Shown here one piece after another: positions 1 to 64,000 of a stretch of DNA of 64,000 bases. Origin of the DNA: Huiozyma naganishii CBS 8797 (Eukaryota > Ascomycota > Saccharomycetes > Saccharomycetales > Saccharomycetaceae); NCBI RefSeq assembly GCF_000348985.1, contig NC_035924.1:310001-374000 (forward strand). The letters are read 5' to 3'. The notes under the pieces are model-generated. The model had not been told where the DNA came from. It saw only the letters and a list, made by a program, of their open reading frames with translations, and did no database searches. The position numbers were made by a program, and so were the translations under genes. The first letter of the stretch is position 1. Each line of letters opens with the position of its first letter.

Positions 1-308
1 CAGCAGTCTATATCAGAGGAGGATTCTTTTGCTTTGACTCGTTTTGTTTTGTTTCGTTTAGCTTTTAGGTACATTCACGGGAATCTCTCGTACTGCTCTG
101 CTAATTTTTGGAATTGTCAACATTGGAACAGGTGCACACACCGGAAAGTTCACTATACAATTACCCTAGCTTACACGCTGCTTCAAGTTGTGCTTTCTTT
201 TTGGGCATTTTATCTGAAGTTATCATCAATTGGATATTGTCAGATCCAATTATTTGCACCCAGCTTACTGCTATTTTGCTCGCTTGATTCACTCACCAAG
301 AGATCGAC
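1..308. other. 5' flank of IML2, no gene seen
   Basis: This stretch precedes the IML2 start. It is T-rich with TTTTG runs near 40-60. The open frames are short and have no recognisable product. I see no RNA gene. It is probably the IML2 promoter and leader. Confidence 0.5.
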
Positions 309-2681
309 ATGTTCAAAAGCTTCTTTGGGTCGAAGGAACCCACTCTCTCGAGGGAGGAAATGACAAAAGTCGTTTTGAAGCAGGCGCACGATTTCGAGAT
401 CGCGCTGAAGGCAATGGACTACGTCCTCGACGACAGGGCCGAGCAGGGGCTCTACCTCTTGGAACAACAGAGGAAGCAGCTCACACAGGACCCCAATGCC
501 GACGAAACGATTAATATCCTCGCTAGAGGTGTCATCGAGTTCTTAGAGGCCACACTGTCATTCGAGATCAAAGAGATGAAAATCGCATCAGAGACACTAG
601 GTAAAGCGGAACAGTTGTCCCTCAAGTCAAAGGCTCGCGTGGAGAAGGAGAAGATTAAGAGTAGCTCCGTATACCCGCCAGGTACTCTGTACGCAGTCAC
701 ATACACGGAGTCCTGCCTGCTGCATGCGCTGCTGATGCTCTTCAGCGAAAGCATGATGGAGGCAGCAAAGGCCGTGTTGAAGCTCAGAAAGGCGTACTAC
801 ACTCTACAGGAGATCTTTGAAACCATAAAGAAGGCTAGGGAACAGGGCAAAAAAACCGCCTCTACCACCAACACCACGACAACGGGGAACGATTCCTCAC
901 AAAGAAGTCACTCGTCCTCCTCAGCTTCGTTCATTTCAATGGACGGTAAAGAGTTTGTGTCCGCTGATATCCCGTACAAACTCTCTCAGCAGGAGCAAAA
1001 GGACAAAGAAATCCTGGAGTACGCGGAACTGGTCCACACTATGAAGACTGCAAGGCTTTCAGGGGGCCACATCGACAATTCCCCAGCGATCAACAGACTT
1101 AGAGACGAGCTTGGCCTCGAGGCGTTGAACAACCTCCCAAGGGAAAGTGTTACGGAACACACGTACTTGTCTCACGACATCGATGACAGTCAGGCAACGG
1201 TAGACGAGTTCATCGACTCCGGTGTCAGCCTGTGTTTTGGTATCTTGCAAGTAGTGCTCTCTTTGCTCCCACCGGCTATCGGCGCAGTGTTGTCCGTTAT
1301 CGGGTTCAAGGGGTCACGCGAGGAGGGGCTCAGATTGGTCTGGAGATCCACTAAGCAGAGAAACGTCCACGGCTGTATTGGCCTTTTGGCACTGATGTTC
1401 TACTACGACGGACCGTTCCAATTCACGGACGATGATTTCGACATCCCTGCAACAACATCGCCAACCCAACCATCGAGGCCAATGTCTCCCTCGTTGTCCC
1501 GGAAAAGCACGGAGGAAACGATCGGGTCCCGCTCAGCGGGTACGCGCTCAGTAACGTCCCAGTCCGACAGTAAAAAAATGACCAAGCTCTCCTCCGCGCA
1601 ATCCTCGGCACACCAGCAACAGGAGGGAAACAGTGTGGATACCATGGACGAACCAACACTGCTGCATCCAGGGAAGATCCTGGAAAAGGCTCTGCTCCAG
1701 GCGAGAGCTTTGTTTCCAAACAGCGCTCTATGGTTGCTGAATGAGGCTCGCATGCTGTCCGGTAAAGGTAGACTGCGGGAGGCAGTCCAATTGATGGACT
1801 CCATTGATGTGAACCACATCCACATGAGACAGGTCAAAGTGTTGATGATCTTCGACCGTGCTATTACGTTGGTCCACCTCCACGAGTACGATAGGGCAGC
1901 AGACGACTTGTTGGCATTGATAGACATCAGTGACTGGTCGCACGCTCTATACACGTATTTTGCAGGGTGTTGTTACCTGGAGAACTGGAGAAGGTGCACC
2001 ATGGGACTGATGGACGAGAAGAATTCAAAGGGTGCAGAGTGGTACAAGACTAACGCGACCAAATTGATATTCAGTGCGTCAGATCATTTGGGGAAGAAGA
2101 CCTTCAAAGCGAAGAACTTACCGCTCGACAGATTCATGTTGAGGAAAGTGGAGCAGTTCCGCAGCATGCAAAAGAGTTTGAAATTGGACGACCCATTGGA
2201 CGCGATTGCAACATCCCCTGTTCACGAACTGGCATACTTCTACAACGGGTACAACAGAATGACTCAAGACGGCCTACAGCTGACGATGAAGATGTTGACA
2301 GAATTCACCAACCCGGCTATCGAGGCGAAGAACCCGGACCAAGAGCTCATCAAGGACATCCTTGTCTCGTTGACTCTAAGAAGACTGGGCAAGATCCAGG
2401 AAGGCTGTGATATCCTTGACCAGAAGGTTCTTCCACAACTGTTCACCATGGAGTACGGGAAAGTGAAGTACGTCAAGAAGACGGAGGACCCATGGGCTTA
2501 CCCAACTGCATTCTATGAGCGCGCTTTGTTCTGCTGGAAACTGAACGGAATGAACGATTTACCAGAGAGTAGAGAGTGGCTTGTGAGAGCACAGAACTAT
2601 GCGGCCGATTACGAGTTAAGTACCCGTGTTGGGATGAAGATCAAAGCTGCCCTGGACAGAGTAGAACACTCTATGACTTAA
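309..2681 (+). CDS. IML2: Iml2/YKR018C family protein
   Basis: A 790-residue protein starting at ATG 309 ([11 protein letters not shown]). It belongs to the Iml2 / tetratricopeptide-39 family, which in S. cerevisiae is the ohnolog pair IML2 (YJL082W) and YKR018C. The family is linked to inclusion-body clearance, lipid droplets and the mitochondrial outer membrane or cytosol. The helical N-terminal third and the C-terminal TPR-like helices (about 460-790) are conserved. Two low-complexity Ser/Thr-rich insertions lie near residues 185-207 and 385-440. Its neighbours HEL1 and MIC60 are the S. cerevisiae neighbours of YKR018C, so the slot corresponds to that copy. Only one copy is visible, so which ohnolog name applies is a naming choice. 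Confidence 0.9.
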
Positions 2682-2993
2682 ACGTTTCTCTGGAGAGCCT
2701 TTTTTATTGAGATTTTTTATGCCATTATGCACATACAACAAGTACGTATATATATCGAAGTATAGATACATGCAACTTATCACTTGACGATCAGACTGCA
2801 TACATACAGTTTAGCGGTACCATTTGCGGACTCCTACGCTGCTTCTTGAACTTGTTTCTGGTATACTACTTTCTCGTGCACGTGCACTGCTTCCCTCAAT
2901 ATTCGCTAGAAATGAACTGTTAATGCCAAAAGTTCCAAAGGAGAGTGTAGCCCTTGCATAGCGGAATATTCAGCACACACGCCGTAGCAAGCA
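2682..2993. promoter_or_regulatory. IML2-HEL1 intergenic with CACGTG palindrome
   Basis: A 312-bp spacer between tandem genes. The AT-rich left part is probably the IML2 3' end. At 2876-2887 is a perfect 12-bp palindrome, GTGCACGTGCAC, centred on an E-box (CACGTG). It lies about 107 bp before the HEL1 ATG and would suit a bHLH factor such as Cbf1 or Pho4. Occupancy is inference. Confidence 0.45.
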
Positions 2994-4673
2994 ATGCACA
3001 CCGCCGCTGTAGATGCTGAACACGAATATGTGTATGAGGATGACTTTGATGGGAATAGTTTCGATGATACATCTGCTGAGAAATACACGGACATGGCAGC
3101 CGGGAAGAAACGCAACAGCATAATGAGTCAAGAGTCTGAGTTCGAGATCGATGACCAACTATACAGCGATGATGATGGTACTGACGCATATAATGACTAT
3201 ACCCTTGTAGAGCCTCTCAGTACAGTTTCTGCAAGAGAGCTGAATCAAGGAACAGTCCCCAACCTAAAATATGAATGCCTTACCGCACAAAGCATCTTTG
3301 AGAAGATGGTTGAACGAGTGAACCACTTAAAGCTTATATTTAACATTTGCACAGAAGACCTGCTAAGTTTGATGCAACATTTCGATTGGAACGAGGAGCG
3401 GCTATTGGAAAGCTGGACTGATAAGATGGACGATCTGCTGGTAGAAATAGGGCTTAAAAATGCATCAGAAACAGTATCTGGGACACAAATAGACGCTTCA
3501 AACGGTACAGAAACTGCTCGAACTTTGAACTTTCGAAACAACTTCTCATGCATGATCTGCTGTGAGGAGAAAACAACAAATACCTTTTCCCTTGAATGTG
3601 GACATGAATATTGTATCGATTGCTACAGACACTATGTTAACGATAAGCTGAACAGTGGGAACATTATATCATGTATAGGATGCTCGTTGGCACTGAAGAA
3701 TGACGATATTGATAAAATAACGGGCTCTCCATCCTCCAAAAAACTAATGATGTCATCGATTAAGAGCTTTGTTCAGAAACACAATAAAAATTACAGATGG
3801 TGCCCGTTCACAGATTGCAACTATATTATACATCTAAAAGACACTTCCTCACTAGATGAATATGCAAGATTGCATTATTCGCCGTTTGTAAAATGCAGCG
3901 ACTCCCACAGATTTTGTTTCAGCTGTGCTTTTGAAATACATGCCCCTGCCGATTGTAATGTGACAGCCTTATGGGTAAATAAGTCTCGGAAGGAATCCGC
4001 CAATTTGAATTGGGTATTATCAAATACGAAGGAATGTCCAAAGTGTTCTGTGAATATCGAAAAGGATGGTGGGTGCAACCATATGGTATGTTCGGGTTGC
4101 AAGTATGAATTTTGCTGGATTTGCGAACGAGATTGGACTCCTCATGGTAAAAGTTTCTATCAGTGCACTTTATACAAGAGTGACGATGACAAGAAAAATG
4201 CAAAGACATCACTGGAAGTGGCAGCAAAAACACTGAAAAAGTACACCTTCTACTACAAAATGTTCAATGCACAAGAAGAGTCAGCGAAGTTGGATTGGAC
4301 TTTAGGGCAGGCAGTTGGGGCAAAAGTGCGCTTACTGCAAGAAAAAATGGGAGTTTCTTGGATAGAGGGACAATTTTTGGCAGAAAGCGTTCGAACGCTA
4401 TATGAGGGGAGAACAGCTTTGAAGTGGTCCTTCGCAGTTGCGTATTATTCAGATGCATCGCATAATCTCACAAAGATTTTTGTGGATAACCAGAGCTTGT
4501 TATCTGCAGCGGTTGAGGATTTGTCCGAACTATTAGAGATAAAGGAACCCGCAAAAATCATGGACAGGAAAACAGATTTCTATAATAAGGCGGGATATGT
4601 TGAAAACAGAACATCTGCATTGATTGAATGTGGACGGGACCTATTATGCAAGGGTATATGTAAACCTGTCTAA
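2994..4673 (+). CDS. HEL1: RBR-type E3 ubiquitin ligase Hel1
   Basis: A 559-residue Ariadne-like RING-between-RING ubiquitin ligase, ortholog of S. cerevisiae HEL1 (YKR017C), implicated in turnover of excess histones. An acidic N-terminus (1-75) and a UBA-like helical region (about 95-155) precede RING1 (Cys186 to Cys230), the IBR (about 250-321) and RING2 (about 348-380). In RING2 the motif KDGGCNHMVC places the expected catalytic cysteine at about 361. The C-terminal Ariadne helices follow. ATG 2994 gives an N-terminus close to the usual family length. The gene sits in the conserved IML2-HEL1-MIC60 block and converges on MIC60. Confidence 0.93.
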   Translation: MHTAAVDAEHEYVYEDDFDGNSFDDTSAEKYTDMAAGKKRNSIMSQESEFEIDDQLYSDDDGTDAYNDYTLVEPLSTVSARELNQGTVPNLKYECLTAQSIFEKMVERVNHLKLIFNICTEDLLSLMQHFDWNEERLLESWTDKMDDLLVEIGLKNASETVSGTQIDASNGTETARTLNFRNNFSCMICCEEKTTNTFSLECGHEYCIDCYRHYVNDKLNSGNIISCIGCSLALKNDDIDKITGSPSSKKLMMSSIKSFVQKHNKNYRWCPFTDCNYIIHLKDTSSLDEYARLHYSPFVKCSDSHRFCFSCAFEIHAPADCNVTALWVNKSRKESANLNWVLSNTKECPKCSVNIEKDGGCNHMVCSGCKYEFCWICERDWTPHGKSFYQCTLYKSDDDKKNAKTSLEVAAKTLKKYTFYYKMFNAQEESAKLDWTLGQAVGAKVRLLQEKMGVSWIEGQFLAESVRTLYEGRTALKWSFAVAYYSDASHNLTKIFVDNQSLLSAAVEDLSELLEIKEPAKIMDRKTDFYNKAGYVENRTSALIECGRDLLCKGICKPV

Positions 4674-4898
4674 TTGAATGGGCTGTAACTCCTTTATGTT
4701 TCTAAACATATATGGAAACATCGTTCTCCTTTCGAATTCATTATATTTACATCGTCTATTCTCCTCTTATTCATTGCTGATTTCTAAAAGAACTCCGCTT
4801 CAGAGAGGACGGTAAGTATTTAAAAGGGATGCATTTGACTCTTTGTATAACAAGAATATTTATCGACTGGTGCTAGTGAATGTCAATGAGTAAATAAA

Positions 4899-6524
4899 TT
4901 ATGCTATTGTCTTCAATTCTGCCTCCAAAACGTCTAACAGGGACTCTGCCTCAAGCTTTCTTCTTGCCGCCTTTATCCACTCGTCACACAGCACACGCGG
5001 CCATCCTTGTAACTGTACTACGTCCTCGACTGCACTCTTTAGGTCCGACATCCCAATCTCGCTCTGAATCTTGGAGAATACTGCGTCCATATCGTTTTCT
5101 TCAGCGGAAACACCCTTTTTCGTAAATAAGAGGAAGGACATAACCTTAGCGGTTAAGTGACCCAAAATACCGGCATTTGGTGGAAGCAATGAGGCTGTTT
5201 TAAAGTCTTTCTCTAGCAAGCTCCACCTATTATACAATTGCTCGTTAGATAGGACTTTCTCATCGGTAGTAATCGCAAGCAATTCAGAGATAGCGACGTC
5301 GAGCAACTGGGGACTCTTCTTCTTTGAGTTGCAACGGCAGTTCTTATGATCACCACTATTCCCAGCACTACTACAGCATTTGCATTTTTTGGAGGTCGAC
5401 GAAAGGATAGAAGCGATCATGTCCAAATGTTGAGCTTGACTACCGATGTCGATGCTATAGGAGTCCAATGAGGCCAGCTTCCCCTTCATCTTGCTCACTA
5501 AAGAAAACAGTTCTGTGATAGCGGTATCTCTCATCAGTCTTTGGTTTAAAGAATCAAGGATGGTAGCAAACTGATTTACCCTGTAGTCCAATTCCAGCAA
5601 GTTTTCCAGCTTACCGTTTCTCTCTCTTTCTAGTTTGGAAGTGATGATTTTATTGAATTCTTCTACCTGAGTGATGGACAAAAATGCGATCTCATTTGCA
5701 TGTTTAGACTTTAGCTTGTCCTCGTTGGCCTTCAATCCTGTGGCTAGTGTTTCGGCAGCTCGTTCTTCCAATGCCTCTTTAAATTGGTTGAATTTTTCGT
5801 CGTATTTTGCTCTGATCTCTGAAGTTTTCGCTTCGACTTCTCCAGCAAACTTGTTGTCCAGCTCTTTCAGACGATCTTCTGTCCCGGATATTACGCGAGA
5901 GTCAATATTTTTGTCAAGCTCGCTGTCTAACTCGGTCAAATGAGAGAACAGCCCTTCAATAACCTGAGATAGCTCGTTCTTCTCCTTAGTTTTCAAGGGG
6001 ATATCATGAACGTTCAGCATAGCAATCACAGCGTTCATGTTCTTCGCAACCTCCTTCAATCTGGGATCATCAATATTTTCTACGCCGTCAAACATAGAGA
6101 GATCCAAAGATCTTTTAGCGGGCTTCTCGGGAACGGGCCTTTGCGTTTTTTCCGGGGACTCTGGCCGGTATACGGGGATCCCCACCGTGCGTCCTGTGAT
6201 AAAGCTACTATATTTATCCTTCAATCTCTCCCAGACCCTGCTCGGATCCAGATTCAAATCACCTCTGTTCTCATACAGCTTAATTGCAGATTCTCCATAG
6301 GGAACTCTATTCACGAAAAAATTGCCAAACTGCCCATTCCGTTCTGACAAAAGAACACCACCTCCATAAACCGAGAGTATAGAAACACCCAGTAGCAAAC
6401 ATGTGTTTCTAAACTTATGGCTCTTCTCGGACTCATTTGTGACTACTCCAGTGTTAATAGTGGAGTAACGAACCCTTTTCGAAACTGTTGCAATTGAGTT
6501 TCTTGGAATTGAAGTCTTCATCAT
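4899..6524 (-). CDS. MIC60: MICOS subunit Mic60 (mitofilin)
   Basis: A 541-residue mitochondrial inner-membrane protein and core of the MICOS complex at crista junctions, ortholog of MIC60/FCJ1 (YKR016W). It has a basic presequence (1-40), one membrane segment (about 42-60), a Pro-rich linker (115-140), a long coiled coil (about 175-350) and the C-terminal mitofilin domain (about 410-541) that is the family signature. Between coiled coil and mitofilin domain is a cysteine cluster (Cys381, 383, 384, 396, 398 plus His393) flanked by lysines. I do not know this from S. cerevisiae Mic60, and it could bind metal. Two adjacent ATGs begin the frame; the first is used here. Confidence 0.93.
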   Translation of the reverse strand: MMKTSIPRNSIATVSKRVRYSTINTGVVTNESEKSHKFRNTCLLLGVSILSVYGGGVLLSERNGQFGNFFVNRVPYGESAIKLYENRGDLNLDPSRVWERLKDKYSSFITGRTVGIPVYRPESPEKTQRPVPEKPAKRSLDLSMFDGVENIDDPRLKEVAKNMNAVIAMLNVHDIPLKTKEKNELSQVIEGLFSHLTELDSELDKNIDSRVISGTEDRLKELDNKFAGEVEAKTSEIRAKYDEKFNQFKEALEERAAETLATGLKANEDKLKSKHANEIAFLSITQVEEFNKIITSKLERERNGKLENLLELDYRVNQFATILDSLNQRLMRDTAITELFSLVSKMKGKLASLDSYSIDIGSQAQHLDMIASILSSTSKKCKCCSSAGNSGDHKNCRCNSKKKSPQLLDVAISELLAITTDEKVLSNEQLYNRWSLLEKDFKTASLLPPNAGILGHLTAKVMSFLLFTKKGVSAEENDMDAVFSKIQSEIGMSDLKSAVEDVVQLQGWPRVLCDEWIKAARRKLEAESLLDVLEAELKTIA

Positions 6525-7297
6525 ATTTTTGCAACTATTCGCAAAAGGAGTACTTGCTCAAACCAAATAACAGCAATAAATACCGTGTAAATTCCCTTAC
6601 TTCCCCAAACTCCAACTTCAAAGCCTTTCGTAGTGCTTGTTCAGTTGTCAAACGTCTAATTCTAGTTCCTTTAAATTTTTGAATATCTTATTATTCCCAT
6701 TCTTTGATATGATTGGACAAAAAGCATACCTCGTCTGGATCTCCTCCTGCATGCGGTAAACCAATAGTCCACCCAGGTTTGAATAACAAGCACACTCACT
6801 CAGATGTTCACTGGCAACTTACGTGGCTCAAGGACCCCATCTTAGGACGTGTAGGAACCACCTCTCTCAAACACACCCTTCTTCGGGAATCTGAATACCG
6901 CATTGAGACAAGTAAGCCTAAAGGAGTAACTGTTACCATATTTGGGGAAACAAACCAAAACAGTAAATTGTTACTACTTTGGGAGACACATTTTGAAACA
7001 AGAAATTAATTACCATATTGGGACACAATGCTTAAAACAGGTAATTTTTACTATTTTGGGAAGTAGACATGGGCTGTGCAGCATTTCAGCGAAATTTAAA
7101 AAAAGGATTCAGAGCGAAGTGGCCTCCCTCTCTGTACGAGTTGAGAGCAACAGTGGACAGCCCTCGTTCGTATTTATACACAGGAACACACATTTCTGGG
7201 AAGGACTTACGTTACTTGGTTTGGAAGATAACTACTGTTTTTTTTTAGCCTGTGCATCCAATCATCATAATAATACATATACCATATACTCAACAGG
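6525..7297. promoter_or_regulatory. MIC60-YPT52 divergent intergenic region
   Basis: A 773-bp gap between divergently transcribed genes, holding the promoters of both. A degenerate 38-39 bp tandem array lies at 6933-7085 (separate entry). An open frame at 6713-7009 overlaps the repeat and resembles nothing. The S. cerevisiae neighbour YKR015C is not present here. Confidence 0.5.
6933..7085. repeat. degenerate 38-bp tandem repeat, about 4 copies
   Basis: The motif TTAC(C/T)A(T/C)(A/T)TTTGGG recurs at about 6933, 6971, 7010 and 7048, a steady period of 38-39 bp. Each core is followed by an A-rich segment with AAAC or AAAACA. The copies differ at several positions, so the array is old or loosely constrained. 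It lies 240-360 bp upstream of the YPT52 start. Confidence 0.65.
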
Positions 7298-7942
7298 ATG
7301 TTACAATTCAAACTGGTACTACTGGGTGACTCGTCCGTTGGTAAGTCCTCTATAGTGCACCGTTTTGTGAAGGATACATTTGACGAGCTGCGGGAGTCGA
7401 CGATTGGTGCGGCGTTTCTGTCGCAGACTATAAAAGTGGAGAGTGAGGACCAACAGGAGGTGGTTATCAAGTTTGAAATTTGGGACACGGCAGGGCAAGA
7501 GAGGTACAAATCTTTGGCCCCCATGTACTATAGAAACGCAAATGCTGCTCTGGTTGTCTACGACGTTACACAGGAGGATTCGCTGAATAAGGCTAAGGCG
7601 TGGGTGGAGGAGTTGAAGAATAAAGTGGGCGATGAGGATCTGGTCATTTTTCTCGTCGGTAACAAAGTTGATCTCTGCGAGGGGAGCGACAACGAGGATA
7701 AGAGGGCCGTCGCTGCGACTCTGGCCAAGCAGTACGCGGAGGATCAAGGGTTGATGTTCGATGAGGTCAGTGCTAAGACGGGACACGGCGTGAAAGAGGT
7801 GTTCCAAGCAATTGGACAGAGATTGTACGATACTAAGAAAGAGGAACTGGCGACGAGGCAGAGGGGGAATGGTAACGACGGCCAAGTCGACATCAATGTC
7901 CCAAGACCATCGACAAACGACACCACGGGCTGTTGTAGCTGA
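7298..7942 (+). CDS. YPT52: Rab5-family GTPase Ypt52
   Basis: A 214-residue Rab GTPase of the Rab5/Vps21 group, which acts in early endosomal and vacuolar sorting. Visible motifs are the P-loop GDSSVGKS (10-17), the switch region around STIGAAF (34-40), DTAGQE (63-68), NKVD (122-125) and SAK (158-160). The tail ends in Cys-Cys-Ser, suiting geranylgeranylation. Synteny with MIC60 and PRY2 points to YPT52 (YKR014C) rather than VPS21 or YPT53. ATG 7298 puts the first beta strand at once, as in Ypt52. The gene converges on the PRY2-like gene. Confidence 0.92.
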
Positions 7943-8242
7943 ATCTCTATAAAGAAACAACCCTAAAACGTCACATATATAAGCAAAGTTATAGCGCAAT
8001 AATATTAAACACCAAAAAAATACGTGTTCATCCGCGTTCTATGCTGTGTGAATCAGTTTAGATTTTACACCTAAGCGATAATGTTGAAGGGCACTAGACA
8101 GAGCAATGAATGAGAAAAAAAAGAAGAAACCGTTTACATTATAATATACATACGTACGAAGAAGAAAGTTGGAGGAGGGGGAAGCAGAGGAGATGATGAA
8201 TTTACCTGTGCTTCATCACCTCGGAGGTTATGAACTCACCGT

Positions 8243-9043
8243 TTAAGCCAATGGCTGGACATTGTCAGCGTATTGACCACCGAAGTTCCCAGCAGACTGG
8301 TAAGAACAGATGACGTAGTCACCCCAGTAACTCCCACAGCTCTTAGAGGCACAACCAACTTGGGTAGTGCTCTTCCAGACAACTTGGGTGAAATGACCAG
8401 TGTTCTCGCTGAAACCTGGGTTACCGTAGTTGTATTGAGAGATCTCATCGTACCACGCATCCACTGCACCAGCAATACCGTAACCTTGGGAAAGGTTTTC
8501 ACCGTATGGCCCACCAGAGTGGACCAAGTTACCTGAACAGTCGTAACTGTTAGCGTAGTTTTGCGCGTAGCTGGCCAATTCATCGGACCAGGTTAGAGAG
8601 GGGGTATTCTGATGCAGGGCTCTCTTGGCGTTATGTTCGTTCAACAGCTCGTTAGCGAAATCAGATAGTCCGCTGTTCGAAGATTGGGTGGTCGTGGCGG
8701 CCTGTTGAGCAACGGTAGTAGTGGCAGGAGCGATGGTAGTGGCATCTTCCGTCGTTGGAGTGGCAGCATCAGTAGCAGCGACGGTGGTTGGGGACTCAAA
8801 GTCCGCATCGTTCAAAGCCTGTTTCACGGCTGGGGTAGCGGTAGGTGCAGGAGTAGCAGCAGTGTTGTCGTCTGCAACGACCGTTGCAAAAGTGGTCATA
8901 GTCTGCCCGTCAGTGACGTAGACTACACCTTTGACCATGACGGTGGCTTGGTTGTGTACATGTTCCGTAACAGTAACAGCAGCTGGGGCAGCGAGCGCAC
9001 CGGCGGTGACAGCGGACAAAAGAGCGACAGTGGAAAACTTCAT
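8243..9043 (-). CDS. PRY2: secreted CAP/PR-1 sterol-binding protein, Pry2-like
   Basis: A 266-residue secreted protein of the CAP (CRISP, antigen 5, PR-1) family. In S. cerevisiae Pry1 and Pry2 bind and export sterols and acetylated sterols. It shows a signal peptide (1-19, ending at Ala-Ala-Pro), a Thr/Ala-rich probably O-mannosylated linker (about 55-125), then the CAP domain (about 128-262). The CAP signatures GHFTQVVWK and VICSYQSAGNFGG are intact, with paired cysteines. The position next to YPT52 corresponds to PRY2 (YKR013W), but sequence alone cannot separate PRY1 from PRY2. Confidence 0.88.
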   Translation of the reverse strand: MKFSTVALLSAVTAGALAAPAAVTVTEHVHNQATVMVKGVVYVTDGQTMTTFATVVADDNTAATPAPTATPAVKQALNDADFESPTTVAATDAATPTTEDATTIAPATTTVAQQAATTTQSSNSGLSDFANELLNEHNAKRALHQNTPSLTWSDELASYAQNYANSYDCSGNLVHSGGPYGENLSQGYGIAGAVDAWYDEISQYNYGNPGFSENTGHFTQVVWKSTTQVGCASKSCGSYWGDYVICSYQSAGNFGGQYADNVQPLA

Positions 9044-9300
9044 ATTTTTGGGATTAAAAGGAATGGTATATGCTGTGTTTCTTGTTTGCTCTACTTTTAA
9101 TTCAAAACAAGAAACATATAAAGTGTACTAAGAGGAAACACGGTGCAAGAAAATACTGCTCTGTGTGGACCAGAACGACTGTTATATATGTTTCATTTGC
9201 ACTTGTTTACAGACCGCACCTCAGACACGTTTCGAGCTCAGCTCCAGAGAGAAAGGTTTCATCTTGAGTATTTCCCGATTCGGCCTCGAAGTGGAAACGA

Positions 9301-9514
9301 CACGAAAAAAAGGAGCGAATGCGGATCTTCGAACAAAAGAAAGTCACGAAAAAATATAATATAATATAACTGCTGCTGTTACCAGAGACGCGACGCTCCG
9401 CAGCAGTAGGAGTTCGCTCGAGAGTTCTGGCCAGCTCGTAGCAGCTACGGCCACGGGTCCCCTCTGCGAGAAGGGTGGACCCGCTAATACTGATTTTAGT
9501 GTGCGATTTTCGCG
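9301..9514. promoter_or_regulatory. candidate SBF/MBF sites upstream of PRY2
   Basis: CACGAAA occurs at 9301 and 9345, and the complement of CGCGAAA at 9508-9514, about 260-470 bp upstream of the PRY2-like ATG. CRCGAAA is the Swi4/Swi6 (SCB) core. Three copies within 215 bp suggest G1/S control. The evidence is motif-based only. Confidence 0.35.
9371..9483. other. cluster of three potential stem-loops
   Basis: CTGCTGC at 9371 pairs with GCAGCAG at about 9400. CGTAG and CTACG flank a 3-nt loop at about 9437-9449, inside GGCC boundaries. CGGGTCC at about 9454 pairs with GGACCCG at about 9477-9483. These compact GC-rich arms stand out in an AT-rich spacer. They suggest a structured transcript or an attenuator-like leader, but I cannot assign an RNA family. 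Confidence 0.35.
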
Positions 9515-9853
9515 CAGATGGCGTCATATACATTGTACCGGAATTGCGCCTCTAAATAAAAATGAAATGAAACTATTGCACTTAATTTACCGTAAAGAGT
9601 AACAGGCCAAGATCGATTCGAAGAGAAAAGCAATTTCTTTTCCTGTAGTTTCAATATGGATCTCGGCGATGCGATCTAGTTCACGATGGTCTCGCCAGGT
9701 CGCAAAGTCTACTCTACTGGCTTTCCAGTTGGGTATTGGTGTTGCCAAGTGTTGCCAACGTCAAACTGCATCTAATTACCGATTATCAAATAGGATATTA
9801 ATTGGAACATCTTTCTTTTTGCCCGGAACGCTTCTATTGAGCAGTACTGGGTG

Positions 9854-9875
9854 GTCACCAACATACATTGGTGAC
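9854..9875. repeat. perfect 8-bp inverted repeat, 6-nt loop
   Basis: GTCACCAA and TTGGTGAC are separated by six bases. It could be a small hairpin or a palindromic protein site. No T-run follows that would make it a simple terminator. Confidence 0.4.
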
Positions 9876-10586
9876 TGTAACTTTCCCCCATGTGTGTATG
9901 TAATCATCGAACTGTGTAATGCGGAGGTGTACCATGAAAATGATCTATTAAGTGCATGAATTAGTCACTGGCTTGACTTTCTTTCTTTTGATAGTGTATA
10001 ATCCTACCCTATATTTCCGAAGCGTGCTTCAACGAGAGAAATCAGTGAAGAAGGTTTACAGACAGAGACTTTCTTTTTCTCCTTTTTCTTACACAGTGAT
10101 AAAAGTAATTCTCTATGGTGATGTGCTCAAAAACGGCACAATGTACTGATTCAGCCGTTGTTTCCAGGTTCTTGAGCTTTGAAAATGAAACTTGAATATA
10201 GTGAAGGGCCAGGCGGAGGAGTGACCATCTTGGCAAGAAGCCAACGTGGTTTTAAGATTTCTAATGCTTGTTGAAACAGTTTATGAAAGATGACAAGGAG
10301 CGTTCTATCGTATTAGTCAACCAGTGTTTTCCCAACGATACGAAAAAGCAGAACACTGTTAGACACATACATCTTGCTACCACTTTTATTGATCTTGTAA
10401 GATGTTTAAGGGGGAGGGGGGAAGTGCACGCAAATTACAGAATCGCCTTCCAACACAGCGTGTCTCAATATTAACTTACAGACAGAACAAGGTTACCATG
10501 GAAGCATAGTAAACTGAGCAGGGGTAACTTTCACGCTATCTACATACCCGCTCTTGCGTCTATCCAACTTCTCCTGTTGCCGCTTC

Positions 10587-10633
10587 TTTATTTTATTTTA
10601 TTTCATTTGTTTGTTTGTTTGTTTTGTTTGTTT
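10587..10633. repeat. TTTTA/TTTG simple repeat
   Basis: TTTTA units run into about seven TTTG units just upstream of YKR011C. This is a low-complexity tract of the kind found in yeast promoters (poly-dA:dT like). Confidence 0.6.
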
Positions 10634-10754
10634 AATTCACAATTTGGATATTTAGGGTGTTCCACGTGTAAAGTTTGCGCTCCGAAGTGTACCACGGATA
10701 GAGGAGCAGAGCACAACTTACTAGCTGTACATATCACAATTAAACAAAGAGAAG

Positions 10755-11816
10755 ATGCAAAAAGAGGTTATCTATCTTTACGGGGGCGAGAACCAGCCAA
10801 AAGTGAAATTGACGTGTATCGCCAAAGCAAAAGATTTGCAACAGCTGACGGCATACTTCCATGAATTACAAAATCTATACCATTTGAAGTTTCGTTGCGA
10901 GGAAACCATTACCGAGAATCTCAAAGTTGAGTGTATCTCACATGGTGCCAAGGAGATGGACTCGTGGCCCTTTTACATAATCGACTACGACGAAGTCTAT
11001 GACTCCTTCTACATTTGGAAAACAAACGGCAAATGGGAACTAAACAAAATGGTCAGTGCTATTTACCGCGTACATTCTGGTAGTAAGCAGGTGAATAGTA
11101 CTTGGAGGAAGTACTTCTTGAGAGACTCTCGGTACAAGAAACATCCCATGAAAAACTGGCTCACACTGGCTCTCAACCAATTGAATGTTGATTGGTCGCA
11201 CGTTAACCTGGATGACTTTTGGATTCAATTCAACGTGTTGTTTGACCTGCATCAGAATGACGAGACCGTTTTCAATGAGTTTTCCTTCAAGAGTTTCATT
11301 TCAATGAGTCTTTTGAGGGCAGCCATTGCTGAAAACAAGAGGTACGTGGAGGAGAAGTTGAGTCAATATTACAATTCAATGAAGAAGAACGTTGGTACTG
11401 CTAACTACAACACAATGCTTGAAAACGAACGAAAGAGCCATTCTGGGGCAGAGGGCAACGACTCCACTGTAGGGAGTAACGAGACTTCTCCTGAATTTTC
11501 TTTATTCCCAGCGGAATTCAGTGATGGTGGATCCGATGATCTCAATGCTGATGCGGTTGACCTGAACGTAGAAACCTCTGGTTTGTATACTTACAAACGA
11601 GACAGGCAAGACGGGAAGAGAAATTCGATCTCCGTACCGGCTACAAACGACCAGATCTTCGCCAACTTTAAATCGCATTTTCAAAACGTTGTGGAGGATT
11701 ACGAGGTGTTTGAACTCAGAAGTAAGAAAGGTGTACCGATTCAATCAAGGGCCAGGCGCAACTCGCACAAACGAGTGCTTCAAAAGAACTCAAAAAACAG
11801 TGTTTCCAAAGCTTAG
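10755..11816 (+). CDS. YKR011C-family protein of unknown function
   Basis: A 353-residue protein that I identify as the ortholog of S. cerevisiae YKR011C from its place beside PRY2 and NET1/TOF2 and a similar length. Its function is not established. A well-ordered N-terminal half (about 1-215) is rich in aromatic residues (Trp, Tyr, Phe) and looks like a compact alpha/beta fold. An acidic, Ser-rich spacer follows (about 225-275), then a basic tail (about 310-353) with Arg/Lys clusters that may be a nuclear localisation signal. There is no signal peptide and no membrane segment. ATG 10755 is the first in frame. Confidence 0.78.
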   Translation: MQKEVIYLYGGENQPKVKLTCIAKAKDLQQLTAYFHELQNLYHLKFRCEETITENLKVECISHGAKEMDSWPFYIIDYDEVYDSFYIWKTNGKWELNKMVSAIYRVHSGSKQVNSTWRKYFLRDSRYKKHPMKNWLTLALNQLNVDWSHVNLDDFWIQFNVLFDLHQNDETVFNEFSFKSFISMSLLRAAIAENKRYVEEKLSQYYNSMKKNVGTANYNTMLENERKSHSGAEGNDSTVGSNETSPEFSLFPAEFSDGGSDDLNADAVDLNVETSGLYTYKRDRQDGKRNSISVPATNDQIFANFKSHFQNVVEDYEVFELRSKKGVPIQSRARRNSHKRVLQKNSKNSVSKA

Positions 11817-12218
11817 TGACCCACATATGGTAGTTAAAAGTTAGAAGCGCGGTAGTCCAGGTTGTTGCTACGTGACTTTGATTCATACTAGCACATACCC
11901 GATCACGCCTTCTTCTTCGAATCAATCGATCCAAATCATTCATTCATCTCCCTAGTCGCGAGAGATTCAATATGGTACGAGACTGTGCGAAGTAAACATT
12001 TTTTTTTTCACTTTTTTATTTGTTTACTGAAACGCCGTATTTTCGTATCCTCTACTAACTACACGTTCATGCTTCAATAAAGTGGGAGTCAAATGGGGAA
12101 GAGATTGGATGGAAGCGTTCTAAAATGTGATAACGAATGAAATATACTATAGTCGATCTATTTGTTTATACTGCTGCAGAAATTTTACCATTCTTGAATA
12201 TAGAGGATTTCATGCTAG
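11817..12218. other. YKR011C 3' flank, Z-side of the a1 locus
   Basis: This 402-bp spacer lies between the YKR011C stop and the a1 stop, which converge. It contains a long T-tract (about 12000-12018) and the HO-like site (12165-12182, separate entry). If this is a mating-type cassette, it is the position of the Z region. No coding function is seen. Confidence 0.5.
12165..12182 (-). other. HO endonuclease-like recognition site
   Basis: On the minus strand, reading away from a1, the sequence is TTTCTGCAGCAGTATAA. The S. cerevisiae HO site core is TTTCCGCAACAGTATAA, so 15 of 17 positions agree, including CAGTATAA. It starts about 35 bp after the a1 stop codon. In Saccharomyces the HO site likewise lies at the Y/Z boundary by the a1 3' end. 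Both position and sequence support a switching-competent or formerly competent mating cassette. Cleavage is not demonstrated. Confidence 0.6.
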
Positions 12219-12698
12219 TTATTTCGATCTAGCACGTTTGTTTATAAACTACTTAGGGTTAGTACTTAAGGTAACCAACAAAAACATTTTCAAAATTCAA
12301 CATACCCATATTCTTACTTGCAACGGACTGATCCCACATTTTCTTGCAATTAATTGTCTTTCTTCTTTTGTTAACCATTGTTTCTTAGTAAACACTTTCT
12401 CCAAGAATAAACGAGTACGCCTAGAAATGACCGGCCTATTCTTTTGTTCAATGATTGTAGAATATGTTTCGTACAAGTCTTTTAAAAGTCCCTTTTTCTC
12501 TGGTACATTAAGCCCCGATACAAGGATTTCCTGAAATTGAATGCGTTGTGTTAGTAGTAGAAAAGGGGCAATACTCCCTGAGAGTAAAATACGAACTGAC
12601 AACATACCTAAACGGTTCATTGGACTCAACGCGGAGAAGGGGAGGAAAAAGCAGAGCACCGTATCCATTTTGTCAATCCTCAAGAGCCAAGCAGACAT
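12219..12698 (-). CDS. MATA1: mating-type a1 homeodomain protein, two introns
   Basis: Homolog of MATa1, the homeodomain partner of alpha2 that represses haploid genes in a/alpha cells. Exon 2 encodes the homeodomain (RRTRLFLEKVF through ISPLQVRIW). Its last Trp codon ends at 12306, followed by GTATGT (12305-12300), TACTAAC (12264-12258) and a TAG acceptor ending at 12249. Exon 3 (12248-12219) adds FINKRARSK and a stop, nearly the S. cerevisiae a1 ending FINKRMRSK. Intron 1 starts at 12607 (GTATGT), with TACTAAC at 12556-12550. The 5' exon (ATG 12698 or 12668 to 12608) is not recognisably conserved. The near acceptor (ending 12531) breaks the frame, while a farther CAG ending at 12500, or retention of intron 1, keeps the homeodomain in frame. 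Homeodomain identity is very secure; exon 1 is uncertain. Confidence 0.85.
12249..12305 (-). other. intron 2 of the a1 gene (57 nt)
   Basis: It starts with GTATGT, has a TACTAAC branch point at 12264-12258 and ends in TAG. It splits the homeodomain between the Trp of RIW and the Phe of FINKR, the same place as intron 2 of S. cerevisiae MATa1. Splicing is needed to make the last nine residues. Confidence 0.9.
12500..12607 (-). other. intron 1 of the a1 gene (108 or 77 nt)
   Basis: It has a GTATGT donor (12607-12602) and TACTAAC at 12556-12550. Two acceptors are possible. A canonical TTCAG ending at 12531, 20 nt from the branch point, gives a premature stop. A CAG ending at 12500, about 51 nt away, keeps the reading frame. 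Unspliced RNA is also open in frame through this segment. The coordinates given are for the in-frame version. Confidence 0.55.
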
Positions 12699-13012
12699 GT
12701 GCTGTTGTCGCGTTCAAGAAAAACTACTGTGGAAATCAAAAAAGACGTCTAACAAACCCTATCAAACGTTTATATCCTGCTTCACGAGGTCCCTGCAGAT
12801 CTGACGTTGCTTTCAATGCCCTTCTGCTCAAGGTTCAATACCGCTGTCACTTTGAACGAATCGCATCTGTGTATCTTCCTTCGAGAGATCCAGTACATTT
12901 GAAAAAATATGAAATTTTTACCATAGTGTGATTGAGAGCATCGCTTTGTTTACTGTATACTGCCAAGGTCTTCCCACAGCCCACTCCCTTAAACACTCCA
13001 ATTTGTACTTAA
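12699..13012. promoter_or_regulatory. divergent a1-NET1 promoter
   Basis: About 310 bp separate the divergently read a1 and NET1 starts (about 340 bp if a1 starts at 12668), so the two genes share a promoter. A perfect Abf1 consensus (RTCRYTNNNNACGW) sits at 12846-12859. There is no alpha2-like homeodomain on the plus strand, which an X region of a standard cassette would carry. I see no clear Rap1 site or ARS consensus. Confidence 0.5.
12846..12859 (+). promoter_or_regulatory. Abf1 consensus site
   Basis: GTCACTTTGAACGA fits RTCRYTNNNNACGW at every fixed position. It lies about 155 bp upstream of NET1 and 150-180 bp upstream of a1. Abf1 is a general regulatory factor, and also one of the three proteins of the HMR-E silencer in S. 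cerevisiae. Confidence 0.6.
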
Positions 13013-16000
13013 ATGTATAAGGTACAGGTTGTGTTGGTTCCTCCCAGTGTGCGAGACAGTTTTGCTCCGCCGAATCTTGCTTCGGCGTTGGAGGATTCCT
13101 CGCATCTGCTGAATAATGGTATGGTTGCGGGTTTGCCAGCACAAGCTTCTGGCAACTTGCAGCAAACCAATCCCGAGGTTTCTGCACTGTACCAGAACTG
13201 GACCAATAACTCGTTCATGATGTCAAGTTTTTTGACTCAACCAAAGATGAAGAGATTTTTACACTTCACGAAGTCGAACAACACACTACTAGACTTGTCC
13301 CAAGAGATCCTGGATAAATGTGAGAAGATGTACCCGAACCTAACTGAAGATATTGAAATATTGAGTCTGCAAGACAGTAATGCATGCGATCTGGATCCAG
13401 ACTTTGTCGTCAAAGATGTTTTCAGTATGGATAATACCGTACGTGTAATATTGAAGGACGAATTGGGTGAGACAAACGAGCCTGCCCCCGTATCGGTATA
13501 CGCCTCAGTGAAAAGGAGAAAGCTGAATGATGGTAATCAGCAACTGGCCCCTGCGACTGCTCCTCAGGCCAGTGGATCCCTCAAGGTTGCCAAGAAACGG
13601 AGCCAGAGCTCAACTATCAAGGGCCCACCCAACCCTGGTTTGAGGATATCCACCCCGTTAGCGAATCAAATCTATCCAAATACTGTTACCAACAACTCTG
13701 ATGACGAGGAGGAAGTCGGGGAGAGATCGTTTTTACCCCCACCAACGCAGCCGCAATCTCCTCCAATACGTATAAGCTCCGGTATTGAAAACTACAAAAA
13801 GGTAAAACACTCCACCGATGTAGACACCGTTTCGAGATCCGAAACGGTCGATCCCGATAAATCAAGACAACAACGTATCCTGTCTGAGACTCCTTTGCGA
13901 ACAGCGATGACCCCAAACAGAGTCACTCTTACTGGCCAGAGAGTTGTTTCAGAAAATAACAATGGGCCCAGCAATGGGCTAATCTTTACAAGCACTACCA
14001 CCTCTCAACACCAAGTAAATACTGCATCAAGCCCTAGAATAACATCTGGTATGCTTACAATCCCAGAACCTAAAATCGCGGAGGTTGAAGAAGAATTGAA
14101 GGAGGGGCCTTCTAGCCCTTCCTCCCTTCTACCATCTAAGGCGGATCGTATTCCTATGAAAAAACCCTATATTGAAGATCCGGCAGGCGTTGATTTAGAC
14201 GGATCCATATCGTCGTCTTCATCGTCATCCTCTTCAACACATTCGGAACCAGCTTCGAAACAACTCAAGATTCACAAGCCGGAATCACTTCAAGTGGGGG
14301 AAACTAGTGCGAATGAAATAGGTGAAGGTTCTCCTATCAAGAACAGCCCCTTCAATAACATTCGACCAAACCAAGTACACAGAGAACTTGCTAACTCTAA
14401 GCAGAAAGAAACTAATGCCCCTCCGATTGTTAAAAACGGTGCAACAAAAATTAATGGCCATCCAAGTGCTCCAGTGAGAAACCGCGATTCCGAAAGGAAA
14501 AGTTCGCTTGAAGCTAAGGTAGAGAACAAATCTTTTTCGCAGAAGAGTCTGAGAAGAATAAACAGCTTTCCTGAAGATGATGAGGAAAGTTCAGGTAAGC
14601 GCTCTAGACTAGGGGAAACTGATGAGCCTATTTCTACTACTGAAGATGCGGAGAGTTCGTCCGGCGCAGATGGCGAGGACACTGTTCGTTACACTGATAT
14701 CAAGTCTGATTTACATAACAACTCTCATGAGCCCATACTGAAAGGGGATCTGTTGAATATAGTTGACAAGGAAGTTGCAAAAGAAGGGAAAGTATCTCCT
14801 GTGACAAATGCCAAAACGGCAATATTGGAAAAACCACATATACGCATAAACAACTCAAAGACTGATGGTAAAGAAGCATTGGGCACGGAGATCAACCCTA
14901 ATGGCAAAAATATTATTATTAACGAAAATGAACAAAAAAAGGTATTGAACATCAAGGAACTGAAAAGTGAATTAGTGGACAAAAACAGCGGCGCAAAAAC
15001 AGGAAAACCTGTTCAAGAAAACACCAAACCTGAAGAAAGAAGCAAATCAATTTCCGCCGGTGTTCAACCACTTGCCTCCAGTACACAACCATCAATAGTC
15101 AGTCAACAACAAGGACACACACCGACTCTAACTCACCCCCCTGCTAATATTGGATCGGTCAAATCGAAACCTCTTCCTTTGAAGAAAGTTGTTATTGATA
15201 AGGGTAATTCTGCTTCATCAAAGTCCTCTTCAGAAGAAGATAGTTCAACGGAAGATAATTCGTCTTCAGATTTATCAGACGACACTGAGGAGAAAACTCC
15301 AAGACTATCGGCTAGAAAAGTAACGATCAAGGCAGTTCTTGAACCTAGAACAGACGACCGTGACTCGGTTAAGTCTGCAAACTCGACAAATGCAAATCTG
15401 CCGGTATCAGAGAAAAAGGGACAGTCCATATCTGTATTGCATGAAACCGAAGACTCAGATTTTTCATCCGAAGAAGCTTCTAGCTCAGATGATGAAAGGG
15501 TGGCTAGGGTCAAGAAAGTGACTATGAAGGCAAATCCAAAGAAACAAGTACAGGAAATCGTAGAAAAATCGAAGCCTCCAATTCAAAAATACGTCCCGCC
15601 TAAGAAAAATCAAAAAGTTTACTTGAGTGCTGACTATATTGATACTACGGACGAGGAGTCCTCAGAAGATGAGGGTGACGACAAAGCGGACGAGCAAACT
15701 AAGAAATTGGTGGAAGCAAAAACAGCCAACAAAAACAATGTTTTTAAAGTGGATCATAATCCTCAAAATGGGACAGGCGTTGAAGCAGCAGATAGCAAGA
15801 AGAAAACTAAGTCGAACCCTGTAAAGAAGACGGTTAATCAGAATATGGAAAAACCAAATGCTGCGGAAGATGCAAGCCATAAGAAGAAGGAAGAGTCCAA
15901 GGTTTTCCAAAAAACAGACCAAAAGGCGCTGAAGGAGACAGTTGAAAAAGCAAATAATACAGGAAACGTTGTTTCCGTGCAGAAGAAAGAGCCTAGTCAA

Positions 16001-17242
16001 AATGTCGCCAATTCTACTGTAAAATCGAACATGCCAAATAAGAAGGACTTGAGTAAGCTTCTTGCGCCTAAAAATGTTCAAACAAAGCCGGCTGAGTCCA
16101 AGCCTCTTCCTGGAACAGAGTTGGACCGTAAAGGTAGCAAGATGGCAGGACCCAGCAGCTTTCCGGTAAAAGAGCCTTCCAAACCTGCACCGCTTGGTCC
16201 TGTTGTAGAACGTGAGGCGGAATCGAAAATATCCACTGACGTTTTGAACGAAAACGTCAAAAAGGATGCTATATCTTCAAAGTCTCAAAAACCCGTGGAG
16301 CCAGTATCCAAGCCAATAACAGGTACTGTCTCCAAGCCAGCATCTACTCCGGCCTCCAAGCCAATAACAGGTACTGTCTCCAAGCCAGCATCTACTCCGG
16401 CCTCCAAGCCAGTATCCACGCCAATCTCCAAGCCGGTACCCTCACCAAAGCCTAAGGATAGTAAGATTGACAGTGATGAATATTATTCAACATCATCATC
16501 CAGTAATGATGATAATGATTCCTCCTCTGGCAGCGATTCCTCCTCGGATGGCGATTCATCGCAAGGGGAGGAAGACGTTTCGTCGTCAGCCAGACTCCTG
16601 AAGAGGAAGATTGTTTCGCCACCAAGGGGTGTTGTGAACTCTTCCCAGAAGGAGCTACCATCGGTAAATCTCGATAGTATTACAGAAGTACCTCAATCGA
16701 CGCAGCAGCCGGCGCCTTCATCGCAAGAGGCAAAGAGACCACCTCTGCGAAAGCAATCGCTAGACAAACAAGACACACAACTTCCATCGTCACAGCCACC
16801 TTCCTCCGGTGCTAAAAAGACGACTACAAAGAGCGCATTATCGAGTCTTCCTCAGAAGTATCGTCCTTCATTGAGTTCACTGTCTGACTTGGTTTCCAGA
16901 GGTATCCCAGAAGTGAAGGAGAAGAACTCGAAGGCGGGCAAGTCTTCGCTAGTAAACAAGACAAAGCAGATAATCTCTGAGGATAAATCGTCCTCCGATT
17001 ATTCATCGTCCTCTGACGACTCCTCATCCGGCGACGATTCCGAGTCAGACTCGGGCTCGGATTCCGGGTCAAACTCAGGTTCAGATTCAGACGCGGACTC
17101 GGATTCCTCAGATTCTTCAGATGACGACAAAAGCAAGTTTATTAGTGCGAAGAGCGCCGGTGCTGCGCTAAAGAAGAAGAAGGCAAATAAGATATCTGGC
17201 GGGTTTGCATCTTTGGTAAGAGACTCGAAGCGTAAGACGTAG
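13013..17242 (+). CDS. NET1: nucleolar Net1/Tof2 family protein (RENT component)
   Basis: A 1409-residue protein of the Net1/Tof2 family. Net1 anchors Cdc14 and Sir2 at rDNA (the RENT complex) and supports RNA polymerase I and nucleolar silencing. The N-terminal 180 residues hold the conserved family domain. The rest is disordered, with many Ser/Asp/Glu clusters (acidic casein-kinase-type runs, for example at about 400-410, 735-770, 1165-1190 and 1320-1375) separated by Lys-rich stretches, and a basic C-terminus. It is longer than S. cerevisiae Net1 (about 1189) and much longer than Tof2. The position after YKR011C is the TOF2 slot, but the long acidic tail is Net1-like, so the ohnolog is ambiguous. 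It contains a perfect 48-bp duplication (separate entry). Confidence 0.85.
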   Translation: MYKVQVVLVPPSVRDSFAPPNLASALEDSSHLLNNGMVAGLPAQASGNLQQTNPEVSALYQNWTNNSFMMSSFLTQPKMKRFLHFTKSNNTLLDLSQEILDKCEKMYPNLTEDIEILSLQDSNACDLDPDFVVKDVFSMDNTVRVILKDELGETNEPAPVSVYASVKRRKLNDGNQQLAPATAPQASGSLKVAKKRSQSSTIKGPPNPGLRISTPLANQIYPNTVTNNSDDEEEVGERSFLPPPTQPQSPPIRISSGIENYKKVKHSTDVDTVSRSETVDPDKSRQQRILSETPLRTAMTPNRVTLTGQRVVSENNNGPSNGLIFTSTTTSQHQVNTASSPRITSGMLTIPEPKIAEVEEELKEGPSSPSSLLPSKADRIPMKKPYIEDPAGVDLDGSISSSSSSSSSTHSEPASKQLKIHKPESLQVGETSANEIGEGSPIKNSPFNNIRPNQVHRELANSKQKETNAPPIVKNGATKINGHPSAPVRNRDSERKSSLEAKVENKSFSQKSLRRINSFPEDDEESSGKRSRLGETDEPISTTEDAESSSGADGEDTVRYTDIKSDLHNNSHEPILKGDLLNIVDKEVAKEGKVSPVTNAKTAILEKPHIRINNSKTDGKEALGTEINPNGKNIIINENEQKKVLNIKELKSELVDKNSGAKTGKPVQENTKPEERSKSISAGVQPLASSTQPSIVSQQQGHTPTLTHPPANIGSVKSKPLPLKKVVIDKGNSASSKSSSEEDSSTEDNSSSDLSDDTEEKTPRLSARKVTIKAVLEPRTDDRDSVKSANSTNANLPVSEKKGQSISVLHETEDSDFSSEEASSSDDERVARVKKVTMKANPKKQVQEIVEKSKPPIQKYVPPKKNQKVYLSADYIDTTDEESSEDEGDDKADEQTKKLVEAKTANKNNVFKVDHNPQNGTGVEAADSKKKTKSNPVKKTVNQNMEKPNAAEDASHKKKEESKVFQKTDQKALKETVEKANNTGNVVSVQKKEPSQNVANSTVKSNMPNKKDLSKLLAPKNVQTKPAESKPLPGTELDRKGSKMAGPSSFPVKEPSKPAPLGPVVEREAESKISTDVLNENVKKDAISSKSQKPVEPVSKPITGTVSKPASTPASKPITGTVSKPASTPASKPVSTPISKPVPSPKPKDSKIDSDEYYSTSSSSNDDNDSSSGSDSSSDGDSSQGEEDVSSSARLLKRKIVSPPRGVVNSSQKELPSVNLDSITEVPQSTQQPAPSSQEAKRPPLRKQSLDKQDTQLPSSQPPSSGAKKTTTKSALSSLPQKYRPSLSSLSDLVSRGIPEVKEKNSKAGKSSLVNKTKQIISEDKSSSDYSSSSDDSSSGDDSESDSGSDSGSNSGSDSDADSDSSDSSDDDKSKFISAKSAGAALKKKKANKISGGFASLVRDSKRKT
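16307..16402 (+). repeat. perfect 48-bp tandem duplication within NET1
   Basis: Two copies (16307-16354 and 16355-16402) look identical and encode a 16-residue unit with SKP and TPASKP motifs, followed by further degenerate SKPV repeats. A recent in-frame expansion in a disordered region is the simplest reading. Confidence 0.8.
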
Positions 17243-17542
17243 GTGTTAACTTTAACGTTTGTATTTGTCGTGGGGAGGTCGGTCTAGTGGTACAAATTGT
17301 ACTCCCTGTTCTTGGCCCTTTCAACTGCAGTACTCGCGATAACTGAAGAAAAGATTAAACATTGAAGAATGAGATATATAAGTGATACATGGTGTAGATT
17401 TAACGTATACAAAGCATTGATTAACAAAGAAAACTGAGCAGAGAGATATTACCGCAGTTAGTTGTGGAATGTCCTGCTGTGAGTGACCGATGTAGGGAAA
17501 TGAAACGCGGAGCAGGTGCGTGGGGCATCTAAGTCCCTTAGT
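17243..17542. other. NET1-ZSP1 convergent spacer
   Basis: This 300-bp region lies between two convergent 3' ends. It marks the point where gene order jumps from the chromosome XI-like block to the chromosome II-like block. I see no RNA gene, LTR or tRNA. A GGTCTAGTGG motif at about 17282 mimics a tRNA A-box but has no partner B-box. Confidence 0.5.
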
Positions 17543-18859
17543 TCACACCTGCTGTGGGTTTGCCCATTGTAACACGTAGATTGCTGCTGAGACTACCACG
17601 ATGCTAACGGGTAAACTGAGCACGACGTACCCCCAGAATAAAATATCGGCCATCTCTGCTTCGAAGAACTCGTTAAGCTGTGTGATCTGAGTCAGTTGAA
17701 TTGCTGGTGGAGACACGGTCAACAGGAACCCAACGACCAGGAAGATCGGGTCATCCAGGATGCTGACCTTGATGAATCTGACGGCGATGGTAATTATGGG
17801 GAGGAGGAGACACGAGGGGAGGATCATTCTGCCAACGATGGCCCCGACGATGAGTTTATCGTGGTTGTGCGTCTTGCGGAAATTTTCCGCGGATGGGTAC
17901 AGGTTTGACCCTAGGACGATCAAAATGAGTGGGATCGAAACGGACCCGATCTGTGTGACTGCCTCTGAGAACGTGTTGTTCAGGAACCCATCCTCTTGAA
18001 ACAGTTCGTGCTGCACGGACGGGAAGCACGCAACAAGTACGGCGAAAAGCATAGAGTACAGAGGTGGGTTGAGGTTTGCTCTGAGCTTTGTGACGAAGCA
18101 GGACATTCTATTCCAAGTTTTCTCCCACAGGGATGTGTAGGGCACCGGCGAGTCCTGGTTTTGTCCTTCCCCCCTGAGCAGTGGTTCTGTGACAGAATCG
18201 GATTCAGCGGAGGAGTTATTCTCCGATGGGGTCATGTTATTGAGGTCTGCCGTAGCGTTATTTTCAAGCAAGTGCTGGATCTGGGATGGTGGCATATGTT
18301 GTGTGTTTTCTCCAGACCATCTCATCAGTTTGTTGTACCCCCAACTCCACCTCAGCATCTGTCCAATCTGTTGGAAGATCAGCAGATAGAGCAACCCTCT
18401 CGAAGCGACGTTGTCCCTAGTATCGTTTGGGATTTCATCCCACGTCAAGTTGGGCAGTGTGTAAGCGAGGGATAACGTGAGGGACACAGGTAACGAGTTA
18501 CTGTTCCCGAACACAGAGTTTGCCACAACGAAATTAGTCTCGTCTTTGTCCAAACTGAGCACTTTGGCCATTATTCTCCCAGACACAAACGAGATGGAAG
18601 TGGTGAGCGCGAAGAAAATCGGAATGACTGCGATCTCGAGGATTTTGGCCATCGAGAGCGACTTCGCCAGCTTGGAGAAGATCAGAGCCGGAGTGAACAG
18701 GTCGACATTGAGCAACGATATGATTTTCTGCGACTGTTTGGGCAGTAATCCTGAGTGTGCACTCCAGAAACCGGCCAGCGATATGAGCACAACTTGTAAA
18801 ACGGATTCAAAGACCTGGTAAGCGATGTGTGAGAATGCGATTGCCTCTCCCAATGCCAT
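17543..18859 (-). CDS. ZSP1: auxin-efflux-carrier family membrane protein, Zsp1-like
   Basis: A 438-residue polytopic membrane protein of the auxin efflux carrier (AEC/PIN-like) family, ortholog of S. cerevisiae ZSP1 (YBR287W), an ER-associated putative transporter. About five hydrophobic helices fill the N-terminal half (10-190), then a hydrophilic Ser/Asn/Glu-rich loop (about 195-255), then five more helices (about 280-432). This is the expected 5+5 arrangement. ATG 18859 gives a length close to the yeast protein (about 427). It lies next to APE3 in the same order and orientation as in S. cerevisiae. Confidence 0.9.
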   Translation of the reverse strand: MALGEAIAFSHIAYQVFESVLQVVLISLAGFWSAHSGLLPKQSQKIISLLNVDLFTPALIFSKLAKSLSMAKILEIAVIPIFFALTTSISFVSGRIMAKVLSLDKDETNFVVANSVFGNSNSLPVSLTLSLAYTLPNLTWDEIPNDTRDNVASRGLLYLLIFQQIGQMLRWSWGYNKLMRWSGENTQHMPPSQIQHLLENNATADLNNMTPSENNSSAESDSVTEPLLRGEGQNQDSPVPYTSLWEKTWNRMSCFVTKLRANLNPPLYSMLFAVLVACFPSVQHELFQEDGFLNNTFSEAVTQIGSVSIPLILIVLGSNLYPSAENFRKTHNHDKLIVGAIVGRMILPSCLLLPIITIAVRFIKVSILDDPIFLVVGFLLTVSPPAIQLTQITQLNEFFEAEMADILFWGYVVLSLPVSIVVVSAAIYVLQWANPQQV

Positions 18860-19327
18860 ATGTATCCTAGCTAGATGTAGATGTGTATAGAAGCCTTTTT
18901 GCGTAGATCCTCTTGAAGTGTATATATTCCAGATGCAATTAAAAAAAAGTGAAAAAAGAATCTAACAACTAAAGATCAGAGAATACAAAAGTGTAACCAC
19001 TTACTTGCATGGCATGACATGACACAAATCATCCCGCAAGATGCAAGCAGGTGATACTCAGATCAACGTCTTTATATATTTGTCCCTCCCCTCAGAAACC
19101 GTTATCGCAGAAAAATGGGCTGTGCCAAGCCCTAAAAAGAGGGGTCCCAAATTTTTGTCTTTTTTTCTCAAAAAATTAGGGCTTCGTCATTTTTTGTCAC
19201 TTTCAACGGCGATGGGCGGGTTATTCTGAGGAAGAAACGGTGTTATAATAAGGAAAGGTATATACTATTGCCAGTACTACTATTGCTACTGCTATAAGCT
19301 GGTTTTGGTTAGCAAGTTCGGTCCAGA
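18860..19327. promoter_or_regulatory. ZSP1 promoter with paired Tbf1-like sites
   Basis: A 468-bp spacer between tandem minus-strand genes. AAGCCCTAA (19127-19135) and TTAGGGCTT (19176-19184) form a 9-bp inverted pair 40 bp apart. Both contain ARCCCTAA, the Tbf1 consensus. Poly-A/T tracts lie between and near 18940. I looked for a C/D or H/ACA RNA nearby, since Tbf1 often marks snoRNA promoters, and found no convincing one. Confidence 0.45.
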
Positions 19328-20983
19328 TCAGAACAGTAGGTCGTCCGCTCTGTACTTGAACAGCGGGGTGTCTCTGTGGGCTGGAGCTCTGGAGATGGCA
19401 GTCACTGTGTTGTTGGCAACCTCTCTCTCGGGGAACCCCTCGAAGGACTCCGCGTACGTGGCGACGGAGTGTGCGATCAGCCGTGTGTTCACGAGGAACG
19501 CCTCCCAGTTGAGGTTGAGCACGTCGTCGCAGAGCTGGTGGTAGCACTTGTCCAGAATGTCGCCGTTGAACACATTCTTCTTCTCTGCGCCCGCGGCGAT
19601 CCCGCCCGCTGGAATTCCGTTCTCGATGAACCCAACGTAGTCGGATCTCCCGTCCAGTGGAACCAGCGTGTAGTTGAGTCTGTGGTCCTTGTAGTAGTCG
19701 ACGTACAGGTCGCGCAGCTCCTCGGACCCGCGTGGGTGGTCCTTGTTGTTCGCGTCGTACACTTCGTACTCGTAGTTGGGCGAGGCCATCATGTCGTAGT
19801 CCATGAACACACGAATGCGGTGGTTCTCGTTCTGAGTCAAGTTGTACGCGTAGAAGTTAGAGCCCAGCAGACCTTCCTCCTCTGCAGCCCAAAAGGCAAA
19901 CCGCACCTTGTTGTTTGTCTTGTAGTGCGTCAGTTGCTTTGCGACGGTCAACAGCGAGATCGTACCGGACCCGTCGTCGTTCAACCCGGGGCCATCCTCT
20001 ACAGAATCGGAGTGTGCACCCAAAGCGACGATGTTCTCAGGGTCCCCGTGCTTCGTGTCCACCACAACGTTTTTCGTCTTGATTGTCTTCACGTACGAGT
20101 CCATCGCGAAGCACAGCAAATAATCCCCCATGCGCTCGATGCTCGCGATCATCTCCTTCCCAACAGCGTGGGGGACCCCGACAGTGGCCACGGTGGTGTT
20201 CGTTGGCTCACCGAGTGTCCCGCGTAGCGCACCGTCCTGGGCGTCCGGTTCGTTGTCGTAAACGACGACCGCATGGAACCCGTGCTTACCAGCAAGCTCA
20301 CTCTTCTTCCCGAAGGGGCACTTCCCCCTCTCAATAAGCGCGATCTTCCTGCCCTTGTAGTTGGCAAACGACTCAAAGGATTGGACGGCCTGGTAGTCTT
20401 TTTCTGAGCAGCCCAGGTTAGGTACCTCGATCAACTTCCCAACGAATGGTTTCACCGCTGGTGAAAGAGCGAACGCCGTGGTGTTGGGGAAACTGGCACC
20501 GGTCTTGGCATCTGTTAAGTTGAAAGAGTTGATTTTCCCAGTGAGAGCGTCGAACGCCTGCAGGGACACGTCGTAGTAGTCGCTCATCTCGTCGAACTGG
20601 TCCAGGATGTACTTGAGCGTCTTCCAGTGGCCACGAGACCCGATCACACGCGTAGGGTGACCATACTTCTTCTCAGAGGCCTTAGCAATATCGTACAGCT
20701 CCCATGCCGTTGCGTTCAGCGTGTCGAGCTCAATATCCCCCTGCAACTTCTCCGAGTCGACCATCGGTTTCAAAAGGTAGGGCACATGAGGTTTCCAGAT
20801 GAAATCCCAGAACGATGACTGGGCGGGAGCCACAACAAGACTGGACCCATCGTCTTCTACCTCCAGAGTGTCCTGTTCAAACACGGAAAAACTCTCCTGG
20901 AACAGAGTGGGCAGAACAAAGGCGTCTGCAGCCTGCAGCAGCGAAATCGCCAAAGCGGTAGAACTAACCCCAAACAAATTCAT
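19328..20983 (-). CDS. APE3: vacuolar aminopeptidase Y (M28 zinc peptidase)
   Basis: A 551-residue vacuolar aminopeptidase Y, ortholog of APE3 (YBR286W). The start chosen is ATG 20983, giving a signal peptide (MNLFGVSSTALAISLLQ); the frame runs 38 codons upstream but that part has no family resemblance. A propeptide (about 20-60) precedes a protease-associated domain (about 150-290) and the M28 catalytic domain. Zinc and catalytic motifs are visible: GAHSDSV, NDDGSG, AAEEEGLLGS, DYDMMASPN and CYHQLCDD. Several NxT/S sequons suit glycosylation in the secretory pathway. It is highly similar to the yeast enzyme along its whole length. Confidence 0.96.
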   Translation of the reverse strand: MNLFGVSSTALAISLLQAADAFVLPTLFQESFSVFEQDTLEVEDDGSSLVVAPAQSSFWDFIWKPHVPYLLKPMVDSEKLQGDIELDTLNATAWELYDIAKASEKKYGHPTRVIGSRGHWKTLKYILDQFDEMSDYYDVSLQAFDALTGKINSFNLTDAKTGASFPNTTAFALSPAVKPFVGKLIEVPNLGCSEKDYQAVQSFESFANYKGRKIALIERGKCPFGKKSELAGKHGFHAVVVYDNEPDAQDGALRGTLGEPTNTTVATVGVPHAVGKEMIASIERMGDYLLCFAMDSYVKTIKTKNVVVDTKHGDPENIVALGAHSDSVEDGPGLNDDGSGTISLLTVAKQLTHYKTNNKVRFAFWAAEEEGLLGSNFYAYNLTQNENHRIRVFMDYDMMASPNYEYEVYDANNKDHPRGSEELRDLYVDYYKDHRLNYTLVPLDGRSDYVGFIENGIPAGGIAAGAEKKNVFNGDILDKCYHQLCDDVLNLNWEAFLVNTRLIAHSVATYAESFEGFPEREVANNTVTAISRAPAHRDTPLFKYRADDLLF

Positions 20984-21275
20984 ACTGAAATGTACGATGG
21001 GTTCGGTGCTTCCTGCAATAACGAAAGAGGGTAAGACGGGAAACGAAGAAGAGAGATGTAGCAGCAACCCTTGCGACGAACCCTTTATATGCAACAAATT
21101 TTATTCACTTTGTGAAATATAATTTTTTAAGGAAGCAGCCAGTTGTAGCAGTAATGTATGGGGGTGCGACCCTTAAAGGAAGAGGATGGAGCCAGAGGAT
21201 GGAGTCAGTGATGCGTTAGATTCAGTTTGTGTTATTTTGTTTTGATAGCTACCTATGTGTTTGTTGTACGTATCT

Positions 21276-21614
21276 CTACACTATTTCTGCCTGTTTGCAC
21301 CACAGGTTTGTGTGTTTGTGGTGCGTGCGTGTGTACCGTCTCCTGTTCCGACCTCTCTGGGCGTTCAAGTCCGCGTCCCCATCTTGATCAGTACCCACAG
21401 TCTGTTTGTAGAGCATGTAGCGGTGTCTGCTGCTGTTTTTCTTGCACTGTTGGAAGTACTCTGCCATGGATGCCGTAGAGACGTCGCACTCGGCAGCGTC
21501 CAAGGGTGGGAGGGCCGCCTGTGGCTCCTCCGGCTGCACTAGCACGGGACTCTCGGACTGTGGGTCAGCTGGCTTACCTTTGGAACGCTTGAATAGTTTG
21601 AAGAATGCGGACAT
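21276..21614 (-). CDS. small protein, YBR285W-like by position
   Basis: A 112-residue frame with a real ATG (21614) between APE3 and SSH1 and in the same orientation as APE3. That is where S. cerevisiae has YBR285W, of unknown function. The N-terminus is short and basic (MSAFFKLFKRSKGK), followed by a Pro/Glu-rich stretch and a segment with AEYFQQCKKN...RHRYMLYKQ that looks constrained. The C-terminal 40 residues are low-complexity and basic. I cannot confirm homology by alignment, so the assignment rests on synteny. Confidence 0.55.
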   Translation of the reverse strand: MSAFFKLFKRSKGKPADPQSESPVLVQPEEPQAALPPLDAAECDVSTASMAEYFQQCKKNSSRHRYMLYKQTVGTDQDGDADLNAQRGRNRRRYTRTHHKHTNLWCKQAEIV

Positions 21615-22192
21615 TACTGCTTTGTGTGTTAGGTTGTCTTGTGTTTAACTCTTTGTGTAGAAAGGGACTGGCGGTTAATAATTATAATTTTTGATCTTTA
21701 TATTTGTGACATTCTTGACGCATTCTCTTGGCTCACCTTCAGAAATGTTAAAGAGTTGTGTGGTTACTGGGTCTGGGCACCGGCAAAATCATTGGGGAAA
21801 TGATACCCGGGAGAGCTGTGGTATATACTGATGTACAGATGGAGAAAGCACGGACCGTGACTCTAACCCCAACCGCTTTTAAGATTGGAAATAGAGAAAG
21901 AGGGGAAACTGGTTTCTTCAATAAGTGAGTGTCTGCCCGATCCAAGACACTTGTACCACCATGTGGGTGATTCAGTACTCCGTAAGCCACCAGGTCAAGG
22001 CGTGTAACGGTTACTCTGCGGTGCTTAGTAGTTCACTGCCTTCACCACGTCGTATGAAACGATATCGTAAAAGTGGAAGCGACGCAAATAATTTGAGATT
22101 TTGGAAAGAAGTTGACGCCGCGACGGGTTTTAAAGAGGTAGACAGCCGTAGACTAGCAAGAGATCACTCGCTTGGTTCCAAGAGGTGCAACA
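21615..22192. other. divergent spacer upstream of SSH1
   Basis: A 578-bp intergenic region between the divergent YBR285W-like and SSH1 genes. S. cerevisiae has YBR284W here; it is absent. The short open frames resemble nothing. I see no RNA gene. Confidence 0.45.
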
Positions 22193-23867
22193 ATGGCTGG
22201 TCGTATGTACTACTTTTAGGATTGCAAAATGGATTTGGAAGCATAAAGTCCGCTGCGTGCTCGATTCCCTGAGTGTCGCCGTTACTAGCTCAAATACTAA
22301 CATTCATTTGTGTGACGTTCTTTCTACTATACGTGTGTGTGTGTGTGCTTATTACAACCATCACTATAGAATTGCCATACTCTTTTCTCTCTTTTCTACA
22401 GTTCGTTTGATTGATTTGGCTAAGCCTATTTTTACCCTCCTACCTGAAGTGGAGGTGCCGTTCGAGAAGATCCCATTCGATGACAAAGTCGTGTACACTA
22501 TCTTCTCTGCGTTGATTTACCTCTTTGCACAATTCCCTCTTGCTGGTGTGAAGAAGGACGCAGCAGACGCAACCATAAAGGATCCCATCTACTTCCTTCG
22601 TGGTGTCTTCGCCGCAGAACCAAGGACTCTGTTGGAGTTCGGTATTTTCCCCATTGTTTCCAGCGGGCTTATCCTGCAACTGTTGGCCGGCCTAAAAGTC
22701 ATCAAGGTCAACTTCAAGTTGCAAAGGGACAGAGAGCTGTTCCAAACACTGACCAAAGTGTTTTCCCTTTTGCAGTACTTTCTACTGACTAACATCTTTA
22801 TCGCCTCAGGTTACTACGGTGTTGATCTCACTTGGGTCCACATCTTCCTGTTGAATGTCCAGTTGAATGGTGCAGGGCTGTTTGCCTCTCTGCTGACAGA
22901 GGTCATCGACAAAGGTTTTGGGTTCACCTCGGGACCAATGATCATCAACACCATTGTCATTGCAACGAACTTGGTCGCAGACACATTGGGTGTCAACCAA
23001 ATCTCCGTCGACGCCGAGGGGAACACGGAACCACAGGGGGCACTGATCAACTTGTTTCAAGGGTTCAGAGCCAAGCACAAGACTTTCTTGGGCGGTATCG
23101 TCTCCGCATTCGACAGAGACTACCTACCAAACTTGTCCACCATGGCCATAGTCCTGTGTATTGGTATCATTGTCTGCTACTTGCAAAGTTTCAGATTGGA
23201 ATTGCCCATCAGATCCACCAAAGCCCGTGGTATGAACAATGTGTACCCAGTGCGCCTGTTCCACATCGGCTGTCTGTCCATCACCTTCTCCTACGTGCTT
23301 CTGTTTTCAATCCACATCGTTGCCTTTGCAGCTATCGTTCTGGTGGGTAAGAACAACCCATCCAGTCTGGTCTGTAAAGTTCTGGGGCACTACGAGATGG
23401 TCAACAACATCCTGGCCGTGCCCACTTTCCCACTGTCGATGCTAACACCACCAAGATCGCTTATCGGCGGCATCCTGTCCGCGCCACTCTCCTTCATCGT
23501 GTACCCATTGTTCGTCTTGACGACCGGTGTGTGGTTCGCGTACAGGTGGCAAGCCATCTCCGGTGGGTCTGCTCGCGACCTTGCCCTCGACTTCAAGGAG
23601 CAAGGTATCACGCTGACCGGCCGCAGAGAACAGAACATCGCAAAGGAACTAGAGAAGGTCATCCCATCCGCCTCTACCACTGGTGCAGGCCTCCTGGCAC
23701 TCTTGACCATTGCTGGTGAGCTGCTGGGCCTTAAGGGGAAGGCTGCCGGCATGGTCGTCGGTGTTGCTGGCGGGTTTTCCCTGCTGGAGATCATCTCCAT
23801 GGACTACCAACAAACCGGCGGGGATTCAGCCTTGTCTGGTGTTCTTGGTACCCCAACCAACTTCTAA
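22193..23867 (+). CDS. SSH1: Ssh1 translocon pore subunit, with intron
   Basis: Sec61-family channel subunit of the ER Ssh1 translocon, which works with Sbh2 and Sss1 in co-translational import. Exon 1 is only 10 nt (22193-22202, Met-Ala-Gly plus one base); exon 2 is 22402-23867. The joined frame starts MAGLRLIDLAKP, matching S. cerevisiae MSGFRLIDIVKP, and gives 491 residues against 490. The intron has GTATGT, TACTAAC (22295-22301) and CAG. Ten membrane segments follow. An uninterrupted frame from 22185 crosses the intron but gives an N-terminus with no family resemblance. S. cerevisiae SSH1 has no intron. Confidence 0.93.
22203..22401 (+). other. SSH1 intron (199 nt)
   Basis: It starts at GTATGT (22203), has a perfect TACTAAC at 22295-22301 and ends at a pyrimidine-rich CTTTTCTACAG (22401). 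It splits a Leu codon after its first base. A GT dinucleotide run lies between branch point and acceptor, about 100 nt apart. Confidence 0.88.
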
Positions 23868-24028
23868 GTATAATGAGGGTCACCAAGCCACCAGTGGAAG
23901 GCTGTCTACGTCGTTTATGCACGGTGATCTTCTTGACATTGAGGGGACCGGAACGGTCTTTCTCAACTAAGGTCGTCACAGTTTCTTTTGAGGGAAACGT
24001 CCTTTTAAGTGTGTGTAGTATATACAAG

Positions 24029-24047
24029 ATATATATATATATATATA
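24029..24047. repeat. AT dinucleotide run after SSH1
   Basis: A run of alternating A and T in the SSH1-MRPL27 convergent spacer. It resembles the TA-rich efficiency element of yeast polyadenylation signals. Confidence 0.5.
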
Positions 24048-24150
24048 CATGTGTACGAATATGTGTAGTAGAGACGTATTGATATATGAGTTGCGTTGCA
24101 CCTATTGAGTAAGCTTGTTCTACTAGATGTATGTGTTTTTTTGGTTTCTT

Positions 24151-24588
24151 TCAACCTCTCTCCACGTAGCACTCAGTGTCTGAAGCTGGGCCTTGTACTT
24201 TCCCATTCTCAATAAATTCGTTCAGCTTCGCATAATATAGTTTCGGGTCTTGTGGCCCCAACTCATACCCTTTAAACTCATGCTTCAACTCGGGCACGTT
24301 GCAACTCACCAGTGGTTTCAAGTTAGGGTTCGCATACGTTGGCGTGACAAAAGTACGTACTTTATCCCAGTTGATCACATACTCACCGTACTTCGTGTGC
24401 TTACCGATACCGGACGACCGCGTACCTTTGTACATTGTCTTGTTCCCCTGCTTCGTCGTCGTCGGTGTACGCCTATTCCCAGCTTTAGACAGCCCGTAGA
24501 AGAGCATACCGTCCCTGTACTTCTTCCAGGGCCTCGTCAGTTGTAGCAGAGCCGAGTTCTGGAACAACGCCGTGGGGGATGGTCTCAT
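24151..24588 (-). CDS. MRPL27: mitochondrial ribosomal protein mL41 (Mrpl27)
   Basis: A 145-residue mitochondrial large-subunit protein, ortholog of MRPL27 (YBR282W, 146 residues; mL41). The N-terminus is a basic presequence-like stretch ([17 protein letters not shown]). The [19 protein letters not shown] segment and the [24 protein letters not shown] core are typical of the family. ATG 24588 fits the family length. It sits between SSH1 and DUG2 as in S. cerevisiae and is divergent from DUG2. Confidence 0.93.
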
Positions 24589-25055
24589 TTCCGCTTAGAT
24601 AGATACACACACAGACACACAGAGCAAGTCCTGCGTGTCTTCCTCCTCTTCGTGAGCGCTGCGTTGCAGAGTGTGTGAACAGTTTTCTACCAAATTTTCT
24701 TTGTTTCACTGCACCACAGTCTGGAAGTGTGATACCTGTGGCTTGTCCTCTTGTTTGGAGGTGTGGGGAGATAGTGCTGTTCACACACAACAAACACAGA
24801 TGCGGCGATGACTAACAATGATTTGTAGTAGGACAGACACTCCGAGAGAAGTTCACCTTCCCATACACACACACATTTATATATACAGAGACGTATATAT
24901 AAAAAAAGAACAGATCGCTCAGATCTTGCTCTATTGCAACAGAAACTTGGCTATGCAGTGGCCACTAACTAGTATTTATAGCCATTTAGGGAACCGTTGC
25001 TAGAGACTTAGTTACTGTGTGATTACTTGCTTGGTTTTGAGACAAAAATCGCAGT
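24589..25055. promoter_or_regulatory. MRPL27-DUG2 divergent promoter
   Basis: A 467-bp region between divergent genes. It has CA-rich runs near 24605-24625 and 24862-24880 and a TATATA tract near 24883-24900. No other gene is seen. Confidence 0.45.
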
Positions 25056-27689
25056 ATGCTAGGAAGACCAGAGCTTATGCATAGGTGGAATCATTCACAT
25101 TCGATCTTATCGATATGTGTGTTCCCACACAAGAAGCTGCTGTTTGCCGGAACGCAGGACTCGAAGATCCTCGTGTTGGATAAAGCCACTTACAATATAG
25201 TAGAGACGTTGCACCTGGGTGAGTCGCAGGACCAGGCCAACACCCGGTCGAGTGTCCTGTGCATGGACAGGTCTGCCGATGAAAGGTACCTTTTCTCAGC
25301 GGGTGCTGACTCCCTCGTCAGGGTGTGGTTTGTCGACCATTGCAAAGCCAATGGGTCCGTGGTCATCAAGGAACTTGCTACAGTGTACTCGGTAACGGAT
25401 ATAGGTGATATCTTCGCTCTGAGGTATCTCGAAGCGACGCAGACTTTAGTGTTTGGCTGCCAAAACGCAAGTCTGCTGTTCATTAACAACATTATAGAAA
25501 AAGTGTCTGGGAACCGTCCAATGGACCCGCAGACTAACCTCGATAAACTACCGCATAGAAGATACGATAAGTTCTTTGACTCTCTGGGGCCCTCGGAATC
25601 TGCCACGCCAAACCCATCCACGTCTGACTTGACCAAGAATAGCAGGGAGGCTAGCCCGCCTTGTAACGCATCCACGAGAGTGGCAAGCACGATTTTAGAG
25701 GTCCCCGCAGAGAACATTGTGCGGTATGCGCACAATGGGTTCATTTACTCGATCTGCAAACTACCTCATGAGATCAACATTTGCAACACTGACGGAGCGT
25801 TGAGGGACAGTGAAGACAGGTCTGTTCAGGAGAGCATAATCTCTGGCAGTGGGGATGGGGTTAGCAAAATCTGGAGATTCACGAAGAGCGACAACGGCGA
25901 GGTCACCATCAAGTTAGTCGCCGAGGAGATGGATAACGATGACGTAGTGTTCTCGCAGACAGTAGAGTTCCCATTTCTTTACTGTGGTCTGGGGGACGGT
26001 GCCATCAACATATGGGATCTAAATACGAGACAATTGGTGTCCCACTTACAAACGCCGACGAAATCCGACGTCACATCCTTGACTGTATACGAGGACTACG
26101 TGTTTGCAGTTATTGAGGAAGGGATTACAATTTTCTACGGGGACCAGATCAGCCACTGGGATCCCTACCAGGGTAAACTGCTAAGTTCCGAGGTCTTTGA
26201 GTCTTGCAGCCAGACAGACAACGGGGGGTATCCTGGGCTTGTTGCCGGGGGGAACGACGGGTCTTTGACTCTTTGGGATTTAAAGGACCTCTTTGAAACT
26301 GCACCTTCAACAACAAATAGGATGGATTTCCAGCGTCGTAGCTCATGGGTTACTTACAAACCCCCCAAAATCGACACGGAGGAAATGCTTTCCACTTTGA
26401 AGAGACTAATTGCATTCCAAACTGTGTCACAGGGATCAGACACAGCGTATCAAATGGCTTCTCGAAAGTGTGCCACTTTCCTCCTCGGGTTGTTCAAACA
26501 CTTTGGAGCCGTAGATTCTCAGTTGCTTCCAGCACCAAACAATTGCAAGTCCGTAGTTACCGCCATTCAAGGGAAGAATCCCAATAACAAGAGAATCGTG
26601 TGGTATGGACACTACGACGTGATTGCCCCAGGTGACACTGACAGATGGAACACTGAACCTTTCAACCTGACATGTGAGAACGGATACCTGAAGGGCCGTG
26701 GGGTCACGGACAACAAGGGACCGCTAGTCAGTGCTCTGTACAGTGTGACTACTCTGTTACAACAGGACAATTTACTAAACGATGTAGTGTTTTTGGTTGA
26801 AGGAAGCGAGGAGATTGGCTCCCCTGGGTTTGAATCTGTTTGTCACAAGTACAAGCACTTGATTGGGGATAACATCGACTGGATCCTCTTGAGCAATTCG
26901 TCATGGGTGGACAGGGAGCACCCGTGTCTAAATTATGGGTTGCGCGGGGTCGTGAATGCGCAACTTAAAATTTACTCTGATCAATCGAACGGACACTCTG
27001 GGGTCAACGGCGGTGTTTACTGGGAACCGACCTTTGATTTGCTGAAAGTCGTTTCGAACTTGCGGGATGCCGAGGGGCGCATAAAGATACCAGGGTTTTA
27101 CGATTCATTGACACCAACCTCTGAAGAAGATTCGGAACGGTTCAAGAATATCCTAGAGGTTACCGAACTGGTCAACAACTCCACGCTGGAAAACGTTATT
27201 GACAACTGGACAAGACCCTCACTTTCTGTAACTGCAATGGGGGTCAGTGGGTCTGGAAACGTCACCGTTATTCCGAAAGTAGCATGGATGGGCGTCTCGA
27301 TCAGGATAGTGCCTGGACAAAACTTGAAGACAGTAAAGGAAAGCTTCATTAAATACGTCAATGACTGCTTTGAAGAGATTGGCTCCCCGAACCATTTAAG
27401 GGTTACAATCATGAATGAAGCAGAGGCCTGGCTAGGCGACCCAACCAACCATGCCTACCAGGTAGCACGGGAGGAAATCTACAACGCATGGCAAGTAGAA
27501 CCTCTGTTTGTAAGAGAAGGTGGTTCTATACCCTCAGTCCGGATCCTAGAAAGGGTGCTCGACGCACCCGCTGTACAGATTCCTTGCGGGCAGTCCACGG
27601 ACAACGCGCATCTGGACAACGAAAACCTACGGATCAAGAATTGGACAAATTTGGCAGATATCCTAGCCAACGTGTTCAACAGATTGTAA
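25056..27689 (+). CDS. DUG2: Dug2, glutathione-degrading Dug complex subunit
   Basis: An 877-residue ortholog of DUG2 (YBR281C, about 878). With Dug3 it forms the cytosolic complex that cleaves the gamma-glutamyl bond of glutathione in the alternative degradation pathway. The N-terminal half (about 1-420) is a WD40 propeller, with blades ending in motifs such as SKIWRF, INIWDL and LTLWDL. The C-terminal half (about 445-877) is an M20 peptidase fold with YGHYDVIAPGD, GRGVTDNKGP and EGSEEIGSPGFE. The fusion of the two is the Dug2 signature. Confidence 0.95.
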   Translation: MLGRPELMHRWNHSHSILSICVFPHKKLLFAGTQDSKILVLDKATYNIVETLHLGESQDQANTRSSVLCMDRSADERYLFSAGADSLVRVWFVDHCKANGSVVIKELATVYSVTDIGDIFALRYLEATQTLVFGCQNASLLFINNIIEKVSGNRPMDPQTNLDKLPHRRYDKFFDSLGPSESATPNPSTSDLTKNSREASPPCNASTRVASTILEVPAENIVRYAHNGFIYSICKLPHEINICNTDGALRDSEDRSVQESIISGSGDGVSKIWRFTKSDNGEVTIKLVAEEMDNDDVVFSQTVEFPFLYCGLGDGAINIWDLNTRQLVSHLQTPTKSDVTSLTVYEDYVFAVIEEGITIFYGDQISHWDPYQGKLLSSEVFESCSQTDNGGYPGLVAGGNDGSLTLWDLKDLFETAPSTTNRMDFQRRSSWVTYKPPKIDTEEMLSTLKRLIAFQTVSQGSDTAYQMASRKCATFLLGLFKHFGAVDSQLLPAPNNCKSVVTAIQGKNPNNKRIVWYGHYDVIAPGDTDRWNTEPFNLTCENGYLKGRGVTDNKGPLVSALYSVTTLLQQDNLLNDVVFLVEGSEEIGSPGFESVCHKYKHLIGDNIDWILLSNSSWVDREHPCLNYGLRGVVNAQLKIYSDQSNGHSGVNGGVYWEPTFDLLKVVSNLRDAEGRIKIPGFYDSLTPTSEEDSERFKNILEVTELVNNSTLENVIDNWTRPSLSVTAMGVSGSGNVTVIPKVAWMGVSIRIVPGQNLKTVKESFIKYVNDCFEEIGSPNHLRVTIMNEAEAWLGDPTNHAYQVAREEIYNAWQVEPLFVREGGSIPSVRILERVLDAPAVQIPCGQSTDNAHLDNENLRIKNWTNLADILANVFNRL

Positions 27690-27934
27690 TCTCTGGAACT
27701 TCAAGAACATACTCTCTGCGCATCAGCTGCGGAATGCAACTCTGTAAAGCTGTGCTCTGCAAATAGATACATATGCCATGTTCATCATCATAGACTTATA
27801 TACATATTTATATATAACTATATCTAATCTTTTTGAAGGGCGTTGGAGTTCACGAGGGATGAGAGAGAACAAGAGGACTCTCATTAGCGACAAGACTTGG
27901 TTTCAAGAGCACGGTTTTGTAGCAGGTCTCTGAT

Positions 27935-29737
27935 ATGAGCACACATAACACAGGGGGTGCTGAATTTAATGTGGGACTGCCACCAGATATAGTGGAGTCG
28001 ACGCTGCCGTTCCTGTCCGCAGCCGATATAAGGAATCTCTCACTAACAAACAAGTACTATCATCAGCTGCTCAATTACGAAGGCGGTTCCCTTACGCTAT
28101 GGCACGAACTGTTTAGAAAGGCTTATGGGACGCTTAATACAAACGAAGAACCCTTCAAGAACAGTGATGTGTTAGATTACATGACCTGTTCCGAAAGCAT
28201 TATGACTAGGAAGTTCCCAGACGAAACTTGGAAGAAGCTATTTCAGAGGAGAACTGAAGATGTGTGTTTGTATACATGGGGCTGTTTGAAACACGCTAGG
28301 CTGGGCTACACTTCTGGGTCGAACGAACTCTTGAAAGAGGAAGATATGAACGGGACTGGCTCGCGATTCAAGTATGGCGTTAACAAACCTACGAGAGTTC
28401 CTTGGTTCCCCACAGGCGCTCCCCAAAACGACCGAAGTGTGGTCCAGGTGTCCGCAGGTGGATACTCCTTCCAGATACTTACAAGGTCCGGGAAAATATT
28501 CTCAACAGGGTCGACGTATACCGGTGGACATAAGGGCCCTGGCCCTGCAAACGGCCAAGTGGATTTCAATCCATTCCGAGATGCTATTCGCAGATTGGAA
28601 ACTTCTTACCCAAGATTCGCAGTCGGATCTATGCCTCAAACAGCTTACCACCCGATCAACACTACTGGAACTTTCCACCCAACGACCGCTAGACCCCCTA
28701 CACATTTTGGACCTACACCGACCACTGTACCAACCAGCCAACCACACAGTAATATTTACAGTGAACTTGAGGAAATGGAACAGCGTGCCAATGAACAAGT
28801 TGCTGGTAATAAACACCTAGTTCGAATGTTTACGAGAAACTCATTCCCAATTTACGGCAGCCCGGAGGGTGGCTTCCGTTTAGATGAGGAGAAGTTTGGT
28901 GCCATCAAGTTCGTCGCCATTGCCTCTGGTAGAAGCCACTTCATTGCATTGACAAACAATAACATTCTGTACTCCTGGGATAGCACAGAGTCCAACCACG
29001 GTGTTGAGATAAAATTTGAAGATCTTCCCAGCTCCACCACTAATCCTATATTGAAGATTGCATGCGGTTGGGACTTTAGTTGCGTATACATCTACAACGT
29101 TGGCTTGGTGATCTGGAAGGAAAGGGATGCCGTTTTACAGGGTGAAACTGCAGCCAAGGCGCATTATTTTATTGTTCCCAATACGGCCGACCTGTCCGGA
29201 GATCAAAAGTTGGTAGATTTCTCATGTGGGCAAGACAACACTATCTATTTTATCGACTCAGCAGGTACCGAATTATGGAGATATTCTAAGAATGTAGTCA
29301 CTTCTCATGATGTTCCAGGAGTGCGTGGGAAGTTGTTGAAGTGTATTTCTTGTCTGAGCAGTCTCGTGTTATTCACTTCCTTCGGTTGCTACTCAATAAA
29401 ACTGGATCAAGGGGAGTTGGACTCGTCAACGCTAGTTCAACTGCAGCTGGATGACCCAGAAGACCACATAATTTCTTTGGCCTCCGGCGACTACCATACA
29501 TTGGCATTGACGAAGAAGGGCCAGTTGTACACATGGGGGGTGGAGAGCCAGATTAGTGGCTGCCTAGGGATAGGACGACCAGAACATGTAGTAGACGAAT
29601 TAGGTATTGGTAGATGGGACGGAGTTCGCAATGTCAGAGTAGAGAAACCGACTCACATTGCTTTGAATGATGCCTATACTGCAGTTAGCGTGGCCGCTGG
29701 CGGCTGGCAAAGTGGAGCTTTGATACTACCTAAGTAG
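27935..29737 (+). CDS. SAF1: F-box/RCC1 protein Saf1
   Basis: A 600-residue F-box protein, ortholog of SAF1 (YBR280C, about 637). It is an SCF substrate adaptor, known in yeast to target unprocessed vacuolar proteins and adenine deaminase Aah1 during entry to quiescence. An F-box lies at about 12-45 (LPPDIVESTLPFLSAADIRN). RCC1-type repeats follow, with signatures such as VQVSAGGYSF, VAIASGRSHFIALT, SLASGDYHTLALT and VSVAAGGWQSGAL. A Pro/Thr-rich insertion lies at about 240-290. It lies between DUG2 and PAF1 as in S. cerevisiae. Confidence 0.94.
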   Translation: MSTHNTGGAEFNVGLPPDIVESTLPFLSAADIRNLSLTNKYYHQLLNYEGGSLTLWHELFRKAYGTLNTNEEPFKNSDVLDYMTCSESIMTRKFPDETWKKLFQRRTEDVCLYTWGCLKHARLGYTSGSNELLKEEDMNGTGSRFKYGVNKPTRVPWFPTGAPQNDRSVVQVSAGGYSFQILTRSGKIFSTGSTYTGGHKGPGPANGQVDFNPFRDAIRRLETSYPRFAVGSMPQTAYHPINTTGTFHPTTARPPTHFGPTPTTVPTSQPHSNIYSELEEMEQRANEQVAGNKHLVRMFTRNSFPIYGSPEGGFRLDEEKFGAIKFVAIASGRSHFIALTNNNILYSWDSTESNHGVEIKFEDLPSSTTNPILKIACGWDFSCVYIYNVGLVIWKERDAVLQGETAAKAHYFIVPNTADLSGDQKLVDFSCGQDNTIYFIDSAGTELWRYSKNVVTSHDVPGVRGKLLKCISCLSSLVLFTSFGCYSIKLDQGELDSSTLVQLQLDDPEDHIISLASGDYHTLALTKKGQLYTWGVESQISGCLGIGRPEHVVDELGIGRWDGVRNVRVEKPTHIALNDAYTAVSVAAGGWQSGALILPK

Positions 29738-30047
29738 AGTTATCGACCGACACTGATATTTTCCAGTTAAATTATTGCTACAAAGGAATGTACCGTGTAT
29801 AGATAAATATACATCTGATTTTGTATTAAGTGTTGTTAAAGGTATTTCCAATATATTCGTTACACAAGTGGAAAGTTTCATTTGAAGGTGAGGCCCAGTT
29901 TCGAAACATTGTTTTGTTTACAGATTGATTGATACTCCTCCCATTTAGAATCTTGTTTTGAATTCAAAACGAGTGTATTTCGTTTTGAGGGAGGACATTT
30001 TAATTCGATGGTTCTACCAATACATCCATGCCTGAATACCCTTCAAT
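29738..30047. other. SAF1-PAF1 convergent spacer
   Basis: A 310-bp AT-rich region between two 3' ends. I see nothing beyond likely polyadenylation signals. Confidence 0.5.
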
Positions 30048-31292
30048 TTATTTGCCTACGGTGGTATCTGCCGTCTCGTTATCTTCCTCCTGCTCCTTAT
30101 CGGCCCCTGCCTCCTCTTCATTGTCATTGTCCAATCCGTCTTCGTCTACAGGTACGAAGTTGATAGGGTCGTATTTCATTCTCAGTCTATCCCTCATGTT
30201 GGCCTCATGTGTCGTTGGGTTTCTCAGCGAGACGTTAAACTGGTCGATGTTGTTTTCTCTTACCAGCTGTTTGAAGACATCGTTCACACGTCTTCTCCTC
30301 AACTCGATTCTGCTGCGGAGAGGTTTATAGTACGCCGTTTTCTTCTCGTCGTTGAACACAATGGCAATTTCGCCATGACTGCCCTCCACAGTGGGGACCT
30401 GTTTCATGTCGAAGTCCCTTAATCTCTTGAATTTGAAGACATTGTCGTCGTCGGAGTCGTCACCACCTTTACTTGCAAGGTTATTTTCGTCGATGACTCT
30501 CTCGATCTTCCTGTTCAATGTTGCAGAATCCTGCTTATCAGTCGTGTACATCGATATCCACTCCTCCTCTTCCAGCTCGACGGGTCTAAAGATTGCAGAG
30601 TCCAACGCCAACTTGTCAGCTTCCTGGGATTGCAACCCTGCAGACCCAATCATCCTCAAAATGAAATAGCTCTGGTCCATCGATGCGGTGTCTGGGAGCA
30701 AATCCCACACTTTGGTCGCCTTCAATTGTTTCCGCACTGGATGTTGCAAGTGCGACAGATCCTTGTCCATCACCTCGAATGTACCCTCCACTCTGTGAAC
30801 GATATCTTGCGGGTTCAACGCGGTGTCGTCGTCCTCACCGTCGTCGTCGCCCTGTCCACGAACTCTTTTCCTCCGCAGTTGCGCCGCTGTGGATGGCTGC
30901 GAGTTGGCAATCGTCGACGACAAATACTCCGTCCTCCGCAGGAAGGTGACCTTCGACATATCCGTCTTTGTGAGCTTGTCGACCCGCGGGTCCCTCAGCA
31001 GCACCCTATCCCTCGGCTGCAACCGGACGTTGTCAAACCCGTACATGTGCGTCGTCTCGTTCTTGTTCAGCAAACCGGGGAGTCCCATCAGGTCAAGAGG
31101 CATCCCAAGATCCCTGTTGACCTCCACCAGCGGCGTCACGTTCGTCTTCGTGTACAGCGAAGTGATCAATTGCGGCGAATCAACGCCCTCTCTGTCGTCG
31201 TCCACATACCGCAGTAGTTTCGGTGGAATCAGCGGCGCAGGCAAACGGTTGTTGTAGTTTACTTTCCCTATATACTCCTGCCGTCTCGACAT
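30048..31292 (-). CDS. PAF1: Paf1 complex subunit Paf1
   Basis: A 414-residue ortholog of PAF1 (YBR279W, 445), a core of the Paf1 complex that travels with RNA polymerase II and promotes H2B ubiquitylation and H3K4/K36 methylation. The start at ATG 31292 (MSRRQEYIGKVNYNNRLPAP) matches the family. A 17-codon upstream extension begins with TTG and is not used. The conserved Paf1 core spans about 10-340. The tail (about 375-414) is very acidic (Asp/Glu/Asn), as in other yeasts. Confidence 0.95.
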   Translation of the reverse strand: MSRRQEYIGKVNYNNRLPAPLIPPKLLRYVDDDREGVDSPQLITSLYTKTNVTPLVEVNRDLGMPLDLMGLPGLLNKNETTHMYGFDNVRLQPRDRVLLRDPRVDKLTKTDMSKVTFLRRTEYLSSTIANSQPSTAAQLRRKRVRGQGDDDGEDDDTALNPQDIVHRVEGTFEVMDKDLSHLQHPVRKQLKATKVWDLLPDTASMDQSYFILRMIGSAGLQSQEADKLALDSAIFRPVELEEEEWISMYTTDKQDSATLNRKIERVIDENNLASKGGDDSDDDNVFKFKRLRDFDMKQVPTVEGSHGEIAIVFNDEKKTAYYKPLRSRIELRRRRVNDVFKQLVRENNIDQFNVSLRNPTTHEANMRDRLRMKYDPINFVPVDEDGLDNDNEEEAGADKEQEEDNETADTTVGK

Positions 31293-31473
31293 CGTTGACC
31301 ACAGTCCCGCGTCGACACTGTCCAATTGCTCTGAGCGTCGCAACTATTCAACTTGGAACATGTTTAAGAAATGACTGAAAAGTTTTTAACACCATTAACG
31401 ACGAGTCGCAGCAGCAGCAGCAAACAGAGCATCACAGGCGTTCCCTGGGGGTTACTACGTCCTCAGCGATGGG

Positions 31474-32121
31474 TCAATTGATCTCTCCGTGTGGCGTGCT
31501 TTCGTCTCCGGAGTCGTACGTTTCGCCCACCTCCTCGTCTCGGTGCCACAGTCGCGACCTCTCTTGTTCTTGTTCTGGATCTTGGTCTACATCTTGTTCT
31601 GGGTCTTGCAAATCATTGCCGTCCGCTGAGTCTGAATCACTGACCTCCTCTGCTTGTTCATCCACTGGGACGTCCACATCCATCGGATCTGCGTCCGGAT
31701 CTGGATTAGTGACCGCACGGTTGTCCACCCTCGCCAGGGTGTTCAAGGGCCCCGCTGCAATCCCAGACTTCGGTATGGCGTCCTCCAGGAACTGGAACTG
31801 CTCCTTCCGCTGCACGCACTCCAGGACGTCTCTGTAACCCAACCGCAGTTGCTTTGCACCGCCCGCCGCTGCCGCTGCTGCTGCTGCTGTCGCAGCCTTC
31901 CCACGAGCAGAATGCTGCACCCGCAAGTGGTTCATCAAAAGAGAGTCCTCCACGAGTGCACCGAGGAACAATTCCGTCGCAAACGCCGTAGCGACCACCG
32001 CGGTGGACGACAGCATCGTGTGCTCTGGGTCCGCCTTCGCGATCCGTTTCACCTTCGAGAGCGGCAGCCGAGGAACACACCTGCGCGAACCATCGCGATC
32101 TTGACCGTTACTAGTACTCAT
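31474..32121 (-). CDS. DPB3: DNA polymerase epsilon subunit Dpb3
   Basis: A 215-residue histone-fold subunit of DNA polymerase epsilon, ortholog of DPB3 (YBR278C). The histone fold is at about 15-115 (LPLSKVKRIAKADPEHTML...), with an inserted alanine tract (about 75-87) encoded by a GCN trinucleotide run. The C-terminal half is acidic and disordered (DPDADPMDVD, EQDVDQDPEQEQE). With Dpb4 it binds DNA and helps heterochromatin inheritance. It lies next to PAF1, on the same strand. Confidence 0.9.
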   Translation of the reverse strand: MSTSNGQDRDGSRRCVPRLPLSKVKRIAKADPEHTMLSSTAVVATAFATELFLGALVEDSLLMNHLRVQHSARGKAATAAAAAAAAGGAKQLRLGYRDVLECVQRKEQFQFLEDAIPKSGIAAGPLNTLARVDNRAVTNPDPDADPMDVDVPVDEQAEEVSDSDSADGNDLQDPEQDVDQDPEQEQERSRLWHRDEEVGETYDSGDESTPHGEIN

Positions 32122-32321
32122 CTCCCACTGCTCTCGAGACGTCTAATGGGCCTCTCTGGTTCGACAGTCCAAACAGTTGACAGGTCCTTCAGTTAAGCGT
32201 CTGCATCTAATTATAATAAGAGATACACACATTGCAGGGACGTCAACTTGGAAGAGGAACTGGGTTCTGGAGTCGTCTGTGGGAGCCGCTGAGACCCTGT
32301 GATAGCATTCTACAGGAGCTG

Positions 32322-34850
32322 ATGAGTCATCGTCGTCGGGGTGGTGTTGATGATGGGGATGGGGACGTATCCCCCCAGGAACTGCTGCGGTGGTTGAATG
32401 TGCACGAGGCGATGGAACTGCCAGAACACAACGTGGTGTTCCCCTGGCTGCACTCTTACTCCAGGAGTGTCCCACCAGTGTACCCTGATGCGGTGGCCGT
32501 GTTGCGGTCGCGGAGACTCTATGGAGGAGCGCCCCATTGGCTGCCGGACAGCGGGGTCATCGTGAACTCGCTGGACCCGGGGGACTACCTGATCTCATGG
32601 ACGGATCAAATCAAGTTTGACGTGTTGCGGGACCCGGACCTGACGGGGGACAACGACGCACAGGAACTGCATGAGATTGTGGAGAGTGTACTGTTGCAAG
32701 ATGGGTTCAATCGGCAAGTTATACTGCCCAACGGAACGGTACTGGACAGTATTGTGGGCTACTGCGTTGAGAACAGAGTGCTACCCTTCTTGAAGACTGA
32801 TCCGGAAGCGTGGCAGAAGTATTGCAATAAGAACTACTACAGTTCCGTGTCGAACAGCGTGTTGCAAGGACAGGGCGGATCGCGGACGGCCAACTCGATA
32901 AGAACCGTGCAACAATCGCACAACTTTAGGCGGTTCGACTTGCAACCGGCCAAAATGGTAGAGCTCGCGTTCAAGTCCGTGGTATACTGTTTGAATCTAC
33001 CACCGGGTTCCACTGCACCGCAAAGTCACAACGCGGCTACCTGCTGCTCGTGCTCAGCGTTGCAACAGGTTCTCGACGTGGCACTACTGTTTATCCAGAA
33101 ATGTTACACGGATGCAAACCAAGCTAGGGACTTGCCCCACCGTGAGTTGCTCACATTGGCGTTCACTAACCTGGCGCAGGATTTCCCCGCTGAAATATTC
33201 GGCACGCCGCCGCTTACTACAGAGTCCATGAACCGCGTGTCGCCGATTCAACTGGCGACGCAGAGCGACGTGATGGCGTTCAATAACTGGGATTCGGACT
33301 TACACTTCCACGAAAAGCTCGAGATGCAGAAAATGTCCTCGATGACGCTGGTAGACGAGAATCACCGGCTCTGGTGTGGGAATCTGACGGACTACCAAGT
33401 GTACAGGCTCTTCCAAAAGAATGGATACGCGCCGAACGACAACACCGATACAAAACCGCTATACTACGAACCGGGCAGCTCAGTGGCGACGCTGGGCCGC
33501 ATTCACTACGACAAGAACCATTTTGAGGAGACAGACTCGCAGCTGTTTAACAGGGAGCTCCCGATGCAGGAGCCCCTTAAGGTGATTATCCACTGTTCCG
33601 ATCGAGCGACCTTCCCGAACGTGAAACGTCTCTGGAGGGAACTGGAGGAGACACTGCGGGAATCTCAGGATACAACTTTTGCGCTGTCATACCCGTGTTC
33701 TGGGTCCCTTGCATTGGGGAACTTGAACATAAGTTCCATCGAATCCATTCTCAACACTTGCTACGCGCTGTACCAAATCAGCAAACTGACGCCGCTATCG
33801 ACGTTGCTGTACTGCACAGACGGGTACACAGAGACAACATTGCTGCTAGTCACGTATCTGATTTTCCTATGGGATTTATCCCTAGAGGATGTCATATTCC
33901 AATTGCATAAAGAGAGGGAGCGGCCCTTCTACCTGTTCCAAGTGGACCTTCAAATCCTGGGCCACTTGCAAACGTTACTGCGGAACTTCTCTCCGAAACG
34001 GACTCACAACCGAACTGTGTACGACAGTGCAGCTGCTCACGGGGGTCCCATGCCACCATTGGCGATAAGTGCTGAGATGTTCAGCGAGGTATTCCTGATG
34101 AAGCTACCAGACTCCCTAACGGACTTCAACAAGTTGAATGGCCCACTGCCCTCGCGGATACTGCCCCATTTGTACCTCGGGTCTCTCGAACACGCTCATA
34201 ACCCAGAGATGTTGCGGCGGTTGGGGGTGACACACATTGTATCAGTTGGTGAGAACCTCTCGTGGGTCTCTGCGAACCGCACCACGCGGCACATGGGGGT
34301 TGTGAGACACAGGGGGATCTCATCTCCCCCTCCACCGCCGACGCAACAGGCGATACCCCATGGTATACTGTCCCTGAGGGAATCCTCGCGCCGACGGCTG
34401 ACCTTGTCGCAAGAGCCTGGCCCTGGAGAGGGCGACTCTGCCGGGCTGTTCAGTGTGTTTGAGCAAGATGGGTTCCAGATCTGCAAGATCGACAACCTGG
34501 AGGACAACGGGCGCGACCTGCTGACGGGTCAAGGTCAGCTGGACCGGACTCTCGAGTTCATCGACCGCGGCGTCCTCGCTGGTGGGAAAGTATTTGTGCA
34601 CTGCATGGTTGGTGTGTCAAGATCCGCCACGGTGTGCATAGCGGAGTGTATGAAGCGGTTACAAGTCGACTTGCTGAGGGCGTACCTGTACGTTCGTGTT
34701 CGCCGGTTGAATATCATCATCCAGCCGAACCTGATGTTCATGTACGAGCTTCTGAAGTGGCAAGAGACGAGCCCTGGTGTTGTACGGCGCACGGACTGGC
34801 ATGTACTGTGCCGTGCCATTGCGGAATTGAACAGGAAGTACATCCGATAG
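32322..34850 (+). CDS. PPS1: dual-specificity protein phosphatase Pps1
   Basis: An 842-residue ortholog of PPS1 (YBR276C, 807), a dual-specificity phosphatase linked to S phase. The start chosen is ATG 32322; the frame extends 30 codons upstream only to a TTG. The N-terminal region has the conserved pattern SPQELLRWL...FPWLHSYS, and the middle region (about 400-580) is conserved helical sequence. The C-terminal phosphatase domain (about 610-800) has the P-loop HCMVGVSR with catalytic Cys761. A Pro/Ser insertion near 665-710 splits the phosphatase domain. Confidence 0.92.
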   Translation: MSHRRRGGVDDGDGDVSPQELLRWLNVHEAMELPEHNVVFPWLHSYSRSVPPVYPDAVAVLRSRRLYGGAPHWLPDSGVIVNSLDPGDYLISWTDQIKFDVLRDPDLTGDNDAQELHEIVESVLLQDGFNRQVILPNGTVLDSIVGYCVENRVLPFLKTDPEAWQKYCNKNYYSSVSNSVLQGQGGSRTANSIRTVQQSHNFRRFDLQPAKMVELAFKSVVYCLNLPPGSTAPQSHNAATCCSCSALQQVLDVALLFIQKCYTDANQARDLPHRELLTLAFTNLAQDFPAEIFGTPPLTTESMNRVSPIQLATQSDVMAFNNWDSDLHFHEKLEMQKMSSMTLVDENHRLWCGNLTDYQVYRLFQKNGYAPNDNTDTKPLYYEPGSSVATLGRIHYDKNHFEETDSQLFNRELPMQEPLKVIIHCSDRATFPNVKRLWRELEETLRESQDTTFALSYPCSGSLALGNLNISSIESILNTCYALYQISKLTPLSTLLYCTDGYTETTLLLVTYLIFLWDLSLEDVIFQLHKERERPFYLFQVDLQILGHLQTLLRNFSPKRTHNRTVYDSAAAHGGPMPPLAISAEMFSEVFLMKLPDSLTDFNKLNGPLPSRILPHLYLGSLEHAHNPEMLRRLGVTHIVSVGENLSWVSANRTTRHMGVVRHRGISSPPPPPTQQAIPHGILSLRESSRRRLTLSQEPGPGEGDSAGLFSVFEQDGFQICKIDNLEDNGRDLLTGQGQLDRTLEFIDRGVLAGGKVFVHCMVGVSRSATVCIAECMKRLQVDLLRAYLYVRVRRLNIIIQPNLMFMYELLKWQETSPGVVRRTDWHVLCRAIAELNRKYIR

Positions 34851-34888
34851 CGAAGAGAGGGTGTATGTACAAGCGTTGAAGACTAGGG

Positions 34889-34904
34889 ATATATATATAT
34901 ATAA
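34889..34904. repeat. AT run after PPS1
   Basis: A short alternating A/T tract just past the PPS1 stop, in the spacer shared with the MRPL8 3' end. It is probably part of a 3'-end formation signal. Confidence 0.4.
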
Positions 34905-34941
34905 GTGTAGTACTGCTATGAATACTGGTGATGCGAATGGT

Positions 34942-35701
34942 CTAGGCTGAGGGTCGTTGTGGTCTGCATGAGACGTAAGTGTACCCTCTCTTGGCGGATT
35001 GTTGTGGTGGTGATGGAGGTGCTGTACCTTGCACTTGGGCGAGGTCGAGCAACGTTCTTATCTTAGTTTTGTGGGCTGAGTCCTCGATTCTTTGTTGCTC
35101 CGTAGGGTCTTTCCTCACTTGCAAGATCTCGTCGACAAGCTGTTCTCTGTCCTGTCTGAGCCTTGCAATCTTGTACAAGTTGCGTAGAGTGAGGGCGTTG
35201 TAACTGTGACTGTGTCTGGGCACCGTTCTGCGCCTCCTCCTGGAGGATACTCTTATTAAGCATCCAGAACTTCATCGTTTGTGTCTGCCCAACGCCCTCA
35301 ACAAGCTCCAGGATAGACTGCGGCGCCCTATCCCCCTGCCGGGACTCCAACCGCAGCACACGGGTGTACCCTCCGTTCCTACCGCTCATCCTCGGTGCCA
35401 CAACCTCGACGAGTTTCTTAACGAGATGAGCGTTGTCCCCCGAAAGAAACAGGTTCTTCTGCAACAGCTGCACGGCGCGGGCCTTGGCCCCATCACCATC
35501 CTCCCGCTCCGTCCCAGCAGCCCTCTTCGCCCAAGTGACACACCGGTCAGCCCTGCGTTGCGCCTCCTTGCATTTAGCGTGTGTCGTCGTGACCGCACCG
35601 TGCTGGAACAATTGCGAGCACAGGTTCCGCAGCAGCGCCTCCCTGTGCGGCCGTGTCCTGTTCAACCGTCTCGCGATCCCCTGCGTCATACCGACTGTCA
35701 C
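34942..35701 (-). CDS. MRPL8: mitochondrial ribosomal protein bL17m (Mrpl8), frameshifted
   Basis: Ortholog of MRPL8 (YJL063C, 238 residues; bacterial L17 family), split across two frames. The 5' part from ATG 35701 has the L17 core: GIARRLNRTRPHREALLRNL, AKCKEAQRRADR and GGYTRVLRLESR. After the conserved FWMLNKSILQEEAQN (near 35235) homology continues in another frame (ALTLRNLYKIARL..., stop at 34942). A single extra base near 35218-35230, for example in the GCCC of the coding strand, would explain it. Without a shift the first frame runs on with unrelated residues to 35063. It may be a sequencing error, a real mutation or a frameshift site. No splice signals are nearby. Confidence 0.8.
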
Positions 35702-35899
35702 TGGCCTCTTCGTGCTGGAGTTCCAGTCGTCACGGACTCGTCGTCCCTTTCGTTAAAATGTTGTTTTGAAGCGAAGACGACACCAGAAGAAGGACCACAC
35801 AGGGGAGTAGCTACAGGGTGTCACCGCGTGCTAGAAGGTACTACAGGGTATCACACAGCAGTATCACACATACACACGCACATACACATATACAGGAGA

Positions 35900-36163
35900 A
35901 TGGGATTGGAACCGTCGAGGTATCAGGACCCGCGGACGTGGAAGATGACCCCCGCGATGTTGCGTGCGAGGAGACCCTTCTTTGCAAGGAACATGGCCGC
36001 GTTGGTGCTCCTGTTGGGCACCACGAGTGCGATATACACGTACACGTACGGGTTCCTGCACAGGGACAACGACTTCGTGGACGTGCCCATTCCACCGGTG
36101 GACGAGGGGGAACTGGAGCAGTTGAAGCAGGAGTACGCTGCACACTTGGAGAGCAAGAAGTGA
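35900..36163 (+). CDS. COA3: cytochrome c oxidase assembly factor Coa3
   Basis: An 87-residue mitochondrial inner-membrane protein, ortholog of COA3/COX25 (YJL062W-A, 85). It acts with Cox14 and Mss51 in Cox1 translation feedback. ATG 35900 gives MGLEPSRYQDPRTWKMTPAM, close to the yeast N-terminus. One membrane helix spans about 30-50 (AALVLLLGTTSAIYTYTYG), then the conserved FLHRDNDFVDVPIPPVD. The upstream in-frame extension is not used. It is divergent from MRPL8, its chromosome X neighbour in S. cerevisiae. Confidence 0.95.
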   Translation: MGLEPSRYQDPRTWKMTPAMLRARRPFFARNMAALVLLLGTTSAIYTYTYGFLHRDNDFVDVPIPPVDEGELEQLKQEYAAHLESKK

Positions 36164-36359
36164 GTCCCCCTGACCCCCGCCGTGCAGCTAGCCACCCAGG
36201 GGAAGCAACCAACAAGCCTTGTACATACACTCTACACTCTACCACTCTACATATATCTCTGTAGTAACGAATTTTAGTTCTTTGAAGAGACGACAAGTAC
36301 ACTCTTGCGGGACAAGAAACGGTTGTAATAGCAGGACAGGTACTTCTGGAGACGTCAGG

Positions 36360-37385
36360 ATGAGTTGCGACGGGAGGTACACGTTGGAGGGCCAGGTGGT
36401 GCTTTTGGCTGGGGCGTCGCAGGGGCTAGGGAGGCAGTTTGCCGCGAAGTACTTCCGTGAGACGCGTGAGACACGTGTGGTGCTTGTGAGCAGGTCTGCC
36501 CCGAAGTTGCTAGCTGCCATCGAGGAGATCACTGGTGGCGATGGTGCTGAGAGTGTTGTGTGTTTGAACGGTGAGTTGCCCGCCGTGGTGCCGCCCCAGG
36601 CCAGGTTGATGTACTACGCTTGTGATTTGGGGGACGCCTCGGCAGTCGAGGAACTGTTCTGCACGCTGAAGAGAGCTCAGTTGGTCCCCACACAGGTGCT
36701 GTCGTGCGTTGGTGGGTCTGTGCCCAAACTGTTTCGGGACTTGACTCTTGCGGAGTTGGACCTAGGTGTTAGGATGAACTACATGTCCGCATTGTTCCTT
36801 TCACACGCGGCGTTGCGGCTGGGAACTCCATGTCACTTGATCCTGTTCTCCAGTGTGACTGCGTTCTTCCCCTTCATCGGGTACTCGCAGTATGCGCCCG
36901 CGAAAGTCGCGATCAAGTCTCTCGTTGGGATTATCAGACAGGAGTGTCCTCCTGGGTCCCTCATGCGTATCTCGTGCGTGTACCCGGGGAACTTCCAGTC
37001 AGAGGGGTTCATCCTCGAGGAACTCACGAAACCGGAGATTACAAGACAGTTAGAGGGTCCCTCCGCGGCGATCCCCTGCGAACTGTGCTGCGACAAGATT
37101 GTATCGTGGTTGTCCCTAGGGTACGACGATATCACGACGGACGCGATCGGGTGGGTGCTCATGTCCTTGGATATGGGGTTAAACAAACACTACAACAACT
37201 CGTTTTTGTGGCTTCTACAGTTGCTCTTGGGTGCGGTCACTAACCTCATCGTTGTTCCATTGTACATGGTCTACTGTAATTGGGAGATACGCAGGTACTT
37301 CAAGGCGAAGCCCTGGGGGGCGAGTACACTCCCACTACTACCAACCGAAGGGGCCGATGGGGCCAACGGGGACTCCGAAGAGTGA
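36360..37385 (+). CDS. TSC10: 3-ketosphinganine reductase Tsc10
   Basis: A 341-residue short-chain dehydrogenase, ortholog of TSC10 (YBR265W, 320). It reduces 3-ketosphinganine to dihydrosphingosine with NADPH, the second step of sphingolipid synthesis in the ER. The NADPH motif GASQGLG is at about 18-24, the catalytic Ser at SSVTAF, and YSQYAPAK supplies Tyr and Lys. The hydrophobic C-terminal segment (about 275-310) fits membrane association. ATG 36360 was chosen, since the 47-codon upstream extension lacks homology. Confidence 0.95.
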   Translation: MSCDGRYTLEGQVVLLAGASQGLGRQFAAKYFRETRETRVVLVSRSAPKLLAAIEEITGGDGAESVVCLNGELPAVVPPQARLMYYACDLGDASAVEELFCTLKRAQLVPTQVLSCVGGSVPKLFRDLTLAELDLGVRMNYMSALFLSHAALRLGTPCHLILFSSVTAFFPFIGYSQYAPAKVAIKSLVGIIRQECPPGSLMRISCVYPGNFQSEGFILEELTKPEITRQLEGPSAAIPCELCCDKIVSWLSLGYDDITTDAIGWVLMSLDMGLNKHYNNSFLWLLQLLLGAVTNLIVVPLYMVYCNWEIRRYFKAKPWGASTLPLLPTEGADGANGDSEE

Positions 37386-37700
37386 TCACAGACTACAACC
37401 TTCTTCTCCAGGACCCACCGATGGTGCCAATTGCTGAAGAATCGGTGCTAAATCTGAAACTGAAAACTCTCCAGGGTAAAACTCACACTGGACATTTTAA
37501 TGGAACGCAAGGGGCAGACGACAGAGCCACCAGACCACCATCTAACCGTCCAAGTCATCGATGGTCTTGTCGTCGTCGCATCGTTTTTTTGGTGCGAAAA
37601 TTTTCAGTGACAAAAAATCGATGCGATGAACTCGAAGCTGTCGATGAACAGTTCAGTTGTTGGATGAGTTGTTGCTGGTGGTGGTGAGCACGGCATCGGG

Positions 37701-38843
37701 ATGGCGGCGTACACTTGCAACACATGTCTGATGGAGTTTGCCTCCGGGCTGGAGCAGCGGGAGCACATGCGCGGTGACTGGCACCGGTACAACCTGAAAC
37801 GGCGGGTCGCGTCGCTGCAGCCCATCGGTAAGGCGTTATTCGAGGAGAAAGTGGAGAAGCGGGCACAGGGACAAGACGAGGGGAAGTTGTCGAAGAAGGA
37901 GGTCCGTAGGAGGGAGCGGGAGGCGCTGCTGGAGAAGAGGAGGCAGCTGTTGCTGCTCGCGAGACAGAACGTGCTGGAGAATATGCAAGGTGCTGGGCAA
38001 GAAGATGCACCGGTGGATAATGCTGCTACTGTGGAGACTGGCGCAGCCTCCGTAGATGCTGCGCCGGAGCCCCAGACGGAGGAGGAACTGATGCAGCAGA
38101 AAATTCAAAACAGGGTCGATATCCCGCTCACCGCGTGTCTCTTCTGTCCGAAGATGGCACAGTCCCCCACGTTCGAGGAAAACCTCCGTCACATGTACGA
38201 GCACCACGGGTTTTACATCCCTGAACAGAAGTACCTCGTCGACAAGGAGGGTCTTGTCAAGTACATCTCCGAGAAGATCGGACTCGGGAACGTGTGCATA
38301 GTGTGCAACTACCAGGGCAGATCGCTCGAGGCTGTTAGGGCACACATGCTCGCTAAGAGACACTGTAAGCTGCCCTACGAGTCAGAGGACGAGAAACTCG
38401 AGATATCGGAGTTCTACGATTTCACTGCCAGTTACAACGCGCCCACTGTCACCGCTGCTTCTACTGCTGACGGTAACGCTGATGGCGACGACGACTGGGA
38501 AGATGTCGAGGGTGACGAAGAAGAAGAAGACGCAGACCTCAACGAGGAGTACCTATACAACGACGGGACCGCACTGCACTTGCCCACGGGTGTTAAAGTC
38601 GGACACAGGTCCCTCCAACGGTACTTCAAGCAAGCACTGAAGCCAGAGGTGATTCTCACGGAGGGACAGGGCACTCTCGTCGCAGCAGACACGCGGAACC
38701 ACCTCGCACCAATCGACTCGAAGCAGATCCAGACGCAGAAACGGGTCTGGCAGACGGAGAGAAGGGACAAGAAACTCGACGACAAGAGAAGCGCGAAGTT
38801 CATCAACAACCAACCTCACTACAGAGACCAGCTCCTACAGTGA
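37701..38843 (+). CDS. REI1: 60S maturation factor Rei1
   Basis: A 380-residue cytoplasmic ribosome biogenesis factor, ortholog of REI1 (YBR267W, 393; paralog REH1). It checks the 60S exit tunnel and recycles Arx1. It has a zinc finger at the N-terminus (CNTCLMEF...H...H, about 6-30) and two more near 150-220 (CLFCPKM...H and CIVCNYQ...H), then an acidic stretch (about 255-275) and the conserved C-terminal tail (LPTGVKVGHRSLQRYFKQ, then basic residues), which in Rei1 inserts into the tunnel. ATG 37701 is the natural start. Confidence 0.94.
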   Translation: MAAYTCNTCLMEFASGLEQREHMRGDWHRYNLKRRVASLQPIGKALFEEKVEKRAQGQDEGKLSKKEVRRREREALLEKRRQLLLLARQNVLENMQGAGQEDAPVDNAATVETGAASVDAAPEPQTEEELMQQKIQNRVDIPLTACLFCPKMAQSPTFEENLRHMYEHHGFYIPEQKYLVDKEGLVKYISEKIGLGNVCIVCNYQGRSLEAVRAHMLAKRHCKLPYESEDEKLEISEFYDFTASYNAPTVTAASTADGNADGDDDWEDVEGDEEEEDADLNEEYLYNDGTALHLPTGVKVGHRSLQRYFKQALKPEVILTEGQGTLVAADTRNHLAPIDSKQIQTQKRVWQTERRDKKLDDKRSAKFINNQPHYRDQLLQ

Positions 38844-39005
38844 TCCCACCGTTCTATACCAACATCTATGTACATTACCGTCAAACACATCGAAGACGTC
38901 AATTCGTGTTAACATCAAATTCAGTTCAACTCAAAACACTACGAACTACCGACTACTACTGACAAGACTCTTCCTCCTAGACCCCAGACCCCCCCACGTG
39001 ACAGG

Positions 39006-39311
39006 ATGTGGAGGTTTGTGCAGAGGAGAATGTGGCACGGTGGCCGTGTGCTGGGACAGACCGCTCAGGGCCCCGCGGTGAAGTCGTCCTGCCTCGCTGG
39101 GACACCGCTGAAACTTGATATCCGCAAAGACGGGAGGGACCCGGTTGCGATGCGCGACGAGGAGTACCCTGAATGGCTGTGGCATGTTCTTGAGCCCGCT
39201 ACTGGGGGTGATGCCTCGGCGCGGGCAGACCCGCTCGCTGCGAGGAGGAAAGAGCTGAGAAGGAAGCACAGAAACGAGATTAAGCAGAGCAACTATCTCA
39301 GCCAGCTATGA
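39006..39311 (+). CDS. MRPL37: mitochondrial ribosomal protein mL54 (Mrpl37)
   Basis: A 101-residue mitochondrial large-subunit protein, ortholog of MRPL37 (YBR268W, 105). The Arg/Trp-rich N-terminus resembles a presequence. The core GTPLKLDIRKDGRDPVAMRDEEYPEWLW and the basic RRKELRRKHRNEIKQSNYL tail are typical of mL54. A CACGTGAC box (38996-39003) sits immediately before the ATG. It lies between REI1 and SDH8 as in S. cerevisiae. Confidence 0.93.
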   Translation: MWRFVQRRMWHGGRVLGQTAQGPAVKSSCLAGTPLKLDIRKDGRDPVAMRDEEYPEWLWHVLEPATGGDASARADPLAARRKELRRKHRNEIKQSNYLSQL

Positions 39312-39435
39312 ATCTAACGTGATGATGCCCCAGTGAGGCATGTTAACACTTGTAAATAGTCAGTTGGTAAACAGGATATGTAAGTTAGATAAGCGTACTT
39401 CTGCTCTCGGATTGACTCACGCACGAAGGGCAAGA

Positions 39436-39855
39436 TCAAAAGTCGGTGACTCGGCCGTTAAAGGACCAGTCGCCGTGCTTCAGGGGGTCCTGTTTGGGAC
39501 CACCGACTTCCCCGGTCTTCGGGTTCACATCGCCCTCAAACTCCGGGATTGTCTTCCTATACTCTGGGGAGAACGCCCCGATGTCATTCTTCGTCAGCAC
39601 CGCCGAGTTCAGAGATTCCTTCGTGGTATCCCCAGTGACACGCGCGTTGTGCGCCCGGATCGTGTTCTGCGAGTGTGCCACCTTCTGCAACCGCTCGAAC
39701 TCCTCTTGCTCCTCCCGGGGCAACTTCGGAGGGCTGGGCTGCCGTTTCGTGTTCAGAAACCGGGCTGCAGGGGTGATACAAGCAGCACGTACAGACAGTG
39801 CACCACACAGCAACCCAGGAACACCGTGGACTCCCACAGCACGCAACATCGTCAT
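39436..39855 (-). CDS. SDH8: succinate dehydrogenase assembly factor Sdh8
   Basis: A 139-residue mitochondrial matrix protein of the SDHAF4 family, ortholog of SDH8 (YBR269C, 138). It shields flavinated Sdh1 before complex II assembly. The basic, hydrophobic N-terminus is a presequence. The C-terminal signature (FEGDVNPKTGEVGGPKQDPLKHGDW, ending GRVTDF) is diagnostic. The longest frame starts at a GTG; ATG 39855 is used, and ATG 39849 is also possible. Confidence 0.93.
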   Translation of the reverse strand: MTMLRAVGVHGVPGLLCGALSVRAACITPAARFLNTKRQPSPPKLPREEQEEFERLQKVAHSQNTIRAHNARVTGDTTKESLNSAVLTKNDIGAFSPEYRKTIPEFEGDVNPKTGEVGGPKQDPLKHGDWSFNGRVTDF

Positions 39856-39986
39856 CGTTCTTGCTGGTCCCACTGCATCTGCATCAGCGTGGTCGATATA
39901 ACAGGGGACCCGATTTTGTTCAAATACATTTCAGTAGCGGCGATGCAGATTCTGATCTTCTTGTACTGGTCCCCTCCCGGTCTGCG

Positions 39987-41768
39987 TCATATGCTCATTC
40001 GGACACCCTCCAATAGTTCCTCGATCACTTGCTGGTGTCGGTCTGAGCCCTGGATGGTCCCCAGGATCCCGAAACACTGCAGCAACGTCAGTTTATCTTG
40101 CTCCGTAACACCGTTCTCATCCTCCTGCGCGAGGATGTACGTGTTGAAGCTCTTGGACACACCGTCATCGCTGTGGATGAAGTTCTGGTAGTACGGAAGC
40201 ACGATTGAGTCCCGGAAACATCGCAGCAAAAGGTAGTCCAGGGAAAAGGGCTTTCGATCGGGGCCCGCGAGGGACTCCAGCGGGAGCATCACTGCCATGA
40301 CGTCGTAATATACTTGCTCGTAGAATACCTGCCAGATGACCCCAAGCCGCTTCAGTGCCGTGTTGATGGTCTCCTCGTTACTATAGTTAAACACAATCTG
40401 GTTCTCGAACACGTACAGCGACGTTGTGATGAACTCCTCCACCTCTGCGACGAGTTTCGCATGTGGCTTGGCCACTTTTGACATTGTCTCCAGTGTGACG
40501 TAGAAACGTAGCACATGGTTCAAGTCCTCGATCTTCGCGGGAAGTTGCCATACGCGCTGTGCCTTGAACAACTCGATCACAACGCTGCAGTAGATCCCCC
40601 AGATATTCCCACATAGGATCTGCAACTCCTGTACTTTGAAGTTCTTGAAGTTGGCCTCTAGTGAGGGCAGGTTCCTCAAGAGGTCGTGTAGAAGCGCAAT
40701 GTTAGCCGCGTCAAGAGCGTCGTCCTGCTGCGTGATCACCAGCGGCGCATCGTTCGTCGTGTTCAGTACGGAAGGGTTGAACGAGTACACGGACTTGCCC
40801 GAATCGATGATCCCACCAGTAGTGTTGTGGATGAATTGCACTGGGGTTCTATGTCTCGTCACGGTCGAGTGCAGAAACTTACTGAGCGAGTTCGGGACTG
40901 CCGGTTCAGCGCCCATGTCCTTGATATGATGCACCTTGCTGCTGTGGAAGATCTTCTTGGTCATCTTCAGCAACGGGCTCAGCGAGCTCTTGGATGCACT
41001 GCCCTGCGAAGACAGCGACAGCGACCCGTCGAGTCGAGAAGTGCTCCCACTGCTCTTCCGAGAGTTCGTCTTGAACAGGTTGAGAGAGGACCGTTCCTTC
41101 CCGGTGCTGCTCCTACGCGATGCAGAACTCGAATCATCTTTGATCGTTGAGAGGCTGAATGCAGAGCTCTTTCTTATAACGCCCGCAGGGTCGCTGCCCA
41201 CGCTGGCAGCGCTAGGTGCGTTTGTGATACTCGAGGCTGAAGAGACGTCGTTATTACCACCACTTGAATGCCCAGACCTGTCAAAGGAGTCCGTACTTCT
41301 CCGCGGTACCCCCGTCCTCTTGCTTCTGATCTCCTGCACCAAGTTGTTCCCGCTGGCGCTCCTCTCTAGGGACTCCCGCGACCGCAGATTGTTGGTCGAC
41401 CGTCGCTGGCCCGAGTTCTGGAAGATCGATTGGAACCCGACCTGCGACCACTTGGGCATCCCACTGGAGGACCCAACATTCTCAGCAGACATCACCGTGG
41501 GCGACCGCGATCCCCTCACGGAAAGCGCCTCCTCATCAGGGTGTGTCATCGTCAACGTCTGTGGTACGATCCCAGAAGTCACACTGTAGATCCTTCCAGC
41601 CCTATCGTTCGTACTGTCGTCATCAATACCCCGATGGGGTACTGTAAGTGGTGTCAACGGCTGCAACGTCGTACTTTGTCTCCGATTCGATGAGGGACCC
41701 TGCTTGCCGTCATGCTTGATGCCCGCACTGGTCTCGTTCTCCTTCTCGTTATGCCCTCCCATATTCAT
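39987..41768 (-). CDS. BIT61: TORC2 subunit Bit61/Bit2
   Basis: A 593-residue ortholog of the ohnologs BIT61 (YJL058C) and BIT2 (YBR270C), non-essential TORC2 components that bind Slm1/2 at the plasma membrane. The N-terminal 260 residues are disordered and Ser/Arg-rich. The conserved HbrB-like domain spans about 290-590 (DAANIALLHDLLRNLPSLEANF, QILCGNIWGIYC, ... YEQVYYDVMAVMLPLE). The slot between SDH8 and EFM2 is that of BIT2, but only one copy is visible here. ATG 41768 is the first start. Confidence 0.9.
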   Translation of the reverse strand: MNMGGHNEKENETSAGIKHDGKQGPSSNRRQSTTLQPLTPLTVPHRGIDDDSTNDRAGRIYSVTSGIVPQTLTMTHPDEEALSVRGSRSPTVMSAENVGSSSGMPKWSQVGFQSIFQNSGQRRSTNNLRSRESLERSASGNNLVQEIRSKRTGVPRRSTDSFDRSGHSSGGNNDVSSASSITNAPSAASVGSDPAGVIRKSSAFSLSTIKDDSSSASRRSSTGKERSSLNLFKTNSRKSSGSTSRLDGSLSLSSQGSASKSSLSPLLKMTKKIFHSSKVHHIKDMGAEPAVPNSLSKFLHSTVTRHRTPVQFIHNTTGGIIDSGKSVYSFNPSVLNTTNDAPLVITQQDDALDAANIALLHDLLRNLPSLEANFKNFKVQELQILCGNIWGIYCSVVIELFKAQRVWQLPAKIEDLNHVLRFYVTLETMSKVAKPHAKLVAEVEEFITTSLYVFENQIVFNYSNEETINTALKRLGVIWQVFYEQVYYDVMAVMLPLESLAGPDRKPFSLDYLLLRCFRDSIVLPYYQNFIHSDDGVSKSFNTYILAQEDENGVTEQDKLTLLQCFGILGTIQGSDRHQQVIEELLEGVRMSI

Positions 41769-42275
41769 TGTCGAGCTGCAAGTTTATCTGGGGTGTGTTA
41801 TAGCGACTGGAGTGTGTTCTGCGAGTTCTAGTTGTAGATGTTGTAGTAGTTGTTGTTGTTGGGGATCAAAAGTTGTCCATGTGTCACTTTAAACATATAG
41901 AGGCTCTGTTCTGGTTAAAAGAGTGATGTACAAACCGATTGCGGGAGTCAGTTTGATACGATGATATATGGTCAATAACACTGCACGTTTCTGTAGTCAA
42001 CAACAGAAACGGTGGTCGATGCTGTACAATTGAAGAACTCGCCGGTTCAGACTATTCAAGACACTGATCAACAGGGATGACTACACGAAAAACGCAGGAA
42101 CATCAATTAACGACCCCATACGCAACTCATATAAACACAATACACTTTTTACGTAACCACAACTGTGCAAATCAGCATATAACACACGCCCCATCGATGC
42201 CGTACTTTGGTGTCAATTGAAGTGAAAAGTTTCAAAGTGCGACGGTTCAATACATGGACGCCATCACCCGAAGTC
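41769..42275. promoter_or_regulatory. BIT61-EFM2 divergent promoter
   Basis: A 507-bp region between divergent genes. It has a GTTGTAG/TTG-rich repeat-like patch near 41828-41864. I see no RNA gene or further ORF. Confidence 0.45.
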
Positions 42276-43574
42276 ATGGACAGCTTTAACAAGGCTTTAG
42301 ATACGGCAATGGTCGACTCCGTGTTTGATCCCCTGGATCTGTACGAACCTGTGGAACCAATAGAACCCAACTGGATTTCGAGAGGTTCGGATGCTGCAGC
42401 GATCCTGGATGGTGCCCATCGCGACGGTGTGGATTCTGGCGACGGCGGAGACGATGATGACTGCGCGCCGATTGACTATGAGGATATCCCCATTGATGTT
42501 CTGGACTTGCCCGCTGTTAGGTACGCCCCACTCGACGTGATACTGTGCATGCTTCGGCTTCTCCGGCCGGAGACGCAGGTAAACTTTGGTCACAGTGACA
42601 CGGTAAATGAACGCGTGAACGACGTGCAGAAGTACTGTGCAGACAAAGAGTTGACCGATGAACTTCAAGAGCAGACAGTGCAGTGGTTTAAAACGACTTC
42701 GCCGAACCCGCGGTTGAGCACATTTGATCAAATCTTGGCCAAAGTCCCATCTCTTGCACAGACCGCAGAAAAGAATCAGCTGTTAGTGTACTACACGTCT
42801 GTGCTACGGCGTTGTTCGCAAGAACCCAACGAGGATGTTCTGAAGGAGGTGTCGCTCCGAATCAGCGAATGCTGTGGGAGAAACGCGTCTCCCTCCATGC
42901 ATCGTGATTTCAAGTTCCAAAGACTACAAACCACCGTGACCTTGTACGAACCGTCGTTGACCAACGATAACCTTGGATGGAAGACGTGGGGGTCATCACT
43001 GATTTTGTCGAGGATATTGATCGATAAATTACCGTTTCCTGAACCACCAAAAGTGGGACACCCACCGTTTAGAGTGTTGGAATTGGGGTCAGGAACTGGG
43101 CTCGTCGGGATATCTTGGGCTTGTAAATGGAGGGAACTTTACGGAATCGAAGATTCAAATTTGCAAATATACCTTACAGACCTCCCGGAAATTGTAGATA
43201 ACTTGAAGAAAAATGTCCAACTGAACAAACTGGAGCACGCTGTCGTTGCTGATGTCCTGGACTGGACCAATCCATACAACTTCATCGAGAGATACAACGG
43301 CGAGCAATCTTTTGACTTGATCTTGGTTGCAGATCCGATCTACTCTCCTGAACATCCAAGGTGGGTGGCCAACATGATCAAAAAATTCTTGAAACCCATC
43401 GGCGTGTGCCACTTGGAGATACCAATCAGGCAGAAATACACGAGAGAGAGGCAGCTGTTGACGGATCTGCTCGCTGAGAACAAACTCGATGTTGTAAAGG
43501 AACAATTTGACGAAGGACAAGACGACTGGGGTTCTGTTAGATACTGCTATAAAGAAATCCAAAAAAGTACATAG
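42276..43574 (+). CDS. EFM2: lysine methyltransferase Efm2
   Basis: A 432-residue S-adenosylmethionine-dependent methyltransferase, ortholog of EFM2 (YBR271W, 419), which methylates elongation factors eEF2 and eEF3. The class I fold is in the C-terminal half: motif I VLELGSGTGLVGISWA, then IYLTDLPEIVDNLKKNV and LILVADPIY. The longest frame begins with TTG, so the first ATG (42276) is used. ATG 42309, just before VFDPLDLYEP, would align more closely with the yeast N-terminus (MFDPLDLYTP). Confidence 0.9.
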   Translation: MDSFNKALDTAMVDSVFDPLDLYEPVEPIEPNWISRGSDAAAILDGAHRDGVDSGDGGDDDDCAPIDYEDIPIDVLDLPAVRYAPLDVILCMLRLLRPETQVNFGHSDTVNERVNDVQKYCADKELTDELQEQTVQWFKTTSPNPRLSTFDQILAKVPSLAQTAEKNQLLVYYTSVLRRCSQEPNEDVLKEVSLRISECCGRNASPSMHRDFKFQRLQTTVTLYEPSLTNDNLGWKTWGSSLILSRILIDKLPFPEPPKVGHPPFRVLELGSGTGLVGISWACKWRELYGIEDSNLQIYLTDLPEIVDNLKKNVQLNKLEHAVVADVLDWTNPYNFIERYNGEQSFDLILVADPIYSPEHPRWVANMIKKFLKPIGVCHLEIPIRQKYTRERQLLTDLLAENKLDVVKEQFDEGQDDWGSVRYCYKEIQKST

Positions 43575-43661
43575 ATATCAGTCAACATACGTAACGCATT
43601 CTTAAGAGGAGAGAGAAAAGATGGAGAGTCAAGGTATACTAAAATTCCAAAAAGATAAGCA

Positions 43662-45083
43662 TTACCCGATGTAAGCGGTGGCGATGTCTGTAGCGGCCGT
43701 TCTCTCTGGGTTAATACCGTGGTTCAATTTTATATACTCGTTTTGCAAAGGAATCGACCATGCGTCCAACACATTCTTTTCATAGTGTAGCATGTTTTCG
43801 ATGACTTGGGTTCTCAAATCCACAGTCTCTGGTTCCGTGATAGGTGTGTAGTTATTGTCGATCAAACTCGACATGACTTTGGGCAAATTGTGCACCAGGT
43901 ATTGAACACAGTATATATACTGCGACATCTTCTGCAGCAGAACCATTTGTTCTGGGTATGCCATGGCCAATATGGCATCCGCTGTTAGTTTCGGTTTGAC
44001 CAGCTGGAACGTTTGGTTGTTACTGACCATGTTCCTCAAAATAGGCAACTTGAACGCAGAAACGGTGGCGTAGGTATCGATAAGATCCTTATGGAAGTCA
44101 AACAGATACTGCGGGTTGACGAAGGATAAATAATCGCTCAGGAATTCATTACCCTCAGAGATGTGTAAGAACTTCTCATCTAATTTCCTAAAAGTGGCAA
44201 GGTCATTCAAATACGAGATATGGCGGAAAAAGGTAAATAGGAAGGACTTGCCATACGCGACGATATCGGGGAACTGTTCCCTTTCGGCGAACAACTCACT
44301 AATGTCGAACATCGAATGAATTAGATTATGCAGTGCCCATTCGTGATTTGTCTCTGCGATCGATTCCAAAAGCGTCGAATAGTATTTGACTATATTCAAG
44401 AACATGATAATGTCCGTTTTAAGCGCTTCCACCAGTTCATTCTTCTCGAACACAAACAAGTTGGGGACGTATTCGGTTGGAGTTTTCAGTTCCCTGAAGA
44501 TAATGCCCAGAAGATGCAACAGACGGGCCATTGGGATAGGTTTAAACTGCTCTTTAACCTCCAAAAGAAGTTTTACGTTCTGTGCTAGAATGGTATTACG
44601 TACCCTATCATCGCACATCAGCAACTCCCACGTTGTGTCGATCTCCTTCACGACAGCAATATCCGTATTCACATCGAAATACAGATGTAGCAGGATTTCA
44701 AACAGTCCACTAGAGGCGAGCGCACCCTTTGGATCCGAGGTTTGGATAACTTGGCAAGCGGACTGTATCAAAGGGCTGATCCCAGACTTCAGTGCCTGTT
44801 CCAAATCAGCCATCGAGTACGCCTCCAGTATAGCGTCAAACCGCGTTATCTGTAACACAGCACTCAATAACTCGAGCAACAGATCGTAATCGATATCCTC
44901 ATCACTCAACAACAACGTCTTGATCGAAAGTAAAGTCTCCCTCGCATCCCCTGGGAAGTTCGTCACCGTCGACACTTGGAGTCTACACTTGTCCATCAGC
45001 CCATCGAACCCCTCGGGCAAATTGCCCACCCTGTGGGCCACAACCTCGTTAAATTGCCTTAGTAAATCAGTTGCTTGGGACAT
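43662..45083 (-). CDS. HSM3: proteasome assembly chaperone Hsm3
   Basis: A 473-residue all-helical protein, ortholog of HSM3 (YBR272C, 480), a chaperone for the 19S base that binds Rpt1; also implicated in mismatch repair. No catalytic motifs are expected; HEAT-like helical repeats fill the sequence. The frame's first codon is GTG at 45086, and ATG 45083 (MSQATDLLRQFNEVV) is taken as the start. It lies between EFM2 and CHK1. UBX7 (YBR273W), which neighbours it in S. cerevisiae, is missing. Confidence 0.88.
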   Translation of the reverse strand: MSQATDLLRQFNEVVAHRVGNLPEGFDGLMDKCRLQVSTVTNFPGDARETLLSIKTLLLSDEDIDYDLLLELLSAVLQITRFDAILEAYSMADLEQALKSGISPLIQSACQVIQTSDPKGALASSGLFEILLHLYFDVNTDIAVVKEIDTTWELLMCDDRVRNTILAQNVKLLLEVKEQFKPIPMARLLHLLGIIFRELKTPTEYVPNLFVFEKNELVEALKTDIIMFLNIVKYYSTLLESIAETNHEWALHNLIHSMFDISELFAEREQFPDIVAYGKSFLFTFFRHISYLNDLATFRKLDEKFLHISEGNEFLSDYLSFVNPQYLFDFHKDLIDTYATVSAFKLPILRNMVSNNQTFQLVKPKLTADAILAMAYPEQMVLLQKMSQYIYCVQYLVHNLPKVMSSLIDNNYTPITEPETVDLRTQVIENMLHYEKNVLDAWSIPLQNEYIKLNHGINPERTAATDIATAYIG

Positions 45084-45768
45084 CACTCTGTGGGTTCTCT
45101 ACTTCTCTTACGATTGTCGTTCTTCACTCACAGCAAAAGAACAGAATCCTTAAAAGTGAACAAATATTAACTGATCACTGCACAACGTGCCATGAGGGTA
45201 GGTGATAGTGTGTGGTTTGGAGGTACAGGGAAGTACTAATGCGGCCAGATATACGGCAGAAGTATTGCTGAATGCGTGTGCGTGCCTGTGTGCGATCCCA
45301 GCAGTTTCAGAAACAACAATACAGTATCCTCTCTTGCAGCGGTGGTCGCCCCCCACCCTTTTCGCCTCCCCTCCCCCACCATGGACATTCATATACTACG
45401 GATTCTTAGTAGACGTCTGATTGCTGTCTATTGAATCTATTGTGGTGGTCGCTATGAATCTCGACTTGAAGCATGCGCCCTGCGAAGAACGTCTGTTACG
45501 CTGGGAAAGCCTGCGAGAAACATCAACGGGGTGAAGGGCGAGCAAAGACCCCCCAATAGCTGGGTGTGAAACCTCCCCTGCATCGTGCCATTGACTGACA
45601 TGAATGGAACTGAATAGCGACTTAGACAGAGACAGTGGAGCTCTGGACGCGACTCCAAAACGTCAAAACAACGAAATCTACAAAATAATCGAGAATTCGA
45701 TGAGGTCCTCTGTACTTGAAGTATCTCGTATTCATTTACTGACAGTGCTGGTGGTATTTCAAGTGGGT
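45084..45768. promoter_or_regulatory. HSM3-CHK1 divergent region
   Basis: A 685-bp region. A 5-codon upstream ORF (ATG at 45600, stop at 45615-45617) precedes CHK1. An in-frame ATG at 45604 would extend Chk1 by 55 residues. A C-rich patch with CCCCTCCCCC-like motifs lies at about 45348-45380 and could bind stress factors. No RNA gene is seen. Confidence 0.4.
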
Positions 45769-47376
45769 ATGGATGATTCTGGGGCAAGTGAAGATGTCCC
45801 ACCCGTGGGGGGTCTTTTGATGGGTGAAACTCTGGGACAGGGCGCCTTTGGGTGTGTGAAGTCTGCCAGTTTGGAGGTTGACAAAAACATCGTGGTAGCC
45901 GTTAAGTTCATACACATGCCGACTTGTAACGAGAACGGGTTGCAAGAGAGGGATATTATGCGGGAGGTTGTGCTGCATAATAAGTGCTCGCAACACCCGA
46001 ACGTTTTGAGACTGATAGATTGTAACACTGTCGATGACTACATATACATAATCTTGGAGATGGCCGATGGTGGGGACCTTTTCGATAAGATTGAACCTGA
46101 TCTTGGCGTAGACCTTTTAATCACACAGTTTTACTTCCAGCAACTGGTCAACGTCATCACGTACTTACATGAACAATGCGGTGTTGCCCACAGAGATATT
46201 AAACCGGAGAATATTCTGCTAGATAAGAGCGGGAACTTGAAATTAGCAGATTTTGGCCTCGCGTCGCAATTTAAAAGAAAGGACGGCACATGGAAGAGGT
46301 CTATGGACCAAAGGGGGTCCCCACCTTACTTGGCCCCAGAGATACTGTACTCTAAGAAACCATATTACGCCAATGTCACAGATATTTGGTCCATAGGCAT
46401 CTTCACCTTCGTTCTGATCACGGGCGCTATCCCATGGGAGTTGCCCGCATGGGAGGATGTTAACTACTCATCGTTTCTGGAAAATGACGGGAATGTTGAT
46501 ATGGGACCATGGAAGAGAGTCGACATACAGCAGCTGAGTCTGTTGCGGAAAATCTTACAGCAAGATCCTTCAGAGAGAATCACATTGTCGAAATTGCGAT
46601 CGCATCCCTGGTTCACACAGAAAAATAAACTTATGAACTCGAAGGGACTTTGTAATGACCCTGCTGCTTTAGCGAACAGACTTTTGTCAAGACTGAACGT
46701 GTCCCTCGATAACGGTAACTACAATACATCACTAACCCAAACTCTAGACTCTGCAACTAGGAGTGTGTCCCCACCACTGCCAACTGTATCCACACAGCCT
46801 GTATACAACGATGTGGCATATATCCAGACAGATTCCTTGCCGAATGACCAAAGATACCCAAATACCCAAAGGCCGTCTTCCCAATATTATGCATTACACG
46901 ATGAGCTTAATTATTATTCCACTCAGGTTGATGATACTTTGTTGAAATACATGGAAAACGACTATTCCACGTTACAATTTCAAAGTCAGCAGAACATTAG
47001 AGATAAAAGTTTGAATGCCTTGCAATTTAGACCTTTCAAGTTGACCAAATTTTACTCATTGGAACCGATGGAGAATTTATTACCCATATTGGAGAAGGCT
47101 TTACAATTGTCTGGGATAAAAGTAACCCCAGATCTTTACAGATTCTATCAGGAACTGTTGGAGAAAAAGAATGAAGACGTGTTCCCTTTAAAGATTAATA
47201 TGAAAAACTTCGATTCAAGAGGAGGGAAACTTGTTGGATTTATCAGCATTAGACGGGTCAAAGCCGATTTGAAAAGCCTCGAATTTGTGAGAAAGTCAGG
47301 AGACCCATTGGAATGGAGAAGGCTATTTAAGAAAATTGCACTATTTAGTAGAGATATAATACTTATAGTGAAGTAA
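45769..47376 (+). CDS. CHK1: DNA damage checkpoint kinase Chk1
   Basis: A 535-residue Ser/Thr kinase, ortholog of CHK1 (YBR274W, 527), which phosphorylates securin Pds1 after DNA damage. Kinase motifs are the glycine loop GETLGQGAFGCV, VAVKFI, catalytic loop HRDIKPEN, DFG, and a substrate-binding segment SPPYLAPE. The C-terminal regulatory domain ends in GDPLEWRRLFKKI...ILIVK, almost as in yeast. ATG 45769 places the kinase domain about 17 residues in, as usual. ATG 45604 upstream is in frame and would add 55 residues with no known match. CHK1 converges on RIF1. Confidence 0.93.
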   Translation: MDDSGASEDVPPVGGLLMGETLGQGAFGCVKSASLEVDKNIVVAVKFIHMPTCNENGLQERDIMREVVLHNKCSQHPNVLRLIDCNTVDDYIYIILEMADGGDLFDKIEPDLGVDLLITQFYFQQLVNVITYLHEQCGVAHRDIKPENILLDKSGNLKLADFGLASQFKRKDGTWKRSMDQRGSPPYLAPEILYSKKPYYANVTDIWSIGIFTFVLITGAIPWELPAWEDVNYSSFLENDGNVDMGPWKRVDIQQLSLLRKILQQDPSERITLSKLRSHPWFTQKNKLMNSKGLCNDPAALANRLLSRLNVSLDNGNYNTSLTQTLDSATRSVSPPLPTVSTQPVYNDVAYIQTDSLPNDQRYPNTQRPSSQYYALHDELNYYSTQVDDTLLKYMENDYSTLQFQSQQNIRDKSLNALQFRPFKLTKFYSLEPMENLLPILEKALQLSGIKVTPDLYRFYQELLEKKNEDVFPLKINMKNFDSRGGKLVGFISIRRVKADLKSLEFVRKSGDPLEWRRLFKKIALFSRDIILIVK

Positions 47377-47488
47377 TACCCATCATCTGTGTCTTATACT
47401 ATCTGTTTAATTGTAGATATTGTTCACTCTCATAAATTCTTGCTACCGCATTTACTGCATAATCTCCGATTAGTGTGTGGAGATGCAA

Positions 47489-50400
47489 TTATTCCTCTGC
47501 TTCAAAATACTCCATTTTCATCATGAAATCCAATAATTCTACCCGTAGATTCCTCCTCTCTGCTGCAGATAACGCAGCAAGTTGATCCGGCTTGAAGTCG
47601 CGTAAACGGTTAACTATCTTTCTCGCCTTTTTGGATGGGAAATGGATATGCAGAGATGGTGTTCCCTCTTTCGAACTAGTATCGTCTGCACAATTTTCAT
47701 TTTCTGAGACTTGAATCTCACAGGACATCTCATCATCCTTTAAAGCCACTTTTGCTATAGCAGCATCTTGTTGAAAGGGTTCAAAAGCAGTATTAACATC
47801 TTTCTCTTCTTGTACTATATCCCCCATAGAGCCCTGATCACGTTTGATCATCTTGACGGAAGTCACTGGTTCAACTTTTTTCGGGCCAAAGTGTACTTCC
47901 GGGGCGAATTGGGTATTTGGAGCTTCCCGTGATGCGGTCGATTTATAAATGGCCAAGGTTAATAGACCTGAGGAATTTTCTGGTCCAGGCCGATGATTAA
48001 CATTGGAGTTCCGTGTAATGATACTGCCAGATCTGTCTGTCTTTGATACTTTACCTTCAGCCCTCAGATCTGACCCAGTTACCATTTCTGAGCCCTTATA
48101 TTTGTTGGAATTGTCAATCATTTGAGTCCCAGTTTCAATTGGTAACGCAGATAACCTTACTTCAAGGTTAGTAGCTGAGTTTGATTCGTTTACTGCCTGT
48201 GTGTTTATTGTCATTTGAGCTTCCTTTTTTGGAGTGGTATTCTCCTCTTTGTCAATGTCAATTTCATGTATGTTATTGGGTAAATGTACACAAGTAGTCC
48301 CTACGGCTTCAACTGGAGATGACTTTTGAGAAAGATCTACTATATCATCATCAATACTGGACTCTTTATTCAAGGTGGTCCGGACTTCTTGCGTGTCAGA
48401 TTGTATTAACCCTCCATATGAAGTTACCTCCGAAAGAGTGGAAGTAAGTGAATTCGAAGTAGATGCATTATGCTGTTTAGTTGAATGGTTTTGTTCATTA
48501 TCTATTCGAGATAGAGCGTTTGCGAGATAGGTAGCTTGAGTTCCATTACCTTCGTGAGAGTGAACAGTTCTATCGATAGAATCATTGAGGGGTTCTTGTG
48601 AAAAGTTTTCTTGCATCCCAATAGAATTAGTTCCTGTAATCAGTGTTTCCACTCCTTGTTGCGCTGAACCTTCTTCTATCGCAGCATTATCTTTAGTCTT
48701 GGACAATGATTGCATTTCAGGAACCTCGATCTGTGCGATGTTGGTCCCAACAATGCCATTACTGTGAGGTTGCCTATTAGTTTGTGTTATGCCAACCTGA
48801 TTTGTTATTTGATCGAGATACGCATATCTCCTGTATTTCAGCAAATAAGAAGAATAATCTTCCAACTTGATCCATTTTGTTAATGCCAGCTGTATATCGT
48901 TGATATCGGGTATCTTATTTTCCAAGTTCTTTTGGGTTGAAATTGTGTTGATGACATTCTTAAGGTATTCCGGCCTTCTTCGAGGTAAAGAACGAACGAT
49001 CCTATGGAGAACAATACTCAAATGTACTCCTCTTTCTTCCTTCAATAGAAAAAACATCTTCAAGAATAGCCCAGCTATCTTATGTTTAATATCGGAAGAT
49101 AATTTCTTGGGACCTTTGAATAGAAAGATTGAAAATGGGTCAATAATTCTATCCAAGCCGTTGATATCCTTCTTTTCTATCAATATTATTGCCAATGATG
49201 TAAGGGTGGATATCTTTTGAACAGGTCCAAATAGATAGTTGATTGCAGGCAGTATTAGGGCGTGTAAGTGGTCGGGATAAAATTTACACAGATGCCTTAG
49301 CAACTTCGGTGAGATTAGCTTGATGACCTCTATGTTTTGTGCAGCGTAAGAACAGAAAAAATTAGATATAATGGTAGTTTGATCCTGACTCAGCAAATTG
49401 GAAAGAATTTCGGTCAATGCGTCTCCCTTGTTATTAGAACAACACTCATGTAACTTCTCCAAAACAACCACAGATGTATCTTCTCCAGTTTGACCTTGAT
49501 TATCCAGCTGAGGTTCATTAAAACATTCTGAATTGCTCTTGTCAGTCGAGGTTCCAGATTGGGACAGTTTATTATTCATTGTCCCAGCTATTTGCTTTTT
49601 GTATACAACGTTGATATACTTCATAAAATCTGTAGGAGCATCATGATCAGAAAGATCTCTCAATTTAGTGACTTCGGCAACATTCAAATTTTGGATTAAT
49701 GATGGGTTCTTTAAAACTGATCTTAAAACGATTCCATTCTCCTTAAAAAGTTCAGGAGAATTCAGTATAGCTTTAAATAAAAAAAGGGACTTACTGATTC
49801 TCGTTGGTAAACAACCTGATAGGTAGTTACAGGAATTTGGAGCGTTACTCGTAAAAACGCCTTTAATAAAATAAAGTAAAGCATGGTCATCCCATGTCAA
49901 TGCAGAGGTGCAGATCATTCCATAAAACTCTCGATCAATGTCGGCAATAACTGTTAGTAAATTTTCGATAATTGATACCAAAGGGTTTTTAGATATTATG
50001 TTCATTAAAAATTTCATGTCATGTCTATTCATATTTGATGGCAATACCGCGACACTCAACCAGTTGGTCACGTAGTCAGGATAATTTTTGTTTTTCATGT
50101 CCATAAATTTGGAGAAAATAGCGAACAAAGATGCGTCGCAATCATTTGAGTCTAACATGCTTATCATTAGCTTAAGTGGAAAATCATAATTGATGAATGT
50201 CTTTGAATCATAAAGTGCAATTACTGATGATAAGCCGGAGTTAGAAGGTTCCAGCAAAAGTTTCTCAAATTTTGTGACAAGCTGTGTTGCAAATAAAGTT
50301 AAGACACTCAGTTGATTGAACGTGTAATCGTATGTTGGTTCCAAGTAATGTTTAAGGACCAACAGAAAATAATCAAACACTTCATCATTTAAAGAACTCT

Positions 50401-52675
50401 CTGGTACAGTGTCTATCAAACTTAGAAAAAGAGATTTCGCATGTTCGTCCTCAAAAGATCTAGTACGCAAAAGATCAGATGCACTTTTTGCCATTTGCAT
50501 GTACCATATGTGAATAAAGTTGTTAGAAAGGTTTGGAATATCTGAAATTACTATACCTCGTGCTGCTATTACACGGACTGGTCTAAAGTTATGCTGCTGC
50601 TGTTTTGTATTCGGTGAGTTGGACCTTTGTGTTGAAGTTTTTGGAAACTTTCCTCTGAGTATCTTGATAAAAATATCCATCGTTCTGGTTTGTAATTCGT
50701 TTGAAGATGCTGCTGAATTCCATTTGTGGAATAGTGGCTGTAACAAATTATCCCAAAATAAAGAAATTGCATTCTGTGTTCCTAGGGAGTTGATCATAGA
50801 AACACTGCAAAAAACCACCCCATTCAGACAATACAACAAACCTTCTCTCACACAATCTTTTTCCAATACATTTGGCAGTTGGTCAAAGGGAGTCAGCAGT
50901 AGTTGTAGCAATTGTAGCTGAACCTCATCAGACTCTAGTGAAGTAATATTTACAGACACAAGATATATCACGACTCTCCAACTTTTTAGTGCCAAGAGCA
51001 TGGCTTTTTCATCATTGGTTTTGAAGGCCAGTTCATTTAATGACAGCCAACTGTCCCCTCGGTCGTCAGTTGGTAGTAGTTTTGTGATATTACGAGGTGA
51101 GTTGAAAAGTATTCCAACCAATGCCAGCCACAAATCAATTCCAATTTTATATGCCTTTTGTTCAGTTATCTGATTCCTAAGATGATCACGTAGCATAGAC
51201 CCTATTGTAATTGTCTCAAAGTCATAAGTATCTGGTAGTACCGATTGTAACATCATTTTCATGCTGGGAGACAAAACATCTTTTGCTGGTTTCTCTTCCA
51301 TGGATTCATATATTGAAGCTGTTACGCTGTCTTTTCCGCCCAATAACTGCTTAAGGAGATCCAACAATATTTCGAGTGCGACCACTGCCAATTTATTAGC
51401 GTAAGTCTGTGTTTCAACTAATATTCTAGCTAAAACTTCTCCACACAACCATTTGGGGACATCCTGTAACATCTGTTTCAAGTATTTCCCAAAAAGGGCT
51501 TTAATTAGTAGTAGCTTTTCGTATTTCAAGTTATAACTATCGATTTCGTTCACCTCTGTTATTATGTTAACCAGTTTATTTCTCTCATTTTCTGTCAGGT
51601 ACGACGTACCAAACTTTTCTTGTCTCAGGAAGATCATTTGGGCTGTTATCATTTGTTTATTGCAGTGTGGACTACTCAAGGCTTCATAACTACTTTCAAA
51701 CACCTGCTTCATGGACGTTTGTATGTTACGTTTAGAGGAAAGTGCACAAATTACCTTGAAGTTAGAAAGGAGATGTGTAAAGAACCTAACGATTTGAATG
51801 TACAGCCGCGTGCTAAATGGGTTTTTCACAGAAACATTCTCCAATAAACTTGACTGCTCGAGTTTCAGATGCGGATAACAGACGTTGACTATTTCTTCCA
51901 TATGAGCACATAGTACAGAACACACCTTGTCCTCCATACCAGTTGGGGTGTTGTCGCCAAATTGCCGTTCCAAAATTGCATTAAACGTAGCGTAAATTTC
52001 GAATCTTTTGGAGACATGTTCTGGTTCCGAGACAGCTAGTAACGATAGCCCACCTTCGAAGATATTTTTTAATTCGTTGATATTTTTGATGTCAGTCATG
52101 TTATGTATTTCTCCACTCCTCCAATATGCAAGTTCCATTGGATTAAGTGAAAATGTCGTTCGAGCACTGAAAGTGAGTCTTTGTTCAGTGACGATATCCC
52201 CTTTTTGCAAAGAGACTCGATTCAATTTTAATATTGGTTTCGAGCGTAGTTTTGAAGTAGATGAAGGTCGTGGGGAGGCAGCTGAGTTCGTTTGAGCAGA
52301 TGACGATTCTACTTCTATTCGATCAGAAAAGGAAACAGATTTCTGACACGGCGACGATGAAGAAAGAGGTCTCTCCGAATCTTTCGGAAATACTAATGAA
52401 ATTTTCAGATTGTCCAAAGAATTTGAATTGGCTTGAACAGTGGTTTTATCCGCGCTTTGCGGTGTTGCCATTTTCCTTCGTTTCGGTGTCGGTGACGTGC
52501 TATAATCTCTCGAGTCTGTGTGTTCAGGTATTGGGGCATTATTCCGTTTGAAGTTGCCACTCGACCAGGGGTACTTGTTTGCAAATGTGTTCTTTTTGCT
52601 ACCAGCCTTTTCCAGCATTTCCAGAGTTCGGTTGATCATTCGGTTGGAAGATCGTTCCGTCGAATGTTCAGTCAT
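47489..52675 (-). CDS. RIF1: telomere and replication-timing protein Rif1
   Basis: A 1728-residue ortholog of RIF1 (YBR275C, 1916), which limits telomere length and delays late origins by bringing PP1 (Glc7) to Mcm proteins. PP1-docking motifs are visible near the N-terminus: KSVSF (112-116, RVxF type), PILK (147-150, SILK-like) and RVSL (153-156). A HEAT-like helical body (about 190-1250) follows. A disordered Ser/Thr/Asn-rich region (about 1300-1660) precedes a C-terminal domain (about 1670-1728). Codon usage is more AT-rich than in the neighbouring genes. Confidence 0.93.
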   Translation of the reverse strand: MTEHSTERSSNRMINRTLEMLEKAGSKKNTFANKYPWSSGNFKRNNAPIPEHTDSRDYSTSPTPKRRKMATPQSADKTTVQANSNSLDNLKISLVFPKDSERPLSSSSPCQKSVSFSDRIEVESSSAQTNSAASPRPSSTSKLRSKPILKLNRVSLQKGDIVTEQRLTFSARTTFSLNPMELAYWRSGEIHNMTDIKNINELKNIFEGGLSLLAVSEPEHVSKRFEIYATFNAILERQFGDNTPTGMEDKVCSVLCAHMEEIVNVCYPHLKLEQSSLLENVSVKNPFSTRLYIQIVRFFTHLLSNFKVICALSSKRNIQTSMKQVFESSYEALSSPHCNKQMITAQMIFLRQEKFGTSYLTENERNKLVNIITEVNEIDSYNLKYEKLLLIKALFGKYLKQMLQDVPKWLCGEVLARILVETQTYANKLAVVALEILLDLLKQLLGGKDSVTASIYESMEEKPAKDVLSPSMKMMLQSVLPDTYDFETITIGSMLRDHLRNQITEQKAYKIGIDLWLALVGILFNSPRNITKLLPTDDRGDSWLSLNELAFKTNDEKAMLLALKSWRVVIYLVSVNITSLESDEVQLQLLQLLLTPFDQLPNVLEKDCVREGLLYCLNGVVFCSVSMINSLGTQNAISLFWDNLLQPLFHKWNSAASSNELQTRTMDIFIKILRGKFPKTSTQRSNSPNTKQQQHNFRPVRVIAARGIVISDIPNLSNNFIHIWYMQMAKSASDLLRTRSFEDEHAKSLFLSLIDTVPESSLNDEVFDYFLLVLKHYLEPTYDYTFNQLSVLTLFATQLVTKFEKLLLEPSNSGLSSVIALYDSKTFINYDFPLKLMISMLDSNDCDASLFAIFSKFMDMKNKNYPDYVTNWLSVAVLPSNMNRHDMKFLMNIISKNPLVSIIENLLTVIADIDREFYGMICTSALTWDDHALLYFIKGVFTSNAPNSCNYLSGCLPTRISKSLFLFKAILNSPELFKENGIVLRSVLKNPSLIQNLNVAEVTKLRDLSDHDAPTDFMKYINVVYKKQIAGTMNNKLSQSGTSTDKSNSECFNEPQLDNQGQTGEDTSVVVLEKLHECCSNNKGDALTEILSNLLSQDQTTIISNFFCSYAAQNIEVIKLISPKLLRHLCKFYPDHLHALILPAINYLFGPVQKISTLTSLAIILIEKKDINGLDRIIDPFSIFLFKGPKKLSSDIKHKIAGLFLKMFFLLKEERGVHLSIVLHRIVRSLPRRRPEYLKNVINTISTQKNLENKIPDINDIQLALTKWIKLEDYSSYLLKYRRYAYLDQITNQVGITQTNRQPHSNGIVGTNIAQIEVPEMQSLSKTKDNAAIEEGSAQQGVETLITGTNSIGMQENFSQEPLNDSIDRTVHSHEGNGTQATYLANALSRIDNEQNHSTKQHNASTSNSLTSTLSEVTSYGGLIQSDTQEVRTTLNKESSIDDDIVDLSQKSSPVEAVGTTCVHLPNNIHEIDIDKEENTTPKKEAQMTINTQAVNESNSATNLEVRLSALPIETGTQMIDNSNKYKGSEMVTGSDLRAEGKVSKTDRSGSIITRNSNVNHRPGPENSSGLLTLAIYKSTASREAPNTQFAPEVHFGPKKVEPVTSVKMIKRDQGSMGDIVQEEKDVNTAFEPFQQDAAIAKVALKDDEMSCEIQVSENENCADDTSSKEGTPSLHIHFPSKKARKIVNRLRDFKPDQLAALSAAERRNLRVELLDFMMKMEYFEAEE

Positions 52676-53257
52676 CGGAGAATGGAGTATTTGCCCAAAA
52701 TAAAAAACGGAATTAAAAGGGTCTTTCGTCGTTTGTATCTCTCTTATTGAACTGCTCGAACTATTATTAAGTGATACGACAATCTTGTCATGATACCAAC
52801 AAAGAGCAAGTCTGGGTGAATCTTTAACTGTGATGGCCCAAAAATCTGACTATTTCCCAAATGAAAAAAAAAAAGTGACAAGACGCGAAATTCACTTTGA
52901 ATTAGTCCTGGCACGTGATTCGGTTAGCGGGATCAGGTTGCCTTTAGTGGTCTGGATGACTACAATCTGGTGTCCGATACGTGTCCCTTGCGGTTGTCAA
53001 GATGTAACAGGAATAGGGTGGATAAAAGAAAAGAGAGGAATGTATTTTTGGAGAACTCTTATAGATATGCTGAAAACTTGTGCTACAATGTAAGTTTAGC
53101 AATAATTACCAAATTAACTTAAAACACATGCTACTGCCTGAGAAGATATTTGGAGAGAGTAACCACGCTTACGGTTGAAGAAAAGCGCAAGCTTTAGGGG
53201 TTATACTTCATTGGTAGACCGCCGCATCTACAAAAGAATTACAGAGTACCCTAATTG
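52676..53257. promoter_or_regulatory. RIF1-YPT10 divergent promoter
   Basis: A 582-bp region. ACGCGAAA at about 52883-52890 is an MBF/SBF-type site, suitable for G1/S expression. CACGTGA at about 52913-52919 is a Cbf1-type E-box. A poly-A tract lies at about 52862-52875. An open frame (52830-53093) has no recognisable product. Confidence 0.45.
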
Positions 53258-53896
53258 ATGAGTGGCAGTGATGTTACGTACGCAGATTGGAAAGTGGTAC
53301 TTCTTGGTGGATCATCGGTAGGTAAGTCTTCCATTGTGACGCGACTGGTAACGGGTAAGTTTATGAAGAACAGTGCAACCATAGGTGCAGCGTTCAGTTG
53401 GAAAGAGGTTTTCCTAGAGGATAAGAAGGCAGTCAAGCTATCTGTGTGGGATACAGCTGGGCAAGAAAGATACAGGGCACTCACACCGATGTACTACCGA
53501 AACACGGACGTCGCACTAATAGTGTACGATGTGACAAACTCAACTAGCATTGAAGGTGCTAAAAGCTGGATTGAGGAATTGCATAATTATGTCAACGAGG
53601 ATAGACGGAACAAAATATCCATATGGCTCGTCGGTAATAAGATCGATTTGCTACCTACCGCTCAAGATTCTGACACTACTTACCCACACGAAGACGTACT
53701 GCGAGGGATTATGCACGATATACCCAATCCAAACGAACTTGCATATGTTAGTGCCAAGACTGGAGCAGGCATCGAGGAGATGTTCAATGAAATATCCAGG
53801 CAAGTGCCGGAAGAAGCTTTTGAAGCTTCTAATAAAGACAGTGAGTTGCTTCAACTAAATACCACTAAGAACTCATCGCACAGTTGTAACTGCTAA
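53258..53896 (+). CDS. YPT10: Rab GTPase Ypt10
   Basis: A 212-residue Rab-family GTPase, ortholog of YPT10 (YBR264C, 199), a poorly understood Golgi/endosomal Rab. Motifs are GGSSVGKS (P-loop), TIGAAF (switch I), DTAGQERY (switch II), NKID and SAK. The C-terminus ends Cys-Asn-Cys, a prenylation CXC motif. ATG 53258 is used; the longest frame begins one codon earlier at TTG. It is convergent with SHM1 as in S. cerevisiae, which separates it from other Rabs. Confidence 0.9.
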   Translation: MSGSDVTYADWKVVLLGGSSVGKSSIVTRLVTGKFMKNSATIGAAFSWKEVFLEDKKAVKLSVWDTAGQERYRALTPMYYRNTDVALIVYDVTNSTSIEGAKSWIEELHNYVNEDRRNKISIWLVGNKIDLLPTAQDSDTTYPHEDVLRGIMHDIPNPNELAYVSAKTGAGIEEMFNEISRQVPEEAFEASNKDSELLQLNTTKNSSHSCNC

Positions 53897-53994
53897 TAAC
53901 GAAAGGAGACCTATATTGTCTATGTACTAATAATATCCAATGGAAAGCTAATATATTTTTAATTATGTTTTGATTCAACAGGTTTTGGAGAAAC

Positions 53995-55491
53995 TCACAG
54001 CTCCCCTGGGACAGGAAATTGACCAACCCATTGGTAAACATCATTACCCAATTTTTGAATTTCAGCATCATTTTCGCACAAAGTTTTGAAGAACTGGAGC
54101 CTCTCGACGTTCGATTTAATATCCTCAGACTCTTGACCTTTCATTTTTATAGCCAATTTCGTAGCTTTGTCGATGTATTCGGCGACCTTCGCAAAGTCCT
54201 TCTCCTCAAACCCCCTAGTGGTCATAGCTGGAGTCCCCACTCTTAAACCTGATGGGAACATTGCGGACTTGTCGCTAGGAATTGTGTTCTTATTGGCGGC
54301 AATGTTTATCTGTTGTAGAATGGTTTCTAACCGAGCACCATCAATTCCGGAGGACGATAAGTCTAGCAAAATCAAATGGTTGTCGGTGCCTCCTGAAACC
54401 AGCTTGAATCCCCGTGCTTCTAACTCTCTGGCAAACGTAGCTGCGTTGGAAACAATTCTCTCTTGGTATTGTTTGAACTCTGGGGTCATTGCCTGCTTCA
54501 ATGCGACAGCTAGGGCGGATATGGTGTGGTTATGAGGTCCACCTTGGTGTCCTGGGAATACGGAGAAATTGATCTTCTTTTCCAAATCGTACATGAACTC
54601 TTTACCCTTGGTAATTTTTCTAACACCCTTCCTGTAGAAGATCATCGCACCACGGGGTCCTCTTAAAGATTTATGTGTGGTCGTCGTCACGATGTCAGAG
54701 TGTTTGAAGGGAGACTCGACAACATTGGCCGCCACTAGACCAGATATATGAGCCATGTCCGACAAAAGATAAGCACCACAGTTTTTGGCAATATTGGCCA
54801 TCCTGCCGTAATCGATCAACCTAGAGTAAGCCGAAGTCCCCGCGACTATAATTTTGGGTCTGAACAATTGGGAAGTGAGTTCGAGTTCGTCATAATCAAC
54901 CCTACCGGTCTCCAGGTTCAAACGGTATGGCATTGTTTGGAAATATTTCGATATGAAGGAAATTGGCGAACCGCTCTTTAATTTGTACCCATGTGATAGG
55001 TGACCACCGTGGGGGAGGTCCAACCCCATCAACCTATCACCAACGTTCATTACTGCAGAATACGCATATAGATTAGCAGGTGCTCCGCTTAGAGACTGAA
55101 CATTGACACCCCATTCTTCCGGATTCAATCCATACACTTCCAAAGCTCTCCTTTGGCATAGCGACTCCATTTGGTCAATAAATTGGTTCCCACCGTAGTA
55201 ACGTGCACCAGGGTATCCCTCTGAGTATTTGTTTTGGAATTCAGACCCCAACAGGTCCATGACCGACTTGGAGGTGAAGTTTTCTGAGGGGATCAAAGTG
55301 ATTGAGTGCTTCTGTCTCAACCTCTCGTTCTTCAAAATCGAGTTCATCTCTGGGTCCACATCCGCAACATGCTTGGAAATCAACAATTGATCGGCAGAGC
55401 TACCTCTCACAGCTGTGCTACCAAAGGAACGAGACGTCAAGTGGTAGGTAACCCTGTAGGGTATACGTTTAGTAGTACTGATGATGGACAT
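53995..55491 (-). CDS. SHM1: mitochondrial serine hydroxymethyltransferase
   Basis: A 498-residue PLP enzyme, ortholog of SHM1 (YBR263W, 490). It interconverts serine and glycine with tetrahydrofolate in mitochondria. The N-terminus [25 protein letters not shown] is a basic presequence. The PLP lysine lies in [29 protein letters not shown] and HISGLVAA are further family motifs. The longest frame begins with GTG at 55569; ATG 55491 is taken because it starts the targeting peptide. Confidence 0.96.
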
Positions 55492-56224
55492 TGGCGATGA
55501 AGAGAAACACGACCCTTTATTGTAGAAATTCAAGACAGCTTGTATACGGGGTAGTTCCGTTAAAAGCACAATTGGACTAAATAATCAATTGTCTTGCTCA
55601 GGTACTAGCACTGATTTACTGTTCTTTATATACTCGTGATGAAGTAACTTCTCGATGAGCCCGTTATCTGTTTCCGAACCGCTATTTTCTCCGGGGCTTT
55701 GCGACTTCTCCCTTGGTTTTCTGACCTCTCCCGGACTCCCCTGGATCCACAAGCTGACTTCTCTACAGGTCGCCCCAGAGCTGGCACCAAGAGATGTTAT
55801 ACAGGTTCCAGTTCGTATACATGGAGACCAGGATGGTTGTCTATAGAGGTGTGCCATCGTCACTTGTGAACAATCAACAGTTCTCGTGGCACATATATAC
55901 TTATATTTTACATAAGAGATCGATTCGCTTTTGTCTTTAAGACATCGCGCATAAGCTCGCCCACTCTCTTGCCTACCCATTAGCATTCGATTGACGGAGT
56001 ACCAGTGTTGCAATTACAATGTAAGTGCATTCCGCACCGCCACTACTGCAGCAATCCAATCGTATATCCTTGATATTCTCATCGAACAAAAATATTTTGT
56101 TACCGAGAATGAAAACCCTTTAAGCAGATATAAGGAAGGCTCTGTGGCTCACAAGTAGTGGAAAACTTTGTGAGTGTGACGGGGGATCTGATACATAGTC
56201 TCGTTTTGAACCTCTACTTGAAGA
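55492..56224. other. SHM1-MIC12 divergent region
   Basis: A 733-bp region with promoters of both genes. A long minus-strand frame (55585-56013) fills half of it and is listed separately as doubtful. Otherwise I see no RNA gene. Confidence 0.4.
55585..55986 (-). CDS. doubtful hypothetical ORF
   Basis: An open frame on the minus strand upstream of SHM1 with the same orientation. The full 142-codon frame begins at TTG; the first ATG would be at 55986 (MLMGRQESG), giving about 133 residues. ATG 55857 would give about 90 residues (MAHLYRQPSW). The sequence is Ser/Cys/Arg-rich with an acidic end and resembles no family I know. It may be part of the SHM1 leader. Confidence 0.2.
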   Translation of the reverse strand: MLMGRQESGRAYARCLKDKSESISYVKYKYICATRTVDCSQVTMAHLYRQPSWSPCIRTGTCITSLGASSGATCREVSLWIQGSPGEVRKPREKSQSPGENSGSETDNGLIEKLLHHEYIKNSKSVLVPEQDN

Positions 56225-56533
56225 ATGACTAGATTTACCAAGTTACTATCGCTTGCCTCTATTACTTCCATAGTAGGTATTTCATACTATTCTTACTTTA
56301 TCAATTCAAACGGTTATTACTACACTCATTCGCAATGGAAGAAGGTTAACGATAACGTCAAAAGTATACTAGATAAGAATAGACAGATCCCTCCTTTTCA
56401 GGACAAGTTGGAAATGCTACAGAATCAGGAGGCTAGAAACGTTCTGGTGAGACCGAGGATCGAAATAATGAAGGATATTTGGAATAAATCTGTAAGAAAC
56501 TCGGTAGAATGGATATTTTCTTTAGGTGGCTAG
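56225..56533 (+). CDS. MIC12: MICOS subunit Mic12 (Aim5)
   Basis: A 102-residue mitochondrial inner-membrane protein, ortholog of MIC12/AIM5 (YBR262C, 106), which couples MICOS subcomplexes at crista junctions. One N-terminal membrane helix is seen at about 8-27 (LSLASITSIVGISYYSYFI), followed by a soluble helical part ending NSVEWIFSLG. ATG 56225 matches the family N-terminus. It lies between SHM1 and TAE1 as in S. cerevisiae. MIC60 of the same complex is also in this window. Confidence 0.9.
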   Translation: MTRFTKLLSLASITSIVGISYYSYFINSNGYYYTHSQWKKVNDNVKSILDKNRQIPPFQDKLEMLQNQEARNVLVRPRIEIMKDIWNKSVRNSVEWIFSLGG

Positions 56534-56691
56534 TACACCAGTGGGTCATAAATCCTTATTTGTAAATATATGTATTGAATACTATTAGGTCGGTAATGTC
56601 GCTCTTGAAGCTTGCCCCATTTTTTAGGAGCTGATGGTTAAAAGCATCAAAAGTGGAAAATTTGCTCGATGGCGTCCATACATAGTGGTAG

Positions 56692-57420
<729 letters not shown>

Positions 57421-57677
57421 GAACAAGGTTTTCACAATAGTTCGACACTCGATTTGTCGTTTATCAGATAGAATGTAGTTATGTAGTATGCACCTCATAC
57501 ATATATATGTGCTGTTACCCGCTTAATTAACGATACCTTTTGTTTATTTCGAAATGTAAAGGCGAAAGAGGCACCGCATCTACACCTTTAAAGTTTCCGT
57601 TGAGGGCAATAGGACAGGACAAGAGAGTCACCGATCAGTCACACGAGTGCGCCATCTCTGAATAAGAATCTTACAAG

Positions 57678-59816
57678 ATGGACACCAGTGGAGAAATAGT
57701 TCCCGAGCCTCCGCAGCCCGAACAATCTTTGGAGCAAACCACAGACTCGAGTCAAAATAGGGCATCGGGTACCGATCGAAGGCAGGATGTGCAACTTCTG
57801 GACAAGCCGGAAATAATTAAAGTTATGAACTCTGATGTGGCAATCAATGCTTTGCTATTCAACTTGAAGCAGTCTTTGCTTACCTGCGAAGAGTTCATCA
57901 AGTTTGTTAAGAAAAAGTGTTTGTTCGAGAATGACCACGTTATGGAACTATCTAAGCATTATAAGCACTTTTTTCAGGAAACACAGCATGTATCCTCATT
58001 AAAACGCGCATTCCATTCCGTTTTGGAGTTTGATGGGAAATTGGCTAAGATTAAACTAAGTTACGTCAAGGCGCTACAAAAAATGTGTGACGAAGTTAGT
58101 TCTTTGCTGTTAACAATGACAAGGCTGCGGAAAAACGTCAAAGAGGATAGTAAACGTTTAGAAAGGGATGTAGTGGACTCCATTCATAATGCAGAAAAGG
58201 CCCAAGCTAGATATGTTTCCTTGTGCCAAGATTACGACAAGTTGAAAATGACAGACCCAACAAAGACGAAATTAACTTTGAGGGGCTCAAAAACCACAAA
58301 AGAGCAGGAAGAAGAGCTGTTACGGAAAATAGACGGCGCTGATATTGACTATCGGCAAAAAGTTGACCATTCTAATTCTTTGAGGGATAACTTCTTGAAA
58401 AGAGAACGACCAAGAATTGTGGCTGAGTTAAAAGATTTGATTCTGGAAATGGATACAGCGATGGCAATACAACTACAAAAATATAGTATATACACCGAAA
58501 CGCTAATTTTGAACAGCGGTGTTAGTGTAAGCCCTTTTGAAAAGACAAGCCATTCAATGAAGAGTTATGCGTCGTCAGTGAGAAACGAAAAGGATCTTTA
58601 CGACTTCCTCAACAAATATAACGGTAACGGGAAGAACTCATTACTGGTCAACAAGAGCTTGATACCAGTTTCTTATAAGAAACATCCATCCATGGAACGC
58701 TTCAGCGGTGGTGCGAAAAAATCGTCTCCTAAATTTGTAGTGGACCCCTCCAGAAACTCGATACCAAAACGACAAATATCTACCCATGACAGTTCACCAT
58801 TTGACAATCCTACTTCAAACCCCGCAACATCTCCCAGTAATTTCTCATCACCCACTATGAACTCATCGTTCAATGGGCCGATAATGTTGAATTCACCAAC
58901 TAATAATAACATAAAAAGCGCCACGTCCAAACACACTAAATCACATTTGCAGCACCAACCTCTGCCTGCTACACCAGCATCTTCATCTAACTCAATGATA
59001 AATAACGGCTATGGAGAGGTTGGGGACAACTACGGGGGAGCTGATGACAATGATGACGCTGGCAAATCCTTCCAGTCATTAGATCCGGGGAAAAGGGATG
59101 CAAGGATACCTAGTATACCTGCAACTGTGGATACCACAGGCACTATCGACACTGATAGACCATTATCTCAAGTGCAGACAAATACAACACTTCCACCGGG
59201 AATACAAAGAAACTTGAAAACGTTTGGCGTTCCGCTAGAAAGCTTGATCGAGTTCGAGCAGGACATGGTTCCAGCTATTGTAAGGCAATGTGTCTTTGTT
59301 GTTGATGAATATGGCCTGGATTTGGAAGGAATTTACAGAAAATCAGCGAATGTGTTGGATGTCAGCAAACTGAGAGAAAATATAGATAGTGACCCCGCTA
59401 ACGTTTCAATGATATTACCACCAAAAAAGTTCTCAGAGTCGGATATCTTTTTGGTTGGGTCCCTGTTGAAGATGTTTTTTTCTTCATTGCCAGATACCCT
59501 TTTACCTAGTTCAATATCCCCTGAGGTGCAAACTTGTATGGCAATTGACGACCCTGTAATGAGAAAGAACTACATGCATGGCTTGTTGTATAAGCTACCT
59601 GACGCTCAGTATTGGACATTGAGATCATTGCTATTCCATTTGAAAAGGGTCATAGCGCACGAGGAGAGCAATAAAATGAACTTAAAAGCCGTTTGTGTTA
59701 TATGGGGCCCTACCATTGTTCCACCGAGTAATGATGATGTCAACGATGTTAATTATCAGATTGCTGCAATGGAAGTTTTGATCAATGTAGCTGAGCAGGC
59801 GTTTGAGCCGGAATGA
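57678..59816 (+). CDS. RGD1: Rho GTPase-activating protein Rgd1
   Basis: A 712-residue RhoGAP, ortholog of RGD1 (YBR260C, 666). It activates GTP hydrolysis by Rho3 and Rho4 in polarised growth and the cell-wall stress response. The N-terminal F-BAR domain (about 45-300) binds phosphoinositides. A Ser/Asn/Pro-rich linker follows (about 340-500), then the RhoGAP domain (about 515-710) with the arginine-finger motif GIYRKSA and ...[12 protein letters not shown] 57678 is the natural start. Confidence 0.94.
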
Positions 59817-60263
59817 TATTTCAGGTACGAAATTTTGCATATGATAAAAATGAAATGTTTTTGCTTATTGAAGAATCTAGCACTGTATTCAGTCTGGATC
59901 TCTACTTCAATATTTCCATAGGGACAGTTTTGCAAGAAAAAAGGTTTCTATATAGGGAGTAATTACTCTGTCAAACTGCAGACAAAAGAAAATATGTAAG
60001 TAAGATAAATCTTGGTATGTTAGTTCCCGAAGCACAGGCTTATTAGTAGTTACTGTCAGTGAAATGTTGCCGGTGTATTCTTGAAGATCTAGTTTACCTC
60101 AAGACATATTTTTTTTATGAATGCTAACCAAAAAAGAACGTTTTGCGTTGTCTCCCTACAATCGATCATACTGCTACCAAAAGGAAAAGGCAAAGTTATT
60201 ATTACCATGAGTCTACCAATTGGTTTGATTCTTTTATCCTATACTTTCTGTATGTATTATTCT
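59817..60263. other. RGD1-YBR259W convergent spacer
   Basis: A 447-bp AT-rich spacer between two 3' ends. A plus-strand frame (60117-60344) overlaps the YBR259W end and has no recognisable product. Nothing else is seen. Confidence 0.45.
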
Positions 60264-62075
60264 TTAAAGACTGAACAACCCAGTATCGCTAACGCGAGCT
60301 TTAAACTTGTAGTTGAATGTGAGAGTTGCTCCTTTCAAATTTAATAGCTTCCTTCCAACAAGCCTTTGTAAACATGCTTCAAAGTCTGATTCTTTTTCGG
60401 AGGGTACTGCTAGTTTCGAGCGAACTGCGGATATGTCCCATGAATCACTATCGTTGAAACAGTACAAGATTGCCGCAGCGGTCATATCCAGGAACACGTG
60501 GTAGTAAACATCTTTAGACACCTTAATGGGTAACTCCATTATTATGGAATGCAGGCCATGAGGTTCGAGTGGAACGGTATTGCTTTTCGCAAACGCATCA
60601 CAGCTTATTTTCCATTCCTTCTCGAAGTTACAATTGATCCATATTGGATCATGTTTTGGGGGTGAAAAGCTAACGTTTGCGCTGTTGACAAATAATGGCA
60701 TTAGTTTGTAATTCCCAAAGGTAATCTCAGAATGCAAAGCGGATATGGAAGCTTTCAGCACAGATTCTAGATCATATGATGATTCAGAGCCTATGTACTT
60801 AACCAAATTTGCTTCAATTCCTTCTTCAGAGAGGTCACGTTCGAGAGATCCGTAATGCTCCCAAGTTTTAGCGAGCTTGTGAATAACTCTTTGTGTTAAT
60901 CTACTTCTGAAAAACTCCTTCCGGTGAGGAAGATAATTCAGTATAAAGAAAAGAATGTTACAATTCACCGCAACGCGATTTTTCCCAAGCAAGTTGAGAG
61001 TTGCTTTATGCAAATCATAGATTTCAAACGTTTTAATGGCCTTGATGACTTCGGATCGTATTCTGGTTTTTATTTCGTTTAGTTGAGGTAGTTTTGAAAG
61101 CTCTGGAATGTAATGATTAGAGTATGTTTCATATGAACAAATATATCTTATTATTTGGTCTATTCTTTGGGTCGTATTAGGTATCTCATTGCATGATAGG
61201 AAGTTATCCAGAAAAACACGGCTATACTTTTTAATAGCCTGTTCATTTTTTTTCTCAAATATCGCGTTTTGGTTAGCAGTCAAGAACTTGTGATAAATTT
61301 CATCAAAGGGTATTTTCGTCCCAGCTGTCAGCATAAGCAGTACCCTCGCATCCTTATAAATAATTTCATCAAAATTGGCTGTATCATTCCATCGTATTGT
61401 TTCTAAAACGAGTTTGATGGCTTGTGAAAGAAAATAACCATGGAATACCGACCAGCTAACTTTTTTTTCGTCCCAGTACTTTATACAAGCTGGTACAACT
61501 TTATGCATTTCGTCTTCGAAATCACTAATGAACGATTGACCTATATTATAATATTTCGAGAATCGTAACTTCTCTACAAACTGTTTAAAGTCATGGATTC
61601 CGCCTCTCGCAATCAATGAAATGCATCCGATATCCTTTTCAAAATCATATTCTTCGTCATAGAGGGCACATTTGAAGGCTTTTCTTAGGAAACGTGGTAC
61701 AGTATTTAATGTGTGTACCATTTCATCAGCTACCAATATACGAAAGTCGTTCACGGTTAGCTTTGTCTTACCACGAGAAATGAGTTTTTCCAAGGTGTCT
61801 TCTAGAATACTCATCTTGAAAAAAATCTCATCTGTAAATTCTTTGCAATCGATGATATTCGCTATGGTGATACAATGATGCTTGTCTATATAATTCTTCA
61901 AACTGTCATGATAGTATTCCACGATATTTCGACTGTCGTGCCCTAACTCCATATAATTACAAGATTCTGATTGTAATCGTTTGGCCTCATTTGGTATCGT
62001 TGCAAAGTTATCTCCAGCTAAGAATCTTTCAAATAACTGAACAGCTTCGGCCACATGTATTTTCTCGCGGGGCAT
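60264..62075 (-). CDS. YBR259W-family protein, possibly cullin-like
   Basis: A 603-residue ortholog by position of YBR259W (688 in S. cerevisiae), of unknown function. It lies between RGD1 and SHG1 in the same order. The sequence is helical throughout. The C-terminal third shows a pattern I associate with cullin-homology and winged-helix regions: THKLAKTW-like positions near RVIHKLAKTWEHYGSLERD, then a terminal SWDISAVRSKL...LQRLVGRKLLNLKG...FNYKFKARV. This is a weak, pattern-level resemblance and needs a profile search. The terminal Nedd8-site lysine of true cullins is not obvious. Confidence 0.7.
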   Translation of the reverse strand: MPREKIHVAEAVQLFERFLAGDNFATIPNEAKRLQSESCNYMELGHDSRNIVEYYHDSLKNYIDKHHCITIANIIDCKEFTDEIFFKMSILEDTLEKLISRGKTKLTVNDFRILVADEMVHTLNTVPRFLRKAFKCALYDEEYDFEKDIGCISLIARGGIHDFKQFVEKLRFSKYYNIGQSFISDFEDEMHKVVPACIKYWDEKKVSWSVFHGYFLSQAIKLVLETIRWNDTANFDEIIYKDARVLLMLTAGTKIPFDEIYHKFLTANQNAIFEKKNEQAIKKYSRVFLDNFLSCNEIPNTTQRIDQIIRYICSYETYSNHYIPELSKLPQLNEIKTRIRSEVIKAIKTFEIYDLHKATLNLLGKNRVAVNCNILFFILNYLPHRKEFFRSRLTQRVIHKLAKTWEHYGSLERDLSEEGIEANLVKYIGSESSYDLESVLKASISALHSEITFGNYKLMPLFVNSANVSFSPPKHDPIWINCNFEKEWKISCDAFAKSNTVPLEPHGLHSIIMELPIKVSKDVYYHVFLDMTAAAILYCFNDSDSWDISAVRSKLAVPSEKESDFEACLQRLVGRKLLNLKGATLTFNYKFKARVSDTGLFSL

Positions 62076-62248
62076 AGCCGTACTTGCAAATATAACTCGA
62101 ACTCTCCAAAAAAGTTTAGCTCTCTCATCGGGAGAATTGCGTCTTTAGTAAATAAAACTGTTTTTTTTGTATGATTAAATACTGGAAGACCTCTTCAATG
62201 TCGAACAGAAAGGTAATGTAAGGCAAAGCCGGTTATAATCCAGTGGTA

Positions 62249-62620
62249 ATGCCTGACTCTATTGATCCAGCTAAGAAACTTGCCGAAAAATTTAAGCAGC
62301 AGGGGTATCTCGATCAGTTAAAGAGAGATGTTTTGACAACCCCAATAGCAATGCGCGAAAACGCATCGCCGCTGGAACAAACTATCAAAGATTTGGTCGT
62401 TGAAGTGGTTAAAGATGTTGTTGCGAATGATGAAGATCTTATATTTAAGAACAGAGCAGCAACAAGTGCCCAAGTTGAATCACAAATTTTTAAAGGTGGA
62501 TATCGAAAGTTGAACGAGGTGGAGAACGGTATAAACTTAGAAGAGTTCATCCAGGAAGCTATCAAAGATCCAAAACTTATAGCTTCTATAAAAACAAACC
62601 TAGAGTCGTTAGTAGACTGA
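62249..62620 (+). CDS. SHG1: COMPASS subunit Shg1
   Basis: A 123-residue ortholog of SHG1 (YBR258C, 142), a small subunit of the COMPASS H3K4 methyltransferase. The conserved N-terminal helical region (DPAKKLAEKFKQQGYLDQLKRDVL) is typical of the Shg1/BOD1 family. The frame begins at GTG 62243; ATG 62249 is taken as the start. It lies next to YBR259W as in S. cerevisiae and is divergent from it by about 170 bp. Confidence 0.88.
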   Translation: MPDSIDPAKKLAEKFKQQGYLDQLKRDVLTTPIAMRENASPLEQTIKDLVVEVVKDVVANDEDLIFKNRAATSAQVESQIFKGGYRKLNEVENGINLEEFIQEAIKDPKLIASIKTNLESLVD

Positions 62621-62752
62621 AAGTAAGTTACGATTCAATTATTTTCTAAGAGAAAACACTTTTCAACTCTCACTGAGAGTGTTAAATGACTGTGAAATCG
62701 TCCAAGATATGCAGATTATTGTCCATGTTACTTCATCATATATATTCCCTAA

Positions 62753-64000
62753 CTATAATTCCTTACATTTTGAAACCTCGGGATTTTGTGGCAGATCGTA
62801 GGCAAAATCTTCTACGTAAAGCACACCTTTACGATCCAGTATGTAGAGGATATGTCCTGAAGAGTTAAACCGCATTGAGGCACACTCGTGAGCTCTATAA
62901 GCATCCGCAACAAGGTCAACTAGAACTATCCGTTTCGTTTCGTCTTCAATCATTGTTGGTGCGGACATTATATAAACCGAACCATTTTTATCGAGAAACG
63001 CTATAGAATCGTTCCTAGGTGATATCTCACAACGATGAATCTTGGAACCTAGTTCCACTATTTTTGTTAACAAAGAAGGCTGAGCAACACTCCTTAATTC
63101 GCTTATATCTTCGATTTTTGTGTTGATAATGATAGGAGGAGAATTAAAGGCAGTGGAAGTGACACACATGAGATTAAAGTTCCCTGGAAACAACTTCGTG
63201 TCTGTTATCCCTTCTGACTCTAAAGACGTGTCGATTGATCTCAAACTTTTCATTATCAATCTCGGTTCATTGAGGGTTCTTAACGAAATGACCAAAAATC
63301 GAGATTCCATCGTTGTTGAACACGAAATGTAAAGACCGTCGTGTGATAAATTGATTGTGTTGATCGGATCGCGGTACGGCAGAGCTATCGTCAGTGGTGC
63401 AGGAAACACATATAGACCTGTCTGTTTATTCACGTTAATACGGTGTAATGTAATCAATGCCTGCTCTGTGTTGGTCTTTCTTTCTCTTCCGGTAATTCCG
63501 CAGGCAATCAGTGTACCTCCATGATCAATATCAATACAGCGCAAAGGGTATTTAGAAGCATAGAAATGGATCAGGCTTCCCTTTTCCGTCAGTTCGTGGA
63601 CCCTTAGCGAATTATTGGTATCTGAAATAATCAGTAAATCATCGGATAATGTGCAGAACACATAATCTCCACTTAGTACTTCTGAATTTGCTAATGCTGT
63701 TAAGTTTTTTTTGGAGAGTTCCAGCTTTTCAAATGACTTCCCGACCTCTCCCGTATTGCGACCACAGAACAGTAATTTAGGCGGATATTTGTCGATATCT
63801 GCAGGGATTGAAAATACTTCCCACTTATGTTTATCTATCAATGCAAATTTGGTACAACTGGGAGAAATGGCGGAGTTGATAAATAGTTTTGATTTAGTTT
63901 TTGAGGAACTTGGAGTGCGTCTTGAAAACAGATCGTTTCCTATAAAGTGGGAAACAGCTAGCAAAATACGATTCTTTTTTTCATCCAGATTTGACGATAT
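62753..64000 (-). CDS. beta-propeller-like protein, N-terminus beyond window
   Basis: The reading frame remains open from the stop at 62753 to the window edge, so the gene is partial; at least 415 residues are present. Repeats of the type ISHDGLYISC, ISPRNDSIAFLDKNGSVYI and MRFNSSGHILYILDRKGVLY look like propeller blades, though no strict WD dipeptides are seen. I do not recognise the gene. The S. cerevisiae neighbour of SHG1 here is POP4, which this is not, so order has changed. It converges on SHG1. Confidence 0.7.
   Translation of the reverse strand: MSSNLDEKKNRILLAVSHFIGNDLFSRRTPSSSKTKSKLFINSAISPSCTKFALIDKHKWEVFSIPADIDKYPPKLLFCGRNTGEVGKSFEKLELSKKNLTALANSEVLSGDYVFCTLSDDLLIISDTNNSLRVHELTEKGSLIHFYASKYPLRCIDIDHGGTLIACGITGRERKTNTEQALITLHRINVNKQTGLYVFPAPLTIALPYRDPINTINLSHDGLYISCSTTMESRFLVISLRTLNEPRLIMKSLRSIDTSLESEGITDTKLFPGNFNLMCVTSTAFNSPPIIINTKIEDISELRSVAQPSLLTKIVELGSKIHRCEISPRNDSIAFLDKNGSVYIMSAPTMIEDETKRIVLVDLVADAYRAHECASMRFNSSGHILYILDRKGVLYVEDFAYDLPQNPEVSKCKEL

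Follow-up and report, generated by a model that had tools for sequence, protein, structure and literature searches.

A 5'-truncated a1 cassette inside chromosome 3 of Kazachstania (Huiozyma) naganishii: a probable HMRa donor

Overview

The a1 homeodomain feature located 322 kb along chromosome 3 (C3) of Kazachstania (Huiozyma) naganishii is, with a probability of roughly 95% as judged from its sequence, HMRa, a donor in the three-locus MAT-HML-HMR switching system of this yeast. It was analysed within a 64,000-nucleotide stretch of C3, here called the window, and positions are those of the window unless a chromosome is named. The copy in the window is identified as HMR because 578 bp (12030-12607) are the same as at MAT, with zero mismatches, and because the X, Ya and Z organisation of a cassette is present (Table 1). 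The unusual feature of HMR, overlooked in the initial annotation, is the absence of exon 1 and of the DNA upstream of it.

Table 1. Features of the HMR cassette (window positions)
Feature	Position	Strand	Description
Z repeat	12030..12175	-	146 bp, 100% identical to MAT; at HML 138 bp (12038-12175), 99%
Y/Z junction, presumed HO-site region	12156..12195 (junction between 12175/12176)	-	40 bp identical to MAT
Ya	12176..12240	-	65 bp, sole a-specific DNA in the cassette; codes for the a1 C-terminus NKRARSK, starting at the third base of the N codon, and for its stop
X repeat, HMR form	12241..12607	-	367 bp, identical (100%) at MAT and HML; spans a1 from intron 1 to the eighth nt of exon 3
a1 intron 1	12607..12531	-	77 nt, GTATGT...TACTAAC...CAG; its first base is the last base common to MAT
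a1 exon 2	12530..12306	-	225 nt, most of the homeodomain
a1 intron 2	12305..12249	-	57 nt, GTATGT...TACTAAC...TAG
a1 exon 3	12248..12219	-	30 nt, FINKRARSK and stop

The a1 gene at HMR and its missing first exon

By its sequence, the minus-strand gene at 12219-12607 is real and of the MATa1 type. The homeodomain ending in FINKRARSK and stop, the 57-nt intron 2 and the second intron upstream, all described in the initial annotation, are present on the minus strand, and intron 2 lies inside the homeodomain just ahead of FINKR, as intron 2 of S. cerevisiae MATa1 does. The proposed MATa1 class is borne out by the spliced protein of the MAT copy, which scores 47.4 bits against the Pfam Homeodomain family (cut-off 22.9) and whose homeodomain portion does not differ from that of the window copy. 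The closest solved structures are the S. cerevisiae a1 chains 1akh, 1f43/1yrn and 1le8, and among the 81 solved sequences matched the four best all represent S. cerevisiae a1 or a fusion of it. Because 578 bp are identical at a second locus, the homeodomain match is not a matter of chance. A protein search (four matches, six candidates) also returned two annotated homeobox genes, KNAG_0C00795 and KNAG_0C01625.

Exon 1, the start codon and the upstream a1 DNA are absent at HMR because X, and with it the identity to MAT, stops precisely where exon 1 would meet intron 1. The initial annotation had placed the gene at 12219-12698; the a1 part of this interval stands, while 12608-12698 has to be removed from it, since the cassette stops at 12607 and DNA comparison found no match to the segment upstream at either MAT or HML. 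When intron 1 is spliced out, none of eight ATGs (seven within 400 nt upstream and one inside exon 2) reaches the end of the homeodomain at HMR and the longest peptide has 38 aa, so that the HMR copy seems unable to make normal a1 alone. Normal a1 should therefore not be expected from this copy in place, as far as can be predicted from its reading frames. When intron 1 is kept, four of eight ATGs (seven upstream and one inside intron 1) give proteins of 109-140 aa with the whole homeodomain.

The last result bears on a very improbable alternative, in which the HMR copy is itself expressed: a message from 12608-12941 would keep intron 1 and encode an a1-like protein of at most 140 aa with a complete homeodomain. 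An open frame does run from the ATG at 12698 across intron 1 into exon 3 and has been annotated as a 140-aa protein, but the donor, the TACTAAC branch point and the acceptor of intron 1 are all intact, none of the eight ATGs examined reaches the end of the homeodomain once this intron is spliced, and the N-terminal 30 residues come from DNA without a match at MAT or HML. In alpha haploids, moreover, an active a1 homeodomain would be expected to repress haploid genes with alpha2, as a1 together with alpha2 does in S. cerevisiae. The public annotation KNAG_0C01625 corresponds to this 140-aa form, in which intron 1 is read as coding and the start is placed in unique upstream DNA (12531-12698); its gene model is probably wrong.

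A start codon just inside intron 1, giving 109 aa with intron 1 kept, was set aside as a model of the gene because the MAT model has exon 1, donor, branch point and acceptor in phase. The same 109-aa model is also disfavoured by the equality of the MAT gene model to the public MAT entry.

Three cassettes on chromosome 3

Nine homeodomain matches were found genome-wide, namely three a1 genes with equal scores, one alpha2 at 26 kb and five others. All a1 loci are on C3: HML at about 24.8-26.8 kb, MAT at about 141-142 kb and HMR at 322 kb. MATalpha1 has a single match in the genome, at 24.9 kb on C3. Homeodomain, MAT-cassette and HML-cassette queries recovered the same three C3 loci, and no others, across the whole genome, and a whole-genome search with MAT and HML as DNA queries, in which simple repeats and very common words were skipped, found no cassette fragments beyond them. 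The genome-wide search for copies and comparison of flanks proposed in the initial annotation thus led to three C3 loci with X and Z repeats, those of HMR being common to MAT and to the other donor, HML.

At MAT, the a1 gene has three exons encoding 107 aa and is equal to the public entry KNAG_0C00795. The a1 gene is thus divided between X, with its first two exons and the opening 8 nt of the third, and Ya, with the remainder. The X repeat shared by HML and MAT is longer than that at HMR: at 610 bp, it also covers exon 1 and reaches 174 bp upstream of the start of a1. A 1264-bp segment with alpha1 and alpha2 lies between X and Z of HML in place of the 65-bp Ya of MAT and HMR; the locus contains these two genes and the first two exons of a1, and its Z repeat includes the final codons of alpha1.

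The Ya part of exon 3 completes the N codon with its third base and goes on to KRARSK and the stop; the a1 frame at HML runs on as WFIKCYIPKC... By standard homeodomain numbering, this tail at HML replaces N51 and R53. A Monosporozyma servazzii protein labelled mating-type protein A1 ends in WFIKCRHKLI, close to the WFIKCYIPK of K. naganishii, and it may, from this similarity, be an alpha-side form of a1, that is, the a1 stub of an alpha cassette.

The MAT locus is flanked on one side by a gene for an amino-acid permease; on its other side, a gene for RNase H2 subunit C (RNH203-type) is followed by a RasGEF_N-domain gene, which we label BUD5-like. CAN1 and RNH203 flank MAT in most Kazachstania according to PMC6692504. 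The neighbours of HML are a PALP-type gene (CHA1-like) and a Vac17 gene, and CHA1 is named as an HML neighbour in K. naganishii in PMC10484914. For HMR, the initial annotation had named YKR011C and NET1. The NET1 assignment is supported by a match on 13013-17242 to the Pfam family for the Cdc14-binding N-terminus; YKR011C could not be confirmed for 10755-11816, where no Pfam family was found and none of six protein matches, the protein itself included, is named. The NET1-type gene also contains, at 16307-16411, a 57-bp exact self-match whose copies are 48 bp apart, making it a short tandem repeat.

The HMR site is internal, 322 kb from the left end of the 1310278-base C3. In the first 10 kb of C3 (1-10000), repeats with identities of 96% over 241 bp and 86% over 173 bp resemble those of subtelomeres. 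Of the origins considered in the initial annotation, a cassette copy away from MAT is upheld, while departure of the gene from the cassette system conflicts with X and Z repeats common to MAT and HML on C3; that this might be a new silent copy is contradicted by print, since HMRA1 is placed on the same K. naganishii chromosome in PMC11017505 and a 5'-truncated HMR a1 is described in the HMR passage of PMC10484914. An a1 gene outside the cassette system or an assembly misjoin, to which a site 322 kb inside a 1.31-Mb chromosome and far from its end might point, is a very improbable reading, because all three cassette parts, X, Ya and Z, match MAT exactly, a K. humilis contig carries the genes found around HMR in K. 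naganishii but no a1 gene (PMC11017505) and K. bulderi has three truncated HMR loci (PMC10484914). The contig is also as long (1310278) as the public one with both a1 genes, which indicates no more than a shared assembly.

Proposed switching mechanism

With the window copy taken as HMRa, switching to a would proceed as follows. HO would cut MATalpha at the Y/Z junction, and repair from HMR would replace Yalpha by Ya, which would be joined to the promoter, exon 1 and exon 2 standing at MAT to give a working a1. The HMR copy would thus give a functional gene only once copied into MAT. The identity and gene structure are direct observations; by analogy with S. cerevisiae and with published accounts, we propose the HO cut, the gene conversion, the promoter and a silent HMR. 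An HO-type endonuclease gene is present on C5 (571685 region, 588 aa, Hom_end and Hom_end_hint), assigned by its domain families, of which the Hint/endonuclease families also match a second gene on C3. This second Hom_end_hint gene, at C3:795122-796543 in a 1094-aa open frame, is perhaps a VMA1 intein (VDE).

The presumed HO site and possible protection of the donor

The Y/Z junction reads TTTCTGC followed by AGCAGTATAAAC at HMR and MAT, and TTAACGG followed by AGCAGTATAAAC at HML. In S. cerevisiae, the HO-site core CGCAACA is the start of Z, as stated in PMC7282813, and by analogy the HO site of K. naganishii HMR would lie at 12156-12195. From the junction, HMR and MAT remain identical for 146 bp into Z and for 432 bp in the opposite direction. 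The donors of S. cerevisiae are also shielded from HO by Sir heterochromatin (PMC6394760).

The 5' truncation can keep HMR silent, but alone it cannot protect the Y/Z site from HO. As the Y/Z site of HMR is the same as that of MAT and truncation is no shield, either local heterochromatin is present at HMR or HO cuts HMR and the cell copes. In the passages and abstracts searched, which do not include Gordon et al. 2011 and Wolfe 2015, no discussion of HO protection of the truncated HMR was found. From the cassette sequences, MATalpha cells should keep the a1 upstream DNA and exons 1-2, and their a1 should end in WFIKCYIPK... without N51 and R53. We offer only tentatively, as a doubtful proposal, the combination of an HMR that has heterochromatin of its own or tolerates HO cutting with a MATalpha that makes a decapitated a1 from an always-transcribed gene. 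If it were true, the a/alpha switch would toggle the last residues of an always-transcribed a1 gene, and the alpha form of a1 might be inert or might bind alpha2. The two duties of silencing, no expression and no HO cutting, may be separated at K. naganishii HMR, where the second could be tested alone.

Comparison with known systems

The first description of this arrangement is probably that of Gordon et al. 2011 or Wolfe 2015. In the HMR account of PMC10484914, which cites Wolfe 2015 (its reference 53), the HMR a1 gene is 5'-truncated, the K. bulderi locus is likened to that of K. naganishii, and a split-gene donor is given as the explanation for internal HMR silence. HMLALPHA1/2, MATA1 and HMRA1 are reported on one K. 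naganishii chromosome in PMC11017505. The finding of a truncated HMR is, from these two accounts, already known. The locus described here is the same as the HMR of K. naganishii and K. bulderi in PMC10484914, being internal and having exons 2-3 only, with exon 3 supplied to MAT exons 1-2, and no structural difference is seen from that account as far as its HMR passage extends. What the present analysis adds to that passage is coordinates, a Ya size of 65 bp, an X that stops precisely at the 5' splice site, the form of a1 on the alpha side and an HO region identical to that of MAT. A donor without promoter and exon 1 is one route to a silent cassette away from subtelomeric heterochromatin, by structure and not by chromatin, a point that is itself already in print.

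The HML and HMR loci of Candida glabrata also belong to a three-locus system with an HO homologue (PMC4619647). Similarities to S. cerevisiae HMRa include a two-intron a1 homeodomain gene, X and Z repeats, an HO-type junction at the start of Z, and a donor on the chromosome of MAT and HML. The Ya of S. cerevisiae, at about 640 bp, contains the entire a1 gene and its promoter, and HMR there is a subtelomeric locus under Sir silencing. Unlike S. cerevisiae HMRa, the HMR of K. naganishii has a Ya of 65 bp and, with X stopping at the exon 1/intron 1 junction, holds neither exon 1 nor the whole a1 gene with its promoter, and instead of lying near a telomere it stands 322 kb from the left contig end, inside C3.
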